From: Rhodopseudomonas faecalis
GTDB taxonomy: Bacteria > Pseudomonadota > Alphaproteobacteria > Rhizobiales > Xanthobacteraceae
Length of the DNA: 64,000 nt
NCBI RefSeq assembly: GCF_003217325.1
Contig: NZ_QJTI01000002.1
Location: 1 to 64,000 of the forward strand
Reading direction: 5' to 3'
Position numbers and translations under genes: made by a program. Shown one piece after another: positions 1 through 64,000 of this stretch. The notes under the pieces were generated by a model. It was given only the letters and a program-made list of their open reading frames with translations. It made no database searches and was not told the DNA's origin. Position 1 is the stretch's first letter. Each line of letters starts with the position of its first letter.

Positions 1-1
1 C

Positions 2-85
2 GCCTGCGCTCGCAAACTCCTCATCTACGCAAACACCGTCGTCCAGCGCGGCTCGCCATGGGTCGAAAACCACACCGCGCTCTAA
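2..85 (+). pseudogene. IS110-like transposase, C-terminal fragment cut by the window edge
   Basis: Frame 2 is open from the first bases and ends at TAA (83-85), giving 27 residues that begin ACARKLLIYANTVVQRGSPW. The ARKLL-x-x-A-N-x-x-x-x-RG-x-PW pattern resembles the C-terminus of IS110/IS116 DEDD transposases. Only this tail is inside the window, so whether the transposase is intact to the left cannot be judged. Recognition rests on memory of the family and on a short stretch, hence moderate confidence. The repeat-rich DNA that follows fits a mobile-element junction. Confidence 0.5.
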
Positions 86-216
86 TGGTTGCTACGGGCT
101 GATGGCTACAAGGCCGACCTCATCTACGCCATTCTTGCGATGGCCTCCGACAACCGTGGTGATGGAGCGGTCATTGAGGACGTAGTCAGTGATGCGTCGC
201 CGTGTGGCACGTTCTT

Positions 217-348
217 TCCCTCTCCCCTTGTGGGAGAGGGTGCCTGAGATGCGTAGCATCGAAGGCGGGTGAGGGGACGCATCATGCGTCGAGCCCCCTC
301 ATCCGGCGCAGCTGCGCTGCGCCACCTTCTCCCACCAGGGGAGAAGGA
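217..348. repeat. Dispersed palindromic repeat, family B (ctctcccc type), copy 1
   Basis: A roughly 130-bp element whose ends are related inverted CCCTCTCCCC-like arms and whose middle carries GGGTGAGGGG and its complement. The same layout recurs at 7893-8048, 22815-22960 and 27042-27192, always between genes. Short open frames across it are by-products of the repeat. In the preceding stretch (86-216) I see no gene I can support. Confidence 0.75.
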
Positions 349-398
349 AAGGGGGCCGATCGCATTCGCTGTGCTTATCCTTTTGGCATTCGTAGAGC

Positions 399-534
399 TC
401 GTAGGGATGAGCGAAGCGTCATCCGCCATCACATGCCGTCACATCGACGCTTTTCGGCGGGTTACGCGCTTCGCGCTAACCCGCCCTACAAATCTGTGAA
501 ACTCCCGGATTACGCTGCGCTCCATCCGGGCTAC
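399..534. repeat. Cluster of three short palindromic repeat motifs
   Basis: Three separate small inverted repeats lie in a row before the threonine aldolase gene. At 399-428 is a GTAGGGATGAGCGAAGCGTC-type motif. At 455-489 GGCGGGTTACGCG pairs with CGCGCTAACCCGCC. At 503-534 TCCCGGAT pairs with ATCCGGGC. They resemble the REP-like units scattered through Bradyrhizobium-type genomes. With copy 1 of family B they fill the gap up to 549, leaving no room for a gene. Confidence 0.6.
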
Positions 535-549
535 GTGTTAGTTGCTACC

Positions 550-1617
550 TCACGCCGCGCGGACGATGTCGCGCACCAAGCCGACGGTTTCCTCGATCAT
601 GGCGCTGCTGACATCGAGATGGGTGCAGGCCCGGACCCGGTCGTCCATCATCGCCAGCAGCACGCCTTGGCCGCGCAGCTGGCTGACGAGATCGGGGCCG
701 CTGACGCCGCTGCCGCTGGGATCAAAGAACACCAGATTGGTCTCTGGCTGCCGCACCTCCATGCCGGCGATCTGCGACAGCCCGCTAGCCAGCGCCCGTG
801 CGTTGTCGTGATCGACGGCGAGCCGCTCGACGTGATGATCGAGCGCATACAGCGCCGCCGCCGCGCACACGCCCGCTTGGCGCATCGCGCCGCCGAGCCG
901 CTGCTTCCAGCGCCAGACCTCGTCGATGAAATCGCGGCTGCCGGCCATCGCCGCGCCGATCGGCGCGCCAAGACCCTTGCTGAAATCGATCCACACCGAA
1001 TCCCAATGCTGCACCATGCGCCTTGGCGCGATGCCGGTGGCGATGGTGGCGTTCAGCAGCCGGGCGCCGTCGATATGGGTATGCAGCTTTGCCGCCTTGC
1101 CGGCGATCGCGATCTCGTCGAGCGCGTGCTGCGGCCAGATCGTGCCGCCGCCGAGATTGGCGGTCTGCTCGACGCTGACCATGGTCTGTGGCGGCTGATA
1201 GCGGTTGCGCGGATGCAGCGCCGCTTGAAAGGTCGCGAGGCTGAACTGCCCGCCGGGGCCGCGCAGCCCAATGATCTGAAAGCCGCCGAGTGCGGCATGG
1301 GCGCCGCCTTCGCGCGACAGGATATGCGCGCTGTCATGGGCCAGAATCTCATCGCCCGGGCGGCACACCGCCAGCGTCGCGGTGACGTTGCACATCGTAC
1401 CCGAGGGCATGAACACCGCAGATTCCTTGCCGAGCAGCTCGGCCACCCGCTCGCACAGCCGATTGACGGTGGGATCGTCGCCGATCTGTTCGTCGCCGAC
1501 CTCGGCGCTCGCCATCGCCGCGCGCATCGCCGGCACCGGCCTGGTCTGGGTGTCGGACAACAGGTTGATGTGGATCGGCGGCAGCGAATGGTCGCTCGGT
1601 ATCGGAGTGTAGGCCAT
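550..1617 (-). CDS. ltaE: Low-specificity L-threonine aldolase / beta-eliminating lyase
   Basis: A 355-residue PLP enzyme of the fold-type I beta-eliminating lyase family, which splits L-threonine or L-allo-threonine into glycine and acetaldehyde. The N-terminal SDTQTRPVP, the PSGTMCN cofactor loop (about 71-77), HIDGAR (181-186) and the Schiff-base lysine in DFSKGLGAP (Lys214) are all present. Length is normal for the family. The gene is monocistronic as far as can be seen; the next gene upstream on this strand, rpsD, ends at a strong terminator (1661-1686). Substrate stereospecificity cannot be read from the sequence, and a related beta-hydroxy-amino-acid lyase role is possible. Confidence 0.88.
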   Translation of the reverse strand: MAYTPIPSDHSLPPIHINLLSDTQTRPVPAMRAAMASAEVGDEQIGDDPTVNRLCERVAELLGKESAVFMPSGTMCNVTATLAVCRPGDEILAHDSAHILSREGGAHAALGGFQIIGLRGPGGQFSLATFQAALHPRNRYQPPQTMVSVEQTANLGGGTIWPQHALDEIAIAGKAAKLHTHIDGARLLNATIATGIAPRRMVQHWDSVWIDFSKGLGAPIGAAMAGSRDFIDEVWRWKQRLGGAMRQAGVCAAAALYALDHHVERLAVDHDNARALASGLSQIAGMEVRQPETNLVFFDPSGSGVSGPDLVSQLRGQGVLLAMMDDRVRACTHLDVSSAMIEETVGLVRDIVRAA

Positions 1618-1660
1618 CTGTCCTCAGCGCGGTTGCACCCCCACAACCGATGTAGGAACG

Positions 1661-1686
1661 AAAAAGGCCCCGGCAAAGCCGGGGCC
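1661..1686 (-). terminator. Rho-independent terminator of rpsD
   Basis: Read on the minus strand this is a perfect 9-bp GC stem (GGCCCCGGC / GCCGGGGCC) with a 3-nt loop followed by TTTTT. It lies 32 bp past the rpsD stop codon and just before the threonine aldolase gene, so it should separate the two transcripts. Confidence 0.9.
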
Positions 1687-1717
1687 CGAATTCGTCGGTG
1701 TGAATGTTTTCGACCGA

Positions 1718-2335
1718 TTAGCGCGAATAGTATTCGACGATCAGATGCGGCTCCATCTGAACGGCGAACGGCACGTCCGACAGATTGGGGATGCGCACGA
1801 ACTTCGCGGTCATCTTGTGGTGATCGACTTCGATGTAGTCGGGCACGTCGCGCTCGGCGAGCTGCGAGGCTTCCATCACGATCGCGAGCTGCTTCGAGGA
1901 TTCCTTGACCTCGATCACGTCGCCGACCTTGACCTTATAGCTGGCGATGTTCACGCGGCGGCCGTTCACCTTGATGTGGCCGTGGTTGATGAACTGGCGC
2001 GCGGCGAACATGGTGGCGGCGAACTTGGCGCGATACACCACGGCGTCGAGGCGGCGCTCGAGCAGGCCGATCAGGTTCTCGCCCGAGTCACCCTTCAGAC
2101 GGGTCGCTTCCACGTAGATGGCGTGGAACTGACGCTCGGAAATGTTGGCGTAATAGCCCTTGAGCTTCTGCTTGGCGCGCAGCTGAACGCCGAAGTCGGA
2201 GAGCTTGCCCTTGCGGCGCTGGCCGTGCTGGCCGGGGCCGTATTCGCGGCGATTCACCGGGCTCTTCGGACGACCCCAGATGTTCTCGCCCATACGGCGG
2301 TCAATTTTGTACTTCGCTTCACTGCGCTTTGTCAT
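1718..2335 (-). CDS. rpsD: 30S ribosomal protein S4
   Basis: A 205-residue protein of the usual S4 length, starting [20 protein letters not shown] and containing the [15 protein letters not shown] stretch typical of alphaproteobacterial S4. The S4 RNA-binding domain follows (about 94-155, [13 protein letters not shown] to KVKVGD). S4 binds 16S rRNA early in 30S assembly. An AGAGGA Shine-Dalgarno sits directly upstream of the ATG. Here rpsD stands alone, as is usual in Rhizobiales, rather than in an alpha operon, and ends at the terminator at 1661-1686. Confidence 0.98.
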
Positions 2336-2453
2336 CGCGTCCTCTAAGATGCTGATAATGGTGAGGAAACGCGCCCTCCTACGCTCAGGGCCAAGGCCCC
2401 TTGCCGACAGGTCTCTCCTTAAAGCTTAAGGGGAGGACCACGGGTCGCGAAAC

Positions 2454-2483
2454 GCAACGCGGGCCGAAATCGGCCCGCGTTGC
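2454..2483 (-). terminator. Long GC hairpin, probable terminator of the E2-like acyltransferase gene
   Basis: A perfect 14-bp inverted repeat (GCAACGCGGGCCGA / TCGGCCCGCGTTGC) with a 2-nt loop lies 32 bp past the stop at 2515. On the minus strand it is followed by GTTTCGCG, only a weak T-tract, so termination may be inefficient or partly Rho-dependent. Confidence 0.6.
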
Positions 2484-2514
2484 AGCGTCGTTCTAGGCGG
2501 TCGCGGCGCGGGAG

Positions 2515-3357
2515 TCAATTCGGCAACGGGGCACTCAGGCGGTCGCGCCGCGCGCCGCTCTGATCATTCGCTGAGACCATGCGCTGGTCAGCCTTGGGCG
2601 CTTCGGCATGGCCCCGCCAAACGCCGGCCCGCAATTCGTCGGCGATGGCGCCGTTCAGTACCGCTTCGAGCTTGGTCAGGGTGGTGGCGATCATCGCCGC
2701 GTCGGTGACGCGGTGATCCCAGCGGATGATCACCTCCATGCGGTCGTCAGGCTCCAACCGTCCATAGCTGATCAGATAGGGGCCCGGGCTGAGCGCGTGC
2801 AGCGAGCCGGTGCCGAACGCCGACACTGAAGTGATGCCGTAGCTACCGGCATAATTGGCATGCTGCCGGCCGCTGTTGAGGCCGAACGCCCAGGCCAGCC
2901 GCCGGATCGGCAGCGGCAGCCGCGTCAGCCGCATCATCCGCCGAAATGCTGGCACATCCTTGATGGGGGCGGTCTGGGCGTGCCGGATCTCGGCATCGAC
3001 CTGCGCCAGCGTCAGTTCATCGGCGGCGCTGATCTTTTGCATCAGCACGCAGTCCTCGCCGTCTTCACGGCGGGCTATGGCGATCATGCCGACGCTCTGC
3101 GGCAGCTCGTAGAAATGCGCCCAGGGCCATTTGATGAACAGGGTGCGCAGGATCGGCTGATCGCGCGCCACCAGGCAGAACGCTTTGGCAAAGATCGCCG
3201 CCCAGCCCGGGCGCACCGCCGCCGCGCGATGCGCTTCGGCAAGAACGCTAAGGTCGAGATGCCGCTGCAGGGTAATCAGCGGCACGCGCTGCGAGGCGCG
3301 CATCAGATCAATGATGAAGCGCCGCGGTAGCGACACCTTCTTCATCTTGCCGCGCAT
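2515..3357 (-). CDS. E2-like acyltransferase domain protein without lipoyl domain
   Basis: A 280-residue protein resembling the catalytic domain of 2-oxoacid dehydrogenase E2 (dihydrolipoamide acyltransferase, CAT fold). The clearest sign is the C-terminal IIRWDHRVTDAAMIATTL (about 215-232), which parallels the E2 active-site region HRxxDG. There is no lipoyl domain and no E3/E1-binding domain, and the terminal Gly of HRxxDG is Ala. It is therefore unlikely to be a pyruvate dehydrogenase component and no E1 or E3 gene is nearby. A stand-alone acyltransferase of unknown substrate is the best description. The start is ambiguous between the first Met and Met5. Confidence 0.6.
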   Translation of the reverse strand: MRGKMKKVSLPRRFIIDLMRASQRVPLITLQRHLDLSVLAEAHRAAAVRPGWAAIFAKAFCLVARDQPILRTLFIKWPWAHFYELPQSVGMIAIARREDGEDCVLMQKISAADELTLAQVDAEIRHAQTAPIKDVPAFRRMMRLTRLPLPIRRLAWAFGLNSGRQHANYAGSYGITSVSAFGTGSLHALSPGPYLISYGRLEPDDRMEVIIRWDHRVTDAAMIATTLTKLEAVLNGAIADELRAGVWRGHAEAPKADQRMVSANDQSGARRDRLSAPLPN

Positions 3358-3391
3358 CTGTCACCGCTCCAAGCCAGGCACGCCCACGCGC

Positions 3392-3778
3392 TCAAGGCGC
3401 CGGCGAGGACAGCGGCTTGGTCTTGTCGACCACCCACACCGCCATCACCTTGGCGTTCTTGTCGCCATGGACCTTGGCGTCGTGCACCACGCCCGCCGGG
3501 ATGGCGTAGGAATCGCCGGCCTTGAGATGCTTGTCGGGCTGACCGTCGATGCTCATCACCGCTTCGCCTTCCAGCAGATAGCCGGTCTCGATGCCGGGAT
3601 GGGTGTGACGGCCGATGCTGCCGCCGACCGGCAATTCGGCCAGACCGCTGACAGTGACATAGCCATCAGGGAACTCGACCTTCTGCAGCGGCGTGCGCTT
3701 CACGCCAGGCTGCTGTGCCAGCGCAACGCCGGCGAAGGTCACGATCGTGGCCGCAAACACCAAAAAAATGCGCTTCAT
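3392..3778 (-). CDS. Secreted small cupin-domain protein
   Basis: Start chosen at the ATG giving MKRIFLVFAATIV, because GAGAGGAA lies just upstream; a longer in-frame start at 3802 has no better support. The 128-residue product has a Sec signal peptide (cleavage likely after AGVALA) and one cupin_2 barrel. The metal-site motif G-x-IGRHTHPGIETGYLLEGE has two His and one Glu, and the second motif is IPAGVVHDAKVHG. Such periplasmic cupins bind a divalent metal, but their substrate is generally unknown. The gene lies about 140 bp downstream of murI on the same strand with no sign of functional linkage. Confidence 0.8.
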   Translation of the reverse strand: MKRIFLVFAATIVTFAGVALAQQPGVKRTPLQKVEFPDGYVTVSGLAELPVGGSIGRHTHPGIETGYLLEGEAVMSIDGQPDKHLKAGDSYAIPAGVVHDAKVHGDKNAKVMAVWVVDKTKPLSSPAP

Positions 3779-3921
3779 TTGAGCAATTCCTCTCTCCGGC
3801 ACACTAGAGCATTTTGCGGTTCAGATAAAATCGGCCCCGGATGCCCCAGATTGTTTCCGTGTTGTCAGACGCTTGGTGCGTTCTCTTGGCGCGAACCGGA
3901 CCGGGTCCGCTCAAAATGGCT

Positions 3922-4758
3922 TTAGCAGTGCAATCCGGCTTGCGGAAGCCGTTGGTTGCTGTGCGGTGCCACAAGCCGCTCGCCGAAGAACGGCAGCAGG
4001 ATGCGCGCCGGCGGCGGCTGCCGGCCCGAGGTCATGATCATCGCGGCGCTGGCCTGCGGGGCGCAGCCGGCGACCCCGTTGAGCAGATTGGCGACGCGGC
4101 GCGCGATCGCCGGCGCCGGGTCGATCCATTCCACCGGCCAGGGCGCGAGTGCGATCAGCCGCTGGCGCAGCAGCGGGTAATGGGTGCAGGCCAGCACCAC
4201 GGTGTCGGTGCGCGGTCCAGCCTCGGAAGCGGCGATGAAGCACGGCGCGATTTCGGCGCGGATCAGCTCATCGGCGACCGGATCACCGCCGAGCGAGGCT
4301 TCGGCGAGCGACGCCAGATGCGCGGAGCCGACCAGCGTTACCGCGCAATCCTTGGCGAAATCGCGAATCAGCGCCTTGGTGTATTCGCGCTGCACCGTGC
4401 CGCGGGTGCCGAGCACCGACACCTGTTTGCTGACCGAGCGGGCGCAGGCCGGCTTGATCGCCGGTACCGTGCCGACGAATGGCACGCGATAGGCGGCGCG
4501 CAGATGCGCCAGCACCAGGGTTGAAGCGGTATTGCAGGCGATCACCACCAGATCGGGGGCATGCCGGTCGATCAGCTCGCCGATCAACGGCACCACGCGG
4601 CCGATGATGGCGTCTTCGCTGTGTTGGCCGTAGGGGAAAAAGGCGTCGTCGGCGACGTAGACGTAGTTGGCATCCTGCCGGGCCCTGACCACCTCGCGCA
4701 GCACCGTGAGGCCGCCCAGCCCGGAGTCGAACACCAGAATGGTTGGAATGACCGACAT
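3922..4758 (-). CDS. murI: Glutamate racemase
   Basis: A 278-residue cofactor-independent racemase that interconverts L- and D-glutamate to supply D-Glu for peptidoglycan. Both catalytic cysteines are visible: Cys75 in VIACNTAS and Cys191 in VLACTHYP. The N-terminal [11 protein letters not shown] and the DDAFFPYG substrate loop are also conserved. Length is normal. The gene appears to be single; the MOSC gene stops 85 bp upstream on the same strand. Confidence 0.95.
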
Positions 4759-4842
4759 CCTGAAAATTTATTGCAATGTTGTTACCAGCGGGTTGCAGTC
4801 TGCTGTGAGCCCGGAGCGTGGTCAGAATAGGGCATTTTGCCG

Positions 4843-5400
4843 TCAGACCGGCTGTAACGGTTGATGAGGGCCGTCCGGCAGCGTGATCTCGATCTGATCG
4901 CCGGGGCGCACCTCGCCGCTGCTATGCACAATCGCCATCACCCCGGCCTTGCGGATCAGGTTGCCATCGGCGTCGCGGTCGAGCAAAGCGTGCATCAAGC
5001 CGCTCTGAAACTGGTCGATCTGCACGCAGGGATTACGCAGCCCGGTGATCTCCACCACCGCGCTGTCGCCGATCGCAAGCTTGGTGCCGGTCGGCAGCGC
5101 CAATAGCGCGATGCCGGAAGTGGTGATGTTCTCGCCCAGATCGGCGGGCGCGACGGCAAATCCCTTGGCGCGCACCTCGTCGAATAGCTCGGCATGGATC
5201 AGATGTACCTGGCGCAGATTGGGCAGCGTCGGGTCCTTGCGCACCCGCGAGCGGTGCTTGACCGTGACGCCGCGATGGCCGTCGCCATCGACGCCGAGCC
5301 CGGCGCTCAGATGGATGCTGAGGCACGGGGTTTTGCTAAAATGATGGCCGGGCCGCGCGGCCACGGCCACCACGCGGGGCCCAGTCAGGTCATTGGTCAT
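4843..5400 (-). CDS. MOSC domain protein
   Basis: A 185-residue stand-alone MOSC (Mo-cofactor sulfurase C-terminal) protein. The domain spans most of the sequence (GLGVDGDGHRG, VHLIHAELFDEV, DLGENITTSG). The conserved cysteine thought to handle sulfur lies in LRNPCVQID (Cys125). Family members bind sulfurated molybdenum cofactor or act in Moco-linked reductions such as N-hydroxylated substrate detoxification; YiiM is a homologous type. Its ATG overlaps the end of the GNAT toxin gene by 11 bp, so it is probably translated from the toxin-antitoxin transcript, an odd partnership. Confidence 0.85.
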   Translation of the reverse strand: MTNDLTGPRVVAVAARPGHHFSKTPCLSIHLSAGLGVDGDGHRGVTVKHRSRVRKDPTLPNLRQVHLIHAELFDEVRAKGFAVAPADLGENITTSGIALLALPTGTKLAIGDSAVVEITGLRNPCVQIDQFQSGLMHALLDRDADGNLIRKAGVMAIVHSSGEVRPGDQIEITLPDGPHQPLQPV

Positions 5401-5899
5401 CGAATGCAGCCATCACGGTTTCGATCGGCAAAAACAGCGTCCGGCTGTCGGCCGGGTATTCGATAAACTCGGCGCAGCGCAGATAAAAGCGTTTTGCCGC
5501 GTCATCTTTGGCGTGGACCAGCACGGCGCCAATGCCGATGCTCTGCGCGGCCAGCGCGATCCGGCGCAGCCCGTCCGCGAGCAGATCGGCGCCGAGCCCT
5601 TGGCCGGCATGATCGCGGCTGACCGCCAGCCGACCGATCACCGACACCGGGATGGTGCTAGGCGCAGCCTTGCGCTGAACCGCGCCGGCCGAGATGCAGA
5701 AATAACCGACGACTTGCGCACCCTCGCACACGACGTAAGTGCGCGAAAACCGGCTTTCGTTTTTCAGCGCACGCTGGCGCAGCCAGTCGTTCAGCACAGG
5801 CTCGCCGCAATCAAAGGCGGACAGGTCATGCGCCGCGGTCAGCGGCTGCGGCGCCGAATAGCGGCAAGGCGTGCGCCCGCCGCCTAACTCTTCTGCCAT
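5390..5899 (-). CDS. GNAT acetyltransferase, TacT-like toxin
   Basis: A 169-residue GNAT protein paired with an upstream DUF1778 gene. It has the acetyl-CoA loop RDHAGQGLGADLL (about 95-107) and the C-terminal KRFYLRCAEF with the Tyr (about 139) that is catalytic in TacT-family toxins. TacT toxins acetylate the amino group of charged tRNA and stop translation. The start overlaps the antitoxin stop by 16 bp, the standard coupled arrangement, and the end overlaps the MOSC gene by 11 bp. No truncation is seen, so the toxin should be functional, though activity is inferred. Confidence 0.85.
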   Translation of the reverse strand: MAEELGGGRTPCRYSAPQPLTAAHDLSAFDCGEPVLNDWLRQRALKNESRFSRTYVVCEGAQVVGYFCISAGAVQRKAAPSTIPVSVIGRLAVSRDHAGQGLGADLLADGLRRIALAAQSIGIGAVLVHAKDDAAKRFYLRCAEFIEYPADSRTLFLPIETVMAAFDDQ

Positions 5900-6216
5900 G
5901 ACGGCACTCGGCGCAGCAGCGTGCGCAGTTTCGGTCCGGGGGCCGGCGGATGGTCGAGCGCGTGCATGAACGCGTCGTAGCGCTCGGCATCGAGCATGAA
6001 CAGCCGCTGATCGAGCAGCACGTCGATTGCCTCGCGCCGTGCGCTGTCGATCATGAATTCGGTGCGGGTCTTGCCGAGGACTGCCGCCGCATCATCGATC
6101 AGCTGGCGGGTCTGCGCCTCGATGCGCAGATTGATGCTGCCCTTGGTCTCGGGCACGGAACCGCGCTCCGCGACGGCGACGGGTGTTTCCGGCGATGAGG
6201 GACGGTGCTTTGCCAT
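5884..6216 (-). CDS. DUF1778 ribbon-helix-helix antitoxin, TacA-like
   Basis: A 110-residue protein with the DUF1778 layout: a ribbon-helix-helix DNA-binding domain (INLRIEAQTRQLIDDAAAVLG from about 28, then KTRTEFMIDSARREA) and a C-terminal toxin-neutralising tail (DAERYDAFMHALDHPP). Antitoxins of this type bind the GNAT toxin and repress the shared promoter. The first 25 residues are an extra flexible stretch rich in Pro, Glu and Ser; a later start is possible. The promoter should lie in the repeat-containing gap 6217-6451. Confidence 0.87.
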   Translation of the reverse strand: MAKHRPSSPETPVAVAERGSVPETKGSINLRIEAQTRQLIDDAAAVLGKTRTEFMIDSARREAIDVLLDQRLFMLDAERYDAFMHALDHPPAPGPKLRTLLRRVPSWQKS

Positions 6217-6308
6217 GGCACCAACATGGGGCCTGTATCTACAATGTCAATACGGAGGTGCGGCTGCGTCTCCTCGCAACAGCGGGCGAGGGTGTTCTCA
6301 GCTCAATC

Positions 6309-6431
6309 CATACCAACGGCGATTGATACCAACCCACACGTCATGGCCGGGCTCGTCCCGGCCCTCTACGTCTTTGATCCTGCAGCGATTTTAAGACGTG
6401 CATACCCGCGACAAGCGCGGGTATCACGGTC
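6309..6431. repeat. Dispersed palindromic repeat, family A, copy 1
   Basis: A composite element: ACCAACGGCGATTGATACCA, then GGCCGGGCTCGTCCCGGCC, an inner TACGTCTT...AAGACGTG pair, and CCCGCGACAAGCGCGGG. The same order recurs at 11840-12020, and shorter versions lie at 14074-14162 and 37871-38036. It occupies most of the gap between the antitoxin gene and purB. Confidence 0.8.
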
Positions 6432-6451
6432 ATTGAGACGACCCGATGGCC

Positions 6452-7759
6452 TCACTTCTCGCCGAACACGCGCTCGAAGATCGTGTCGACGTGCTTGAAG
6501 TGATAGTCGAGGTCGAACTGCTCGGCGATCTCGGCGTCGGTCATGTACTTCTTCACGCCTTCGTCGTTCTTGAGCAGCGTCTGGAACTCGCCTTCGCCGC
6601 GCCACACCGGCATCGCGTTACGCTGCACCAGTTTGTACGATTCTTCGCGCGAGCAACCCTTCTGGGTCAGCGCGGTCAGCATGCGCTGCGAGTGGATCAA
6701 CCCGCCGAGCTTGTCGAGATTGGCGCGCATATTGTCCGGATAGATCACCAGCTTCTCGATCACGCCGGCAAGGCGGTTGAGCATGAAGTCCAGCGTCACG
6801 GTGGCGTCGGGCGCCAGCATGCGTTCGGCCGAGGAGTGCGAGATATCGCGCTCGTGCCACAGCACCACGTTTTCCAGCGCCGGCAGCGAGTAGGCGCGCA
6901 CCATGCGGGCGAGACCGGACAGGTTCTCGGTCAGCACCGGGTTGCGCTTGTGCGGCATCGACGACGAACCCTTCTGGCCTTCCGAGAAATACTCCTCGGC
7001 TTCCAGCACTTCGGTGCGCTGCAGATGACGGATCTCGACCGCCAGCCGCTCGACCGAGGAGGCGATCACCGCCAGCGTGGAAAAATACATCGCGGCGCGG
7101 TCGCGCGGGATCACCTGGGTGGAGATCGGCTCCAAAGTGAGGCCCATCGACTTGGCGACGTGTTCTTCGACGCGCGGATCGATATGGGCGAACGTGCCGA
7201 CCGAGCCGGAGATCGCGCAGGTCGCGACTTCCTTGCGTGCCGCCACCATGCGTTCGCGGGCGCGGCTGAACTCGGCATAGGCGTAAGCCAATTTTAGGCC
7301 GAACGTCACCGGCTCGGCGTGAATGCCATGCGAGCGGCCGATGCTCGGGGTCAGCTTGTGCTCGAAAGCGCGCTTCTTCAGCGCCGCCAGCACCCGGTCG
7401 ATATCGGCGATCAGAATGTCGGCCGCGCGCACCAGCTGCACGTTAAAGCAGGTGTCGAGCACGTCCGACGAGGTCATGCCCTGGTGCACGAACCGCGATT
7501 CCGGCCCGACGAATTCAGCCAGATGGGTCAGGAACGCGATGACGTCGTGCTTCACCTCGCGCTCGATCTCGTCGATGCGCGCGACGTCGAACGCGGCGTC
7601 CTTGCCGCCCTTCCAGATCGCCTCGGCAGCCTCCTTCGGGATCACGCCGATCGCCGCCTGGGCGTCGGCGGCGTGGGCCTCGATCTCGAACCAGATCTTG
7701 AAGCGGGTCAAAGGCTCCCAAATGGCAGCCATTTCCGGACGGGTATAGCGCGGGATCAT
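6452..7759 (-). CDS. purB: Adenylosuccinate lyase
   Basis: A 435-residue fumarase/aspartase-superfamily enzyme that removes fumarate from adenylosuccinate and from SAICAR in purine synthesis. The start is placed at MIPRYTRPEMAAIWEP because the family begins there; the 65 codons available upstream are low-complexity and lie in a repeat. Signature residues: the SSMPHKRNP loop (about 262-270), the TSSDVLDTC region and the GRSHGIHAEP catalytic-His region. Length matches family members of about 435. It stands alone on the minus strand between repeat blocks. Confidence 0.95.
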   Translation of the reverse strand: MIPRYTRPEMAAIWEPLTRFKIWFEIEAHAADAQAAIGVIPKEAAEAIWKGGKDAAFDVARIDEIEREVKHDVIAFLTHLAEFVGPESRFVHQGMTSSDVLDTCFNVQLVRAADILIADIDRVLAALKKRAFEHKLTPSIGRSHGIHAEPVTFGLKLAYAYAEFSRARERMVAARKEVATCAISGSVGTFAHIDPRVEEHVAKSMGLTLEPISTQVIPRDRAAMYFSTLAVIASSVERLAVEIRHLQRTEVLEAEEYFSEGQKGSSSMPHKRNPVLTENLSGLARMVRAYSLPALENVVLWHERDISHSSAERMLAPDATVTLDFMLNRLAGVIEKLVIYPDNMRANLDKLGGLIHSQRMLTALTQKGCSREESYKLVQRNAMPVWRGEGEFQTLLKNDEGVKKYMTDAEIAEQFDLDYHFKHVDTIFERVFGEK

Positions 7760-7892
7760 CACAGACTCTTGGGTGTGGGGGGAATTTGGCCGCGCTTTAG
7801 CAGATCGCGCCGGGCGAGGCCACCCTTTGGGGCGAACGGGGGCGGGAGGTGAGAGGTAGGGGCGTGGGGCAGGGGCGTGGGTAGGGAGTTTT

Positions 7893-8048
7893 CCCTCCCC
7901 CCGCGTAGCGGTGGGGAGGGTGGCCGGCGCAGCCGGCCGGGTGGGGGGCTTCATCCGGTCAGATCATCTCGCCGCTTTTGGCGAAGGCAAGAGCCCCCCA
8001 CCCCCGACCCCTCCCCGCCACTGCGCTTCGCTCCGCGGGGGGAGGGGA
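7893..8048. repeat. Dispersed palindromic repeat, family B, copy 2
   Basis: CCCTCCCCCCGCGTAGCGG at the left and CTCCGCGGGGGGAGGGG at the right form the outer arms. Inside are GGCCGGCGCAGCCGGCC and the GGGTGGGGGGC / GCCCCCCACCC pair. It fills most of the 386-bp gap between purB and rpe; I see no gene or clear promoter in the rest. Confidence 0.8.
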
Positions 8049-8145
8049 GATCGCCGCGGCACACGAACTGGCGATGACAAAATGAAAACGACCGCCAATC
8101 GGCGGGCGCCTGCAAGTGCAGAAAATCGTGTGAAGCGAGGGGGCC

Positions 8146-8844
8146 TTACGCCACTTCGCCGCGCGCGGCCATCGCCGCCTTGCGGATGCCGTCGATATTG
8201 GCCTTGTAGGCTTCCAGCGTGCCGCCCTTGAACACCGCCGAACCGGCGACCAGCGCGTTGGCGCCGGCAGCGGCGAGCTGGCCGGCCAGCTTGTCGTTGA
8301 CGCCGCCATCGACCTCGATGTCGATCGGCCGGTTGCCAACCATGGCGCGCACCTGGCGGATCTTCTCGACCGCGGACGGGATGAACGCCTGGCCGCCAAA
8401 GCCCGGGTTCACCGACATCACCAGCACCAGATCGATGTCATCGAGCACATATTCGATCGCGCTCGGATGGGTGCCGGGGTTGAGCGAGACGCCGGCCTTC
8501 TTGCCGAGCGCGCGGATCGCCTGCAGCGAGCGGTGCAAATGCGGGCCAGCCTCGGCGTGCACGGTGATGATGTCGCAGCCGGCCTTGGCGAACGCTTCCA
8601 GATAGGGATCGCACGGCGCGATCATCAGATGGACGTCGAACACCTTCTTGCTGTGCGGCCGCATCGCCTTGATCACGTCGGGGCCGAACGAAATGTTCGG
8701 CACGAAATGGCCGTCCATCACGTCGAGATGCACCCAGTCGCAGCCGGCCTCGTCGATGGCGCGCACCTCCTCGCCGAGTTTCGAGAAGTCCGAGGCCAGG
8801 ATCGACGGCGCAATGGCAAGCGGGCGGAGCGGGAACGAGGACAT
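8146..8844 (-). CDS. rpe: Ribulose-phosphate 3-epimerase
   Basis: A 232-residue TIM-barrel enzyme interconverting D-ribulose 5-phosphate and D-xylulose 5-phosphate in the pentose phosphate and Calvin cycles. Conserved features: [13 protein letters not shown] near the N-terminus, [17 protein letters not shown] with the metal-binding His and catalytic Asp, [13 protein letters not shown] (phosphate and loop region) and IEVDGGVN with the second catalytic Asp. Length is normal. No Calvin-cycle genes are nearby, so this may be the housekeeping copy. Confidence 0.96.
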
Positions 8845-9086
8845 GGCGGCTATGACCTAACAGGCTGGGAAGGGGGCTTTCGCGTACCACGCCAGATCGG
8901 CGGTGAGCAATCGGAAGCGAAAGCAAACAGTCGGCACATTCTGCCGCGGGGGCAGTGTTTACCCGGTTGGGCGGGTGAGAATGCATTCAATGGCTCTGAT
9001 TTTACTGTGCTTTTGGATGGCGCGCGGCTTGCAAGGCTGGTGGCAGGGAATGGGGCGCCGCGCCGCGGCAGAGTTCGGAGCTTGTC

Positions 9087-9827
9087 ATGTTGCCAGCCTT
9101 CATTGCCGCTTCTTCGGCGCTCGATCTCCTCAATTCGCTGACGTCGTCCTCCTCGAAGCAATCGCGTCAGGCGCGCGATACCAGCTTCGATCTGCCCTCA
9201 TCCTCCAGCGCCAGCAAATCGCCATTCTCGGACACCGAGACACCATGGGGCCGGGGGAACTCGGGGCAGAGCCAGCTTCTGTCGAGCAGCACCATGACCA
9301 GCCTGTTCTCGCTGCAAAGCGAGCAGGCGAACTTGTCGCATTCCACCGACAGCAGCCGCGCCAGTCCGCTCAAGAAACTGTTCGCGATGCTCGATGGCAA
9401 TAGCGACGGCGCGATCAGCAAGAGCGAGTTCGAGGACAAGCTCGGCGCCGGCGGCACCAATCTCGCCAATGCCGACAAGGTGTTTGGCAAGCTCGACAAG
9501 GATGGCGACGGCGCGCTCAGCCTGGATGAGCTGTCGGTGGTGATGAAGGGCAAGGGCCATCACCATCCGTCCTTCGAAGGCCAGGGCAATGCCGATGCGG
9601 TGATGCGCGGCCTGCAGGGCGCCAGCACCGCTACCACTCAGAACAGCGATGGCAGCTCCACCACCACAGTGAGCTATGCCGACGGCTCCAAGGTCACCAT
9701 GACCTCCGCGGCGTCGAGCGCATCATCGGCGGCGACGTCGTCCTACAACTACGTCGAACAGCTGATCCAGCGCCAGTCCAACGCGATTTTGGCGCAAAAC
9801 GCCTCGACGCTGTCGCTGAGCGCCTGA
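9087..9827 (+). CDS. EF-hand protein, serine-rich
   Basis: A 246-residue protein with two canonical EF-hand calcium loops, DGNSDGAISKSE (103-114) and DKDGDGALSLDE (137-148), an N-terminal 90 residues very rich in Ser/Thr, and a C-terminal Ser/Ala/Thr-rich stretch after a GHHHPSF segment. There is no clear signal peptide or membrane helix, although the first 20 residues (MLPAFIAASSALDLLNSLTS) are mildly hydrophobic. Similar EF-hand proteins are frequent in Bradyrhizobium; their role is unknown and calcium buffering or sensing is inferred. A CGGAG element lies just before the ATG. Confidence 0.75.
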   Translation: MLPAFIAASSALDLLNSLTSSSSKQSRQARDTSFDLPSSSSASKSPFSDTETPWGRGNSGQSQLLSSSTMTSLFSLQSEQANLSHSTDSSRASPLKKLFAMLDGNSDGAISKSEFEDKLGAGGTNLANADKVFGKLDKDGDGALSLDELSVVMKGKGHHHPSFEGQGNADAVMRGLQGASTATTQNSDGSSTTTVSYADGSKVTMTSAASSASSAATSSYNYVEQLIQRQSNAILAQNASTLSLSA

Positions 9828-9838
9828 GCGCGCTGAGC

Positions 9839-10834
9839 TTAGCCGAATAGGTCGCGCCACGCCGGCTGCGCATCCGGGAACGGCAGCGCGCTGGCGTGAT
9901 AGACGCCGCGCGCGATCGCCCGCGCCACGGTGTTGGCGGCGATCATGCCAAGCTCCGTGAGCCCGACCAAGGGATCGACCTTCTTGTCGCCGGTGGCGGC
10001 AGCAAACACCACGTCGCCATCGAGCGGCACATGCACCGGATAGATGGCGCGGGCAAAGCCGGTCTGCGCCATCATCGCCAGCCGCTTGGCCTGGGTTTTG
10101 GTAAGCGCGGCATCGGTGACCACCGCGACCAGCGTGGTGTTCTCGCCAGCCTTGGCGGCGGCCGCGCCCTTGATGCGCATCGCCAGCATCTCGGGCGTAA
10201 AACGTGGCGGCAGGCCGCAGCCGCCGAACTCGCCATCGATTTCATAAGGCGCCGCCCAGAACCACGGGCCATCGCCAATGGTGACATTGCCGACGGCATT
10301 GACCACCGCCAGCGCGCCGACCCGCACGCCATCCGGCGTTTCGGCGGAGGCCGAGCCGAGGCCGCCTTTCAGCGTCGCGGTGGTGGCGCCGAGCCCGGCA
10401 CCGACGCTGCCGAGCGCAAAATCATCGCTGGCCGCCGCCGCGGCGGCATAGCCCAGCTCGCGATAGGGCGGGTACTGCCCCCAGTTCTTGTCGCCGCCAT
10501 TGAGCAGATCGAACATGATCGCGCCGGGCACGATCGGAATCGAGATGCCGCCGACCTGAAAGCCGCGGCCTTGCGCCGCGAGGCAGGCATGGACGCCGGC
10601 GCCGGCATCGAGTCCGAACGCGGAGCCACCGGACAGCACCAATCCGTCGATGGTCTCCACCGTGGCGACCGGATCGAGCAGCGCGCATTCGCGGGTGCCA
10701 GGGCCACCGCCGCGCACATCGATCGAGGCCACCGCCGGCCGATCGAACACGATCGCGGTGACGCCGGAAGCAACACGGGCATCGTCGGCGTGGCCGACTT
10801 TGACGCCGGCAATGTCGGTGAGCAGATTTTTCAT
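9839..10834 (-). CDS. P1/S58 family peptidase (DmpA/NylC-like)
   Basis: A 331-residue member of peptidase family S58, autoprocessing N-terminal-nucleophile hydrolases such as the D-aminopeptidase/esterase DmpA and nylon-oligomer hydrolase NylC. Recognised by TDIAGVKVGHADD at the start, the LSGGSAFGLDA motif (about 68-76), the GSVGAGLGATT stretch and KGGLGSAS. Start set at MKNLLTD because GGGAGA lies upstream; an alternative Met is 18 codons earlier. Members cleave themselves into two chains; I do not assign the cleavage residue. Physiological substrate unknown. It is divergent from ccdA. Confidence 0.85.
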   Translation of the reverse strand: MKNLLTDIAGVKVGHADDARVASGVTAIVFDRPAVASIDVRGGGPGTRECALLDPVATVETIDGLVLSGGSAFGLDAGAGVHACLAAQGRGFQVGGISIPIVPGAIMFDLLNGGDKNWGQYPPYRELGYAAAAAASDDFALGSVGAGLGATTATLKGGLGSASAETPDGVRVGALAVVNAVGNVTIGDGPWFWAAPYEIDGEFGGCGLPPRFTPEMLAMRIKGAAAAKAGENTTLVAVVTDAALTKTQAKRLAMMAQTGFARAIYPVHVPLDGDVVFAAATGDKKVDPLVGLTELGMIAANTVARAIARGVYHASALPFPDAQPAWRDLFG

Positions 10835-10950
10835 GGGCGTCTCTCCCAGCTGCGACATGCAGTGGTACCTGTCTGCTCGCTTGATCACAACTCGGCGCGA
10901 GCGGCCGCCAAGCCTTGCATCAGGCCGCGATTGCAGTGCATCTAGCGGGC

Positions 10951-11685
10951 ATGATCCATGACGTCACGATCCCTGCCGCGCTGCTTGCTGGTCTCGTCAG
11001 TTTTCTGTCGCCCTGCGTGCTGCCGCTGGTGCCTCCCTACCTGATCTATCTGACCGGGGCCACGATCGAGCATGTCGCGACCGGCGAAACGCCGTCGGCG
11101 TCGCGCCGCGCGGTGCTGGTCGCGGCGCTGATGTTCGTGCTCGGCTTCTCCACGGTGTTCGTCGCGCTTGGCGCCAGCGCCAGCCTGGTCGGCAGCCTGA
11201 TCCGCACCTGGTCGGCGGAATTGTCGATCGCCGCCGGCATCGTCATCATCATCATGGGGCTGCATTTCCTCGGCCTGACCCGGATCGGGCTGTTGATGCG
11301 CGAGGGCCGGCTGACCATTCCCAAGCCCGTCGGGTTGTGGGGTGCTTATGTGATGGGCCTGGCGTTCGCGTTTGGCTGGACGCCGTGCATCGGCCCGATC
11401 CTGGCCGCGATTTTGTCGGTCGCTGCCGCCGAAGCCACCGTTGCCAAGGGCGCCGGTCTGCTCGCGGTGTATTCCGCCGGGCTTGGCATTCCGTTCCTGC
11501 TGGCGGCGCTGATGGTCGATCAGTTCTCGACGCTGTTTGCGCGCATGAAGCGCCATCTCGTCACCGTGGAACGCATCATGGGCGTGCTGATGATCCTGAC
11601 CGGCATCGGCTTCCTGACCGGCGCGGTCAGCCATGCCTCGATCTGGCTGCTGGAAACCTTTCCGGCGCTCGGCAATTTCGGCTGA
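10951..11685 (+). CDS. ccdA: CcdA-type thiol-disulfide transporter (cytochrome c biogenesis)
   Basis: An inner-membrane protein of 244 residues with six predicted helices, which carries reducing equivalents from cytoplasmic thioredoxin to periplasmic apocytochrome c or other thiol proteins. The paired redox cysteines are present: FLSPCVLPLVPPY (Cys22) and GWTPCIGPI (Cys146), each in the first helix of an inverted repeat. Start placed at MIHDVTIPAA; a TTG start 12 codons upstream is possible. No ccm genes are adjacent, so the thiol partner is not defined by context. Confidence 0.9.
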   Translation: MIHDVTIPAALLAGLVSFLSPCVLPLVPPYLIYLTGATIEHVATGETPSASRRAVLVAALMFVLGFSTVFVALGASASLVGSLIRTWSAELSIAAGIVIIIMGLHFLGLTRIGLLMREGRLTIPKPVGLWGAYVMGLAFAFGWTPCIGPILAAILSVAAAEATVAKGAGLLAVYSAGLGIPFLLAALMVDQFSTLFARMKRHLVTVERIMGVLMILTGIGFLTGAVSHASIWLLETFPALGNFG

Positions 11686-11839
11686 TGCCATAGGCTCCCA
11701 CCCATGAACCGTGCCCGCGCTTGTCGCGGGCGGGTTTGGTACCAATCGCCGTTGGTATTGAGTCCTGCGGCGAGGCGATCGCCCGACAACGATCGCCAAC
11801 AAAAAGGCGCGAACCGAATGGCCCGCGCCTGATCGCTTA

Positions 11840-12020
11840 AGACCAACGGAAATTGATACCACCCCATCCGCATGTCATGGCCGGGCTCCGTCCCGGCCAT
11901 CCACGTCTTTGATCTTGCAGCGCTTTCAAGACGTGAATGCCCGCGACAAGCGCGGGCATGACGTGTCAATGGTAGGAGCCGTTGGTATAACAGATGGCCG
12001 GGACGCGCCCGGCCATCACG
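11840..12020. repeat. Dispersed palindromic repeat, family A, copy 2 (extended)
   Basis: GACCAACGG...TTGATACCA, GGCCGGGCTCCGTCCCGGCC, CCACGTCTTT...AAGACGTG and CCCGCGACAAGCGCGGG follow in the same order as at 6309-6431, then an inverted CCGTTGGTAT and another GGCCGGGACGCGCCCGGCC. A partial relative (CCCGCGCTTGTCGCGGG, then CGCCGTTGGTATTGAG) lies at 11708-11762. Together they fill the 345-bp gap between convergent ccdA and the liv binding-protein gene. Confidence 0.8.
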
Positions 12021-12030
12021 TGCGGAATTA

Positions 12031-13146
12031 TTAGTTTTCAGCGGCCACTTCGGCGTAGTTGCCCTTGTCGTCCCACTTGTAGACGACGTAGTCGATCATC
12101 TTGATGTCGCCCTTGGCGTCGAACGACAGCTTGCCGAGCACGGTGTCCCACTCGCCGGCCTTGATCGCGGCCATCACCTTCTTCGGATCGGTAGTGCCGG
12201 CCTTGGTCGCGGCCTGCGACCACACCTGGAACGCGGCATAGGTGTAGAGCGTGTAGCCTTCGGGATCGACGTTCTTGGCCTTGAACTTTTCGACGATCGC
12301 CTTGGCGGTCGGCTTGTTGCGCGGATCGGGGCCGAAGGTGAACAGCGTGCCTGCCGCGAGCGGGCCGGTGATCGAGGCGAATTCACGGTCGTTCATGGCG
12401 TCGCCCGCCATCATCACCGTCTTCAGGCCCTGGTCGCGCATCTGGCGCAGGATCAGGCCGGCTTCCAGATAGTAGCCGCCGATATAGACCAGATCGATGT
12501 TCTCGCGCTTCAGGCGCGACACGATCGAGTTAAAGTCCTTGTCGCCCTTGTTGTAGGACTCAAAGATCTTCTCCTGCACACCGGCCTTGTTCAGCGCCTT
12601 CTTGGTCTCGTCGGCGAGCCCCTTGCCGTAGGTAGTCTTGTCGTTGAGGATCGCGATGTTCTTGCCCTTAAAGTGCTTCAAGATGTACTCGGCCGCGACC
12701 CCGCCCTGCTGATCGTCACGGCCGCAGATGCGCAGCACGTTCCACAGCTTGCGTTCGGTGAACAACGGATTGGTGGAGGCCGGGGTGATCTGCAGCACAT
12801 TGCCGTCGGCATAGGCTTCCGACGCCGGGATCGACGACGACGAGCAGAAATGGCCGGCGACGAACGGAACCTTGGCGCTGGCCAGCTTCTCGGCGACCGA
12901 GCGCGCCTGTTTCGGATCGCAGGCGTCGTCGCCGGTTTGCAGCACTAGTTTCTTGCCGAGCACGCCGCCGGCCGCGTTGAGGTCGGCGACCGCGAGGTCA
13001 GCGCCGTTGGCGAGTTGCCGGCCGAACGCGGCTTCCGAGCCGGTCATCGGCCCGGCGACCGCTACATTGATGTCCTGAGCGAATGCCGTGGTCGACAGCG
13101 CGAGCGTCGCGCCGAGCGCCAGGCCGAAGAGCTTAATCGATGTCAT
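12031..13146 (-). CDS. livK: Branched-chain amino acid type ABC transporter, periplasmic binding protein
   Basis: A 371-residue type I periplasmic binding protein with a Sec signal peptide ending at AFAQ (about residue 23). The LivK/LivJ hallmarks are PMTGSEAAFGRQLANGADLAV, DDACDPKQARSVAEKL and the hinge-proximal ASTNPLFTE. The nearly complete E. coli-like layout (GHFCSSSS, GDAMNDREF) suggests true Leu/Ile/Val binding, but specificity is inferred. It follows livF after 157 bp, enough for its own promoter, as is common for the more abundant binding protein. It is the last gene of the livHMGF-K unit on this strand. Confidence 0.9.
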   Translation of the reverse strand: MTSIKLFGLALGATLALSTTAFAQDINVAVAGPMTGSEAAFGRQLANGADLAVADLNAAGGVLGKKLVLQTGDDACDPKQARSVAEKLASAKVPFVAGHFCSSSSIPASEAYADGNVLQITPASTNPLFTERKLWNVLRICGRDDQQGGVAAEYILKHFKGKNIAILNDKTTYGKGLADETKKALNKAGVQEKIFESYNKGDKDFNSIVSRLKRENIDLVYIGGYYLEAGLILRQMRDQGLKTVMMAGDAMNDREFASITGPLAAGTLFTFGPDPRNKPTAKAIVEKFKAKNVDPEGYTLYTYAAFQVWSQAATKAGTTDPKKVMAAIKAGEWDTVLGKLSFDAKGDIKMIDYVVYKWDDKGNYAEVAAEN

Positions 13147-13303
13147 GGGCCAATCCTGTCAATGATGGACGAAATTGTGAGTTTGCCCGGGGCGCCGGGC
13201 TCGAAATTGCCGAGCAGTTTCCGCTGAAATTTTTGCCAAGTCATCGGCAAAATGCGGCCAGCGCATGGGTGCCGATGACGCTTGTTGCCGCAGCAGCGCC
13301 GCG

Positions 13304-14047
13304 TCATCCGTGGCGGCCGCCTTCGAGGTAAGCAGCGCGCACTTCCGGCCGCTGCAACAGTTCGCGGCCGCTACCGCTCAGGGTGATCAGGCCGTTGACC
13401 ATCACATAGCCGCGATGCGCCAGCCGCAGCGCGTGGTTGGCATTCTGCTCGACGATCAGCACGGTCAGGCCGTCCTGGGCATTGAGCATGCGGATCGCGT
13501 CAAAGATTTGCCGGGCGATCAAGGGTGCAAGGCCGAGCGAGGGCTCATCGAGCAGCAGCAGCCGCGGCCGGCTCATCAAGGCGCGGCCGATCGCCAACAT
13601 CTGCTGCTCGCCGCCCGACAGCGTGCCACCGCGCTGGGTGTAGCGTTCGCGCAGCCGCGGGAACAGTTTCAGCACTCGCTCCAGCGCCGCGTCGCGTTCC
13701 GCGTCGGTGGTCGGGCAGACATCGGCGCCCATCTGCAGGTTTTCCGCCACCGTCATGCGCTGGAAGATGCGCCGGCCTTCCGGCGATTGCGCAATGCGCA
13801 GCTTGGCGATCAGATGGGTCGGCATCGCGGTGATGTCGGCTCCATCAAACAGGATGCGGCCGGCCTTGGCGCGTGGCTTGCCGAAGATCGACATCATCAG
13901 CGTCGATTTGCCGGCGCCGTTGGCGCCGATCAGCGCCACGATCTCGCCTTGCGCGATGTCGAGATCGACGCCCTTGAGCGCTTCGATCTTGCCATAGGCG
14001 GCGCGCAGGTTTTCGATTTTCAGGAGGGGAACTGAAGAAGAGGTCAT
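13304..14047 (-). CDS. livF: Branched-chain amino acid ABC transporter ATP-binding protein LivF
   Basis: A 247-residue ABC ATPase. Walker A GANGAGKST (about 37-45), signature LSGGEQQMLAIGRAL, Walker B LLLLDEPSLGLAP and the H-loop region (here IVEQNANHAL) are all intact. The SLGLAP sequence after Walker B marks the LivF branch as opposed to LivG. It energises uptake together with LivG. A family A repeat of about 90 bp separates it from livG, unusual within an operon where the other junctions are 2-4 bp. Confidence 0.93.
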   Translation of the reverse strand: MTSSSVPLLKIENLRAAYGKIEALKGVDLDIAQGEIVALIGANGAGKSTLMMSIFGKPRAKAGRILFDGADITAMPTHLIAKLRIAQSPEGRRIFQRMTVAENLQMGADVCPTTDAERDAALERVLKLFPRLRERYTQRGGTLSGGEQQMLAIGRALMSRPRLLLLDEPSLGLAPLIARQIFDAIRMLNAQDGLTVLIVEQNANHALRLAHRGYVMVNGLITLSGSGRELLQRPEVRAAYLEGGRHG

Positions 14048-14073
14048 GGCGCGACCTTGCCACGCTTGCTTTC

Positions 14074-14162
14074 GTCATGGCCGGGCTTGTCCCGGCCATC
14101 CACGTCTTCTCCCGCGGTTCGCAGCAAAGTCGTGGATGCCCGGCACAAGGCCGGGCATGACG
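14074..14162. repeat. Family A repeat copy inside the liv operon
   Basis: GGCCGGGCTTGTCCCGGCC and GCCCGGCACAAGGCCGGGC flank an inner CCACGTCTT / GTCGTGG pair. The unit is about 90 bp and lies between livF and livG, both read on the minus strand. Its transcript would form two strong hairpins. Confidence 0.8.
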
Positions 14163-14183
14163 GTGGATGATGACGCGTGCGGC

Positions 14184-15020
14184 TCACTGACCCAACTCCC
14201 GCTCGACCGCGGCCACTTCGTCATCCTCGACGCCGAGATAAGCGGCGATCACTTTCGGATCGTCACGCACCGCGCGCGGCGTGCCGTCGGCGATCTTGGT
14301 GCCGTGATCGAGCACGATCACATGATCGGAAATTTCCATGACGACGCTCATGTCATGTTCGATCAGCAGCACCGAGGTGCCGTGCTCGGCGCGGATCGAC
14401 AGCAATAATTCGTTGAGCCCGGCGCTTTCGCGGGCATTGAGGCCGGCGGCCGGCTCGTCGAGGCACAGCAGCGCCGGCTCGGTGCACATTGCGCGCGCAA
14501 TTTCCAGGCGGCGCTGATCGCCATAGGGCAGGTTGCCGGCGGCATCGTCGGCGCGCGCGACCAGCCCGACCCGGTCGAGCCAGAATTTGGCGCGGTCGAT
14601 GGCGCGCTGCTCGGCCGCGCGCCAGGACGGCACGCCGAACAGCCCGAGCAAGGTCATGCCGGAGGCGCGCATCAAGGCGTTGTGCTGCGCCACCATCAGG
14701 TTTTCCAGCGCGGTCATGCCGGGAAACAGCCGGATATTCTGGAAGGTGCGCGCCACTTTGGCGATCTTGCAGATCCGGAAATCGTTGAGCTTCTCAAGCT
14801 GAAACGTGGCGCCATCAGGATGGGTCAGCCGCAGCTCGCCGCCGCTTGGCCGGTAGAAGCCGGTGATGCAGTTGAACACCGTGGTCTTGCCGGCGCCGTT
14901 CGGGCCGATCAGCGCGGTGATCTCGCCATGCTTGGCGGCGAAGGACAGCCCGCCGACGGCAATGATGCCGCCGAAGCGCATCATCAGCTGGTCGACGACG
15001 AGGATGTGATCGTTGCTCAT
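14184..15020 (-). CDS. livG: Branched-chain amino acid ABC transporter ATP-binding protein LivG
   Basis: A 278-residue ABC ATPase with Walker A GPNGAGKTT, a LivG-type signature NLPYGDQRRLEIARAM and Walker B LLCLDEPAAGLNARES. The ATG (MSNDHILVV) overlaps the livM stop by 4 bp (ATGA), which fixes the start; the frame stays open much further upstream but that part lies antisense-free within livM and is not used. Partner of LivF in the LivHMGF importer. Confidence 0.94.
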   Translation of the reverse strand: MSNDHILVVDQLMMRFGGIIAVGGLSFAAKHGEITALIGPNGAGKTTVFNCITGFYRPSGGELRLTHPDGATFQLEKLNDFRICKIAKVARTFQNIRLFPGMTALENLMVAQHNALMRASGMTLLGLFGVPSWRAAEQRAIDRAKFWLDRVGLVARADDAAGNLPYGDQRRLEIARAMCTEPALLCLDEPAAGLNARESAGLNELLLSIRAEHGTSVLLIEHDMSVVMEISDHVIVLDHGTKIADGTPRAVRDDPKVIAAYLGVEDDEVAAVERELGQ

Positions 15021-16366
15021 CCGCGCCCTTCCTTGACCATGTCGGCCGCAATCGCGCGGTTGTGTTCCAGGAACACGGTCGGCGCGCGGTGGCCGACCAG
15101 GCCGCGCGGCCGCCAGATCATCAGCAGCACCATCGCCATGCCGAACACCAGCATGCGGTATTGATCGAGGCCGCGGAACAGCTCGAAACCGCCGATCAGC
15201 GTCACCGCGGCAATCGCGACGCCAAGCTGCGAGCCCATGCCGCCCAGCACCACGATCGCCAGCACCAGCGCCGATTCGTGGAAGGTGAAGGATTCCGGCG
15301 AGATGAAGCCTTGCCGGGTCGCGAAGAATGCACCGGCAAAACCGCCGAACATCGCGCCAGTGGCGAACGCGGTCAGCTTGGTGGTGGTGATGTTGATGCC
15401 GAGCGCGCGGCACGCCACTTCGTCCTCGCGCATCGCCTCCCAGGCGCGGCCGATCGGCAGCCGCCGCAGCCGGATCGTCACCCAGTTGGTGATCAGCGCC
15501 AGGATGAGGATCAGATAGAACAGGAACACGATGCGGTGGGTCGGCGAGAACTCGATGCCGAGCCGAGCGGCCAGGCCATCTTCGCCCGACGACAGCGGGA
15601 TGCCGAACAGCGTCGGCCGCGGAATGCCGCTGATGCCGTTGGGGCCGCCGGTCAGATCCTGCCAATTGAGCAGCACCAGCCGGATGATCTCACCGAAGGC
15701 CAGCGTCACGATCGCCAGATAGTCGCCGCGCAGCCGCAGCACCGGGAACCCGAGCAGGATGCCCCAGAACGCGGCGAGGATGCCGGCGAGCGGCAGGCAG
15801 ATCCAGAACGACAGGCCGAAATTGGTGGCGAGCAGCGCGTAGGAATAGGCGCCGACCGCATAGAACGCCACATAGCCGAGGTCGAGCAGGCCGGCGAGGC
15901 CGACCACCACATTCAGGCCCCAGCCGAGCATGATGTAGGTCAGCACCAGGATCGCCAGATCGAGAATGTAGCGCTGGTCGTAGAAAATCACCGGCAGCAG
16001 CAGCGCGAACACCAGCGCCGCCGGCCCGATCAGCCGCCCGGCCCAGGACAGGCCGCGCTGCACGCCCTGCGGCAGCTGCACGCCTTCGCGCGGGCCGATC
16101 CAGCCGCGCAGCAATTCGATCACGATCGAACCGACGAACACCGCGCCGACGATCGCGGCGAGTTCGCCGAACCGCGTCCAATAGATCAACTGCCCGGCGG
16201 TGCCGACCTCGGTGCGCACACCGATCATCAGTGAAAATAGAACCAGCGCCACAAGGGCGCTGATCAGGGACTTTTTCAGAATGAAAGCAACGCCGGTCTT
16301 GGCTGCGCCGGTGTTGGCGGCAGAGGCGACGGCGGCGGCAGGTACAGGGCTTACCACGGGCGCCAC
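15017..16366 (-). CDS. livM: Branched-chain amino acid ABC transporter permease LivM
   Basis: A 449-residue polytopic permease. The N-terminal 130 residues add extra helices as in the long LivM forms; the conserved core starts near YIMLGWGLNVVVGLAGLLDLG. The EAA-type cytoplasmic loop that docks the ATPase is seen at PIGRAWEAMREDEVACRALGI. It forms the translocation channel with LivH, whose stop lies 3 bp upstream, so the two genes are translationally linked. Confidence 0.94.
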   Translation of the reverse strand: MAPVVSPVPAAAVASAANTGAAKTGVAFILKKSLISALVALVLFSLMIGVRTEVGTAGQLIYWTRFGELAAIVGAVFVGSIVIELLRGWIGPREGVQLPQGVQRGLSWAGRLIGPAALVFALLLPVIFYDQRYILDLAILVLTYIMLGWGLNVVVGLAGLLDLGYVAFYAVGAYSYALLATNFGLSFWICLPLAGILAAFWGILLGFPVLRLRGDYLAIVTLAFGEIIRLVLLNWQDLTGGPNGISGIPRPTLFGIPLSSGEDGLAARLGIEFSPTHRIVFLFYLILILALITNWVTIRLRRLPIGRAWEAMREDEVACRALGINITTTKLTAFATGAMFGGFAGAFFATRQGFISPESFTFHESALVLAIVVLGGMGSQLGVAIAAVTLIGGFELFRGLDQYRMLVFGMAMVLLMIWRPRGLVGHRAPTVFLEHNRAIAADMVKEGRG

Positions 16367-16369
16367 CGA

Positions 16370-17287
16370 TCAGACTTTTTCGACTTCGGGGCGGCCGAGC
16401 AGGCCGGTCGGCATGAAGATCAACACGATGATCAGGATCGAGAACGCCGCGACGTCCTTGTACTCGACCGAGAAATAGGCCGACCACAGCGTTTCGATCA
16501 ATCCGATCAACAGCCCGCCGAGCATGGCGCCGGGCAGCGAGCCGATGCCGCCCAGCACCGCGGCGGTGAACGCCTTAATGCCGGCGAGGAAGCCCATGAA
16601 GAAGTCGACCAGGCCGTAATACAGCAGGTACATCATACCGGCGACCGAGGCGAGCGCCGCGCCGATCACGAAGGTCATCGAGATGGTGCGATCGACATCG
16701 ACGCCGAGCAGCGCCGCCATGGTCTGGTCCTGCTCACAGGCGCGCATGTCGCGCCCGAGCCGGGTGCGCGACACCATCCAGGTGAAGATTCCGAGCAGCA
16801 GCACGGTGGTGATTACCACCAGGATCTGCACGTTCGACACCTGAACGACGAAACCGTCGGAACCTTCGTGCAGGGTGTAGCCGCCGGTGACGATCGGCGG
16901 CACCGGCTTGACCCGGGCGCCCTGCGACACCTGCGCGAAATTCATCAGCACGAACGACATGCCGATCGCCGACAGCATCGGCGCCAGCCGGAACGATTGC
17001 CGCAGCGGCCGGTAGGCGATCCGCTCCACGGTCCAGCCGTATAGCGCTGTCACCGCCATCGATACCAGCAACACCACCAGCAGGATCACCGGGACCATGG
17101 TCAGCCCGAACGACACCAGCACCAGGAATGTAATGAGAGCGATAAAGCCGCCGATCATGAAGATGTCGCCATGGGCGAAGTTGATCATGCCGACGATGCC
17201 ATAGACCATGGTGTAACCGATCGCGATCAGACCGTAGATCGAGCCGAGCACCAGGCCGTTGATCAGTTGCTGGGCGAAATAATCCAT
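16370..17287 (-). CDS. livH: Branched-chain amino acid ABC transporter permease LivH
   Basis: A 305-residue permease with about eight helices. Family landmarks: QLINGLVLGSIYGLIAIGYTM at the start, GMINFAHGDIFMIGG, the EAA-like GRDMRACEQDQTMAALLGVD loop and the C-terminal GLLGRPEVEKV. First gene of the livHMGF-K unit. No strong Shine-Dalgarno is visible before its ATG, and the promoter must lie in the 524-bp divergent region to 17811. Confidence 0.95.
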   Translation of the reverse strand: MDYFAQQLINGLVLGSIYGLIAIGYTMVYGIVGMINFAHGDIFMIGGFIALITFLVLVSFGLTMVPVILLVVLLVSMAVTALYGWTVERIAYRPLRQSFRLAPMLSAIGMSFVLMNFAQVSQGARVKPVPPIVTGGYTLHEGSDGFVVQVSNVQILVVITTVLLLGIFTWMVSRTRLGRDMRACEQDQTMAALLGVDVDRTISMTFVIGAALASVAGMMYLLYYGLVDFFMGFLAGIKAFTAAVLGGIGSLPGAMLGGLLIGLIETLWSAYFSVEYKDVAAFSILIIVLIFMPTGLLGRPEVEKV

Positions 17288-17811
17288 GTGTTTCTAAGTT
17301 CCGGTCGTCACATCGTCCCAGCCGGCTGGCCGGTCCTGCCGCAGCAAGGAGCATGCAAGACGAGTACCGATTTCCTGCCGCGTAGTCCTCGCCGCGTGTT
17401 CCTCGCCATGTCGTCCGCGCAACTCAGTTAAGCGTCGACTACCGAGTTTTGTAACAGTGGTGATCGGGGGCGGCAACCGCGGCTGATCGCGCCATGCACA
17501 TCTGCTGCGCTGCAATAGCCGTGGCCTGCCGCCGCAGTCCGCAGCGCCGGCTACCTCATGACCGATTCTGAGTGAGTGCCGGTCTCAATGACCGATGGCG
17601 GCTTGGATCCACAGCCCGCGCCGCCCGGCGAAGCGAGCAGTGCGGCTTTGGTGGTATTTTGTTGCCGATTTTGGCAAATATGGTCAACAAATGGTTAAGC
17701 GTTAAGGTTAACAAAGCGTTACCATTGCCGCGCAGGGTTAACCTGCGGTTACCTTGGGCCCGCGTTTCCCGGAATAGTGAGTGGAGCGGCGCGGCCGACA
17801 GGAGAGCAGCC
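17288..17811. other. Divergent intergenic region between livH and a membrane-protein gene
   Basis: No gene is supported in these 524 bp. The livH-proximal half is ordinary GC-rich DNA. From about 17640 to 17760 the base composition turns AT-rich and carries several TTAA(C) motifs, described separately, which look like a promoter region for the rightward gene. Confidence 0.5.
17695..17743 (+). promoter_or_regulatory. Cluster of TTAA(C) motifs upstream of a membrane-protein gene
   Basis: TTAA occurs at 17695, 17702, 17708 (within GGTTAAC) and 17738 (within GGTTAACC), 69 to 117 bp before the ATG at 17812. GTTAAC half-sites are the core of the alphaproteobacterial CtrA site TTAA-N7-TTAA, but none of the spacings here is the classic N7. 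A binding or promoter function is inferred from base composition and motif density only. Confidence 0.35.
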
Positions 17812-18366
17812 ATGGAAACCAATCATTGGCGCATCAGCACCATTAACGGCGCTTTGCTGGCGGCTTACTTCGTTCCGGCCTGGGTGATCCCGGCGGGTCA
17901 GATCATCGTTTCGCCGGTGCAAGGCTTCTATGAGCGCCAGAGCGTGTCGGTGGCGCTGTTCGTCAACGACCATCTGCATCTGGCCGGACTCTATACCGTG
18001 CGCGCCGCCTGGCTGCTGGCACTCGCCAAGCTGACCGTGGTGGCGTTCTTTGCGGTGTTCGTGGTGCTGACCGCGCGCGCGTCGATCCGCAAGGCGCGCG
18101 GCGGCGAAGAGGCGCTGGGCTTTGCGCTCGGGATCGGCAGCCTGATCAGCTTCGCCAGCATGGTGATGGCGTCGTTGGTCGGCGAGCACGAGGCGCTGCG
18201 TTTGCACGCCACCGAGCTACTGCTGATGCTGGGCGGCATTTCGCTGATGGCGCTGGAGCCGCCGCTGCTCGCCAGCCGCGACGTGGTCGAGGACAACCTC
18301 CCGATCAACGTGTCGGCGAGCGCGTTCCAGGGCATGCACCCCGAACCGCAGCCGCACGCGGCCTGA
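17812..18366 (+). CDS. Hypothetical inner-membrane protein
   Basis: A 184-residue protein; start chosen at METNHWRIST because AGGAG lies 7 bp upstream, although the frame is open for 80 codons more. Four hydrophobic segments are visible: about 12-35 (LLAAYFVPAWVIPAG), 65-90 (LLALAKLTVVAFFAVFVVL), 103-123 (ALGIGSLISFASMVMASLV) and 132-148 (ATELLLMLGGISLMAL). A polar C-terminal tail contains His and Pro. I do not recognise the family. The short gene at 18461-18598 is convergent with it. Confidence 0.7.
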   Translation: METNHWRISTINGALLAAYFVPAWVIPAGQIIVSPVQGFYERQSVSVALFVNDHLHLAGLYTVRAAWLLALAKLTVVAFFAVFVVLTARASIRKARGGEEALGFALGIGSLISFASMVMASLVGEHEALRLHATELLLMLGGISLMALEPPLLASRDVVEDNLPINVSASAFQGMHPEPQPHAA

Positions 18367-18450
18367 CGTCGCGCACGGCTACTTGCTTCGGCGCAATCGA
18401 AACACCACGCCGCTTAAGATGGCTTGCGGAGATCCGCAGGCTGGCAGGCT

Positions 18451-18470
18451 GCGCCGCTGATCAGCGGCGC
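18451..18470 (-). terminator. Perfect 20-bp palindrome at the end of the 45-residue ORF
   Basis: GCGCCGCTGATCAGCGGCGC is fully self-complementary and contains the stop codon (18461-18463) of the small minus-strand ORF. It lies between two convergent genes. There is no T-run, so it may be a weak bidirectional terminator or an mRNA-end stabiliser. Confidence 0.4.
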
Positions 18471-18598
18471 GAACGCAGATGGCGGGCTTCGAGCTTGGCC
18501 AGGGCCAGGGTCGTTCCCATCAGCAGCACCGGAATGGTCAGTGCGGCGATGATGCACAGGAACGAGTTTAAGTCGTGAATGACGAGTCCGGTCGGCAT
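18461..18598 (-). CDS. Small single-helix membrane protein (45 residues)
   Basis: Read on the minus strand, a strong GGAGG lies 5 bp before an ATG opening a 45-residue frame that begins MPTGLVIHDLNSFLCIIAAL and continues with a hydrophobic TIPVLLMGTTLALA, then KLEARHLRSRR. That is one membrane helix of about 25 residues with a short N-terminus and a basic C-terminus (positive inside). The Shine-Dalgarno, the helix and the basic tail together support a real small gene; no family is recognised. A GTTAAC motif lies about 70 bp upstream (18668-18673), similar to those before the convergent gene at 17812. Confidence 0.6.
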   Translation of the reverse strand: MPTGLVIHDLNSFLCIIAALTIPVLLMGTTLALAKLEARHLRSRR

Positions 18599-18729
18599 GA
18601 TTGCCTCCGTAGGCTGACGCCGACACCAGATTGGTGGGCGCCTTCTACGGCGAGCTGAGCACCGAATGGTTAACAGCTTCTTGCCAGCGCCCCTTGTAGC
18701 ATTGCGAGGCGCTGCGCGTTCAAGCCGTT

Positions 18730-18784
18730 ACCGTACCTTGACCGTACCTTGACCGTACCTTGACCGTACCTTGACCGTACCTTG
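18730..18784. repeat. Five exact tandem copies of an 11-bp unit
   Basis: ACCGTACCTTG is repeated five times without a mismatch, ending 1 bp before the stop codon of the enol-lactonase gene on the minus strand. The unit length is not a multiple of three and the array is outside the coding sequence. Perfect identity suggests recent expansion by slippage. Confidence 0.95.
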
Positions 18785-18785
18785 G

Positions 18786-19565
18786 CTAGCGCTGCGTCAG
18801 GAAGCCGATCACCACATCGACGAAAGCATGCGGCTGTTCGATGTTGGAAATATGCGCGGCATCGAGCAGTGTCATCGACGCGCCGGGGATGCGGCTGCGC
18901 ATGAATTCGGCGGAGGCAACCGGCGTCGAATTGTCGTGGCGCCCCGCGATCACCAGCGTGCGCTTGTCGATCTTGGGCAAAAGCTCGCGATGATCAAGCG
19001 TGCTCAGCGCCTCGCAGCAGCCGATATAGCCCTCGACCGGGGTGGCGAGCAGCATCGCCTTGAGATTGGCGGTGGCCTGCGGCTCGCGCTCGCGAAAATC
19101 CTCGGTCAGCCAGTTGTTGATCACGGTGTCGGCGATCGCCGCGATGCCGCCGTCACGCACCAGCGGGATGCGGTTCTTCATCGGGGCCGGATCGGGATAG
19201 TAACAAGTGGTGTTGGCGAGGATCAGCCGGTCGATGCGCTCCGGGGCATTGGCAGCCAGCCATTGCCCGACCATGCCGCCCATCGACAGCCCGCACCAAT
19301 GCACCTTGTCGATATTGAGATCGTCGAGAATGGCGAGGGCATCGCGCCCGAACCGTTCAAACGAGTAAGGGCCGGTGACCTGCGACTTGCCGTGGCCGCG
19401 GCGATCGTAACGCACCACGCGGAACAGCTGCGTCAGCGCCTTCATCTGCGGTTGCCACATCTCGAGCCGGCAGCCGAGCGAGTTCGACAGCATCAGCGTC
19501 GGGGCGCCATCACGGCCCTCGACCGAAACGTTGAGAAGGCAACCGTCGGCATCGATCAGGGGCAT
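18786..19565 (-). CDS. pcaD: 3-oxoadipate enol-lactonase-like alpha/beta hydrolase
   Basis: A 259-residue alpha/beta hydrolase matching PcaD, which opens 3-oxoadipate enol-lactone in the protocatechuate branch of the beta-ketoadipate pathway. Nucleophile Ser in WCGLSMGGMVGQWL, acid Asp in GRHDNSTP and His in DAAHISNIEQP; the N-terminal LSNSLGCRLEMW is typical of PcaD. Start at MPLIDADG, preceded by GGAG; 89 upstream in-frame codons are discarded. No other pca genes are nearby, so it may be a paralogue with a related lactonase role. The gene stops right at the 11-bp tandem array. Confidence 0.8.
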   Translation of the reverse strand: MPLIDADGCLLNVSVEGRDGAPTLMLSNSLGCRLEMWQPQMKALTQLFRVVRYDRRGHGKSQVTGPYSFERFGRDALAILDDLNIDKVHWCGLSMGGMVGQWLAANAPERIDRLILANTTCYYPDPAPMKNRIPLVRDGGIAAIADTVINNWLTEDFREREPQATANLKAMLLATPVEGYIGCCEALSTLDHRELLPKIDKRTLVIAGRHDNSTPVASAEFMRSRIPGASMTLLDAAHISNIEQPHAFVDVVIGFLTQR

Positions 19566-19831
19566 TGGGGCTCTCCAGGTCGCAGGCGCTGGCTGACGGA
19601 GCGGTCCGATCGCCCGCGGCGCAGCCGGTGGAGCATAGCCGCCGCGCTGCTGCGGACAACGGGCGCTATCAAAGCTGCGGCCAGCGGCGCGGCGATCCCC
19701 GGCCATCGGTCGTGCTTGTTTGCCGCGATGCGGCATTGACGTGATTCTGCCAAGCTTTTTCTTTTCCGGAAGGCATGCTTTACTTGGGTAACAGTCGCCG
19801 AAAAAAGGCGGCGATCCCAGGGAGGATTGCA

Positions 19832-20287
19832 ATGACGATGACGATGAGCGGCGAGGTGCGGCTTATCGGATCGCCGGAGCTGGTCTGGACCAAGCTCAAC
19901 GATCCAGAGGTGCTGAAAGCCTGCATTCCCGGCTGTGAGGAACTGGAGCGGACTGAGGACGACAGCGGCTTTCGCGCGGTCGCCAAGCTCAAGGTCGGCC
20001 CGGTGTCGGCGCGCTTCAAAGGCAAAGTCATCCTGTCCGATCTCGACCCGCCCAAAGCCTACAAGATCACCGGGGAAGGCGAGGGTGGCGTTGCCGGTTT
20101 CGCCAAAGGCGGCGCCACGGTCGGACTATCCGATCACGAGGGCGGCACGCTACTGTCCTACAATGTCGAAGCCCATATCGGCGGCAAGCTGGCGCAGCTC
20201 GGCCAGCGTCTCATCAATGGTTCGGCGAAGAAACTCGCCGATGAGTTCTTCGCTAATTTCAGCAAGGCGGTGCAGCCGCAAACCTGA
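19832..20287 (+). CDS. coxG: CoxG-like SRPBCC protein
   Basis: A 151-residue protein of the CoxG (carbon monoxide dehydrogenase subunit G) family, with an SRPBCC/START-like fold. Recognised by GEVRLIGSPELVWTKLNDPEVLKACIPGCEEL, the GPVSARFKGKV strand and the C-terminal GQRLINGSAKKLADEFF. CoxG is thought to help anchor CO dehydrogenase to the membrane; homologues also accompany other xanthine-oxidase-family enzymes. The ATG follows GGAGG by 6 bp, fixing the start. It heads the cox-like cluster, 168 bp before coxS. Confidence 0.88.
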   Translation: MTMTMSGEVRLIGSPELVWTKLNDPEVLKACIPGCEELERTEDDSGFRAVAKLKVGPVSARFKGKVILSDLDPPKAYKITGEGEGGVAGFAKGGATVGLSDHEGGTLLSYNVEAHIGGKLAQLGQRLINGSAKKLADEFFANFSKAVQPQT

Positions 20288-20455
20288 AGAGACGGAGGGC
20301 CGCTGCTCATGAACACCGGCCGCCGCACGGCACCGCACTCGCGCGCGGTGCTGCACATGGTTGGCCTTCACGTACGTGCTGCGCCGTCGCCGCGGCGCAG
20401 TCCATCCTTCGCCGTCCTTGCGTCGCCCATGGCGGCGCCGACTTAGAGAACACCG

Positions 20456-20941
20456 ATGGCCAAAATTTCCCTCACCGTGAATGGTCGGGCGGTCACCGCC
20501 AATGTCGATCCGCGCACGCTGCTGGTGCAGTTTCTGCGCGAGCAGTTGCGGCTGACCGGCAGCCATGTCGGCTGCGACACCTCGCAATGCGGCGCCTGCG
20601 TGGTGCATCTCGACGGCAAGGCAGTGAAGTCCTGCACCACGCTGGCGGTGATGGCCGATGGTCACGAGGTCGTCACCATCGAAGGGCTGGCGCCGGATGG
20701 CGCGGCGCTGCATCCGATGCAGCAGGCGTTTTACGAACATCACGGCCTGCAATGCGGTTACTGCACGCCGGGCATGATCATGACCGCGGTCGATCTGGTG
20801 CAGCGCAAGGGCCACGAACTGTCGGAGCAAACGATCCGCGATGAGCTGGAAGGCAATCTGTGCCGCTGCACCGGCTATCAGAACATCGTGATGGCGATTG
20901 CCGCCGGCGCCAAGGCGATGGCGCCGCGCGGTGCTGCGTAG
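20456..20941 (+). CDS. coxS: Small [2Fe-2S] subunit of a CO-dehydrogenase/xanthine-oxidase-family enzyme
   Basis: A 161-residue iron-sulfur subunit with both clusters complete. A plant-type ferredoxin domain carries Cys40, 45, 48 and 60 ([12 protein letters not shown]...SC) and an all-helical domain carries Cys100, 103, 136 and 138 (CGYCTPGM...CRCTG). It passes electrons from the molybdenum site in the large subunit to FAD in the medium subunit. Form II CODH operons run S-L-M; here the large-subunit gene that should follow is missing and coxM starts 42 bp later. Confidence 0.93.
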
Positions 20942-20983
20942 CAAGGCGCCAACAACTCGATCCGGCCGAGCGAAAGGAGCCGC

Positions 20984-21832
20984 ATGTACCCGTTCAAATA
21001 TCATCGTCCGGCGACCGTGCGGCAGGCGGCGAACTTGCTCGCCAAGCATGAGGAAGCGCGGCCGATCGCCGGCGGCCATACGTTGCTGCCGGTGATGAAG
21101 CAGCGTCTGGCCGCACCGCCGCATCTGGTCGATCTGTCGCATATCGAAGGGCTCGGCGAGATCGCAATGCAGGGCCGCGCGCTGACGATCGGCGCCGCTG
21201 CCACGCATGCCGAAGTGGCCGCGTCGGACACGGTGCAGGCGGCGATCCCCGCGCTGGCGGAACTGGCGGCCGAGATCGGCGATCCCGCGGTGCGCCACAG
21301 GGGCACGATCGGCGGCTCGCTCGCTAATAACGACCCGGCCGCGGACTACGCGGCCGCGGCGCTGGCGCTCGGCGCCACCATCGTCACCAGCAAGCGCCGC
21401 CTGAAAGCGGATCAGTTCTTCCAGGGGCTGTTCACCACCGCGCTCGATCCGGACGAGATCATCACCAAGATCATGCTGCCGGTGCCGAAGAAGGCCGCCT
21501 ATTGCAAGTTCCGCAATCCAGCGTCGCGCTATGCGCTGGTTGGGGTGTTCGTCGCCAAGCGGCCGTCTGACGTGCGCGTTGCGGTCACCGGCGCTGGCGC
21601 CGACGGCGTATTCCGGCTGAGCGCGGCCGAGGCGGCGTTGCAGAAGCGCTTTCATCCAAAAATGCTGGGCGGCCTGCATGTGGCGGCGGATGGCCTGACC
21701 AGCGATCTACACGGCAGCGCGACCTATCGCGCGCATCTGATCGCGGTGCTGACGCGGCGCGCGGTCGAGGCGGCGCAGGCGCGGCCTGACAAAGTAGCTG
21801 CGCAGCCCGCGGCGCTGGAGCCGGCGTCATGA
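20984..21832 (+). CDS. coxM: Medium FAD subunit of a CO-dehydrogenase/xanthine-oxidase-family enzyme
   Basis: A 282-residue FAD subunit. The two pyrophosphate-binding motifs are intact, AGGHTLLP (29-36) and TIGGSLANNDPAAD (108-121), as is the CO_deh_flav C-terminal region. A clear AAAGGAG lies 7 bp before the ATG. Its stop overlaps the coxD start by 4 bp. With coxS it could only form the electron-transfer part of an enzyme: no 750-800-residue molybdenum subunit is encoded anywhere in the window. Confidence 0.93.
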   Translation: MYPFKYHRPATVRQAANLLAKHEEARPIAGGHTLLPVMKQRLAAPPHLVDLSHIEGLGEIAMQGRALTIGAAATHAEVAASDTVQAAIPALAELAAEIGDPAVRHRGTIGGSLANNDPAADYAAAALALGATIVTSKRRLKADQFFQGLFTTALDPDEIITKIMLPVPKKAAYCKFRNPASRYALVGVFVAKRPSDVRVAVTGAGADGVFRLSAAEAALQKRFHPKMLGGLHVAADGLTSDLHGSATYRAHLIAVLTRRAVEAAQARPDKVAAQPAALEPAS

Positions 21833-22746
21833 CCAGCGCTGCCCCGCCTGCCTTGCTGCCGGCTTCGGTCGATGCCACCTTGGCGCTGCTGACGGCCAAT
21901 GGCTATCTTGCCGAACGCGCGCTCGCCACCGTGACGTTTCTGGCGCTGCGCATGGGACGGCCGCTGTTTCTGGAAGGCGAGGCCGGGGTCGGCAAGACCG
22001 AGATCGCCAAGGTGCTGGCCGCCGCGCTCGGCCGCCGCTTGATCCGGCTGCAATGCTATGAAGGGCTCGACATCGCGTCTGCGGTCTATGAGTGGAACAC
22101 CGCGGCGCAGATGATCGCGATCCGGCTTGCGGAAGCAGCGGGCGACACCGATCGCGACCGGCTCGCCGCCGATATTTTTGCCGAGCGCTATCTGATCAAG
22201 CGGCCATTGCTGCAAGCGCTGGAGCCGGAGGTCAGCGGCGCGCCGGTGCTGCTGATCGATGAGCTCGACCGCGCCGACGAGGCCTTTGAGGCCTATCTGC
22301 TCGAAGTGCTGTCCGATTTTCAGGTGACGATACCGGAGTTCGGCACCATCGCGGCGCCGCACCCGCCGATCGTGATCGTCACTTCCAATCGCACCCGCGA
22401 GATTCATGACGCGCTCAAGCGGCGCTGCCTGTATCACTGGGTCGATTATCCGAGCGCCGAGCGCGAATTGGCGATCGTCAAATCGAAGGTGCCGGGCATT
22501 TCCGCGGCGCTGTCGGCGCAGGTGGTGGCGTTCGTGCAGGCGCTGCGCGCGCAGGATTTTTACAAATCGCCCGGCGTTGCCGAAACGCTCGATTGGGCGA
22601 CCGCGCTCACCGAACTCGACGCCCGCAGCCTGACGCCGCAACTGGTCGGCGATACGCTCGGCGCGCTGTTGAAATATCAGGACGACATCGCCCGCATGCA
22701 GGGCGATACCATGCAGAAGCTGGTGAAGGAGGCGACGGCGCAATAG
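21829..22746 (+). CDS. coxD: CoxD-like MoxR-family AAA+ ATPase
   Basis: A 305-residue AAA+ ATPase with Walker A GEAGVGKT (50-57), Walker B VLLIDELDRAD and the sensor/arginine region VTSNRTREIHDALKRRC. CoxD of Oligotropha is a chaperone-like ATPase needed to mature the [CuSMoO2] active site of CO dehydrogenase, working with the von Willebrand protein CoxE. Overlap with coxM is ATGA. Downstream, 411 bp of repeats separate it from coxE. Confidence 0.9.
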   Translation: MTSAAPPALLPASVDATLALLTANGYLAERALATVTFLALRMGRPLFLEGEAGVGKTEIAKVLAAALGRRLIRLQCYEGLDIASAVYEWNTAAQMIAIRLAEAAGDTDRDRLAADIFAERYLIKRPLLQALEPEVSGAPVLLIDELDRADEAFEAYLLEVLSDFQVTIPEFGTIAAPHPPIVIVTSNRTREIHDALKRRCLYHWVDYPSAERELAIVKSKVPGISAALSAQVVAFVQALRAQDFYKSPGVAETLDWATALTELDARSLTPQLVGDTLGALLKYQDDIARMQGDTMQKLVKEATAQ

Positions 22747-22814
22747 CTGAGGCGGCGTGGGCGTTCTCCCGCGCCGATGCGAAGCCACGATGCTCACCAA
22801 GCAGGCGGCCTGCT

Positions 22815-22960
22815 CCCTCTCCCCGCTTGCGGGGAGAGGGCTGGGGTGAGGGGGCGTTTCGATTTGTCGCAGCCGCTCGCCTGTGCGGAAGCGCCCCCTC
22901 ACCCGATCCGACTTCGCTGCGCTCCGCCGGATCGACCTCTCCCCGCAAGCGGGGAGAGGT
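22815..22960. repeat. Family B repeat copy inside the cox cluster
   Basis: CCCTCTCCCCGCTTGCGGGG at the left and CCTCTCCCCGCAAGCGGGG at the right, each a small hairpin of its own, with GGGTGAGGGGGCG and CGCCCCCTCACCC as inner arms. It lies between coxD and coxE, which are otherwise expected to be cotranscribed. Confidence 0.85.
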
Positions 22961-23020
22961 GAGCAAGGCCGTGCGCGTAGAAGGGCGGTGCGCAGCGACA
23001 GGTGCACTCGCCACAAGCTC

Positions 23021-23124
23021 GTCATTCCGGAGCGCGAGCGATAGCTCGCGAACCCGGAATCTGGATGCGGCATAGACGATCGAGGTTCCGGGTTCGCACC
23101 TTCGGTGCGCCCCGGAATCACGAA
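23021..23124. repeat. Dispersed palindromic repeat, family D, inside the cox cluster
   Basis: TCATTCCGGAGCGCGAGCG at the left is answered by GGTGCGCCCCGGAATCACGA at the right, with inner GCGAACCCGGAATCTGGA and GAGGTTCCGGGTTCGCAC arms. It directly follows the family B copy, and the two fill nearly all of 22747-23157. Elements of this kind are common in Bradyrhizobium-like genomes. Confidence 0.75.
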
Positions 23125-23157
23125 TTAACAGATGGCGCAAGCAGCGCTGAGTGAGGT

Positions 23158-24390
23158 GTGGACCGTATCAAAATGCAGCGTATCCCGACCGGAATGATCG
23201 ACCACCTCAATCCGCCGACCGGCATGATGGCCGACAATGTGGTCGGCTTCGCGCGCGCGTTGCGGGCGGCGGGATTGCCGGTCGGGCCCGGTGCGGTGAT
23301 CGACGCGCTGCAGGCGCTGCAACTGATCGATGTCGGCTGCCGTGCCGATGTCTATGCGACGCTGCAATCAATCTTCGTCAAGCGCCACGAACATGTGCTG
23401 ATTTTCGCGCAGGCCTTTGAACTGTTCTTCCGCGCCGCCGAGGAATGGCAGCACATGCTGGATTCGATCCCGCTGCCCGATCACGCCAAGAAGAAGCCGC
23501 CGCCAGCGTCGCGCCGCGTGCAGGAGGCGTTGGCGCAGGCCAGCCAAGCGATCGACAAGGCGGAGGAGCAGCAGGAACTGCGGCTGTCGGTGTCTGATCA
23601 TGAAGTGCTGCAGAAGAAGGATTTTGCGCAGATGAGCGCGGCCGAGATCGCCGAGGTGACGCGCGCGATCGCCAAGATGCGGTTGCCGCAGGCCGAGCTG
23701 CGCACGCGCCGCCAGGCGCCCGACCGGCACGGCCGGCGGCTCGATCTGCGCCGCACGCTACGCGCGTCGCTGCGCGCCGGCGGCGAGATCGTCGATATCC
23801 GCAAGCTCGGCCCGCTCGACAAGCCATCGCCGATCGTGGCGCTGCTCGATATTTCCGGCTCGATGAGCGAATACACGCGGCTGTTCCTGCATTTCCTGCA
23901 CGCCATCACCGATGATCGCAAACGGGTCTCGACCTTTCTGTTCGGCACAAGGCTGACCAATGTCACCCGCGCGCTGCGCGCCCGCGATCCGGACGACGCG
24001 CTGCAAAGCTGCACCGCCGCGGTCGAGGACTGGGCCGGCGGCACGCGCATCTCGGCCTCGCTGCACGCCTTCAACAAGTTGTGGAGCCGGCGCGTGCTCG
24101 GCCAGGGCGCGATCGTGCTGCTGATTTCCGACGGGCTGGAACGCGACGCCGACGGCCAACTGGCATTCGAGATCGACCGGCTACATCGCTCGTGCCGGCG
24201 GCTGATCTGGCTCAATCCGCTGCTGCGCTATGCCGGCTTTGAAGCCAAGGCGCAGGGCATCAAAATGATGCTGCCGCACGTTGACGAATTTCGCCCAGTG
24301 CATAACCTCACCTCGATGCACGCGCTGGTCGAGGCGCTGTCCGCGCCGCCGCCGCCGCATCACCGCACGCTGATCCGATCGGCGGCTTAA
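23158..24390 (+). CDS. coxE: CoxE-like von Willebrand factor A domain protein
   Basis: About 410 residues. A helical N-terminal half is followed by a VWA domain with the MIDAS motif in LLDISGSMSEYTR (about 231-243), the RRTLRAS region before it and LLISDGLERDAD after it. CoxE works with the CoxD ATPase in maturing the molybdenum-copper site of CO dehydrogenase. The first possible start is a GTG at 23158; ATG codons follow at 23173 and 23194, and none has a convincing ribosome-binding site at the right distance. Start uncertain by up to about 22 residues. Confidence 0.88.
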   Translation: MDRIKMQRIPTGMIDHLNPPTGMMADNVVGFARALRAAGLPVGPGAVIDALQALQLIDVGCRADVYATLQSIFVKRHEHVLIFAQAFELFFRAAEEWQHMLDSIPLPDHAKKKPPPASRRVQEALAQASQAIDKAEEQQELRLSVSDHEVLQKKDFAQMSAAEIAEVTRAIAKMRLPQAELRTRRQAPDRHGRRLDLRRTLRASLRAGGEIVDIRKLGPLDKPSPIVALLDISGSMSEYTRLFLHFLHAITDDRKRVSTFLFGTRLTNVTRALRARDPDDALQSCTAAVEDWAGGTRISASLHAFNKLWSRRVLGQGAIVLLISDGLERDADGQLAFEIDRLHRSCRRLIWLNPLLRYAGFEAKAQGIKMMLPHVDEFRPVHNLTSMHALVEALSAPPPPHHRTLIRSAA

Positions 24391-24402
24391 GGGACGACGC
24401 CC

Positions 24403-24741
24403 ATGCCAAGCACGCTCGATCGCGACGACGACATTCTGCAGGCCGCGCAGCAATGGCACCAGGCCGGGCGCGGCGTGGCGCTTGCCACCGTGGTCGAAAC
24501 CTGGGGCTCGGCGCCGCGGCCGGCCGGCTCCAGTTTGGTGATCAATGATGAGGGTGTGTTTCTCGGCTCGGTGTCGGGCGGCTGTGTCGAAGGCGCGGTG
24601 GTCACCGAAGCGCTGGAGGTGATCAGCAGCGGCACGCCAAAACTCTTGGAATTCGGCGTTGCCGACGAAACCGCCTGGCAGGTCGGGCTGTCCTGCGGCG
24701 GCACCATTCGCGTATTCGTGGAAAAGGTCGGCGCGCCGTGA
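24403..24741 (+). CDS. XdhC/CoxI family protein, N-terminal domain as a separate gene
   Basis: A 112-residue protein covering only the XdhC_CoxI N-terminal domain: VALATVVETWGSAPRPAGSSLV, then the conserved VSGGCVEGAV and FGVADETAWQVGLSCGGTIRVFVE. XdhC proteins bind molybdenum cofactor and promote its sulfuration before insertion into xanthine-oxidase-family enzymes. The second half is encoded by the next gene, which starts at an overlapping GTGA. In many genomes both domains form one protein of 250-350 residues; split forms are also known. Confidence 0.85.
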   Translation: MPSTLDRDDDILQAAQQWHQAGRGVALATVVETWGSAPRPAGSSLVINDEGVFLGSVSGGCVEGAVVTEALEVISSGTPKLLEFGVADETAWQVGLSCGGTIRVFVEKVGAP

Positions 24742-25430
24742 AGCTGGAAATTCTGCAGGCGCTCAATGCCGAGCGCGCCGCGCGCCGTCCGGCGGTGGTG
24801 GTCACCGAGCTTGCCAGCGGCGCGCAGCGGCTGCTCACGGCCGATCAGATCGACGGCGATCCGCTCGCCGCCGAAGTGCACAAGCTGCTGCGGATGGGCA
24901 AGAGCGCCACCATCGACGCCGAGGGCCGCAAATGGTTCATCCATGTGCACGCGCCGACGGCAAAGATGGTGATCATCGGCGCGGTTCATATCAGCCAGGT
25001 GCTGGCGCCGCTGGCGCGCACGCTCGGCTATGACGTCACCATTGTCGATCCGCGCACCGCGTTCGCGAGTGCTGAGCGCTTTCCCGAGGTGCCGCTGATC
25101 GCGGACTGGCCCGATGTTGCGCTGCCGCCGTTGCAGGTCGATCGCTACACCGCGTTTGTGGCGCTGACTCATGATCCGAAGATCGATGATGGCGCGCTGC
25201 TGCATGCGCTGGCGCAAAACTGTTTCTATATCGGCGCGCTCGGTTCGAAGAAGACCCACGCCAAGCGGCTCGATCGCCTGAGCGCGCAGGGCGCCAGCGC
25301 CGCCGATCTTGCCAAAATTCACGCGCCGATTGGGCTGGCGATCGGCGCGGTGTCGCCAGCGGAAATCGCGGTGTCGATCATGGCCGAGATCACCGCGCAA
25401 TTGCGGCTGCCGCAGCCGCTGCCATCATGA
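24738..25430 (+). CDS. XdhC family protein, Rossmann domain
   Basis: A 230-residue protein with the XdhC C-terminal Rossmann domain: MVIIGAVHISQVLAPLARTLG (about 78-98), TIVDPRTAFAS, VALTHDPKIDDGALLHAL, YIGALGSKKTHAKR and the terminal IGLAIGAVSPAEIAVSIMAEI. The first 75 residues are an extra region not typical of the Rossmann domain. Start is GTG, overlapping the previous stop by 4 bp, and the end overlaps the next gene by 4 bp, so translation is coupled across three genes. Role in Moco sulfuration or delivery is inferred from family and context. Confidence 0.85.
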   Translation: MKLEILQALNAERAARRPAVVVTELASGAQRLLTADQIDGDPLAAEVHKLLRMGKSATIDAEGRKWFIHVHAPTAKMVIIGAVHISQVLAPLARTLGYDVTIVDPRTAFASAERFPEVPLIADWPDVALPPLQVDRYTAFVALTHDPKIDDGALLHALAQNCFYIGALGSKKTHAKRLDRLSAQGASAADLAKIHAPIGLAIGAVSPAEIAVSIMAEITAQLRLPQPLPS

Positions 25431-27025
25431 AATTCGCGGAGCTGGCGCCCGCTGATGCGCTTGGCGGCATCGCCGTGCACACGCTGCGCCGCGGCGCGCT
25501 GGTGCTGAAGAAAGGCACGGTGATCGGCGCCGCCGAAGTCGCGGCGTTGCAGGCGGCCGGCGTCGAACGCCTCGCCGCGGTGCATCTCGAAGCGAGCGAT
25601 GTGTCGGAAGATGTGGCCGCAGGCCGGATCGCGCAGGCGGTCGCGGGCGAGGGCGTGCACGTCGAGGCCGCAATGACCGGCCGTGCCAATCTGTTCGCGG
25701 CGCAAGCTGGCGTGCTGGTGGTGGCGCGCGAGGTGGTGGACCGCGTCAATGGCATCAATGAAGCGATCACACTGGCGACGCTGCCGGCTTTCAAGCCGGT
25801 GGTCGAAGGCGAAATGATCGCTACCGTGAAACTCATTCCGTTCGGCGTCGCCGCGCCGCTCTGCGACGCGGCGGTGGCGGCGGGCCGCGGCGCGCTACGC
25901 ATCGCACCCTTCGTCCGCCGGCGGATCGGCGTGGTCTCGACGCTGCTGCCGGGGCTTGCCACCAAGGTGATCGACAAGACGCTGCGCGTCACCGCCGAGC
26001 GGCTGGCACCAGCCGGCGCCAGCATCATCGCCGAGCGCCGCGTCGCCCATCAGCAAAGCGCGCTCGCTGGGGCGATCGATGAACTGCTCACGCTCGGCGC
26101 GGAGCTGGTGATCGTGTTCGGCGCATCCGCGATCGCCGATCGCCGTGACGTGATCCCGGCGGCGATCAAGGCTGTCGGCGGCGAGATCGCGCATTTCGGC
26201 ATGCCGGTCGATCCCGGCAATCTGCTGCTGATTGGCGCGGTGCGCGGCGTGCCGATCATCGGTGCGCCGGGCTGTGCGCGTTCCCCGGTCGAGAACGGTT
26301 TTGACTGGGTGCTGATGCGGCTCTTGGCCGGGCTGCCGGTGACGCGCGCCGAGATCACCGGCATGGGCGTTGGGGGGCTGTTGATGGAAATCGTCACCCG
26401 GCCGCAGCCGCGGCTGCCGGCCGCTGCAGAAAGCCAGCGCGTCGCCGCGATCGTGCTTGCCGCTGGCCGCTCGACGCGCATGGGCGGGCCGAACAAATTG
26501 CTTGCCACTCTGAATGGCCGGCCATTGGTGCGGATCGTGGCCGAGCAGGCGCTGGCCTCGCAGGCCTGCGAGGTGATCGTGATCACCGGCCATCAGAGCG
26601 CTGAGGTCGCGGCCGCGCTGTCCGGTCTCAAGGTGACGCTGGTGCATAATCCGGAGTTCGCGCAAGGGATCGCGTCGTCGCTGAAGGCCGGTATCACCGC
26701 GGTGCCGAGCGATGCCGCCGGCGCTGTGGTGTGCCTGGGCGATATGCCGCTGGTTGGCCCCAGCCTGATCGACCGGCTGATCGCCGCCTTTGCGCCTGAT
26801 CGCGGCGCGCTGATCGTGGTGCCGGTCAGCGGCGGCAGGCGTGGCAATCCGGTGCTGTGGTCGCGGCGGTTCTTTGCTGAACTGTTGACGCTGGACGGTG
26901 ATGTCGGTGCCCGCCATTTGATCGGCAAGCACAGCGAGGCGGTGGCGGAAGTCGCGGTCGAAGGCGAGGGCGCGTTTCTCGATATCGACACGCCGCAGGC
27001 GCTCGACGACATGCAGCGGGCGTGA
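25427..27025 (+). CDS. Molybdopterin-binding domain fused to a MobA-like nucleotidyltransferase
   Basis: A 532-residue fusion. The N-terminal 340 residues resemble molybdopterin-binding (MoeA/MogA-type) proteins, with the MPT-binding-like GAELVIVFGASAIADRRDVIP and GMPVDPGNLLLIGAVRGVPIIGAPGC. The C-terminal 190 residues are an NTP_transf_3 domain with AIVLAAGRSTRMGGPNKLLA, VVCLGDMPLVG and GNPVLWSR, as in MocA/MobA cytidylyl- and guanylyltransferases. Xanthine-oxidase-family enzymes often use the cytosine dinucleotide cofactor made by MocA, so this protein probably finishes the cofactor for the cox-like enzyme. It is the last gene of the coupled run. Confidence 0.85.
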   Translation: MKFAELAPADALGGIAVHTLRRGALVLKKGTVIGAAEVAALQAAGVERLAAVHLEASDVSEDVAAGRIAQAVAGEGVHVEAAMTGRANLFAAQAGVLVVAREVVDRVNGINEAITLATLPAFKPVVEGEMIATVKLIPFGVAAPLCDAAVAAGRGALRIAPFVRRRIGVVSTLLPGLATKVIDKTLRVTAERLAPAGASIIAERRVAHQQSALAGAIDELLTLGAELVIVFGASAIADRRDVIPAAIKAVGGEIAHFGMPVDPGNLLLIGAVRGVPIIGAPGCARSPVENGFDWVLMRLLAGLPVTRAEITGMGVGGLLMEIVTRPQPRLPAAAESQRVAAIVLAAGRSTRMGGPNKLLATLNGRPLVRIVAEQALASQACEVIVITGHQSAEVAAALSGLKVTLVHNPEFAQGIASSLKAGITAVPSDAAGAVVCLGDMPLVGPSLIDRLIAAFAPDRGALIVVPVSGGRRGNPVLWSRRFFAELLTLDGDVGARHLIGKHSEAVAEVAVEGEGAFLDIDTPQALDDMQRA

Positions 27026-27041
27026 TCGCCGCAGCTTCTTT

Positions 27042-27192
27042 CCCTCCCCCCGCGGAGCGGTGGGGAGGGTCGGCGCGCCGCGCCGGGGTGGGGGCTTGTC
27101 GCCCGCCATCTCGAGGCGTCACGTTGATTGTGACCCCCACCCGTCCGGCCCGATTTGCATCGGGCCGTCCACCCTCCCCGCAAGGGGGAGGG
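27042..27192. repeat. Dispersed palindromic repeat, family B, copy 4
   Basis: CCCTCCCCCCGCGGAGCGG at the left and CACCCTCCCCGCAAGGGGGA at the right, with GGGTGGGGGC / ACCCCCACCC inner arms. It separates the end of the cox cluster from the TetR-controlled exporter operon. Confidence 0.8.
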
Positions 27193-27259
27193 AAAAGAAG
27201 GGCGGTTTGCGCGTCCCGATCACGTTGCTGAAACGGCCCCTCAAAGTCTCGCTTGAAAA

Positions 27260-27277
27260 TGACTGACTGGTCAGTCA
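27260..27277 (+). promoter_or_regulatory. TetR operator upstream of the exporter operon
   Basis: TGACTGACTGGTCAGTCA is an inverted repeat with 8-bp arms and a 2-bp centre, 10 bp before the ATG of the tetR gene. This TGACTGAC type of operator is common for TetR-family repressors of efflux systems. Its position implies that the regulator represses itself and the three exporter genes cotranscribed with it. Confidence 0.8.
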
Positions 27278-27287
27278 GTATTGATGA

Positions 27288-28043
27288 ATGACCATGCGAG
27301 ATCCCAAACCGGCGCAGCGCGGCGGCCCGGCAAAGCAGCGGCGGCGCACGGCGTCACCGCAAGCTGAGGCAAAACCGCGCCGCCGTAAGTCGGGCGCAGC
27401 AGCGGAACCGGACGCAAGCGGCGATGGCGCGCAGGCGCCATCACGGCGCGCGGCGAAATCGGCGCAGCGCCGCGCCGCGATCGTGGCCGCTGGGCTGCAG
27501 GAATTCGTGGCGCGCGGCTACACCGCGACCAGGCTCGACGACGTCGCGCGCCGCGCCGGCGTCGCCAAGGGCACGATCTATCTGTACTTCAAGGACAAGG
27601 AAGCGCTGTTCCAGGAACTGATCCGCTCGGCGCTGGTGCCGGTGGTGACCAGGATCGCGCCGCAGCCGGGCGAGGGCCAATCGGCGCGCGCGCTGTTCGA
27701 GCAATTCGTGCAGACCTTTGTGCGCGAAATCGTCGAGACCGAGCGTGCCGATGTGTTGCGGCTGGTGCTGGCGGAAGGCGCGCGCTTTCCGGCACTCGCC
27801 GAGTTTCACTATCGCGAAGTGGTGCTGCGCGCGCTTGGCGCGATCGAACAGCTGATCCGCTACGGCATCGCGCGCGGCGAGATTCATCACACCGTTTTGG
27901 CCAAGTTTCCGCAGCTGGTGGCGGCGCCGGCGCTGATGGCGGTGATCTGGCAGGGGCTGTTCAGCAAGCACGCGCCGCTCGACGCTGCAGAGATGCTGCG
28001 CGCCCATCTCGATATCATTTTCGATCAACGGGGGACGACATGA
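27288..28043 (+). CDS. TetR-family transcriptional regulator of an ABC exporter
   Basis: A 251-residue TetR repressor. An unusually long, basic, low-complexity tail (about residues 1-55, rich in Arg, Lys, Ala, Pro) precedes the helix-turn-helix, RRAAIVAAGLQEFVARGYTA and VARRAGVAKGTIYLYFKDKEALF (about 60-107). The ligand domain contains a TetR_C-type RADVLRLVLAEGARFP. It overlaps the next gene by 4 bp and has a palindromic operator directly before its own start, so autoregulation is very likely. A later start inside the basic tail is possible. Confidence 0.92.
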   Translation: MTMRDPKPAQRGGPAKQRRRTASPQAEAKPRRRKSGAAAEPDASGDGAQAPSRRAAKSAQRRAAIVAAGLQEFVARGYTATRLDDVARRAGVAKGTIYLYFKDKEALFQELIRSALVPVVTRIAPQPGEGQSARALFEQFVQTFVREIVETERADVLRLVLAEGARFPALAEFHYREVVLRALGAIEQLIRYGIARGEIHHTVLAKFPQLVAAPALMAVIWQGLFSKHAPLDAAEMLRAHLDIIFDQRGTT

Positions 28044-28819
28044 TCGCGTCACGACGGTTTTGGCTGGTCGCGTTGTCGGCGCTGCTGCTCGGCTCCTGTG
28101 GCCCGCGCTCCGACGGCAGCTATCAGGGCTGGATCGAGGCCGACATGATCTTTGTCAGCCCCGATGAATCCGGGCGCATCACCAGCCTCAAGGTGCGCGA
28201 GGGCGACGAGGTCAGCCACGGCGCGCTGATCTACACGCTCGATGATGATCTGCAGCAGGCCGATCTCAACCAGAACAACGCCACGCTGGCCAATGCCCGC
28301 CAGATCTATGATCGCGCGCAGTCGCTGTCGCGCACCGGCTCCGGCACGCAGGCCAATCTCGACTCCGCGGTGTCGGCGCTACGCGTCGCCGAAGCGCGGG
28401 TCGAGACCGCCAAGACGCGCCTCGCGCGCCGCGAGATTCATGCCCCGGTGACCGGCATGGTGCAGCAGATCTACTTTCGCGAAGGCGAGCTGGTGCCGGC
28501 GCAGAAGCCGGTGCTGTCGATCCTGCCGCCCGGCAATATGAAAGTGCGGTTCTATGTGTCGGAAACTGAGCTGGCGCGGTTCTCGATCGGCGATCAGGTC
28601 GAGATCAGCTGTGATAGCTGCGGACCCGGTCTGACCGGCAAAGTGTATTTCATCTCGACCACCGCGGAATACACCCCGCCGGTGATCTACTCGCTCGAGG
28701 AACGCAGCAAGCTGGTCTATCTGATCCAGGCCCGGCCGGAACAGCCGGCGCGGCTACGGGTCGGCCAGCCGGTCAGCGTGGTGGTGCAACATCATGGCGC
28801 GCTGGCGGTGAAGCGATGA
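28040..28819 (+). CDS. Membrane-fusion lipoprotein of an ABC-2 exporter
   Basis: A 259-residue HlyD/MFP-family adaptor. An N-terminal lipobox is visible, LLLGSC with the lipidated Cys at 20. The barrel-sandwich half motif ESGRITSLKVREGDEVSHGALIYTLDD, a short helical hairpin (about 75-135) and the second half EIHAPVTGMVQQIYFREGELV follow. It links the inner-membrane ABC pump to an outer-membrane channel. Coupled by 4-bp overlaps to the genes on both sides; organisation matches YbhG/YbhFSR- and YhiI-type exporters. Confidence 0.9.
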   Translation: MIASRRFWLVALSALLLGSCGPRSDGSYQGWIEADMIFVSPDESGRITSLKVREGDEVSHGALIYTLDDDLQQADLNQNNATLANARQIYDRAQSLSRTGSGTQANLDSAVSALRVAEARVETAKTRLARREIHAPVTGMVQQIYFREGELVPAQKPVLSILPPGNMKVRFYVSETELARFSIGDQVEISCDSCGPGLTGKVYFISTTAEYTPPVIYSLEERSKLVYLIQARPEQPARLRVGQPVSVVVQHHGALAVKR

Positions 28820-29769
28820 GCACCCAGGCTGCCGCCGATGCTATCGCCAGCGATATCGCCATCGAGGTTTCGGGGCTGTCGAAATCGTTCAACGGCCGAG
28901 AGGTGGTGCACGATCTGTCGATGCGGGTACGGCGCGGCTCGATCTATGGCTTTCTCGGCCCAAATGGCTCCGGCAAGACCACCACGATCCGCATGCTGTG
29001 CGGACTGCTCACGCCCGATAGCGGCGAGGGCACTTGCCTTGGCTTCGACATCCGCCGCGAAGCGCGCAAGATCAAGCGGCTGGTTGGCTATATGACGCAG
29101 CGCTTCAGCCTGTATCAGGACCTGTCGGTGCGCGAGAACCTGGAATTCGTGGCGCGGCTCTATGGCCTGCGCGATCCGCGCGGCGCGGCGCGCGACATGA
29201 TCAACCGGCTCGGCCTCAACGGCCGCGAAGCGCAGCTTGCCGGTGAACTCTCCGGCGGCTGGAAGCAGCGGCTCGCGCTCGGCGCCTGCACGCTGCCCAA
29301 TCCGCAATTGCTGCTGCTCGATGAGCCGACTGCGGGCGTTGACCCGAAAGCGCGCCGCGATTTCTGGAACGAGATTCACGCGCTCGCCGCCGAGGGGCTG
29401 ACCGTGCTGGTCTCGACCCACTACATGGACGAGGCCGAGCGCTGCCACGAGATCGCCTATATCGCCTATGGCCATCTGCTGACCCATGGTACCGTGGATC
29501 AAGTGATCGCCGGATCTAAGCTCACCACCTACACCGTGTCCGGCGACGCCTTGAACGGTCTGGCGGCGGAACTAACGGGCAAGCCCGGCATCGACATGGT
29601 GGCGCCGTTCGGCGTCAGCCTGCATGTCTGCGGCCGCGATCAGGCGGCGCTGGAAGCGGCGATCGCCAGCTACAAGGCCGATCGCCGGCTGACGTGGCGG
29701 CGCAGCGAGCCGTCATTGGAGGACGTGTTCATCGATCTGATGAACACATCGAAGGACAATTTCCAATGA
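28816..29769 (+). CDS. ABC exporter ATP-binding protein
   Basis: A 317-residue ATPase of the drug/polymer exporter (ABC-2) type. Walker A GPNGSGKTT (about 51-59), signature LSGGWKQRLALGA, Walker B LLLLDEPTAGVDPKAR and the switch His in VLVSTHYMDEAERC are intact. The C-terminal 80 residues form the regulatory extension seen in CcmA/NodI-like exporter ATPases. Four-base overlaps with both neighbours. Confidence 0.93.
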   Translation: MSTQAAADAIASDIAIEVSGLSKSFNGREVVHDLSMRVRRGSIYGFLGPNGSGKTTTIRMLCGLLTPDSGEGTCLGFDIRREARKIKRLVGYMTQRFSLYQDLSVRENLEFVARLYGLRDPRGAARDMINRLGLNGREAQLAGELSGGWKQRLALGACTLPNPQLLLLDEPTAGVDPKARRDFWNEIHALAAEGLTVLVSTHYMDEAERCHEIAYIAYGHLLTHGTVDQVIAGSKLTTYTVSGDALNGLAAELTGKPGIDMVAPFGVSLHVCGRDQAALEAAIASYKADRRLTWRRSEPSLEDVFIDLMNTSKDNFQ

Positions 29770-30926
29770 ATGCCGCCCGCGATCCGCGCATCGCCGCCCG
29801 CGACCGGCCGTTCGGATTCTGGCGCCGCACCTATGCGATGCTGGTGAAAGAACTTTTGCAACTGCTGCGCGACCGGGTGTCGTTTGGCATGATCATCTTC
29901 ATGCCGGTGATGCAGCTATTGCTGTTCGGCTATGCCATCAACACCACGCCGCGTCATCTGCCGACCGCGGTGCTGTTGCAGGAGGACACCGATCTCGGCC
30001 GATCGATCCTCAAAGCGCTGGAAAACACCGCCTATTTCCGCTTCACCCATGAGGTGCACAATGTCGAGCAATTCGACGCCTTGCTGCTGTCGGGCCAGGT
30101 GCTGTTCGGAGTCGAGATTCCGCGCGGATTCGAGCGCGCGGTGCGGCGCGGCGAACGGCCGGCGCTGCTGGTCGCGGCCGATGCCACTGATCCGGTCGCG
30201 GCCGGCTCGGCACTGTCGGCGCTCGGCCAGATCGCGCAGAGCGCATTGATGCATGACCGGGTCGGCGGCGAGCCGGCTGTGCCGCCATTCGAGATCCGCG
30301 CCCACGCCCGCTACAATCCAGCGGCATCGTCGCGGCTCAACATCGTGCCGGGACTGGTCGGCACCATTCTCACCATGACCATGCTGATCTTTACGGCGCT
30401 GTCGGTGACCCGCGAGATCGAGCGCGGCACCATGGAAAATCTGCTGTCGATGCCGATCACCCCGGTCGAGGTGATGCTCGGCAAGATTTTGCCCTATGTG
30501 CTGGTCGGCTTCATCCAGGCGACGCTGATCGTGTCGATCGGCGTGCTGCTGTTCGGCGTGCCGATCCTCGGCAGCCTGATCATGCTGGCGCTGCTGTCGA
30601 CGCTGTTCATCACCACCAATCTGGCGATCGGCTACACGTTCTCGACCCTGGTGCAGAACCAGCTGCAGGCGATGCAGGCCTCGATGATGTTCTTCCTGCC
30701 GTCGATCCTGCTGTCCGGCTTCATGTTCCCGTTCGCCGGCATGCCGAAATGGGCGCAATATATCGGCGAGTGCCTGCCGCTGACCCATTATCTGCGCATC
30801 GTGCGCTCGATCATGCTGAAAGGCGCGTCGCTGGAGAATTTACGCTACGACGCGATCGCGCTGGTGGTGCTGATGCTGGTGGCGATGACCATCGCCGTGA
30901 CGCGCTTCCGTCGCACGCTCGATTGA
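29766..30926 (+). CDS. ABC-2 type exporter permease
   Basis: A 386-residue permease of the YbhS/YbhR class. One N-terminal helix (about 37-58) is followed by a periplasmic domain of some 130 residues, then five helices beginning VPGLVGTILTMTMLIFTALSV. The conserved TREIERGTMENLLSMPITPVE coupling helix is present. The start ATG overlaps the ATPase stop (ATGA). Only one permease gene is present, so a homodimer is expected, whereas YbhFSR has two. Substrate unknown; drug or xenobiotic export is inferred from TetR control. Confidence 0.92.
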   Translation: MNAARDPRIAARDRPFGFWRRTYAMLVKELLQLLRDRVSFGMIIFMPVMQLLLFGYAINTTPRHLPTAVLLQEDTDLGRSILKALENTAYFRFTHEVHNVEQFDALLLSGQVLFGVEIPRGFERAVRRGERPALLVAADATDPVAAGSALSALGQIAQSALMHDRVGGEPAVPPFEIRAHARYNPAASSRLNIVPGLVGTILTMTMLIFTALSVTREIERGTMENLLSMPITPVEVMLGKILPYVLVGFIQATLIVSIGVLLFGVPILGSLIMLALLSTLFITTNLAIGYTFSTLVQNQLQAMQASMMFFLPSILLSGFMFPFAGMPKWAQYIGECLPLTHYLRIVRSIMLKGASLENLRYDAIALVVLMLVAMTIAVTRFRRTLD

Positions 30927-30949
30927 TCGGGGGTGTGGCTGCGGTGCCG

Positions 30950-31702
30950 TCAGTGCCGCAGCAGCACGCCGAGCCGCAGATAGCCGCCGCGGCGGTGGTA
31001 ATTGTCTTCGAGATAGCCGGCCGACGCCGACCATTCCAGATCGTGCCAGTGCCAGCCGGTGATGTGCATGCCGACCCGGTACTGCGTGCTGTAGATATCG
31101 GCAAACGCCGACGCTTCCGGTCCGGTCCAAAAGCCGTCGAACAGCCGGACGCCGGCGGCGATCCGTCCACCGCGGCCATTGCTGACCGAATAAGCGGTCC
31201 ATGACGAGGCCACCAGCAGCGACGGCGTCGGCTCCCACCAGGTTTCGATCACGCCATGCACGCCGAATTGCGGGCCGCGCAGGCTGGCATTGGGTGCAGT
31301 CGGATCGATATTCTGGAACTGCGGGCCGACCAGCAGCTTGACTTCGAAATCGCCGCGCTTGAAGCGATAGCCGGCCAGCGTCGAGACCCGCGAGGTCAGC
31401 GTGCTGCCGCTGTCATAACGATCGATGCGGCGCGACACCTGTAGCTGCGTCACCAGCCCGTCGTCATTCAAGCCGCCCGGCGCCCAATACACGCCGCCAT
31501 AGAGATCAAAGGCGCCGCGCCACAGGTCGATGCCGTTGAACAGCAGAAAATGCGCAGGGTTTGATGGCGCATTGGCCGGCGAGGGCAGAACCAGCACTGG
31601 TGGGGCGTCCTGCGCCTGAACGGTGCCAACGCCAGCCACCATCATGGCCGCCGCGAGCCACGCGCTCAGCCCCCGAACCCGACAAACCATGGCAGCCCCC
31701 AA
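30950..31702 (-). CDS. bcsS: BcsS-like outer-membrane-type protein
   Basis: A 250-residue secreted protein with a signal peptide (cleavage near VQAQD, residue 31) and alternating beta-strand pattern to a C-terminal LRLGVLLRH, as in outer-membrane barrels. The GYRFKRGDFEVKLLVGPQ, GPEASAFADIYSTQYRVGMHITGWHWHDLEWSASAGY and final strand fit the BcsS family, named for its linkage to cellulose biosynthesis genes. No bcs genes are nearby, so a cellulose role is not supported by context. Family call from memory; the barrel architecture is the safer statement. Confidence 0.6.
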   Translation of the reverse strand: MGAAMVCRVRGLSAWLAAAMMVAGVGTVQAQDAPPVLVLPSPANAPSNPAHFLLFNGIDLWRGAFDLYGGVYWAPGGLNDDGLVTQLQVSRRIDRYDSGSTLTSRVSTLAGYRFKRGDFEVKLLVGPQFQNIDPTAPNASLRGPQFGVHGVIETWWEPTPSLLVASSWTAYSVSNGRGGRIAAGVRLFDGFWTGPEASAFADIYSTQYRVGMHITGWHWHDLEWSASAGYLEDNYHRRGGYLRLGVLLRH

Positions 31703-31768
31703 CGCAACTTAGGCAACCGTGGATTGCAGTAAAGCGCGGATGCCTCCACTCTGTCCAGCACGAAGCCG

Positions 31769-32014
31769 TCAGCCTGTGGCGGAACGCTGCTCGATCGCGT
31801 TTTTGATCAGGTTCTTCAAGCGGCGATTGGTCTCGTTATAGCCGTCGAGATACGCGTATGACACCGAGAGGTCCTCGGGGGAGTCAGGCTCGGACTGATT
31901 GGCTTCCGCAAAGAATTGCTGCACGCGGTCCGGCGCCGGATGTGCTTTGACCAGCACCGCGACGAAATTCACCAGCGCCTTGAGTTGTCCATCGAGATAG
32001 TCGACCTTGCCCAT
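31769..32014 (-). CDS. Hypothetical protein, 81 residues
   Basis: A small soluble, mainly helical protein starting MGKVDYLDGQLKALVNFVAV and ending KNAIEQRSATG, preceded by AGAAGGA at suitable spacing. It contains no Cys and one SPEDLSVSYAYLDGY stretch. I do not recognise it. The ribosome-binding site and amphipathic helical pattern support it as a real gene. Confidence 0.6.
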   Translation of the reverse strand: MGKVDYLDGQLKALVNFVAVLVKAHPAPDRVQQFFAEANQSEPDSPEDLSVSYAYLDGYNETNRRLKNLIKNAIEQRSATG

Positions 32015-32130
32015 CGGTTATCATCCTTCTCGTCAGCGTTGTGTTCGTCGCATAGCAGAAGCGGTCAGGTAGGCCAATGCGTCGACCTGCGGCCAAATGA
32101 CAACCATGTTGACCATTACGCTGTCACGAC

Positions 32131-32589
32131 TCATGGCTGCGGCTTGAGATGATGCACTGTAACCGGCCGGCGAGCTGCCATTCGTTCTGCGATCCATTGC
32201 CGATGGCAGTGCTGATGATCCTGCTCAAAACACAATAAGCAGACCGGACCTGTGCTGTTGATCAGCGCCTCCAAGGCATCGAGCTGTTCGCTAGCCTGCG
32301 GCGTTTTCAGATGCGTGCTGTAGATTTGGCGCAGCGCTGCGAAATCGCCGCCACGCGCCGCGTTGCGGCCTTCTTTCGGGGCGCCGAGGTCGCGCAAATG
32401 CAGATAACCGATGCCGTGCTGATCAAGCGCCGCGGCCAATTGGTTTTTGGAAAAGCCCGGCCGGCGCGACGACACCACGGCACGAACATCGGCGACCAGT
32501 TTGACGCCGGCGCGCTGCAATTCGTCAAGCAGCGCCTGCGGCGCGGTGCGCTCATAACCGATGGTGAACAGTTGGCTCGCCGTACCCAT
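32131..32589 (-). CDS. DUF488 family protein
   Basis: A 152-residue DUF488 protein with the family's marks: FTIGYERTAPQALLDEL at the start, LVADVRAVVSSRRPGFSK, IGYLHLRDLGAP and the Cys/His-containing VCLLCFEQDHQHCHRQWIAE near the end. The last motif (C-x2-CFE...CHR) suggests a metal or nucleophile site. Biochemical role unknown. It lies 31 bp downstream of a DUF72 gene on the same strand, a pairing that suggests a common operon. Confidence 0.9.
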   Translation of the reverse strand: MGTASQLFTIGYERTAPQALLDELQRAGVKLVADVRAVVSSRRPGFSKNQLAAALDQHGIGYLHLRDLGAPKEGRNAARGGDFAALRQIYSTHLKTPQASEQLDALEALINSTGPVCLLCFEQDHQHCHRQWIAERMAARRPVTVHHLKPQP

Positions 32590-32620
32590 CGTGGTTGCCT
32601 CCTGGCCTGGAATAACAAGG

Positions 32621-33427
32621 CTAACGCAATCGCTCGATCAGAGCCATCGCCGCTGCCGGCGCCCGCAGCTTGGCTTCATGGATCACATAGCCAAACACAT
32701 CGCGCGGCTGCCGCGCCGGTGGCGGGGAGGGGATGATGCGCGGCAGGTCGGCGGGTTCGCCGCCCTCGGCCCATTGCCCGAAGCGCGCCGCCCACGCATC
32801 CAAAGCACCATCCGGATAGCCGGTCGCGATCGTTTCCTGGCCCTTTTGCAGCCGGGCATAGATGAAATCAGTGGTGATATCGGCGATCGCCGGATAGCTT
32901 TCGTGCTCTGAAAACACCACGGCGACGCCGTGCTGGCGCAGCAGCGTCACGAAGGACGGCACACCGAAACTATGATGGCGCACTTCGACCGCGTGGCGCA
33001 GCGCGCGGCCATCGATCTCGCGCGGCAGCAGAGCGAGAAATGCGGCGAAATCCGGCTCGTGGAATGTTTTGGTGGGCGCGAACTGCCACAGTACCGGGCC
33101 GAGGTGGTCGCCAAGTTCCAGCACGCCGGAGTCATAAAACCGTTTGATGCTGTCGCCGGCCTCGGCCAGCGCTCTGCGGTTGGTGGCAAAGCGCGGACCC
33201 TTTAGCGCGAATACGAAACCGTCCGGCACTTCGCGCGCCCATTTGCGGAAGCTCGCCGGCTTTTGCGAACCGTAGAAAGTTCCATTGATCTCGATCGAGG
33301 TCAGGCGCTGCGCGGCGTAGCTCAGTTCCTGGGTGTGCGGCAGTTTGCTCGGGTAAAATTCTCCACGCCAGGGCGGATAGGTCCATCCGCCAACGCCGAT
33401 CCTGATTGCGCCGCAAGCTTTTTTCAT
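32621..33427 (-). CDS. DUF72 family TIM-barrel protein
   Basis: A 268-residue DUF72 (YecE-like) protein. Landmarks: IRIGVGGWTYPPWRGEFYP at the start, SIEINGTFYGSQKPASF, FVFALKGPRFATN, the GPVLWQFAPT strand and AVEVRHHSF. DUF72 proteins adopt a TIM barrel and are widespread; a nuclease or DNA-repair link has been proposed but is not settled. First gene of an apparent two-gene unit with DUF488. Confidence 0.9.
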   Translation of the reverse strand: MKKACGAIRIGVGGWTYPPWRGEFYPSKLPHTQELSYAAQRLTSIEINGTFYGSQKPASFRKWAREVPDGFVFALKGPRFATNRRALAEAGDSIKRFYDSGVLELGDHLGPVLWQFAPTKTFHEPDFAAFLALLPREIDGRALRHAVEVRHHSFGVPSFVTLLRQHGVAVVFSEHESYPAIADITTDFIYARLQKGQETIATGYPDGALDAWAARFGQWAEGGEPADLPRIIPSPPPARQPRDVFGYVIHEAKLRAPAAAMALIERLR

Positions 33428-33858
33428 TGATCAGCCTCCCCTTGCGGAACGAGCTAACCGTTCCTATCTTGTTGACAACGGCGACGTCGAAGCCAACGGG
33501 CCACGGCGCCGCAACGGCCACGGAATAATCAGGGAGTGCCGGATGTACGCACACCTGATGTTCGTGGTCGTTTACGTTTTCCGGGTCGGTTCCCTTTCCC
33601 CGCTCGGTCAAGTTTTGGGACGGTAAGTTTGGGTCGGTAACTTTTGAGGGCGCATTTGGGCCCCGTTGCCCCCGGAAGCCGCGTCCTCCCGCTCCCGAAG
33701 CGCTTCCTCCCAAAGCTCCATTCTCCCCGAAGCTCCATTCTCCCGCAGCGTCAGTGCCCCGCAGGCCGGCCTTTTCCGGGCGCGGTGCGCCGATTCCCCC
33801 CGCTGATTGCCGCTGGCCGCCTTGGCATGGCGCGGCGCCGCGGATATAGGGCTGGCGC
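33428..33858. other. Intergenic region without recognised features
   Basis: These 431 bp lie between the divergent DUF72 and glycosyltransferase genes. Part of it (33695-33760) contains two near-copies of GAAGCTCCATTCTCCC within a pyrimidine-rich stretch. No gene is supported; open frames on either strand have atypical composition. Promoters for both flanking genes must lie here but I cannot place them. Confidence 0.5.
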
Positions 33859-34992
33859 ATGAACCAGCCCTTTCCAGCCAGCAGTGGCGCCTTGCCGCTG
33901 ACGGACGCGCCGTTGCAGCTCTCCGTCATCATCCCGACCTTCAACGAGCGCGACAATGTCACGCCGCTGTTCGAGCGGCTGAAGGTGGCGCTGGCCGGGA
34001 TCGCCTGGGAAGCGGTGTTCGTGGACGACAATTCGCCGGACGGAACCGCCAATGTGGTGCGTGCGCTGGCACGGCAGGACCAGCGGGCGCGTTGCCTGCG
34101 CCGCATCGGCCGCCGCGGCTTGTCAGGCGCCTGCATCGAAGGCATTTTGTCGTCGAGTGCCAGTTTTGTGGCCGTGATCGACGCCGATTTGCAGCATGAC
34201 GAGACCCAGCTCGCCAAGATGCTCGGCATCCTGCAAGCGGGGCAGGCCGATCTGGTGGTCGGCAGCCGTTATATCGAGGGCGGCAATTCCGACGCCTTCA
34301 ACAAGCAGCGCGCCGGTGCCAGCGCGCTCGCCACCACGATCGCGCGCCGCGTGCTGCGCGTCGAGGTCAACGATCCGATGAGCGGCTTCTTCATGATCCG
34401 CCGCGACCGTTTTGAAGAACTGGCGCCGCAGCTCTCGACCCAGGGCTTCAAGATCCTGCTCGACCTGGTCGCGACCGCGCGTGGCAGCCTGCGCATCGTG
34501 GAAGTCCCGTACACTTTCGGTTCGCGGCTGCATGGCGAGAGCAAGCTCGACTCGATGGTGATGCTCGACTTCCTCGGCCTGGTGCTGGCGAAGTTCACCA
34601 ATGACATCATCACGCTGCGCTTTGTGCTGTTCGCGATGGTCGGCACGCTCGGCCTGCTGGTCCATGTGGCGGTGCTCTATGTCGCGCTCGATGCGCTGCA
34701 GCTGCGGTTCGGCGAGGCCCAGACCGTGGCCGCGATCTGCGCCATGACCAGCAACTTCCTGCTCAACAATTTCCTCACCTACCGCGACCAGCGGCTAAAG
34801 GGCTTTGCGATCCTGCGCGGCCTGCTGCTGTTCTATCTGGTGTGCAGCGTCGGGCTGCTGGCCAATGTCGGCGTTGCGTTCTCGATCTATGATCAGGAGC
34901 CGACCTGGTGGATCGCCGGCGCCGCCGGTGCCTTGATGGGGGTGGTGTGGAACTACGCGATGTCCGGACTGTTCGTCTGGCGCAAGCGATGA
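33859..34992 (+). CDS. Polyprenol-phosphate glycosyltransferase with C-terminal GtrA domain
   Basis: A 377-residue GT2-family enzyme. The N-terminal domain (about 19-245) has LSVIIPTFNERDNV, VFVDDNSPDGT and the DADLQHDE metal-binding motif of dolichol-phosphate-mannose-synthase-like enzymes. The C-terminal 120 residues form a GtrA-type four-helix membrane domain (RFVLFAMVGTLGLLVHV to FVWRKR). Such fusions charge a polyprenyl phosphate with a sugar and may help flip it. Its stop overlaps the start of a GT39-like transferase by 4 bp, which would use the lipid-linked sugar. Confidence 0.9.
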   Translation: MNQPFPASSGALPLTDAPLQLSVIIPTFNERDNVTPLFERLKVALAGIAWEAVFVDDNSPDGTANVVRALARQDQRARCLRRIGRRGLSGACIEGILSSSASFVAVIDADLQHDETQLAKMLGILQAGQADLVVGSRYIEGGNSDAFNKQRAGASALATTIARRVLRVEVNDPMSGFFMIRRDRFEELAPQLSTQGFKILLDLVATARGSLRIVEVPYTFGSRLHGESKLDSMVMLDFLGLVLAKFTNDIITLRFVLFAMVGTLGLLVHVAVLYVALDALQLRFGEAQTVAAICAMTSNFLLNNFLTYRDQRLKGFAILRGLLLFYLVCSVGLLANVGVAFSIYDQEPTWWIAGAAGALMGVVWNYAMSGLFVWRKR

Positions 34993-36479
34993 ACGATACG
35001 CGGCTGGTCCGTCTCACGGCGCTGACCGTCCTCGGTCTGGTCGCGCTGCGCCTCGCCATTGCGGCGTGGCTGCCGCTGACCTTCGACGAGGCCTATTACT
35101 GGCAGTGGTCCAAGCATCTGGCCGGCGGCTATTACGATCATCCGCCGATGGTGGCGGTGGTGATCTGGCTCGGCACGCTGATCGCCGGCGACACCGAGTT
35201 CGGTGTGCGGCTGGTGTCGGTGCTGCTCGGGCTGCCGATGAGCTGGGCGGTGTTCCGCTCCGCGCAATTGCTGTTCGGTGGCGTGCGGATCGCCTGCACC
35301 GCGACCTTGCTGCTCAATGTCACGCTGATCGCCGCGGCGGGCACCACCATCGTCACCCCGGACGCGCCGCTGCTGGTGGCGTCGAGCTTCGTGCTCTACG
35401 CGCTCGCCCAGGTGCTCGCCAGCGGCCGCGGCATCTGGTGGCTGGCGGTCGGCGCCGCAGTTGGCGTCGCGCTGCTGTCAAAATACACCGCGATGTTCTT
35501 TGGGCCGATCATTCTGATCTGGCTGCTGTGGGTGCCGAAGCTGCGGCGCTGGCTGACCTCGCCCTGGCCCTATCTCGGCGGCCTGCTGGCGCTGGCGCTG
35601 TTTTCCCCGGTCTTGTGGTGGAATGCCGAGCATGACTTTGTGTCATTCGCCAAGCAGCTCGGCCGCGCCAGGATCGAGAGTTTTCGCCCGGCTTACATTG
35701 CCGAACTGATCCCGACCCAGTTCGCGTTTGCCACGCCTCTGGTGTTCATCCTCGGCGTGCTCGGCCTCTATGCGCTGGCGCGCCGCGAGGTCGGCGCCAC
35801 CGGCTCGCGCACCCTGATCAGCGCCACCGTCTGGACCATCGTGGTCTATTTCGCCTGGCACGCGCTGCACGCCCGGGTGGAGGCCAATTGGCTGAGCCCG
35901 ATCTATCCGGCTTTCGCCATCGCCGGCGCGGTCGCGGCCACCGCGGTGCCATGGGGCGCGCGCATGCAGCGGCTGGTGCGGTTCTGCGCCAATTGGGCGG
36001 TGCCGACCGGGGTGCTGCTGTTGGTGCTGGCGGCGGTGCAGGCCAATACCGGCGTGCTGACCGGCTTCCGGCGCGACGCCTCGGTGCGCACCGTCGGGGT
36101 CGGCTTTGCGCAGATGGCGGCCGAGATCGAAGCGGTGCGGGTCCGGGTCGGCGCCAGCTGCGTGCTGGCCGATGATTATGGCAACACCGGCTGGCTGGCG
36201 TTCTATCTGCCCAAGGGCACCTGCGTGGCGCAGCGCAACCAGCGGCTGCGCTGGGTCAATGCCCCCGAGCCGGCGCCGGAACTGCTGGCCGGCAAGCTGC
36301 TGCTGGTCGGCGAGGATCAGGCGGCCATGCTGCCCAGCGTGCAGGCCAGTTTTGAGCGTATCGAGCGGGTCGGCGTGGTGCAGCGCAAGCGCGGGCCGCT
36401 GGTGATCGAGGACGTCGAACTCGATCTGCTCGACGGCGCCAAGGGTGACGTGTTCGATCGCTCGCCGCCGCCTTATTGA
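34989..36479 (+). CDS. GT39/ArnT-like membrane glycosyltransferase
   Basis: A 496-residue polytopic protein with the PMT_2/GT83 signature in the first loop: LTFDEAYYWQWSKHLAGGYY followed by DHPPMVA, where the acidic residues bind the polyprenol donor. About ten membrane helices are visible, then a soluble C-terminal domain (about 375-496). It should move a sugar from a polyprenyl carrier to lipid A, another glycolipid or a protein; the acceptor is unknown. Translationally coupled (ATGA) to the GT2-GtrA gene upstream, forming a two-step sugar transfer unit. Confidence 0.9.
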   Translation: MNDTRLVRLTALTVLGLVALRLAIAAWLPLTFDEAYYWQWSKHLAGGYYDHPPMVAVVIWLGTLIAGDTEFGVRLVSVLLGLPMSWAVFRSAQLLFGGVRIACTATLLLNVTLIAAAGTTIVTPDAPLLVASSFVLYALAQVLASGRGIWWLAVGAAVGVALLSKYTAMFFGPIILIWLLWVPKLRRWLTSPWPYLGGLLALALFSPVLWWNAEHDFVSFAKQLGRARIESFRPAYIAELIPTQFAFATPLVFILGVLGLYALARREVGATGSRTLISATVWTIVVYFAWHALHARVEANWLSPIYPAFAIAGAVAATAVPWGARMQRLVRFCANWAVPTGVLLLVLAAVQANTGVLTGFRRDASVRTVGVGFAQMAAEIEAVRVRVGASCVLADDYGNTGWLAFYLPKGTCVAQRNQRLRWVNAPEPAPELLAGKLLLVGEDQAAMLPSVQASFERIERVGVVQRKRGPLVIEDVELDLLDGAKGDVFDRSPPPY

Positions 36480-36620
36480 GATTGGCACCTTGTCGCAACT
36501 TTAGTCTAAGGAAGCCCCGGGCATGGCTGACACCACCGGGCCCGTTTGTGCTACAGGCTGTCCGCCTCACTTCCCAATGCGCGCGCGTTCTGCGCGGCCA
36601 TCAACAGCACGAGAATCATT

Positions 36621-37838
36621 ATGACCGGACCGGTGGTGATCGTGGGAGCCGGACATGCTGGCTTCCAACTCGCCGTATCCCTGCGCCAGGCCAAGTTTGC
36701 CGGGCAGATACTGCTTATCAATGACGAAAAGCATTTGCCTTATCAGCGCCCGCCGCTGTCGAAGGCCTATCTGAAGGGCGACGGCGCCCCGGACTCGCTG
36801 ATGTTCCGGCCGCAGAAGTTCTTTGAAGATCAGAATATCGAGCTGGTCTATGACAGCGCCAAGGCGATCGACCGCAAGGCCAAGAAGCTAAAACTGGTCT
36901 CGGGCAAGGAGCTTGATTACTGGCATCTGGTGATTGCCACCGGCGCCCGTAACCGGCTGCTCGACGTGCCCAACGCCTCGCTCGACGACGTGCTCTATCT
37001 GCGCACCATGGACGAGAGCGAGCAGGTTCGCCAGCGCATGCCTGAGCGCAAGCGCGTGGTGGTGATCGGCGCCGGCTTCATCGGCCTGGAATTCGCCGCG
37101 ACCGCGCGTTCCAAGGGTCTGGAAGTCGACGTGCTTGAACTCGCGCCGCGGGTGATGGCGCGCGCCGTGACCCCGGAAATCTCGTCCTACTTCCATGACC
37201 GCCACACCGCGGCGGGCATCCGCATCCATTACGGTGTGCGCGCCACCGAGATCGAAGCCACCGATGGCAAGGTCAGCGGCGTTGCGCTCAGCGATGGCCG
37301 CCATCTGCCGGCCGATCTGATCGTGGTCGGCGTCGGCGTGCTGCCGAATGTCGAACTGGCCGCGGAAGCCGATCTGCCGGTCGCCGCCGGCATCATCGTC
37401 AACGAGCAGCTTTTGACCTCCGATCCGGATATTTCCGCGATCGGCGACTGCTCGCTGTTTGCCAGCCATCGCTTCGGCGAATTGATGCGGCTTGAGTCGG
37501 TGCAAAACGCCACTGATCAGGCACGCTGCGTCGCCGCCCGGCTGACCGGCGATGCCAAGACCTATGACGGCTATCCGTGGTTCTGGAGCGACCAGGGCGA
37601 CGACAAGCTGCAGATCGCGGGCCTCACCACGGGCTTCGACCAGGTGGTGGTGCGCGGCGACGTTGCGCAGCGCTCGTTCTCGACCTTCTGCTACAAGAAC
37701 GGCAAGCTGATCGGCATCGAGTCCGTGAACCGCGCAGGCGATCACGTGTTCGGCCGCAAGATCCTGCCGCTCGGCGGTTCGGTGACGCCGGAGCAGGCCG
37801 CCGATCTCAGCTTCGATCTGAAGAAGGCGATGGCGTAA
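36621..37838 (+). CDS. FAD-dependent ferredoxin reductase, palustrisredoxin-reductase-like
   Basis: A 405-residue class I ferredoxin reductase. FAD motif VIVGAGHAGFQLAVSLRQAK at the N-terminus, NAD(P) motif VVVIGAGFIGLEFAATARSKG (about 147-167), ISAIGDCSLF for FAD, and a C-terminal reductase domain beginning near YPWFWSDQGDDKLQI. It is very close in wording to PuR of Rhodopseudomonas palustris, which takes electrons from NADH to palustrisredoxin and CYP199-type P450s. No ferredoxin or P450 gene is within the window, so the partner is elsewhere. Start at the ATG 25 codons into the open frame, where the family begins. Confidence 0.9.
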   Translation: MTGPVVIVGAGHAGFQLAVSLRQAKFAGQILLINDEKHLPYQRPPLSKAYLKGDGAPDSLMFRPQKFFEDQNIELVYDSAKAIDRKAKKLKLVSGKELDYWHLVIATGARNRLLDVPNASLDDVLYLRTMDESEQVRQRMPERKRVVVIGAGFIGLEFAATARSKGLEVDVLELAPRVMARAVTPEISSYFHDRHTAAGIRIHYGVRATEIEATDGKVSGVALSDGRHLPADLIVVGVGVLPNVELAAEADLPVAAGIIVNEQLLTSDPDISAIGDCSLFASHRFGELMRLESVQNATDQARCVAARLTGDAKTYDGYPWFWSDQGDDKLQIAGLTTGFDQVVVRGDVAQRSFSTFCYKNGKLIGIESVNRAGDHVFGRKILPLGGSVTPEQAADLSFDLKKAMA

Positions 37839-37870
37839 CGCCAACGACGGTTGCTACCAACTTCACAACG

Positions 37871-38036
37871 CAATGGCCGGGCTCGTCCCGGCCATTGTCG
37901 TTTGTGACACCATCGGTCGTATCAATATCGGCTCGTACCAATGACCGTCATGCCCGCGCTTGTCGCGGGTATCCACGTCTTGAAATCGTCGCAAGATTAA
38001 AGACGTGGATGGCCGGGACGAGAGCCCGGCCATGAC
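37871..38036. repeat. Family A repeat, double copy
   Basis: GGCCGGGCTCGTCCCGGCC (37875-37893), then CCCGCGCTTGTCGCGGG, CCACGTCTTGA...AAGACGTGG and GGCCGGGACGAGAGCCCGGCC. It fills the gap between the convergent reductase and PfkB kinase genes, where its hairpins could also act as terminators for both. Confidence 0.8.
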
Positions 38037-38070
38037 GTGCGCATCGAAACGTTTATGAGCTGCCGCGCGC

Positions 38071-38964
38071 TCAGGCCATCATGCCGAATTCCTGCTGCAC
38101 CGCCTGAATATCGGCCAGGGTCGGCAGGCCGGCTTCATTGCCGAGCCGCTGCACCTTGAAGCTGGAGGCAGCGCGCGCAAACGCAAAATGGTCGGCCCAG
38201 GCGCCGGACGGGTTGCGCAGATAAGAATAGATATAAGCGCCGTGAAACACGTCACCGGCGCCATTGGTGTCGAGCACGCGATGCGCCGGCACCGGATAGG
38301 CCGGCAGGGTCTGCACCACACCGTGTTCGTCATACCAGTACAGGCCGCGCTCGCCGAGCGTGACGCCGCCGATCCGGCAGCCGCGGCTTTTCAGATAATC
38401 GAGCATCTGCGCTGGGGTTTTGTCCATCTGTTCGCACAGCCGCTCCGCCACCACCGCGACGTCAATGAATGCGAGCAGCTCGTCAGTATTGCTGCGCAGC
38501 CCGCCGCCATCGAGCGAGGTCAGAATGCCGGCCTCTCGGCACAGCTTGGCGTAGTAGAGCGCGGCGTCGGGCTGGTGGCCGTCGACATGCAGAGCCCGGC
38601 ACGAGCCGAGGTTGAGCAGCGGGAACGGATGCAGATGATCGTCGTCGCGGCAGCGCACGATCGCGCGCTTGCCGTCTTTCGGCATGATGAACGACAGCGA
38701 CGAGGTGTTCACTTTGCGCGGATGCACCGAGATGCCGTATTTCGCGGTCATGTCCTGAAACATTCGCCCCAGCCAGTCATTGGCCATGGTGGCGATCAGA
38801 TCAGGCACGATGCCGAGCTTGGCGCAGCAAAATGCCGCGGTGACGGCGTTGCCGCCGAACGAGACCGCGTAGTCGGAGGCCACATACTTCTCGTCGCCGG
38901 TCGGCATGTGGTCCGTCAGGAAGGTGACGTCGATATAAGTCTGTCCGATAAAAAGGGCCTGCAT
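38071..38964 (-). CDS. PfkB-family carbohydrate kinase
   Basis: A 297-residue ribokinase-fold sugar kinase. The N-terminal substrate motif FGGNAVTAAFCCAKLG (about 36-51) and the C-terminal PfkB signature DTNGAGDVFHGAYIY with the catalytic Asp are present. The protein starts MQALFIGQTYIDVTFLTDHMP. Substrate (fructose, adenosine, 2-keto-3-deoxygluconate or other) cannot be decided from sequence, and the isolated location does not help. Confidence 0.88.
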   Translation of the reverse strand: MQALFIGQTYIDVTFLTDHMPTGDEKYVASDYAVSFGGNAVTAAFCCAKLGIVPDLIATMANDWLGRMFQDMTAKYGISVHPRKVNTSSLSFIMPKDGKRAIVRCRDDDHLHPFPLLNLGSCRALHVDGHQPDAALYYAKLCREAGILTSLDGGGLRSNTDELLAFIDVAVVAERLCEQMDKTPAQMLDYLKSRGCRIGGVTLGERGLYWYDEHGVVQTLPAYPVPAHRVLDTNGAGDVFHGAYIYSYLRNPSGAWADHFAFARAASSFKVQRLGNEAGLPTLADIQAVQQEFGMMA

Positions 38965-39119
38965 CGGTGATCCGGTTCGACACTGAAGGAGCTGTCGCGT
39001 GCAATCGAAGGGCGGTTACACCGACACATTAACACCCGTTACGTTCCTGCCTCGCCAAAATTTTCCGCAGTCGATGATCGCGGAAGATGCAGCGGGCGCG
39101 TCGTGTTTTGGCCATGAAA

Positions 39120-39179
39120 GAACGTCACGCCAGGGAACGTCATGACAAGGAACGTCATGGCAAGGAACGTCATGACAAG
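39120..39179. repeat. Four tandem copies of a 15-bp unit
   Basis: GAACGTCATGACAAG is repeated four times with a few mismatches (copies at 39120, 39135, 39150 and 39165) and a fifth begins GAACGTGG at 39180. Each copy holds CGTCATGAC-like near-palindromic sequence. The array lies about 280 bp upstream of the tetR gene of the RND operon. Confidence 0.9.
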
Positions 39180-39427
39180 GAACGTGGCGCTCGTTAGCAC
39201 GCTGACATCGATCGCCGGCATCGCCATGGCATGAATTGATGCCAAGCCAATGACAGAGCCAGTGACACAGGCAGCGACAGGAGGTCGTGACAGCTCCGCT
39301 GTGATCAACTCCCACGTCAAACAGGCGCGGCGATCCGGTTGAACAGGGAGCGGGCGCGGGCGGCCAGCGGAGTAGGGCGGCGCTCCGTGGTCATCACGAT
39401 GTTGTGCACCATGACGATGCTCGCCGC

Positions 39428-39458
39428 TTGACACCGTTTGCGGTGAGTGTTTACTCAC
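39428..39458 (+). promoter_or_regulatory. Candidate promoter with overlapping TetR operator
   Basis: A perfect TTGACA (39428-39433) is followed after 17 bp by TTACTC (39451-39456). The inverted repeat GTGAGT-GTTT-ACTCAC (39443-39458) overlaps the presumed -10 and ends 4 bp before the tetR ATG. The position fits a repressor that blocks its own promoter, with a very short or absent leader. Confidence 0.55.
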
Positions 39459-39462
39459 AAAG

Positions 39463-40164
39463 ATGACCACGTTGCGCGTAACCAGCGATCTGCGACGCGA
39501 GCTTATTCTGATCGCGGCGAAGCGTTGCTTCGCCCGGCACGGTTTTGCGGGCACCACCACCAAAAGCGTTGCGGCCGCAGCCTCGATTTCAGAGGGGCTG
39601 CTGTTCAAGCATTTTCCGAGCAAGGCGGCGCTCTATGCCGAGATCCTGGCGGAGGAATGCGAAGCCGATCCGGCGATGGTGGAGCTGCTCGATCTCGAGC
39701 CCTCGACCAAGACGCTGGTGGTGCTGGTGCGCGGACTGGTGTGGCATTTCCTGCACATCGCCAACGTCCCCGGTCAGGAGGATGCGCAACGGTTAAGGTT
39801 GATGGTTGGTAGCCATCTGGATGACGGGGAGTTTGCCCGGCTTCTTTACCAAAAAATAGGGGCTCTGATTCGACCTCTGTTCACGGCGTCGCTCGCGCGC
39901 GCCGTCGAGACGGGGGATGCTTCGCGGGTTAAGGGGGAGCCGTTCAATCTGTTCTGGTTGGCTCATCACAGCGTCATGATGACGGGACTATCGAGATTGC
40001 CCACGACGCCGTGCCTTCCCTATGGCGACCTCGGCGCTCTTGAGCGGCAGACTTGCGAATTCGTCTTGCGCGGAATTGGACTGAACGAAGCGGCAATCGC
40101 TCAGCATATGGTCGGCGACCTGCCGATCGCTATGGCGCGGCCGGCAACGACTGAAAGTGTATGA
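39463..40164 (+). CDS. TetR-family regulator of an RND efflux operon
   Basis: A 233-residue TetR repressor. Helix-turn-helix in RRELILIAAKRCFARHGFAG and KSVAAAASISEGLLFKHFPSKAALY (about 11-60); the C-terminal domain has no recognised ligand motif. It is directly followed (overlap or 1 bp apart) by an RND adaptor gene and is preceded by a GTGAGT...ACTCAC palindrome, so it most likely represses its own operon. Confidence 0.92.
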   Translation: MTTLRVTSDLRRELILIAAKRCFARHGFAGTTTKSVAAAASISEGLLFKHFPSKAALYAEILAEECEADPAMVELLDLEPSTKTLVVLVRGLVWHFLHIANVPGQEDAQRLRLMVGSHLDDGEFARLLYQKIGALIRPLFTASLARAVETGDASRVKGEPFNLFWLAHHSVMMTGLSRLPTTPCLPYGDLGALERQTCEFVLRGIGLNEAAIAQHMVGDLPIAMARPATTESV

Positions 40165-40165
40165 C

Positions 40166-41362
40166 ATGACTCTTGCGACACAATCGACGCCCGCGGCGCG
40201 CGCGTCCAGCGATACGCCGCCGGCTCCACGTCCGGTGCAGCTGAAGCGCTGGTTCGTGATCGTCGGCTTGGCGCTGGTGCTGCTGGTCGGCGGAATCGTC
40301 GGCTTCAACGCATTCCGCAACAAGATGATCGCTCAGTTCTTCGCCAACAACAAACCGCCGCCGACCCAGGTGACGATTGCCGAGGCGAAGCAGGAAGTGC
40401 TGCCCAATCTGTTGACCGCGGTCGGCGATCTCGCCGCGGTCCATCAGGTCAACGTCACCACCGACGTCAACGGCCGTATCACCGACATTCTGTTCACGGC
40501 CGGCGCCACCGTGAAGGCGGGCGCGCCGCTGGTGCAATTGTTCGATGAGCCGGAGCGCGCCGACCTTGCCAACTTCAAGGCCCAGGCCAAGGTCGCCGAG
40601 CTGTCGCTCGATCGCGCCAAGCAACTTGCCGCGCGTCAGTTCGGCCCGCAGGCCACGGTGGATTCGGCGCAGGCCGCCTACGACCAGGCCAATGCCGGCA
40701 TCGCCAAGACCGAGGCGCTGATCTCGCAGAAGCTGGTGAAGGCGCCGTTCGATGGCGTGCTCGGCGTGCGCCGCGCCGAAGTCGGTCAGTATCTCACCGC
40801 CGGCACCCAGATCGTCACGCTGACCGATCTGTCGAAGATTTATGCCAACTTCACGGTGACCGAAAAGGAAAGCGGCACGCTCAAGGTCGGCCAGACCGTG
40901 CGCGTGGAAGTGGACGCCTATCCGGGCCGTGTGTTCGAAGGCAAGCTGACCACGATCGAGCCGCAGATCCTGACCGACACCCGCAACATCCGGGTGCAGG
41001 CGACCATCGACAATCCCGAGCAGATCCTCAAGCCCGGCATGTTTGCCACCACGACCGTGGTGCTGCCCGAAAAGCCGGCCGTGATCACCGTGCCGGAAAC
41101 CGCGGTCGATTACACGCTCTATGGTGACTCGGTCTATCTGATCACCGAGAACAAGGCCGAGGACGGCAAGGTCAATCTCACCGCGGTGCGCACCTTCGTT
41201 CGGGTGGGCGATCGCATCAAGGGCCGCGCGGTGATCCAAAGCGGCCTCAAGGCCGGGGATCGTGTGGTGGCTGTCGGCCAGCTCAAGCTGCAGTCGGGTG
41301 CGGCGGTGACCATTTCACCGAACCCGCCGCCGCCGGTCACGGGCAAGCCGTCGCCTTATTGA
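40166..41362 (+). CDS. RND efflux periplasmic adaptor (membrane fusion protein)
   Basis: A 398-residue HlyD-like adaptor of the AcrA/MexE class. One membrane anchor (about 28-48, WFVIVGLALVLLVGGIVGF), then the lipoyl half motif VTTDVNGRITDILFTAGATVKAG, an alpha-hairpin of about 50 residues, KAPFDGVLGVRRAEVGQYL and a beta-barrel. No lipobox, so it is held by the helix. A GTG three codons earlier would overlap the tetR stop; the ATG at 40166 follows that stop by 1 bp. It works with the RND pump next door. Confidence 0.92.
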   Translation: MTLATQSTPAARASSDTPPAPRPVQLKRWFVIVGLALVLLVGGIVGFNAFRNKMIAQFFANNKPPPTQVTIAEAKQEVLPNLLTAVGDLAAVHQVNVTTDVNGRITDILFTAGATVKAGAPLVQLFDEPERADLANFKAQAKVAELSLDRAKQLAARQFGPQATVDSAQAAYDQANAGIAKTEALISQKLVKAPFDGVLGVRRAEVGQYLTAGTQIVTLTDLSKIYANFTVTEKESGTLKVGQTVRVEVDAYPGRVFEGKLTTIEPQILTDTRNIRVQATIDNPEQILKPGMFATTTVVLPEKPAVITVPETAVDYTLYGDSVYLITENKAEDGKVNLTAVRTFVRVGDRIKGRAVIQSGLKAGDRVVAVGQLKLQSGAAVTISPNPPPPVTGKPSPY

Positions 41363-41497
41363 TGAAGGCTGCCACCGGACCGGCGTCGCCGGTCCGGTGT
41401 GCGATTTGCCATCCGGCGCGGCGCGCCGGCTGAATACAGGACATTTCGCGCTTCGCGCCGCCGCCATGCCGGCCACGAAGTCGCAAAGGAGCCAGCG

Positions 41498-44400
41498 ATG
41501 GTCATCACCGATATCTTCATCAAGCGGCCGGTGCTGTCGCTGGTGGTCAGCATGCTGATCCTGCTGATCGGCTTCAAGGCCGCCACCAGCCTGCCGATCC
41601 GTCAGTATCCGAAACTGTCCAACACCGTGGTGACCATCACCACCAACTATCCTGGCGCGTCGCCGGAGCTGATGCAGGGCTTCATCACCACGCCGATCGA
41701 GCAGGCGGTGGCGGCAGCCGAGGGCATCGATTACCTGACCTCGTCCTCGACCCAGGGCCAGAGCCTGATCTCGGCCTATATCAAGCTCAATGTCGATCCG
41801 AACCAAGCGCTCACCGAGGTGCTGTCCAAGGTCAATTCGGTCAAATATCTGATCCCGAAGGAAGCCAACGACCCGATCATCTTGAAATCGACCGGCCAGA
41901 CCACGGCGGTGATGTATGTCGGCTTCTACAGCGACGAGCTGTCCGGTTCGGCGATATCCGATTATCTGACGCGCGTCGTGCAGCCGATCCTGTCCACGGT
42001 GGATGGGGTTGCCTCGGTGGACATCTATGGCGGCCAGACCTTTGCGATGCGGATCTGGCTCGATCCGGTGCGGATGAGCGGGCGCGGCGTTTCGCCCGAA
42101 GATGTCGCCGCCGCGATCCGCGCCAACAATTATCAGGCGGCGGCCGGTCAGACCAAAGGCTATTTCATCGTCTCGAACGTCACCACCAACACCGATCTGC
42201 AGAACGTCGACCAGTTCAAACGCATGACGGTGAAGTCGAAAGATGGTGGCTTCGTCCGGCTGGAAGACGTCGCCACCGTGGAGTTGGCGGCGCAAAGCGC
42301 CGATTCCACCGTCAGCCTGTCCGGCGAGCGCGCGATCTTCATCGGCATTCAGGCGACCCCGCAGGGTAACCCGCTCAACATTGTCACCGGCGTGCGCAAG
42401 CTGTTCCCGGACATCGAGCGCAACCTGCCGCCTTCCTTGAAGATGAAGGTGTCGTACGACTCCACCAAATTCATCCGGTCGTCGATCGACGAGGTCGAAA
42501 AAACCCTGCTCGAAGCCATCCTGATCGTGGTGGTGGTGATCTTCCTGTTCCTGGCGTCGATCCGCTCGGTGGTGATCCCGGTGGTGACGATCCCGCTATC
42601 GCTGATCGGCGTCTGTACGCTGATGCTGGCGCTGGGATTCAGCATCAATCTGTTGACGCTATTGGCGATGGTGCTGGCGATCGGTCTCGTGGTCGACGAC
42701 GCCATCGTGGTGGTCGAGAACATTCATCGACACCTGGAGGAGGGCAAGTCGCCAGTCCAGGCGTCATTGGTCGGCGCGCGCGAAATCGTCGGGCCGGTGA
42801 TCTCGATGACGATCACGCTGGCGGCGGTGTACGCGCCGATCGGCTTCCTTGGCGGTCTGACCGGCGCGCTGTTCCGCGAATTCGCGTTCACGCTGGCCGG
42901 CGCGGTGATCGTGTCCGGCGTGATCGCGCTGACGCTGTCGCCGATGATGTGCTCGCTGCTGCTCAAGCCGCATGGCCAGGGCAAGTTCGCGGGCAAGGTC
43001 GACCGGTTCTTCTCGGGGCTGACGCGCTGGTATGGCCGGCAGCTCGATCGCTCGCTCGACTATCGTCCGGTCACCGCGCTGTTTGCGGTCACCGTGCTCG
43101 GCCTGGTCGGCTTCATGTATATGAACACCTCCAAGGAACTCGCTCCGGAAGAGGATCAGGGCATTCTGTTCTCGGTGATCAAGGCGCCGAAATACGCCAA
43201 TATCGACTATGCCGACTATTATGGTCGCAAGGTCGACGACGTGCTGGCCGCCTTCCCCGAAACCGAGCAGCGCTTTGCGATCAACGGCACCTCCGGGCCC
43301 AGCAACGGCATCGCCGGCATGCTGCTCAAGCCTTGGGATGAGCGCGAGCGCTCGTCGATCAAGCTCAAGCCGCTGGTGCAGAAGGAGCTTGCCAAGATCG
43401 AGGGCGTCAGCGTCTTCACCTTCAATCTGCCGCCGCTGCCCGGCGGCCCCGGCGGTCTGCCGATCCAGATGGTGATCAACACCACGGCCGGCTATCAGTC
43501 GGTCTATGAGGAAATGGCGAAGCTGAAGGATGCGGCCCGCAAGAGCGGTCTGTTCATCGTCGCCGACAGCGATCTCGACTTCAATCAGCCGGTGGTGCGG
43601 GTCAAGATCGACCGCACCAAGGCCAATGAACTCGGCATCTCGATGGCGCAGATCGGCGGCGCGCTGTCGACGCTGCTCGGCGGCAATTACGTCAACCGCT
43701 TCAACCTGGAAGGCCGCTCGTATCAGGTGATACCGCAGGTGCCGCGCACGCTGCGCATTTCGCCTGAAGCGCTCGACGATTTCTATGTGGCGACCAATAC
43801 CGGCCAGCAGGTGCGGCTCTCGACCGTGGTGACCATCGAAACCGCGACCGATCCGAATGCGCTGACCCGGTTCAACCAGCTGAATTCGGCGACCTTCCAG
43901 GCGGTGCCGATGCCGGGTGTCACGGTCGGCGCGGCGGTGGAGTTCTTGGAGCAGCAGGCCAAGAATCTGCCGACCGGCTACAACCACGACTATCTCGCCG
44001 ATGCCCGCCAATATGTGCAGGAAGGCAACCAGCTGGCCATCACCTTCGGCTTCGCGCTGATCGTGATCTTCCTGGTGCTGGCGGCGCAGTTCGAGAGCTT
44101 GCGTGACCCGCTGGTGATCATGATCAGCGTGCCGATGGCGGTGCTGGGCGCGTTGATCCCGCTGTTCTTCGGGGTCGCCACCATCAACATCTACACCCAG
44201 GTCGGGCTACTGACGCTGGTCGGCCTGATCAGCAAGCACGGCATCCTGATGGTGGAATTCGCGCGCGAATTGCAGCTCAAGGAAGGGCTCGACAAGCGTT
44301 CGGCGATCGAGATGGCGGCGCGGGTCCGGCTGCGGCCGATCCTGATGACCACCGCGGCGATGGTCACCGGCCTCATTCCGCTGCTCACCGCGAGCGGCGC

Positions 44401-44593
44401 GGGTGCGGCCAGCCGGTTCTCGATCGGTCTGGTGGTGGTGGCCGGCATGTCGATCGGCACGCTGTTCACGCTGTTCGTGCTGCCGGCGGTTTACGTGGCG
44501 ATCGGCACCGATCACCGCGCTGACGCCGAGTCGAAGCGCAATCAGGAGATTGCCGATTTCGAAGTGGGCGGCTCGACGTTGAAGGCGACCTGA
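41498..44593 (+). CDS. RND multidrug efflux transporter (AcrB/MexF-like)
   Basis: A 1031-residue inner-membrane RND pump starting MVITDIFIKRPVLSLVVSML, preceded by AAAGGAG. Two repeats of six helices and two large periplasmic loops are visible. Proton-relay acidic residues lie in AIGLVVDDAIVVVENIHRHLEEGKS (paired Asp), and the HAE1 marker MTITLAAVYAPIGFLGGLTG is intact. It should export drugs or organic solutes together with the adaptor upstream. No outer-membrane factor gene follows, so a TolC-like channel must be supplied from elsewhere. Operon ends at a strong terminator at 44631. Confidence 0.95.
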   Translation: MVITDIFIKRPVLSLVVSMLILLIGFKAATSLPIRQYPKLSNTVVTITTNYPGASPELMQGFITTPIEQAVAAAEGIDYLTSSSTQGQSLISAYIKLNVDPNQALTEVLSKVNSVKYLIPKEANDPIILKSTGQTTAVMYVGFYSDELSGSAISDYLTRVVQPILSTVDGVASVDIYGGQTFAMRIWLDPVRMSGRGVSPEDVAAAIRANNYQAAAGQTKGYFIVSNVTTNTDLQNVDQFKRMTVKSKDGGFVRLEDVATVELAAQSADSTVSLSGERAIFIGIQATPQGNPLNIVTGVRKLFPDIERNLPPSLKMKVSYDSTKFIRSSIDEVEKTLLEAILIVVVVIFLFLASIRSVVIPVVTIPLSLIGVCTLMLALGFSINLLTLLAMVLAIGLVVDDAIVVVENIHRHLEEGKSPVQASLVGAREIVGPVISMTITLAAVYAPIGFLGGLTGALFREFAFTLAGAVIVSGVIALTLSPMMCSLLLKPHGQGKFAGKVDRFFSGLTRWYGRQLDRSLDYRPVTALFAVTVLGLVGFMYMNTSKELAPEEDQGILFSVIKAPKYANIDYADYYGRKVDDVLAAFPETEQRFAINGTSGPSNGIAGMLLKPWDERERSSIKLKPLVQKELAKIEGVSVFTFNLPPLPGGPGGLPIQMVINTTAGYQSVYEEMAKLKDAARKSGLFIVADSDLDFNQPVVRVKIDRTKANELGISMAQIGGALSTLLGGNYVNRFNLEGRSYQVIPQVPRTLRISPEALDDFYVATNTGQQVRLSTVVTIETATDPNALTRFNQLNSATFQAVPMPGVTVGAAVEFLEQQAKNLPTGYNHDYLADARQYVQEGNQLAITFGFALIVIFLVLAAQFESLRDPLVIMISVPMAVLGALIPLFFGVATINIYTQVGLLTLVGLISKHGILMVEFARELQLKEGLDKRSAIEMAARVRLRPILMTTAAMVTGLIPLLTASGAGAASRFSIGLVVVAGMSIGTLFTLFVLPAVYVAIGTDHRADAESKRNQEIADFEVGGSTLKAT

Positions 44594-44630
44594 GCGCGTC
44601 GCGACAAGTCACGACGAAGCTGATAGTACT

Positions 44631-44669
44631 AAACGCCGCGACGCGAACAGCGATCGCGGCGTTTTTTTT
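44631..44669 (+). terminator. Rho-independent terminator of the RND operon
   Basis: AAACGCCGCG pairs with CGCGGCGTTT (10 bp) around a 14-nt loop, followed by a run of eight T. It lies 38 bp after the RND gene stop and 27 bp before the next start. Confidence 0.92.
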
Positions 44670-44695
44670 GGAAGCAGAAAGGTGGGCAGGCGATC

Positions 44696-45946
44696 ATGAC
44701 CACGCATAAGACCGACGTCATCGTGCTGGGGGCCGGCGTTGTCGGCGTCAGCGCCGCGCTGCATCTGCAGCAGCGTGGCCGTGCGGTGGTGCTGGTCGAT
44801 CGGCAGCAGCCCGGCGAGGGCACCAGCTACGGCAATGCCGGGCTGATCGAGAACGCCTCGGTGATCCCCTATATGTTTCCGCGCGATCTGCGCCATCTGC
44901 TGCGCTATGCGCTCAATCGCACCGCGGATGTCCATTACCGGCTCAGCGATGCGCCAAGTTTTGTGCCCTGGCTGGTACGTTATTTTCTCGCATCGTCGCC
45001 GGAAGGCACGATGCGCAGCGCGATGGCCGCGCTGCCCTTGATCAAGCGCAGCCTCATCGAGCATGAGGCGCTGATCGCGCAGGCTGGCGTGCCGGAGCTG
45101 CTGCGCTACACCGGCTGGATCAAGCTGTTTCGCTCCGAGGCGTCGCTCGCCAAGGCGTTGGACGAGCTTGAGACCGCGCGCGGTCTTGGCGTTGATGGCA
45201 CGGTGCTCGATCCGGCAGCGATCGCCGCGCGCGAGCCGCTGCTGCGCGGTTCGTTTACCGGCGGCATTCATTGGCCGACACCCGGCTTCATCCCCGATCC
45301 TGGCGGGCTGGTGCGCGCTTACGCCGATCTGTTCGAGCGGCGCGGCGGCCGTGTGCTGCTCGGCGATGCCGCAACGCTCGAAGGCGCGCGCGATGGCTGG
45401 CGCATCGCGCAGCCCGATGGCGCGCTTTCGGCGCGCGACGTGGTGGTCGCGCTCGGGCCGTGGTCGGATCAGGTGTTCCGGCCGCTCGGCTACCGGATTC
45501 CGCTGGGCGTCAAGCGCGGCTATCACCAGCATCTCAAGCCGCGCGACAATGCGGTGTTGCGTCATCCGGTGCTGGATGCCGATCGCGGCTATCTGCTGGC
45601 GCCGATGAATCGCGGCATTCGCCTGACCACCGGCGCTGAATTCGCTCGCCGTGATGCGCCGCCGACGCCGGTGCAGATTGCGCGCACCGTGCCGCTGGCG
45701 CGCGAGCTGTTCCCGCTCGGCGAAGCGATCGAGCCACAACCCTGGCTCGGCGCGCGGCCCTGTCTGCCCGACATGCTGCCGGTAATCGGCCGCGCGCCGC
45801 GCCATCCCGGGCTGTGGTTTGATTTCGGTCACCAGCATCACGGTTTGACCTTGGGCCCGGCGACCGGGCGGCTGCTCGCCGAGCTGATGACCGGCGAAAC
45901 GCCGTTCGCCGATCCCGCGCCATTCGCCGCGGAGCGGTTCAGCTGA
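44696..45946 (+). CDS. DadA-like FAD-dependent amino acid oxidoreductase
   Basis: A 416-residue D-amino-acid dehydrogenase-type (DAO) flavoprotein. ADP-binding motif VIVLGAGVVGVSAALHLQQRG at the N-terminus, the SYGNAGLIENASV motif of DadA, and the C-terminal GLWFDFGHQHHGLTLGPATGRL where the FAD and substrate carboxylate are held. It would oxidise a D-amino acid, proline-like or sarcosine-like substrate to the oxo acid and ammonia with electrons to the respiratory chain. Single gene, so the exact substrate is not inferable. Confidence 0.88.
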   Translation: MTTHKTDVIVLGAGVVGVSAALHLQQRGRAVVLVDRQQPGEGTSYGNAGLIENASVIPYMFPRDLRHLLRYALNRTADVHYRLSDAPSFVPWLVRYFLASSPEGTMRSAMAALPLIKRSLIEHEALIAQAGVPELLRYTGWIKLFRSEASLAKALDELETARGLGVDGTVLDPAAIAAREPLLRGSFTGGIHWPTPGFIPDPGGLVRAYADLFERRGGRVLLGDAATLEGARDGWRIAQPDGALSARDVVVALGPWSDQVFRPLGYRIPLGVKRGYHQHLKPRDNAVLRHPVLDADRGYLLAPMNRGIRLTTGAEFARRDAPPTPVQIARTVPLARELFPLGEAIEPQPWLGARPCLPDMLPVIGRAPRHPGLWFDFGHQHHGLTLGPATGRLLAELMTGETPFADPAPFAAERFS

Positions 45947-46046
45947 CGGCATGCGGCGGCGCTTGCATCGTGTGGCGCGTCGCGGCGATACTCATTCGGT
46001 CACGGCTCGATCATGCGTGACACGAAGCTGACAGTCAGGAGCCGAC

Positions 46047-46313
46047 ATGAAAGTTAACGTTGAGATCGAGTGCACGCCGCAGGAGGCTCGCGCGTTTTTC
46101 GGCCTACCGGATGTGCAGCCGATGCAGACGGCGGTGATGGAGAAACTGCAGCATCAGGTGACGGCCAATCTCGACAAGGTGTCGCCGGAAGCGCTGATCC
46201 AGAGCTGGTTCACTTTCGACCCGAAGATCGCCGAACGGTTCCAGGACATGTTCATTACCATGGCGGGACTTGGCAGCGGGCTCGGCACCGGGCTCACCAA
46301 GGATAAGAAGTAG
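46047..46313 (+). CDS. DUF6489 family protein
   Basis: An 88-residue protein starting MKVNVEIECTPQEARAFFGL and containing the DVQPMQTAVMEKLQHQ motif, followed by a hydrophobic segment FQDMFITMAGLGSGLGTGL. It matches DUF6489, small proteins found next to phasin and hydrolase genes in alphaproteobacteria. AGGAG lies 5 bp before the ATG. It lies 20 bp before an alpha/beta hydrolase gene and is probably cotranscribed with it. Confidence 0.8.
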   Translation: MKVNVEIECTPQEARAFFGLPDVQPMQTAVMEKLQHQVTANLDKVSPEALIQSWFTFDPKIAERFQDMFITMAGLGSGLGTGLTKDKK

Positions 46314-46332
46314 CGAGCGCACGGCGCCATTG

Positions 46333-47112
46333 ATGTCGGATAGCAGTTCACTGCCGCTGCAGCCGCCGAGCTTGGGTCTGTTGCTGGCCGAAGCGCGCAG
46401 CGTGCTCGAGCTCAATGCCAGCCTGCTGCTGGCGCCGCTGTTGCTGCAGGCGCCGCGCGGCGATGGTCATCCCGTGCTGGTGTTGCCGGGCCTGCTGGCC
46501 AGCGATCTGTCCACCGTGCCGATGCGCAAGCTGCTGACGCGGCTCGGCTACCAGAGCATCGGCTGGGATCTCGGCCGCAATCTCGGCGGCGTCTATCGGA
46601 TGCGCGAGCAACTGCGCCAGCGGCTGGAGCAAATTTATGACAGCACCGGGCGCAAGGTCAGTCTGGTCGGCTGGAGTCTCGGCGGGGTCTATGCCCGCGA
46701 TCTGGCGTTGTACCGGCCAGAACTGGTGCGCGCGGTGATCTCACTCGGCTCGCCGTTCAGCGGCGACGTCACCGCCACCAATGCTAAGCGCGTCTATGAG
46801 CTATTGTCCGGCGAGCGGCTCGAGGACATCGACCTTGCCGATATCAAGGCGCTCGGCGGCGATCTGCCGGTGCCGACCTCCTCGATCTATTCCCGTACCG
46901 ACGGCATCGTGAACTGGCGCACCAGCCTGCTGCGCCCCTCGGCCACCGCCGAGAACATCGAGGTGCATCTCGCCAGCCATATCGGCCTGGTGGTCAATCC
47001 GGCGGTGCTGTGGGCTATCGCCGATCGGCTGGCCCAGCCGGAGGGCAGCTTCTATCCGTTCGATCGCACCGGGCCATTTGCATTGGCCTACGCCGCGCCT
47101 CTGATGGAGTGA
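46333..47112 (+). CDS. Alpha/beta hydrolase (lipase-like)
   Basis: A 259-residue hydrolase. Nucleophile Ser115 in SLVGWSLGGVYARDLA and the oxyanion-side LVLPGLLASDLS are typical; the His is probably in EVHLASHIGLVVNP, and the acid in YSRTDGIVNWR. Start set at MSDSSSLPLQ; a start upstream would overlap DUF6489 and is less likely. The neighbourhood (DUF6489 before, phasin after) suggests a polyester or lipid granule substrate, which is inference only. Confidence 0.82.
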   Translation: MSDSSSLPLQPPSLGLLLAEARSVLELNASLLLAPLLLQAPRGDGHPVLVLPGLLASDLSTVPMRKLLTRLGYQSIGWDLGRNLGGVYRMREQLRQRLEQIYDSTGRKVSLVGWSLGGVYARDLALYRPELVRAVISLGSPFSGDVTATNAKRVYELLSGERLEDIDLADIKALGGDLPVPTSSIYSRTDGIVNWRTSLLRPSATAENIEVHLASHIGLVVNPAVLWAIADRLAQPEGSFYPFDRTGPFALAYAAPLME

Positions 47113-47272
47113 TGCGCAACCATAGCGCGCGAAATTTCAGCTACTCACGTTTTAGTGAATATTGCGCCGCGGAATATGTTGCATTGCACAAAATCCCGTG
47201 AGATATTTTTCGAGCCCGCATCTGCGTATTTTTCGCGGGGAGCAGTAATTCTCAATCGAGGGTGGGAAGCTC

Positions 47273-47761
47273 ATGTCCGACGAAAGCAATACCGCCGCTG
47301 ATACCAGCCCGGTGCTGGACGGCGTTAAACAAGCCTTTGCTCCGGTGTCCGAAGCCTTCAAGAACCTGCAAAACCTGCAGGTCCCCGATGCGACCCGTGA
47401 TTTCTTCAAGCGCACCGCCACCAACGGCAAGGAACGTACGGCCGATCTTCATACCAACGCCGAGAAGGTCACCACCGCGATCGAGACCGCGGTCACGAGT
47501 CAAGTCGCCGAGGCCGCCAAGCTGACCCGCTCGATCCAGGAGGCGTTCTTTCAGGATGCCGATGCGTTCTTCTCCGGGATTGATCGGCTTGCTTCGGCCA
47601 AATCGCTCAACGAGGCGGTGCAAATCCAGTCCGATCTGCTGCGAAGCCACAGCGAGGTGCTGATGGCGCGCGCCAAGCACTCCACCGACTATGTCGGCAA
47701 GCTGTTCACCGACGGTGCCAAGACCGCGCAGGACAATTTTAGCCGGATCTATAGCCGCTAA
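47273..47761 (+). CDS. Phasin family protein
   Basis: A 162-residue amphipathic helical protein of the phasin (PF09361-type) family; TRDFFKRTATNGKERTADLHT, TRSIQEAFFQDADAFFSGIDRLASAKSLNEAVQIQSD and the SHSEVLMARAKHSTDYVGKLF repeat pattern support this. Phasins coat polyhydroxyalkanoate granules. Its own promoter probably lies in the AT-rich 160 bp upstream, which contains adjacent TTGCA copies (47179-47188). A hairpin with a T-tract follows the gene. No PHA synthase gene is in the window. Confidence 0.88.
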   Translation: MSDESNTAADTSPVLDGVKQAFAPVSEAFKNLQNLQVPDATRDFFKRTATNGKERTADLHTNAEKVTTAIETAVTSQVAEAAKLTRSIQEAFFQDADAFFSGIDRLASAKSLNEAVQIQSDLLRSHSEVLMARAKHSTDYVGKLFTDGAKTAQDNFSRIYSR

Positions 47762-47788
47762 CAGGCGCTGCCACCGCGAATGATCTGA

Positions 47789-47816
47789 GGCCCGCTGCTG
47801 CTGCTGCGGGCCTTTT
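47789..47816 (+). terminator. Terminator of the phasin gene
   Basis: GGCCCGC (47789-47795) pairs with GCGGGCC (47806-47812), the loop is CTG repeats, and TTTT follows. It lies 28 bp after the phasin stop. Confidence 0.8.
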
Positions 47817-48188
47817 GATTCTGCATCATTCAGCATCCATGTCGCCGCGGTGGCATCGCAGGGCGCGATCTGGCAGGCTTTGCGTCGGCTCCAATCAGAA
47901 CCGGTCTGGATCTGATTGCTGCTGTGATCCTGGCAACAGATAGCCAACAGTTAGCGAAGAGTTGTTGCGATGTCGTCGACTTCATCCCTGCCGCGGGCGA
48001 CCGAGGCGCGCTGCGTGCGTCTTCACGCCAAGGCCGCCGATTATGCTGCGATCGCGCCGGTGATCAGAACACGCTTGCCGCGCAGCTGCAGCTCCATGCC
48101 CCCCTGATGATGTCGCCAGTGTAGCGAACGTCGGCGCATCGGAAAGAGTGCCACGCGGCAATCTGAACGCAGATCGGTGGCGCCGCGG
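47817..48188. other. Intergenic region without recognised features
   Basis: After the phasin terminator about 370 bp reach to a convergent gene. A short plus-strand open frame around 47924-48124 has no recognisable content or ribosome-binding site. I see no repeat family, RNA gene or promoter here. Confidence 0.5.
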
Positions 48189-49004
48189 TTACTTGCTGCT
48201 GGCCGGGCGGCGCACCGTGGGTTTCAGCTGCGTCGGCGGCTTGAGCAGCAGCCGTCGCCGTTGTCCAAGCCGCGGCCGCACCAGCTTGCGCGGCTTGAGC
48301 GCGATCATCGGGGTGTCGGGCTTGCGGCTCGGCAGCGGATGCAACATCCAGGCCGATGGTTTGGCCGGTTTGCGGCCACGGCGCTTGCTGGTGTCGCGCG
48401 CGGCCGCGCCGAACCGGCGGGGCCGCAGCGGCGGGCGCCGCAGCTTCTGCCGCTTCAGCGGTCGATAGGCGGCACGTTTCCCCGCGCTGGTGCCGCCGCC
48501 CGCTGTCGAGCTTGGTGCTGATCCTGATCCTGATCCTGATCCTGGTCCTGATCCTGCGTCTGGCTGGGCGCGCGTCGGCGACGCCGGTTGCTCGCTGGTG
48601 GTGGCGCCGGCATCGGGGACGCGGGCGTAACGTGGCGGCGGCCCGCCGCGCCAGATGTCGGACGCATAGAGCACCGCGAAGATCGCCGCGATCGCATAGG
48701 CAAAACTGCGGCTCAGGATCAGCGCGGCGCTCAGCGTCACCAGCGCCACCGCGGTTGACTTGATCAGCTTGCGGTCATCATCAAACAGCGCGGTGAGTTG
48801 CCGCCAATTAGCAGCCGTCCATAGCGGCGGCGCAAAGTTGATACCAAGGGCGCGCCGCGCATTGGCAAAGCCGTGTTCGCGCGCCGTCAGCAAGTACCAG
48901 GCAATCACAAAGGTCAGCAGAAACGCCAAGGTTCCAGAGAGCCCGGCGGCTGCGCCGACAATCATCACCAGTGCAACAGCGAATACCGCAATCCAGTCCT
49001 TCAT
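48189..49004 (-). CDS. Membrane protein with a long basic Pro/Arg/Lys-rich tail
   Basis: A 271-residue protein starting MKDWIAVFAV, chosen because an AGGGGG element lies just upstream; 11 codons earlier is another possible Met. Residues 2-40 hold two hydrophobic helices and 84-115 a third pair. A glycine-serine linker (151-162, encoded by TGATCC hexanucleotide repeats) leads to a 95-residue tail with about 30 Arg/Lys and many Pro. The tail would be cytoplasmic and strongly cationic, so it may bind nucleic acid or acidic lipid. I recognise no family. Confidence 0.65.
   Translation of the reverse strand: MKDWIAVFAVALVMIVGAAAGLSGTLAFLLTFVIAWYLLTAREHGFANARRALGINFAPPLWTAANWRQLTALFDDDRKLIKSTAVALVTLSAALILSRSFAYAIAAIFAVLYASDIWRGGPPPRYARVPDAGATTSEQPASPTRAQPDAGSGPGSGSGSGSAPSSTAGGGTSAGKRAAYRPLKRQKLRRPPLRPRRFGAAARDTSKRRGRKPAKPSAWMLHPLPSRKPDTPMIALKPRKLVRPRLGQRRRLLLKPPTQLKPTVRRPASSK
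48519..48554. repeat. Hexanucleotide microsatellite inside a coding sequence
   Basis: Six copies of TGATCC (five exact, one TGGTCC) in frame within the membrane-protein gene, coding on the minus strand for Gly-Ser repeats with one Gly-Pro. Because the unit is a multiple of three, changes in copy number only alter linker length. Confidence 0.9.
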
Positions 49005-49187
49005 GTGCACCCCCTGCAAATACGCAAAGTGTGACACGATCGTGGTTCAAGCGATTTGATTCGGATAGCCGGATTGGCGGCTGCCCGCGGTAGCTAATTG
49101 CCAATTTTGCTGTGATTACAACGTTCGCGCGTGCCGTGCGCGGCGCCGCGTTGCTCGTGCGTTCGTCCCCAAGCGACGGCGCGGCCG

Positions 49188-50111
49188 TCAGCTCAGGCTC
49201 TCGGCGACGATCCGCCGGCAGTGCTGCAGCGCGGCCTGCACCAGGTTTTCGCTGGCCTCCGGGGTGCGGAACGCCGAGTGCGCCGACAGCGTGACATTGG
49301 GCAGGCTGGTCAGCGGATGATCGGCCGGCAGCGGCTCGATGCAATAGACATCAAGCCCAGCGTGGCGGATCTGGCCGCTTTGCAGCGCCTCGATCATCGC
49401 ATCCTCATCGACCAGCGCGCCGCGCGCGGTGTTGACCAGCATCGCGCCCGGCTTCATCGCCGCAATGCGCGCGCGCGACAGAAATCCGCGGGTCTCGTCG
49501 GTGAGCAGCAGATGCAGCGACACCACATCGCTTTGCGCCAGCAGCGTATCGATATCGACGAATTCGACGCCGTCATGGCTCTTGGGCGTCCGGTTCCAAG
49601 CCAGCACCTTCATGCCGATGCCAAGCGCCAGCCGCGCCACTTCGGTGCCGATGCCGCCAAAGCCGATCAGGCCGAGCGTCTTACCGGTCAGCTGCACGCC
49701 GTCATCGCGGCGCCACTCGCCGCGGCGCATGGCGCGGTCCATCAGGCCGAGATTGCGGGCGCCAGCCCACATCAGCGCGATCGCGCATTCGGCCACGGCG
49801 GTGTCGCCATAGCCGCGGATCAGATGCACCTGAATGCCAAGCTCGGCGAGTTCTTCCGGATTCATGTAGCTGCGCGCGCCGGTGCCGAGAAAGATCACGT
49901 GCTTGAGGCCGACGCAGCGCCGCGCGATCGCGGTCGGCAAGGCGGTGTGATCAATGATTGCGATCGGCGCGTTGCCGAACAGCACCTGCGGAATTTCCTC
50001 CGGCCGGATGTCGGGATCGCGATGCACGATCAGCGGCAGATCCAGCGGCGTCGGCAGCCGTTCGAACAGGGAGCCCAATGTCTCGCTGGCATCGATGAAA
50101 ACGGCGTGCAC
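49188..50111 (-). CDS. D-2-hydroxyacid dehydrogenase
   Basis: A 307-residue NAD(P)-dependent dehydrogenase. The dinucleotide motif GLIGFGGIGTEVARLALGIG (about 144-163), catalytic Arg in VNTARGALVDE, Glu in DVYCIEPLPADHPL and His in LSAHSAFRTPE are all present in their usual order. It would interconvert a D-2-hydroxy acid and a 2-oxo acid, for example glycerate/hydroxypyruvate or glyoxylate. The hydroxypyruvate-isomerase-like gene about 7 kb downstream hints at the same metabolite class, but no operon joins them. Confidence 0.88.
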   Translation of the reverse strand: MHAVFIDASETLGSLFERLPTPLDLPLIVHRDPDIRPEEIPQVLFGNAPIAIIDHTALPTAIARRCVGLKHVIFLGTGARSYMNPEELAELGIQVHLIRGYGDTAVAECAIALMWAGARNLGLMDRAMRRGEWRRDDGVQLTGKTLGLIGFGGIGTEVARLALGIGMKVLAWNRTPKSHDGVEFVDIDTLLAQSDVVSLHLLLTDETRGFLSRARIAAMKPGAMLVNTARGALVDEDAMIEALQSGQIRHAGLDVYCIEPLPADHPLTSLPNVTLSAHSAFRTPEASENLVQAALQHCRRIVAESLS

Positions 50112-50348
50112 CAGGATCTCCGATCCGCTCGGTATGACTTCAACGGCGTGTCGCCGGTCCGCGATAGCACAGACTTCGCGATAGCACAGACCTGGTCCGG
50201 GCCTGCGCGTCCCGCCGCGTGGCGGTCGCCGGGCAGAACCAGTCTGCAGCTGGCAGTCCGCCGTTAAGGCGCCTTGCGCATGCGACGAGATCCGGGATTC
50301 GCGCCGTGGCCGACGGTGTACCTTGAATGGCGCGCCGCCGCGGCGCCG

Positions 50349-51311
50349 TCAACCGATCGGCTCGCGCGAGATTTGTTTGCTGTGGGTAGCTGCCGCCGAA
50401 GGCGCCGGATGCTCCTCCATGAAGCCGCCGGCCTGGGAAATCGAGGAGGCAAGGTCGGCGATCCGCTCGATCGCGATGGTGTCGGCGGAGGCCAGCCAGC
50501 TCGCCGAGAAGGTCAGCGGCGGCACGTGCAGGTCGGTGTGCAGCGATTGCAGCCGGCCGCTGGCGAGTTCGCTTTCGACGATCGCATTGGGAATCACCGC
50601 GATGCCGAGCCCTTCAAGCGCCATGTGAATCACGGTGGCGAGCGAGGCCGAGGCGTGCAGCCGGATCGGCGGCAGTTCTGGCCGATTGAACAGCGAGCGC
50701 ACCACCTCATAGGGCTGGGTTTTACGCGGGAAGGTGATGATCGGGAAGCGCGCCAGTTCTTCCACCGTCAGCTTGCCGGAGCCGAGCCCGAGCGAGGGGC
50801 TGGCCAGGAAGCCGATTGGATAATGGCTGAGCACCCGGCTGCGCACATTGGGCGCGGTCGGCGGCCCGAGCAGGAAGGCGAGGTCGATCTCCTGCGCCAA
50901 CAGCCGGGCGCGCAGATTCGGGGTGATATCGACTTCGATTTCCAGCGACAAATTGGGGTAGGCGTTGTTGACGCTCTTGATCAGCTGCGACAGCCAGGTG
51001 TGGACAATGGTCTCTGCGACGCCGAGCCGCAGCACGCCGCGCATCGAGCAAGGGTCGCCGACCACGGCCAGCATTTCAGCTCGCAGCCGGATTAGTTTCT
51101 CGGCGTAAGTGAGCATCTGCCGGCCGCTCGGGGTCGGCGACACCGCGCGGTGGTCGCGCTGCAGCAGCTTCACGCCAAGCTCTTGTTCGAGCTGAGCGAT
51201 CCGCTGCGAGATCGCGGGCTGCGTGGTGTTCAGCCGCTGGGCCGCGCCGCGGAAGCTGCCGAGAGTCACCACCCAGAGGAATGTCTCAATCGCCTTGAAA
51301 TCCGCCATCAC
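50349..51311 (-). CDS. LysR-family transcriptional regulator
   Basis: A 320-residue LTTR. Winged helix-turn-helix near the N-terminus (GSFRGAAQRLNTTQPAISQR, then LEQELGVKLLQRD), followed by a periplasmic-binding-protein-like effector domain. It is divergent from the DUF1445 gene, with a 109-bp intergenic region that holds a GATAA-N7-TTATC inverted repeat. By the usual LysR logic it controls that gene and possibly the following transporter. Two overlapping ATG codons (51311 and 51308) are possible starts. Confidence 0.92.
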   Translation of the reverse strand: MMADFKAIETFLWVVTLGSFRGAAQRLNTTQPAISQRIAQLEQELGVKLLQRDHRAVSPTPSGRQMLTYAEKLIRLRAEMLAVVGDPCSMRGVLRLGVAETIVHTWLSQLIKSVNNAYPNLSLEIEVDITPNLRARLLAQEIDLAFLLGPPTAPNVRSRVLSHYPIGFLASPSLGLGSGKLTVEELARFPIITFPRKTQPYEVVRSLFNRPELPPIRLHASASLATVIHMALEGLGIAVIPNAIVESELASGRLQSLHTDLHVPPLTFSASWLASADTIAIERIADLASSISQAGGFMEEHPAPSAAATHSKQISREPIG

Positions 51312-51323
51312 AGCTCCCTTGCG

Positions 51324-51340
51324 GATAACGCATTTTTATC
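51324..51340. promoter_or_regulatory. Candidate LysR binding site in the divergent region
   Basis: GATAACGCATTTTTATC is an inverted repeat (GATAA / TTATC, 7-bp centre) that contains the T-N11-A pattern of LysR boxes. It lies 13 bp upstream of the lysR start and 81 bp upstream of the DUF1445 start, a normal position for an autoregulating LTTR. Confidence 0.45.
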
Positions 51341-51420
51341 GACATCCATCATGAGAGACGATTAGACTTAATAGTAGAGCTGGGTTCCACTGCTGTCGAG
51401 TTGATAAGCAGGGAGGTGCG

Positions 51421-52233
51421 ATGACTGTTTCGGCGGCAAATAAGGTCCGGGAACCGGAACGGCAGCCAGCACTGCAGGCGCGGCTCGATTGCCGGGCCGG
51501 GCAGGTGACACAGACCGCCGGGCTGGCTCCCGGCTATGTCCAGGGCAATCTGGCCATCCTGCCGGAAACGCTCGCCGCGGCATTCCATCGCTTCTGTCAG
51601 CAGAACCCAAAGCCCTGTCCGATCGTCGGCATTTCCGATGTTGGCAGCCCGCATATTCCAGCACTCGGCCGCGATCTCGACATCCGCACTGATCTGCCGC
51701 GCTACCGGGTGTGGCGCGACGGCGAATTGATCGATGAGCCGGGCGACATCCTCAGCCATTGGCGTGACGATCTGGTCGCATTCGTGATCGGCTGTTCGTT
51801 CTCCTTCGAGGAAGCGCTGCTCGCCGAGGGGCTGCCGATCCGTCATATCGAGCTTGGCGTACGCGTGCCGATGTATCGCACCAATATCGCTTGCGTCCCG
51901 GCCGGGCCGTTCGCCGGGCCAATGGTGGTATCGATGCGACCGATGAAGCCAGCCGATGCGATCCGCGCGGTGCAGATCACCTCGCGCTTCCCCTCGGTAC
52001 ATGGCGCCCCGGTGCATCTGGGGCTGCCGCATTTGATCGGTATCAGCGATCTCGCCAAGCCGGACTATGGCGACCCGGTGCCGATCCATGATGACGAAAT
52101 ACCCGTGTTCTGGGCCTGCGGTGTCACGCCGCAGGCGGTGATCGCAGCGGCGCGCGTGCCGTTCGCGATCACGCATTCGCCCGGCCTGATGCTTGTCACT
52201 GACCTCCAGAACAAGCAGCTTGCCGTTCTATGA
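51421..52233 (+). CDS. DUF1445 / D-glutamate cyclase family protein
   Basis: A 270-residue DUF1445 (UPF0317, YcsI-like) protein. Landmarks: [67 protein letters not shown] and the C-terminal [17 protein letters not shown] followed by [12 protein letters not shown]. The family includes mammalian D-glutamate cyclase and is annotated as putative hydro-lyase. Divergent from lysR and followed after 58 bp by a transporter binding-protein gene, so a role in metabolising the transported acid is likely. Confidence 0.9.
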
Positions 52234-52291
52234 GACCGTCAGCCCCAGATGTGCTGATCACACCATAGCGCCCGCAAAGAAGGATCGCTCC

Positions 52292-53536
52292 ATGCTCATC
52301 GACCGACGTCAAGTTCTGCTCGGAGGCGCGGCCTCCCTCGCGATGCTGCCGCTCGCGGCCCAGGCCCAAACTTCCGAAGTGGTGATCGGCGTGATTTATC
52401 CGCTGTCCGGCGCTTCGGCGCAGATCGGCGTCGATGCCCAGAAGGCGTTTGAAACCGCAGCCGAACTGATCAATGGCGACCATGATTTCGACCTGCCGCT
52501 GGCGCGCGGCACCGGATTGCCGGGGCTGGGCGGCGCCAAGGTACGGCTGGTGTTTGCCGACCACCAGGCCGACCCGCAGAAGGGCCGCGCCGAAGCCGAG
52601 CGGCTGATCACCCAGGACAAGGTCAGCGCCATCATTGGCACCTATCAGAGCTCGGTGGCGGTCACCGTCAGCCAGATCTGCGAGCGCTATCAGGTGCCGT
52701 TCCTGTCGGCCGACAATTCCTCGCCGAGCCTGCATCGCCGCGGCCTCAAATATTATTTCCGGCCGGCACCGCATGACGAGATGTTCTCGACCGCGATGTT
52801 CGACTTCTTCGACGCCGAGAAGGCCAAGGGCCGCAAGATCGAGACGCTGGCGCTGTTCCACGAGGACACCATCTTCGGCACCGACTCCTCGAACGCTCAG
52901 CTCAAGCTCGCCAAGGAGCGCGGCTACAAGGTGGTGGCCGATATCAAATATCGCGCCAACTCGCCGTCGCTGACCGCCGAGGTGCAGCAGCTCAAGGCGG
53001 CCGATGCCGACGTGCTGATGCCGTCGAGCTACACCACCGACGCCATTCTGCTGATCAAGACCATGGGCGAGCTCGGCTACAAGGCCAAGAACATCGTGGC
53101 CCAGGATGCCGGCTTCTCGGAAAAGGCGCTGTATGACGCGGTCGGCGACAAGGTGGCCGGGGTGATTTCGCGCGGCTCGTTCTCGCTGGATCTGGCGGCC
53201 AAGCGGCCGATGGTCGGCAAGATCAACGAATTGTACAAGGCGAAGTCCGGCAAGGATTTTAACGACTATTCGTCGCGGCAATTCATGGGGCTGATCGTGA
53301 TGGCCGAGGCCATCAATCGCGCCAAGTCCACCGACGGCGACAAGATCCGCGAGGCATTGGTCGCCACCGACCTGCCGGGCGAGCAGACCATCATGCCCTG
53401 GAAGCGGGTCAAGTTCGACGAGAGCGGCCAGAACAACGACGCCGACCCGGTGCTACTGCAATATAACGGCGGCAAGTTCGTCACCATCTTCCCGCCGCAG
53501 GCTGCGGTGGCGGAAGCGGTGTGGCCGATGCCGTAA
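52292..53536 (+). CDS. Liv-type ABC transporter, periplasmic substrate-binding protein
   Basis: A 414-residue type I binding protein. Its leader, MLIDRRQVLLGGAASLAMLP, has the twin-arginine RRxxL pattern and probably exports through Tat. The mature part has PLSGASAQIGVDAQKAFE, FADHQADPQKGRAEAERL and GTYQSSVAVTVS as in LivK-like proteins. AAGGAT lies before the ATG. It belongs with the permeases and ATPases that follow, although a family C repeat separates it from them. The substrate is not evident and may be an organic or amino acid metabolised with DUF1445. Confidence 0.9.
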   Translation: MLIDRRQVLLGGAASLAMLPLAAQAQTSEVVIGVIYPLSGASAQIGVDAQKAFETAAELINGDHDFDLPLARGTGLPGLGGAKVRLVFADHQADPQKGRAEAERLITQDKVSAIIGTYQSSVAVTVSQICERYQVPFLSADNSSPSLHRRGLKYYFRPAPHDEMFSTAMFDFFDAEKAKGRKIETLALFHEDTIFGTDSSNAQLKLAKERGYKVVADIKYRANSPSLTAEVQQLKAADADVLMPSSYTTDAILLIKTMGELGYKAKNIVAQDAGFSEKALYDAVGDKVAGVISRGSFSLDLAAKRPMVGKINELYKAKSGKDFNDYSSRQFMGLIVMAEAINRAKSTDGDKIREALVATDLPGEQTIMPWKRVKFDESGQNNDADPVLLQYNGGKFVTIFPPQAAVAEAVWPMP

Positions 53537-53577
53537 TCGGCCGCGGCCGGGCACCGTTCCGGCCGGTCACGAACGGC

Positions 53578-53645
53578 GCGAAGCAATCCACAGTTCAGAG
53601 CTTGAAAAGGATTGCTTCGCTGCTGCGCTGCTCGCAATGACGGTC
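53578..53645. repeat. Dispersed repeat, family C (gaagcaatcc type), copy 1
   Basis: GCGAAGCAATCCACAG is answered by GGATTGCTTCGCTGC, followed by GCTCGCAATGACGGTCATG. The same motifs in a fuller form lie at 57175-57310. It sits between the binding-protein gene and the first permease gene. Confidence 0.75.
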
Positions 53646-53674
53646 ATGATCGACCTCGCTTCGGAGCGTTTCAT

Positions 53675-54532
53675 TTGACGACTGCCACCATCATCCAATC
53701 CCTGGCGAGTGGCCTGTTGATGGGCCTGCTATACGGCCTGATCGCGGCAGGGCTAGCCCTGATCTTCGGGCTGATGGACGTCGTGAACTTCGCCCATGGC
53801 GAGTTCCTGATGATCGCGATGTACACGACGTTCTTCCTGTTCGTGTTCTTCGCGATCGATCCGCTGCTCGCGGCACCATTCGTGGCGGCGGCGCTGTTCG
53901 TGTTCGGCGCCGTGATCTACATATTAGTGATACGCTTCGCGATGCGGGCCAGAAGTAACGTCGGCATGGTGCAGATCTTCGCCACCTTCGGGCTGGCGAT
54001 TGTGATGCGCGGGCTGGCGCAGTTCTTCTTCACGCCGGATTATCGCAGCATCAATACCTCCTGGCTCGGCGGCCAGACGATATCGATCGGCGGGGTATTT
54101 CTGCCGGTGCCGCAGCTGGTCGGCGCGGCGGTGTCGCTGGCGGCGTTCACCGCGCTGTTCTTCTTCATCAAGAAGACCGACTTTGGCCGCGCGCTCGAGG
54201 CGACGCGCGAGGATGCCGGCGCGGTGGCGCTGGTCGGCATCGACAAGAACCGGGTGTTCGCGGTCGGCTGGGGCCTGGGCGCGGCGCTGGTCGGGCTGGC
54301 CGGCGCGATCATGGCGATGTTCTTCTACATCTATCCGGATGTCGGCGCCTCGTTCGCGCTGATCGCCTATGTCACGGTAGCGCTCGGCGCCTTTGCCGGC
54401 GGCATCATCGTCGGACTGGTGGAGGCGACCACCGCGCTGGTGCTGCCGCCGTCGCTGAAAGCGGTGGGCATCTACGCGGTCTATCTGCTGGTGGTGTTCA
54501 TTAGGCCGCGTGGCCTGTTCGGGTCGATCTGA
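53675..54532 (+). CDS. Liv-type ABC transporter permease (LivH-like)
   Basis: A 285-residue permease starting at TTG (then TTATIIQSLASGLLMG), with GGAG at suitable spacing; longer in-frame starts lie inside a repeat. Family features: GLALIFGLMDVVNFAHGEFLMI, the ATPase-docking GRALEATREDAGAVALVGIDKN and the final LVVFIRPRGLFGSI. It overlaps the next permease gene by 1 bp (TGATG). Confidence 0.9.
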   Translation: MTTATIIQSLASGLLMGLLYGLIAAGLALIFGLMDVVNFAHGEFLMIAMYTTFFLFVFFAIDPLLAAPFVAAALFVFGAVIYILVIRFAMRARSNVGMVQIFATFGLAIVMRGLAQFFFTPDYRSINTSWLGGQTISIGGVFLPVPQLVGAAVSLAAFTALFFFIKKTDFGRALEATREDAGAVALVGIDKNRVFAVGWGLGAALVGLAGAIMAMFFYIYPDVGASFALIAYVTVALGAFAGGIIVGLVEATTALVLPPSLKAVGIYAVYLLVVFIRPRGLFGSI

Positions 54533-55512
54533 TGGATAACAGCTTCGCTCAGCGCCGCCGACGCGATCTCATTCTGGCCGCCGTGCTGACTTGCCTCGCG
54601 GCGCTCGCCCCGGTGTTCATCAAGGACGTCTATGTCCAAAACATCCTGATCCTGACGCTGATGTATGCCGCGCTGTCGCAGGCCTGGAATATCCTGGGCG
54701 GCTATTGCGGGCAGATTTCACTCGGCCATGCGCTGTATTTCGGGCTCGGCGCCTACACCACCGCGCTGCTGTTCACCAAATTCGGCGTGCTGCCATGGTT
54801 CGGCATGCTGACCGGCGGCTTGATCTCGGCGCTGATCGCGCTGGCGCTCGGCTATCCGACCTTCCGCCTCAAAGGCCATTACTTCGTGATTGCCACCATC
54901 GTGATCGCGGAAATCGCCTATCTTTTGTTCCTGAACTGGGACTGGGCCGGCGCCGCGCTCGGCATCGACATTCCGGTGCGCAGCGATTCCTGGGCGACCT
55001 TCCAGTTCACGCGCTCCAAGCTGCCGTATTTCTACTTCGCGCTGGCGCTGTGCTGCGTGGTCTGGCTGGTGACGTTCTGGCTGGAAAACTCCAAATGGGG
55101 TTTTTGGTGGCGCGCGGTAAAGGATAATCCGGAAGCCGCCGAAAGCCTCGGCGTGGTGGTGTTCAACTCCAAGATGGGCGCGGCCGCGGTGTCGGCGTTC
55201 TTCACCGCGGTCGGCGGCGCGTTCTATGCGCAGTTCGTGTCCTATATCGATCCGGAAAGCGTGATGAGCTTCCACTTCTCGCTGCTGATGGCGCTGCCTG
55301 CGGTGCTGGGCGGCATCGGCACGCTGTGGGGCCCGGTGCTCGGCGCCGCGATCCTGATCCCGGTCACCGAGCTGACGCGCTCGTTCATCGGCGGCTCGGG
55401 CCGCGGCGTCGATCTGATCGTCTATGGCAGCCTGATCGTGCTGATCGCGCTGGCGCGGCCGGAGGGGGTGCTCGGCCTGTTCTCGCGGCGCCGTAAGGGA
55501 GGCGCGCGATGA
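54532..55512 (+). CDS. Liv-type ABC transporter permease (LivM-like)
   Basis: A 326-residue permease. LSQAWNILGGYCGQISLGHALYFGLGAY marks LivM, and KWGFWWRAVKDNPEAAESLGV is the cytoplasmic coupling loop. About nine helices. Coupled by a 1-bp overlap to the LivH-like gene and a 4-bp overlap to the ATPase gene that follows. Confidence 0.92.
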   Translation: MDNSFAQRRRRDLILAAVLTCLAALAPVFIKDVYVQNILILTLMYAALSQAWNILGGYCGQISLGHALYFGLGAYTTALLFTKFGVLPWFGMLTGGLISALIALALGYPTFRLKGHYFVIATIVIAEIAYLLFLNWDWAGAALGIDIPVRSDSWATFQFTRSKLPYFYFALALCCVVWLVTFWLENSKWGFWWRAVKDNPEAAESLGVVVFNSKMGAAAVSAFFTAVGGAFYAQFVSYIDPESVMSFHFSLLMALPAVLGGIGTLWGPVLGAAILIPVTELTRSFIGGSGRGVDLIVYGSLIVLIALARPEGVLGLFSRRRKGGAR

Positions 55513-56223
55513 GTCCGCTGCTGGAAACCAAGGCGGTGTGGCAGCGCTTTGGCGGCCTGGTCGCCAATAGCGATGTCTCGATCGCGGTCGAGCCCGGCGA
55601 AATCGTCGGGCTGATCGGGCCGAACGGCGCCGGCAAATCGACGCTGTTCAATCTGATCGCCGGGGTGCGGCCGCCGACCCAGGGCTCGATCATCTTCAAC
55701 GGCGAGGATGTCACGCGGCTGCCGGCCGCGGAGCGCTGCCGGCGCGGCATCGCGCGCACCTTCCAGGTCGTCAAAAGCTTTGAGACCATGAGCGTGATCG
55801 ACAATGTCATCGTCGGCGCGCTGGTCCGCACCACGGTGATGCGCGAGGCGCGGCGCAAGGCCCATGAGGTGCTGGAGTTTTGCGGCCTCGATGCGCGCGC
55901 CGAGGTGCCGGCCAGCGATCTCATTCCCTCGGAAAAGCGCCGGCTTGAGGTGGCGCGCGCGCTCGCCACCGAGCCAAAACTGCTGCTGCTCGACGAGGTG
56001 CTGACCGGGCTGACCGCCAAGGAGGCCGAGAAGGGCGTCGAATTGGTGCGGCGCGTGCGCGCTTCCGGCGTCACGGTGCTGATGGTGGAACACGTCATGG
56101 AGATCGTGATGCCGCTGGTCGATCGCGCCATCGTGCTCGATCTCGGCAAGGTGCTGGTCGAAGGCAAGCCTGCCGATATTGTCCGCGATCCGAAAGTCAT
56201 CTCTGCTTACTTGGGAGATCGTC

Positions 56224-56240
<17 letters not shown>
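55509..56240 (+). CDS. Liv-type ABC transporter ATP-binding protein (LivG-like)
   Basis: A 243-residue ABC ATPase with Walker A GPNGAGKST. The signature region reads DLIPSEKRRLEVARAL instead of an LSGGQ-like motif, and the segment after Walker B is LLLLDEVLTGLTAKE instead of DEPxxGL. The same pair of changes occurs in a known branch of LivG-like ATPases, so it is probably functional. The H-loop His is in VLMVEHVMEIV. It overlaps the next ATPase gene by 17 bp. Confidence 0.9.
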
Positions 56241-56928
<688 letters not shown>

Positions 56929-56968
56929 GCGAGGTTGCGCCCCCGCAGCAATTTGCTAGGCTTATGCC

Positions 56969-57193
56969 ATGAGCAGCGTTGAAGACATCGAGAAGGCTGT
57001 CGAAAAGCTTCCCGACGACCAATTGGCGCGTTTTCGGGCGTGGTTTGCTGCCTTTGATGCAACACGTTTCGATCGCCGTCTCGCCGACGACGCGTCGGCA
57101 GGTCTGCTCGATCGTTTGGCTGATGAAGCGCTCGATGAGCATCGTCGCGGCGAGAGCCGGGTTTGGTCCTCGCCGTCATTGCGAGGAGCGTAG
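56969..57193 (+). pseudogene. Orphan antitoxin-like gene whose 3' end is a repeat
   Basis: A 74-residue protein beginning MSSVEDIEKAVEKLPDDQLA, then RFRAWFAAFDATRF and LADEALDEHR, a pattern I associate with small antitoxins encoded before RelE/ParE-type toxins. The last six or so residues come from a family C repeat that starts at 57175, so the original C-terminus may have been replaced. No toxin gene follows; the repeat occupies that position. It may be inactive or an orphan antitoxin. Confidence 0.55.
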
Positions 57194-57310
57194 CGACGAA
57201 GCAATCCAGAGTTCTTGGATCAAGCTGGATTGCTTCGCTCCGCGCGCAATGACGGTGGCGGGGCGTAGGCGCGCGTTCAGCGCGATTGCTTCGCTGCGCC
57301 GGCAATGACA
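57175..57310. repeat. Dispersed repeat, family C, copy 2
   Basis: TCATTGCGAGGAGCG and GACGAAGCAATCCAG pair with CTGGATTGCTTCGCTCC and GCGCGCAATGAC; a second GCGATTGCTTCGCTGCGCC with GGCAATGACAG follows. It forms the end of the antitoxin-like gene and lies just before the isomerase gene. Confidence 0.8.
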
Positions 57311-57361
57311 GACTGCGTTAACAATCAACGATCGGAGGAGAGCGCACGCTCGTAAGCTGCC

Positions 57362-58150
57362 ATGCCACGCTTCGCTGCCAATCTGACGCTGATGTTCACC
57401 GAAGTGCCGCTGCTCGAGCGCTTCGCGGCAGCGGCGGCGGCCGGGTTTACAGCGGTGGAGATGCTGTTCCCCTATGACTACGCGCCGGGAGCGCTCGGCG
57501 ACCGGCTGGAGCGGCACGGCCTGACCCAGGCGCTGTTCAATCTGTGGCCCGGCGATTGGGCGAGCGGCGAACGCGGCTTTGCCGCCCGACCGGACAAATT
57601 CGCGGAATTGCAGGATAGTCTGCGCCGCGCGCTGCCTTATGCGCAGGCGACCGGCGCCAAGCGCGTGCATATGATGGCCGGGATCGCCGACCGGCACGAT
57701 ATCGCGACGGTGGCGGCATTTCGCAAATCGCTGGCGGTGGCGGCGCATTTCTTCGCGCCGCACGGCATCGACGTGCTGATCGAACCCATTAACGGCCGCG
57801 ACATGCCGGGCTATTTTCTCAACGACGTCGATTTCGCGCGCGATCTCATCCGTGAGCTGCAGATCCCGAACGTCAAGCTGCAACTCGACCTCTATCACTG
57901 CCAGATTTTGCATGGCGATGTGACCATGCGGCTGCGCGAGCTATTGCCGATCATCGGCCATATCCAAATCGCCAGTGTGCCGTCGCGGCAGGAACCAGAT
58001 GGCGAGGAGCTGAACTATCCGTTCCTGTTCGACGAGCTCGACCGGCTCGGCTACACGGGCTTTGTCGGCTGCGAATATTGGCCGCGCGGCGACACCGTCG
58101 CCGGGCTCGGCTGGTTTCAGCGCTATGCGCGCAAGACGGCGCCGCGATAG
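57362..58150 (+). CDS. Hydroxypyruvate isomerase-like sugar isomerase
   Basis: A 262-residue xylose-isomerase-type TIM barrel. The family's metal and catalytic residues fall in VEMLFPYDY near the N-terminus, VLIEPINGRDMPGYFL (Glu), LQLDLYHCQILHGD (Asp, His) and FVGCEYWPRGDT (Glu). This set fits Hyi/OtnI, which convert hydroxypyruvate to tartronate semialdehyde or isomerise 2-oxo-tetronate. Length is normal. Stand-alone on the plus strand between a repeat and the SDR remnant. Confidence 0.87.
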   Translation: MPRFAANLTLMFTEVPLLERFAAAAAAGFTAVEMLFPYDYAPGALGDRLERHGLTQALFNLWPGDWASGERGFAARPDKFAELQDSLRRALPYAQATGAKRVHMMAGIADRHDIATVAAFRKSLAVAAHFFAPHGIDVLIEPINGRDMPGYFLNDVDFARDLIRELQIPNVKLQLDLYHCQILHGDVTMRLRELLPIIGHIQIASVPSRQEPDGEELNYPFLFDELDRLGYTGFVGCEYWPRGDTVAGLGWFQRYARKTAPR

Positions 58151-58163
58151 CCACCGCGCAGCG

Positions 58164-58343
58164 TTAGAACGCGGTGTAGCCGCCGTCGATCACCAGCGTA
58201 TCGGTGGTGTGATAGGACGAGGCACGGCTCATCAGATACACCGCGAGCGCCAAGGCGCGCGCCATGCCAAGGCCGATGCCGCCATTACCGCCGGTGACGA
58301 CCGCGACCCGGCCGCTGAGATCGAAGATGTTTGTGTCGGTCAT
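58164..58343 (-). pseudogene. Short-chain dehydrogenase remnant with an internal deletion
   Basis: An intact frame of 59 residues joins an SDR N-terminus to an SDR C-terminus: FDLSGRVAVVTGGNGGIGLG with the TGxxxGxG cofactor motif, then MARALA, and immediately AVYLMSRASSYHTTDTLVID followed by GGYTAF, which is the usual ending. About 190 residues, including the catalytic Ser-Tyr-Lys, are missing. The join is in frame with no repeat at the seam. It can have no dehydrogenase activity. It follows a stop-free ATG and the reading frame is otherwise undamaged, so the deletion may be recent. Confidence 0.85.
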
Positions 58344-58511
58344 GCGGCGCGTTTCCAGCTGTAGCGGCGCGCGTTGACCGCGCGTCCTTGCGTGAGGGCG
58401 GTGTGACCAGACGACCATGGACAAGCGGGCGCGAAAAATCAAATATGCAGCGAACAACCAAATCGAATTCCATCGCGCGGGATCAACCGCGCGGACTGAT
58501 TGAGGAAGCCC

Positions 58512-59309
58512 ATGCAGTTCAAACACGCCACACTTGCGTTCGACGGTGCCGTCGCGATCCTGACGCTTGATCATCAGGAGGTGATGAATGCCGTCTCGGT
58601 CGATATGCTCGGCGGGCTGTCGCAGGCACTCGACGCGATCGAGGACAAGAAGGCCGAGGTGCGTTGTCTGGTGATCACCGGCGCCGGCCGTGCGTTCTGC
58701 ACGGGCGCCAATCTGCAGGGCCGCGGCAACAACAACCAGATGAGCACCGGCAAGCTCGCGGGCGCGGCGCTGGAAACCGCGTTTCACCCGTTCCTGCGCC
58801 GGCTGCGCAAGCTGCATTGTCCGATCGTCACTGCGGTCAATGGCCCGGCGGCTGGCGCCGGCATGAGCTTTGCGATGATGGGCGACATGATCCTGTGCAC
58901 GCGCTCCAGCTACTTTCTGCAGGCGTTCCGCCGCATTGGACTGGTGCCGGATTGCGGCTCGACCTGGCTGCTGCCGCGCCTGATCGGCAAGGCGCGCGCG
59001 CTCGAACTGTCGCTGCTCGGCGAAAAGCTGCCGGCTGAAACCGCGCTGCAATGGGGCCTCGTCAACCGCGTCTATGACGATGCGGTGTTTTGGGACGAGA
59101 CCATGAAGATGGCGCGCGAACTCGCCGCTGGGCCGACCGTGGCGCTGTCGCTGATCCGCAAGCTCTATTGGGACAGCTCGGAGAACAGTTTTGAGGATCA
59201 GCTCAATCTGGAATTCGAGGCGCAGCAGATCGCCGGTTCAGCGGGCGATTTCATCGAAGGCGTCACCGCGTTCCTGCAAAAGCGGCCGGCGCAGTTCAAG
59301 GGCAAGTAA
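58512..59309 (+). CDS. Enoyl-CoA hydratase/isomerase (crotonase family)
   Basis: A 265-residue crotonase. Oxyanion-hole segments GAGRAFCTGANLQGRG and VNGPAAGAGMSFAMMGD are present, and the second catalytic region reads AFRRIGLVPDCGSTWLLPRL, with Asp rather than Glu, as in the isomerase-type PaaG group. Start set at MQFKHATLA because GAGGAAG precedes it. The CoA substrate is unknown; a 2,3- to 3,4-double-bond isomerase is possible. Convergent with the second crotonase gene. Confidence 0.88.
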   Translation: MQFKHATLAFDGAVAILTLDHQEVMNAVSVDMLGGLSQALDAIEDKKAEVRCLVITGAGRAFCTGANLQGRGNNNQMSTGKLAGAALETAFHPFLRRLRKLHCPIVTAVNGPAAGAGMSFAMMGDMILCTRSSYFLQAFRRIGLVPDCGSTWLLPRLIGKARALELSLLGEKLPAETALQWGLVNRVYDDAVFWDETMKMARELAAGPTVALSLIRKLYWDSSENSFEDQLNLEFEAQQIAGSAGDFIEGVTAFLQKRPAQFKGK

Positions 59310-59366
59310 CCCGGCAAGTTACCGCACGGCGTTGCTGTCAGCGTCGTCTGCGTGTTTGAGAGATGT

Positions 59367-59395
59367 GGCGCGCCTCCGGTGGACGGCGGCGCGCC
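59367..59395. terminator. Possible bidirectional hairpin between two convergent crotonase genes
   Basis: GGCGCGCC occurs twice (59367-59374 and 59388-59395); each copy is self-complementary and the two can pair across a 13-nt loop. There is no T-tract, so termination is only suggested by the position between convergent genes. Confidence 0.3.
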
Positions 59396-59405
59396 GGCGA
59401 GACGA

Positions 59406-60185
59406 TTACTTCCCCAGCCAGCGCGGTATTCGCTTTTCCGCGAACGCTTTCGGGCCTTCAATATAGTCTTGTGAGGCGATCATGGCGCGCACGGCCGGAT
59501 AGTCGCGCTGGTCGGCGATCGCCTGTTCCAGCGTCACCATCGAGCCCATCTGGGTGGCCTGTTTCGAGGCGCGGACCGACATCGGGCTGTTCTTGCAGAT
59601 CTGCTCGGCCCAGCGTTCGGCGGCCTCCAGCGCTTCGCCCTGCGGCACCACCTCGTTGACGAAGCCGAGCTCATAACCTTCCTTGGCGCTGACATGGCGG
59701 CCGGTGAGGATCATGCCCATCGCGCGCTTCATGCCGATCTGGCGCGGCAGCCGGTGCAGCCCGCCCGCCAGCGCCGCCAGCCCGACCCGAGGCTCCGGCA
59801 GCGCAAACACGGCGTTTTCGGATGCGATGATCAGGTCGCAGGCCAGCGCGACCTCGAAACCGCCGCCCATTGCCACGCCGTTGACCGCGGCGATGATCGG
59901 CTTGTCGCAATCGAAGCGCGCGGTCAGCCCGGCGAAGCCACTGCTATCCCAGCCGCGCCGCCCGCCGGAGGCCTGCCATTTCAGGTCGTTGCCGGCGCAA
60001 AACGCCCGATCTCCGGCGCCGGTGACAATCGCCACCCACTGGTCGGGGTCACTCGCGAATTCATTAAAAACTTGGTGCAGCTCGAAATGGGCATCGCTGT
60101 GCAGCGCATTCATCACGTCGGGACGTGACAAGGTGACAATAGTCACCCGTCCACGGCGATCGACCGTGGAAAACTGTAACGACAT
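59406..60185 (-). CDS. Enoyl-CoA hydratase/isomerase (crotonase family), second copy
   Basis: A 259-residue crotonase of a different subgroup: oxyanion segments GAGDRAFCAGNDLKWQASGG and VNGVAMGGGFEVALACD, catalytic region ALPEPRVGLAALAGGLHRLP with one Glu. It is preceded by AGGGGATC at the ATG. The two crotonases are not close paralogues. Likely part of the CoA-ester catabolism suggested by the nearby acyl-CoA ligase. Confidence 0.88.
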   Translation of the reverse strand: MSLQFSTVDRRGRVTIVTLSRPDVMNALHSDAHFELHQVFNEFASDPDQWVAIVTGAGDRAFCAGNDLKWQASGGRRGWDSSGFAGLTARFDCDKPIIAAVNGVAMGGGFEVALACDLIIASENAVFALPEPRVGLAALAGGLHRLPRQIGMKRAMGMILTGRHVSAKEGYELGFVNEVVPQGEALEAAERWAEQICKNSPMSVRASKQATQMGSMVTLEQAIADQRDYPAVRAMIASQDYIEGPKAFAEKRIPRWLGK

Positions 60186-60445
60186 CGTGATCCCCTGATT
60201 CCGCTATGATTGCGCGCAGTGATTGCGCTTTCTCCCTGTACCCTCGGAGACTTACGAGAGCGAGGCGCGAAGTACAACCGCTTTTTAGTTGTGGGCTTGC
60301 TGAAGCGAGATAGCAGCTAAGCGCCTGCGCCAAGGCATCTACATACCGGATGGTGATCGCGAACTACTTGATAGCGCCGAGCGGCCAGCACTGGCTGCCC
60401 GCGGTCGCAAATCAGTCGGCGAGGGGTGGTGCTGTCCGCCCGGCA

Positions 60446-61834
60446 TCAGTGATGCAGATCGCCGTGGCAGCGGAACACCGGCCTGACCGGCCGGCCGACC
60501 AGATGCGCTTCCACACCGTCTTCCAGCGCGCGGCGATAGATACCGAGTGCGCCGTCGACGGCGTCGATGGTGTGGTCGATCTCGGCATCGCCGTGCGAGT
60601 AGCTGACCACCAGCGACGGCGCCAGCACGCCGCGCCGAATGGTCTCCTGCAAGAACAAGGTCCGGAATAGCTGGGATGGCGCACCGTCGTGATCACGGCA
60701 GATATAGACCAGATTGCAGGGCGGACCGCGCAGCTGGAAGTACTCGCTGACCCCGTGGCGCTCGGCGGCGGCTTCCACGCCTGCGCGCAGCCGTTCGCCT
60801 TGCCGGGCCAGGGTCTCGACCACCGGCTCGGTGCGATAGATGTCCATCACCGCCAGCGCGGCGGCCAAAGCATGGCTCTCGGCGCCATGGGTGGCGGACA
60901 GCAGGAACACCCGATTGCTGTCGTGGTCAGCACCGCCAAGCCGCATGATGTCGCGCTTGCCGACCAGCGCGGACACCGCAAAGCCATTGCCGAGCGCCTT
61001 GCCGAAGGTGGACAGATCAGCCTCGACGCCATAATGGCGCTGCGCGCTCTGGTCGGGCCAGCGGAACCCCGTGATCATCTCGTCGAGGATCAGCAGCGCG
61101 CCATTGCGATGGCACAGCTCGCGCAGGGCGCTGAGATAGCCGGGCGCGGGCTCGACATCCTTGGCGGCTTCCAGGATCAGCGCGGCGATCCGGCCCGGGC
61201 AGGCCGCGAACATCGCCGCCACGCCGGGAATGTCGTTGTAGCGGAAGCTGAGCGTCAGGCCCGACACCTGATGCGGAATGCCGGCGCTCATTGGCGTGGT
61301 GCAGATCGCCCAGTCGTCATAGGAAAAGAACGGGTGATCGGCGCATACCGCGATCATGTCGCGGCCGGTATAGGCGCGCGCCAGCCGCACCGCCGCCGTG
61401 GTCGCGGTTGAGCCGTCCTTGGTGAATTTCACCATGTCGGCGCTGGGGGCCACCTGCAACAGCGCTTCGGCGCATTGCAGTTCCAACGGCGAGGGGCGGG
61501 TGAAGTTGGCGCCAAGCTCCATTTGCCGAGCGGCGGCGGCGATCACCGCGGGGTAGGCGTGGCCGAGCGTCACCGCGCGTAGCCCCATGCCATATTCGAT
61601 GAAGGCATTGCCATCGACATCCCAGACATGACAGCCGAGGCCGCGTTCGATGAAGCCGGGCGCAATCAGCGGGTATTGATCATCGCCCTTGGCGTAAGTA
61701 TGCGCCCCGCCAGGAATGACGGCATGAGCGCGACCTCGCAGGGCGCTGGAACCAGCGAAGCGAGAAGCGAAATCGATGGAAGAGACGACGCCCGCGAGCT
61801 TGGCGCGCTCACTTGTGATTCGTTGGTGCTTCAT
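60446..61834 (-). CDS. Class III aminotransferase, glutamate-1-semialdehyde aminomutase-like
   Basis: A 462-residue PLP enzyme. It has PGGAHTYAKGDDQYP, VWDVDGNAFIEYGMGL, FTKDGSTATTAAVRLARAY (cofactor phosphate), ILDEMITGFRW with the PLP-ring Asp, and the Schiff-base Lys in LSTFGKALGNGFAVSAL. It is close in pattern to GSA aminomutase but longer and without the strict HemL context, so it more likely is an amino-acid or amine aminotransferase of this subfamily. It is upstream of no other gene on this strand within 260 bp. Confidence 0.85.
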   Translation of the reverse strand: MKHQRITSERAKLAGVVSSIDFASRFAGSSALRGRAHAVIPGGAHTYAKGDDQYPLIAPGFIERGLGCHVWDVDGNAFIEYGMGLRAVTLGHAYPAVIAAAARQMELGANFTRPSPLELQCAEALLQVAPSADMVKFTKDGSTATTAAVRLARAYTGRDMIAVCADHPFFSYDDWAICTTPMSAGIPHQVSGLTLSFRYNDIPGVAAMFAACPGRIAALILEAAKDVEPAPGYLSALRELCHRNGALLILDEMITGFRWPDQSAQRHYGVEADLSTFGKALGNGFAVSALVGKRDIMRLGGADHDSNRVFLLSATHGAESHALAAALAVMDIYRTEPVVETLARQGERLRAGVEAAAERHGVSEYFQLRGPPCNLVYICRDHDGAPSQLFRTLFLQETIRRGVLAPSLVVSYSHGDAEIDHTIDAVDGALGIYRRALEDGVEAHLVGRPVRPVFRCHGDLHH

Positions 61835-62169
61835 TGGACCTGCCCTGCAATCAAAACTTGCAGGACCATGACGCTGACGGTCTGCGCGAAGTTGAGCAAT
61901 CTCAAATTTGCCAAGCTTTGATCAAGATTCCTGCCCCCCGGGCATTTGTTCCTTCGATGGACCTGACTGCAACCCTCAGAAGAAACGACCTAAAAGCATC
62001 GTCAGCCGAACGGGCACTTCCCGGTTCCGCGGATTCGCTGCCACATTTTCGGTGTCTTGGTGAGGCAACTATCGCGTGTGGCTACGTTGCACCTGCGGCG
62101 CGTCAGCCTATCAGACGCGACGGATCACTGCCCCGATCGCTACGGACGGCGAGGCCAAATCTGGCGCCG
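61835..62169. other. Intergenic region without recognised features
   Basis: These 335 bp lie between the aminotransferase and the acyl-CoA ligase, both on the minus strand. It is slightly richer in A and T near 61840-61930. The two genes share no visible operon signal and I find no repeat or gene here. Confidence 0.5.
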
Positions 62170-63747
62170 TTAATTGACCTGGCGATCCTTGCCGACCCAA
62201 TAGGGCGCGCGTAGTTCGCGGCGCAGGATCTTGCCGGAGCCATTGCGCGGTAGTTCCGGCAAGAAGTCGATCGAGCGCGGCGTCTTGAACTTGGCGATGC
62301 GCTGATGCGCGAATGCGATCAGATCATGCGCGCTCAGTTCGCGGCCGGGTTTCAGCACCACCATGGCCTTGACCGTTTCGCCCCACAGATCGTCGGGAAT
62401 GCCGATCACCGCGGCCTCGGCGACGTCGGGGTGGTCGCACAACGCGCTCTCCACTTCGGCCGGATAGATGTTCTCGCCGCCGGAAATGATCATGTCCTTG
62501 ATGCGGTCGTGAATGTACAGAAAGCCGTCTTCATCGAGATAGCCGGCATCGCCGGTGCGCAGCCAATTGTCGCCATCGATGGCGCGCGCGGTCGCCTCCG
62601 GCAGGTTCCAATAGCCGATCATGTTCGACGCCGAGCGGGTGGCAATCTCGCCGATCATGCGCGGCGGCAGCCGGTTGCCGTCCGGGTCGAGGATAGCCAG
62701 TTCGACGCCGGGCAGCGCCTTGCCGGCCGAGCGGATCTTTTCGGACTCGACGTCGTGGTCTTCCGGCGCCAGCGCCACGATGGTGCCGGTGGTTTCTGTC
62801 ATGCCGTACATCTGCACGAAACCGCATTTGAAGACGTTGATGCACTCCTTGAGCAGCGCCGCCGGGATCGGCGAGGCGCCATACATCATGTAGCGCAGCC
62901 GCGAAAAATCCATCTGCCTTGTGCGCGGCTGCCGCACCACGAACTGCATCGCCGCCGGCACCATGAACAGTTTGGTGATGCCGTGCTGCTCGAACAGATC
63001 GAGCACCTTGTGCGGCTCGAATTCACGCGCGATCACGCCGCGCGCGCCGTGGAACACGCCGAGCACGCCCCAGCCCGAGCCGCCGATATGGAAGATCGGC
63101 ATCGCCACCAGCGAGACGTCGTCGCTGCTCCAGCGATACCACTCCGGCGGTTCGGTGCCGTTGGCGCGCACCAACGCCAGCAGATTGCCGTGGCTCAGCA
63201 TCGCGCCCTTGGGATGGCCGGTGGTGCCGGAGGTGTAGAGCTGGATCGCGACCGCGCTTTCCTGCAGCGCGATGCCGGGATCGCTGCTTGGCTGAGCGTT
63301 GCGCCAGGCCGTGTAGTCCGGCCAGTCCGGCGCGTCGCCCTCGGTGGTGATGATGGTGCTGACACTGGTGAATTGATCGCGCAGCCGCCGCGCCTCGTCG
63401 ACATAGCCGTGGCCGACAAACAGCAGCACCGCTTTGCAGTCGTTGACGATATACACAACCTCCGGGTCGGCCAGCCGCCAATTGATCGGCGTCATCACCA
63501 CGCCGGCTTTGGTGGCGCCGAGCAACAGCTCGAAATAGGCGTCGCTGTTCTTACCGAGATAGGCGATGCGCTGCCCCGGCTTTAGCCCGGTGGCGATCAA
63601 AGCGTGCGCGACCTGGTTGGTATGGCGGTCGAGCGCGGCGAACGAGGTGCAGCGCCCCTCAAACTCGAATGCGATCTGATCACCGCGCGCCTTGGCCTGC
63701 AGGCGCACGACATCGGCCAGTGTGGCCGCTTCCCTCGGGCCATACAT
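62170..63747 (-). CDS. Acyl-CoA synthetase (AMP-forming)
   Basis: A 525-residue ANL-superfamily ligase activating a carboxylic acid with ATP and CoA. The P-loop is IQLYTSGTTGHPKGAMLSHG, the adenine-binding region VQMYGMTETTGTI, the hinge/ATP region WLRTGDAGYLDEDGFLYI and the C-terminal Lys in LPRNGSGKILRREL. Chain length of the substrate cannot be told; long-chain (FadD) or aromatic acids both fit. Start at MYGPREAATL with GGGAG before it, rather than the GTG four codons earlier that overlaps that element. It probably feeds the nearby crotonases. Confidence 0.9.
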   Translation of the reverse strand: MYGPREAATLADVVRLQAKARGDQIAFEFEGRCTSFAALDRHTNQVAHALIATGLKPGQRIAYLGKNSDAYFELLLGATKAGVVMTPINWRLADPEVVYIVNDCKAVLLFVGHGYVDEARRLRDQFTSVSTIITTEGDAPDWPDYTAWRNAQPSSDPGIALQESAVAIQLYTSGTTGHPKGAMLSHGNLLALVRANGTEPPEWYRWSSDDVSLVAMPIFHIGGSGWGVLGVFHGARGVIAREFEPHKVLDLFEQHGITKLFMVPAAMQFVVRQPRTRQMDFSRLRYMMYGASPIPAALLKECINVFKCGFVQMYGMTETTGTIVALAPEDHDVESEKIRSAGKALPGVELAILDPDGNRLPPRMIGEIATRSASNMIGYWNLPEATARAIDGDNWLRTGDAGYLDEDGFLYIHDRIKDMIISGGENIYPAEVESALCDHPDVAEAAVIGIPDDLWGETVKAMVVLKPGRELSAHDLIAFAHQRIAKFKTPRSIDFLPELPRNGSGKILRRELRAPYWVGKDRQVN

Positions 63748-64000
63748 GTTCGCTCCCACAATGGTGATTGTTAGTTATTGTTGGCGATCAGACTGCCGCG
63801 CTTTGCCAGCGAATACAAGCGCGGGCATGACGAACACCATCTAAGGACAATAGTTTGTCGGTTGCCGCGCTGCATTGTTAGCAGGTGCAGCACGCGGGCC
63901 GGGTGTTCGGCCGTGCTGCGCGCCGCCCTCTCCGCCAGGGCGCGGGGGAGAGGGAGGGCGCGTCATGATCGCCTTTCCGGAAGGATCTTTAGTCGCGCTG
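63748..64000. other. Right-end intergenic region with a decayed family B repeat
   Basis: No gene is supported after the acyl-CoA ligase start. At about 63925-63960 CGCCCTCTCCGCCAGGG and GGGGGAGAGGGAGGGCG look like a shortened family B repeat. The region continues beyond the window. Confidence 0.5.

Follow-up and report, generated by a model that had tools for sequence, protein, structure and literature searches.

Three glyceraldehyde oxidoreductases have been purified from Sulfolobus tokodaii (Wakagi et al. 2016; PMC4726530). Two of them, GAOR2 and GAOR3, have one medium/small (M/S) subunit pair in common, with which different, separately encoded large (L) subunits of the xanthine oxidase family assemble (PDB 4ZOH). 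Related enzymes are known from cox-type clusters. Form II clusters of the Hyphomicrobiales, which code for a CoxL-like L with an AYRGAGR loop, have the order G-S-L-M-D-E-xdhC-xdhC-mocA in many loci and hold homologues of all genes of the cluster described below. The aerobic form I Mo/Cu CO dehydrogenase (PDB 1N5W) has homologous S, M and L subunits and CoxG/D/E-type genes.

The locus lies in a 64-kb window (the whole stretch of DNA that was analysed), which is the start of contig C2 of the Rhodopseudomonas faecalis genome (G000), a 4.07 Mb draft in 62 contigs. Pfam searches revealed an intact plus-strand cluster, coxG-S-M-D-E-xdhC(split)-mocA, extending up to position 27025. The first gene, coxG (19832..20287; PF06240, 1.6e-33), lies in an open reading frame that runs from 19775, with the start at 19832 inferred by eye; we take its product to be a possible membrane or quinone docking factor. 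The [2Fe-2S] subunit is encoded by coxS (20456..20941; PF01799, 7.5e-33; Fer2/Fer2_2), and the FAD subunit by coxM (20984..21832; PF00941, 4.9e-52; FAD_binding_5 and CO_deh_flav_C). The two are electron-transfer subunits of the xanthine oxidase family: an S with two [2Fe-2S] domains and eight conserved cysteines, invariant in an alignment of 16 sequences from clusters with and without L, and an FAD-binding M. The AAA+ ATPase gene coxD (21829..22746; PF07728) overlaps coxM by 4 bp. CoxD matches the MadB ATPase model NF047784 at 1.3e-77, below the cut-off of that model, and by analogy with known CoxD we assume for it a role in Moco-site maturation; the VWA protein CoxE (VWA_CoxE; 23158..24390; PF05762, 3.8e-78) is its presumed partner. 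The gene for the Moco insertion factor XdhC is split, as it is in clusters of relatives, into an N-terminal half (24403..24741; XdhC_CoxI, PF02625) and a C-terminal half with a Rossmann domain (24738..25430; PF13478). The last gene (25427..27025; PF12804, MobA-like) codes for a long N-terminal extension followed by a MocA-type Moco cytidylyltransferase part, with a match to TIGR03310 of 1.8e-48, below its cut-off.

Several features of the locus were recorded alongside. Two copies of a 24-nt palindrome, CCTCTCCCCGCnnGCGGGGAGAGG, are located 120 bp apart (22816-22839 and 22936-22959) in the 411-bp gap between coxD and coxE; no further match was present in the window at up to two mismatches, and none was found in 100 shuffles. 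In G031, G034, G023 and G032, the coxE match lies within ca. 30 bp of the coxD match. Around 21785-21832, the CoxM matches differ in extent, those of the window and of G014 covering 282 residues and those of other members of the genus ending at residues 267-279. Divergent from the cluster, on the minus strand, is a gene for an alpha/beta hydrolase of the 3-oxoadipate enol-lactonase (PcaD) type (18786..19832; TIGR02427 above cut-off), whose true start may fall further inside. Such a divergent neighbour was matched at 33 of 35 named loci without L and at 54 of the best 80 loci, and may hint at the substrate. S, M and L all failed to reach the cut-off of any NCBIfam model, and we therefore propose no substrate.

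As the first-pass annotation had stated, the cox cluster is intact and the window codes for no L: coxS and coxM are separated by 42 bp (20942..20983), the place that form II coxL occupies in related clusters. A MoCoBD_1 search of the genome revealed no L anywhere on C2, and found one CoxL-like protein on contig C36 and another on C20. Both carry the AYRGAGR loop (read VDAYRGAGR), one of the two motifs by which the annotation had suggested searching for them; the other, VAYRCSFR, taken from the same source as the form I motif, is absent from both. Both score below the cut-offs of the NCBIfam CO dehydrogenase large-subunit models. In total, the genome contains two S (Fer2_2), two M (CoxM) and two L (MoCoBD_1). 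On C36 there is a complete S-L-M trio (S, 161 aa; L, 784 aa; M, 266 aa), whose S (S2) and M (M2) are 66% and 52% identical, respectively, to those of the window (S1 and M1). The C20 L is a stand-alone protein of 788 aa (L004:6178-8541, minus strand), ca. 43% identical to the C36 L, and no Fer2_2 or CoxM match was found on its contig. Once neighbours are paired, only coxS1 and the C20 L remain.

The stand-alone L is followed by a cytochrome c' gene and then a cytochrome c gene (L004:4486-6048, minus strand), which could provide another electron route. In relatives, 14 of 20 lone-L loci matched one or both of these genes and the other six, G034 among them, matched neither; the cytochromes were considered as possible dedicated redox partners of the C20 L and are not favoured. 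S or M was matched in none of these 20 loci (8-13 kb each).

We think it likely that the cluster supplies electron transfer and maturation, as a shared module, to CoxL-like subunits that stand alone in the genome and act in trans, and that the C20 L is its partner in R. faecalis. The module would comprise CoxS and CoxM (2Fe-2S, FAD), CoxG, the putative Moco-site maturases CoxD/CoxE and XdhC, and the MocA-type transferase. A form II coxL would once have stood between coxS and coxM, as it still does in relatives, and would have been cleanly lost; the cluster would have persisted because CoxL-like subunits encoded alone elsewhere used it as well or came to do so. The known targets of CoxD, CoxE, XdhC and MocA are at the Mo site of L. 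We infer maturation in trans, physical pairing and a common electron path: a stand-alone L would acquire Moco with the help of XdhC, MocA, CoxD and CoxE, and would dock on the S-M pair, the latter being the fixed electron exit and L the exchangeable part. Electrons from the substrate would then pass from Mo through the two 2Fe-2S centres to FAD and on to an acceptor, possibly via CoxG. The computed evidence consists of gene orders, gene inventories, trees of L and M, purifying selection and intact catalytic residues.

In a CoxM search of 61 genomes, S was found directly before M at the best CoxM locus in all 16 genomes of the genus, R. faecalis included; G002, G003, G004, G010 and G012 among them are single contigs. 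The same junction is present in the complete sequence of Bradyrhizobium sp. BTAi1 (G061). A misassembly joining coxS to coxM, which the first-pass annotation had named as the finding that could overturn its observation, might be expected of a draft in 62 contigs; with the junction conserved in 16/16 genomes of the genus, five of them single-contig, and in BTAi1, we reject this explanation and give it next to no credence. Clusters without L ("L-less") also occur in G020, G031, G034, G023, G032, G026 and G029; in G036, coxD and coxE were unmatched within 9.6 kb around an S-M pair. The gene-order comparison that the annotation had recommended also revealed S-L-M in many outgroups. In G025, G017, G019, G049, G055, G027 and G028, L is located between S and M in an order that is otherwise much alike, and these in-cluster Ls are 66-69% identical to the C36 L.

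Out of the best 80 named loci found with the CoxM profile in a collection of species genomes, 37 are S-M, 42 are S-L-M and one is cut, in a sample that was ranked by similarity to the window and is thus biased towards it; the nearest named relatives among them come from Rhodopseudomonas, Bradyrhizobium and their relatives. When the two states are mapped on a CoxM tree of 107 rows, 103 of them different, seven changes are required, at least three of them forced by starred branches, a count that cannot distinguish gain from loss. L is missing from all 39 rows of the Bradyrhizobium/Rhodopseudomonas M clade, so that the gene set described earlier as unusual is the rule there. Because the gene order round the gap is shared and most outer branches are S-L-M, repeated loss is the simplest account, and L was probably lost from the cluster more than once. 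The in-cluster L could have been dispensable because the S-M pair still had a use with other Ls. Both xdhC and mocA are kept in 34 of the 35 named L-less clusters, the 35th being cut by a contig end. In two MAG loci, L191 and L193, xdhC and mocA accompany an S-M pair of another kind, coxD/E being unmatched; these loci form an M clade of their own.

Comparison of the window with its nearest relative, G014, gave dN/dS values of 0.04 for coxS, 0.10 for coxM and 0.009 for coxD, and a range of 0.009-0.10 over eight cluster genes; the value for the C20 L was 0.10. S1 is no looser than S2, which adjoins an L: its dN to G003 is 0.066 versus 0.098, and it is also the lower of the two to G014, G020 and G031. 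The ratio of S to D distances was 0.72 within the 39 L-less clusters versus 0.98 within 38 intact ones, and that of M to D distances was 1.30 versus 1.55, ratios that set close pairs against distant ones, the L-less pairs being nearer each other. For five L-less rows outside the 39-row clade (two of which are one locus), compared with intact clusters, the values were 0.90-1.02 (S/D) and 1.47-1.64 (M/D), inside the intact range; the rate test excluded L191 and L193, S-M loci that lack D/E. We conclude that S and M are under purifying selection, and that there is no sign of their relaxation after the loss of L. These values agree with the earlier statement that the locus is not in general decay. 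Decay of what remained of a form II enzyme once coxL was lost would account for the missing L, whose former place is visible in relatives; with low dN/dS in all eight genes, a state common to the entire 39-row clade, no rise in rate and eight cysteines kept, this reading is scarcely credible and was rejected.

To relate S to L across genomes, we inventoried all Fer2_2 (S) and MoCoBD_1 (L) matches listed for 30 genomes, 29 of them distinct (G070 has the same coordinates as G051 and was counted once). Matches left over after one-to-one pairing within 5 kb were called unpaired, a rule under which a few "unpaired" Ls do have an S nearby, which is closer to another L. Usable L matches were 32 of 36 in G023, 28 of 35 in G026, 21 of 22 in G032, 7 of 9 in G021, 8 of 12 in G033, 4 of 5 in G048 and 11 of 13 in G053, and pairing in these genomes was among the matches listed; three short second fragments of counted proteins (two in G062, one in G066) were left out. 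The cluster's S and at least one L were unpaired in 16/16 inventoried L-less genomes, and in 13 of these the cluster's S was the only unpaired S. Two unpaired S were found in G032, three in G023 and six in G026, which are drafts of 70-370 contigs. A single unpaired L was present in each of G000, G014 and G034, two in G063, three in each of G003, G004, G010, G020, G031, G061 and G064, four in G062 and seven in G029; among the matches listed, there were 13 of 21 in G032, 15 of 32 in G023 and 18 of 28 in G026. MoCoBD_1 matches outnumber Fer2_2 matches in the last three genomes (22 versus 10 in G032, 36 versus 20 in G023, 35 versus 16 in G026).

The three unpaired Ls of G003, G004 and G010 face one unpaired S in each genome. 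The leftover of one S and one L seen in R. faecalis recurs in G014 (7 contigs) and in G034, which belongs to another genus and is the sharpest case: it has two S and two L, one S-L pair adjoins, and what is left is the L-less cluster and a C20-type L (74% identical). The pattern is also seen in genomes assembled as single contigs (G003, G004, G010, G028 and G055) and in the complete sequence of G061, so contig breaks are no explanation for it. Genomes with intact clusters had at least one unpaired L in 13/13 distinct cases (1 to 6, among the matches listed). In eight of the 13 there was no unpaired S, and an unpaired L there must therefore either use an S-M pair that another L also uses, or function with none. 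One or two unpaired S were found in G021, G033, G048, G051 and G053, with L counts among the matches listed in four of these five.

The relationship of these Ls to cox Ls was analysed in a tree of 98 proteins from 12 genomes, where "orphan" means that no S lies within 5 kb; three proteins shorter than 600 residues (one orphan, two paired) had been dropped first. A clade of 48 (SH-aLRT 96) contained 37 of the 38 orphan Ls, all nine Ls of form II cox S-L-M clusters and two of the 51 other S-paired Ls. The sole orphan outside it (G032 C13:135) starts at base 135 of its contig, and a neighbour may be cut off. For the seven L-less genomes in the tree, 29 of 30 orphan Ls belong to the cox clade. A more careful tree of 67 chosen rows, which left out 30 deep or long outgroup rows and G032 C13:135, recovered the same clade with support of 98/94 and carries a warning that long outgroup branches meet; orphans and cox Ls do not form one unbroken clade in it, owing to the same two S-paired Ls. 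A Glu and a Gln of L, which we read as catalytic-site residues, are kept in 38/38 and 36/38 orphan Ls, respectively. The role of the catalytic Glu is also described in PMC4726530. The first-pass annotation had offered clean loss of coxL, a subunit encoded elsewhere, and an S-M pair serving another molybdenum subunit as alternatives. The first two appear to apply together, L having been cleanly lost, probably more than once, and stand-alone Ls of the same clade being encoded elsewhere; the third would join them, with the S-M pair presumably serving these Ls.

A partner other than the C20 L can be proposed. The orphan S-M pair might assemble in trans with the form II CoxL of C36, either as an additional electron-transfer unit or as a copy that raises the dosage. 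The Ls inside the clusters of intact relatives are 66-72% identical to the C36 L and nearer to it than to the C20 L, S1 and S2 are alike (66% identity), and the C36-type S-L-M trios of Bradyrhizobium (L208, L211, L213) have coxG/D/E, xdhC and mocA unmatched within 20 kb and may borrow the maturases of the cluster; such trios may depend on a remote maturation set. Against this, an S and an M are already present in the C36 trio, and on the CoxM tree the M of this trio falls in a clade (SH-aLRT 99) separate from window-type M. Moreover, in five L-less genomes (G034, G029, G032, G023 and G026) the best match to the C36 L is only 43-48% identical, so a C36 L cannot explain why the cluster was retained there. 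The C36 trio is disfavoured as sole partner, and we regard assembly with its L as unlikely.

S and M, whose genes are conserved together in a row that includes no L, could also function on their own, as a flavin/iron-sulphur reductase for instance. We consider this very improbable. We know of no role for xdhC and mocA without L, and both are kept in 34 of the 35 named L-less clusters; in addition, each of the 16 inventoried L-less genomes has at least one unpaired L, and those of the seven genomes in the tree are, with one exception in 30, of the cox clade.

The reading as a shared module has points against it as well: the cytochromes beside the lone L, the low identity (ca. 43%) of the C20 L to the C36 L, the better match of the C20 L to solved CO dehydrogenase large chains than to the GAOR2 L, the gene contents of G018, G023 and G026, and the two S-paired Ls in the orphan clade. 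In G018 there are two C20-type Ls (61-64%), but M of the window type is missing (best 41%). The L-less cluster is present in G023 and G026 without a C20-type L (best 42-46%), and the partner in these genomes must therefore be another L. We lean, by a little, towards a broader form of the shared module, in which one S-M and maturation set serves a whole expandable family of stand-alone Mo subunits in bacteria, like one reductase for many P450s. It would explain both the presence of 1 to at least 18 unpaired Ls per L-less genome (16 inventoried) and why S and M could stay in the cluster when L was lost.

Set against the described systems, the cluster differs from form II S-L-M clusters in that L is absent from it and from the Bradyrhizobium/Rhodopseudomonas clade, and from form I CO dehydrogenase in that the form I loop is absent from both Ls of the genome. 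Among solved structures, CoxS and CoxM are closest to GAOR2 subunits (4zoh chain C, 3.9e-57, and chain B, 4e-45, respectively); the C20 L best matches CO dehydrogenase large chains (8uem, 7.6e-151), with 4zoh chain A at 3.3e-107. The likeness to GAOR2 and GAOR3 extends to gene arrangement: in both systems an M/S gene pair lies apart from L. In R. faecalis, M and S are adjacent with no L beside them, and the C20 L is on another contig without an S or M of its own. The Sulfolobus genes are archaeal, with M before S, and the sharing of M/S by two Ls was shown biochemically; the present cluster is bacterial, with S before M, and its pairing with L is predicted. It is further set apart by the cox maturation genes beside S-M, the lost in-cluster L, and unpaired Ls that number from one to over ten in a genome. 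The literature searched, with most subscription papers outside its scope, contained one archaeal case of M/S sharing and no bacterial one. The principle itself is already published for S. tokodaii. By itself, an S-M cluster that lacks L is taken for an incomplete CO dehydrogenase, and a CoxL-like protein standing alone for an enzyme with parts missing. If our proposal is true, both views err in the same way: lone Ls would be complete enzymes in trans and the S-M cluster their common hub, the substrates of form II enzymes would become a question testable by co-purification, and a principle published for one archaeon would have its counterpart in bacteria.
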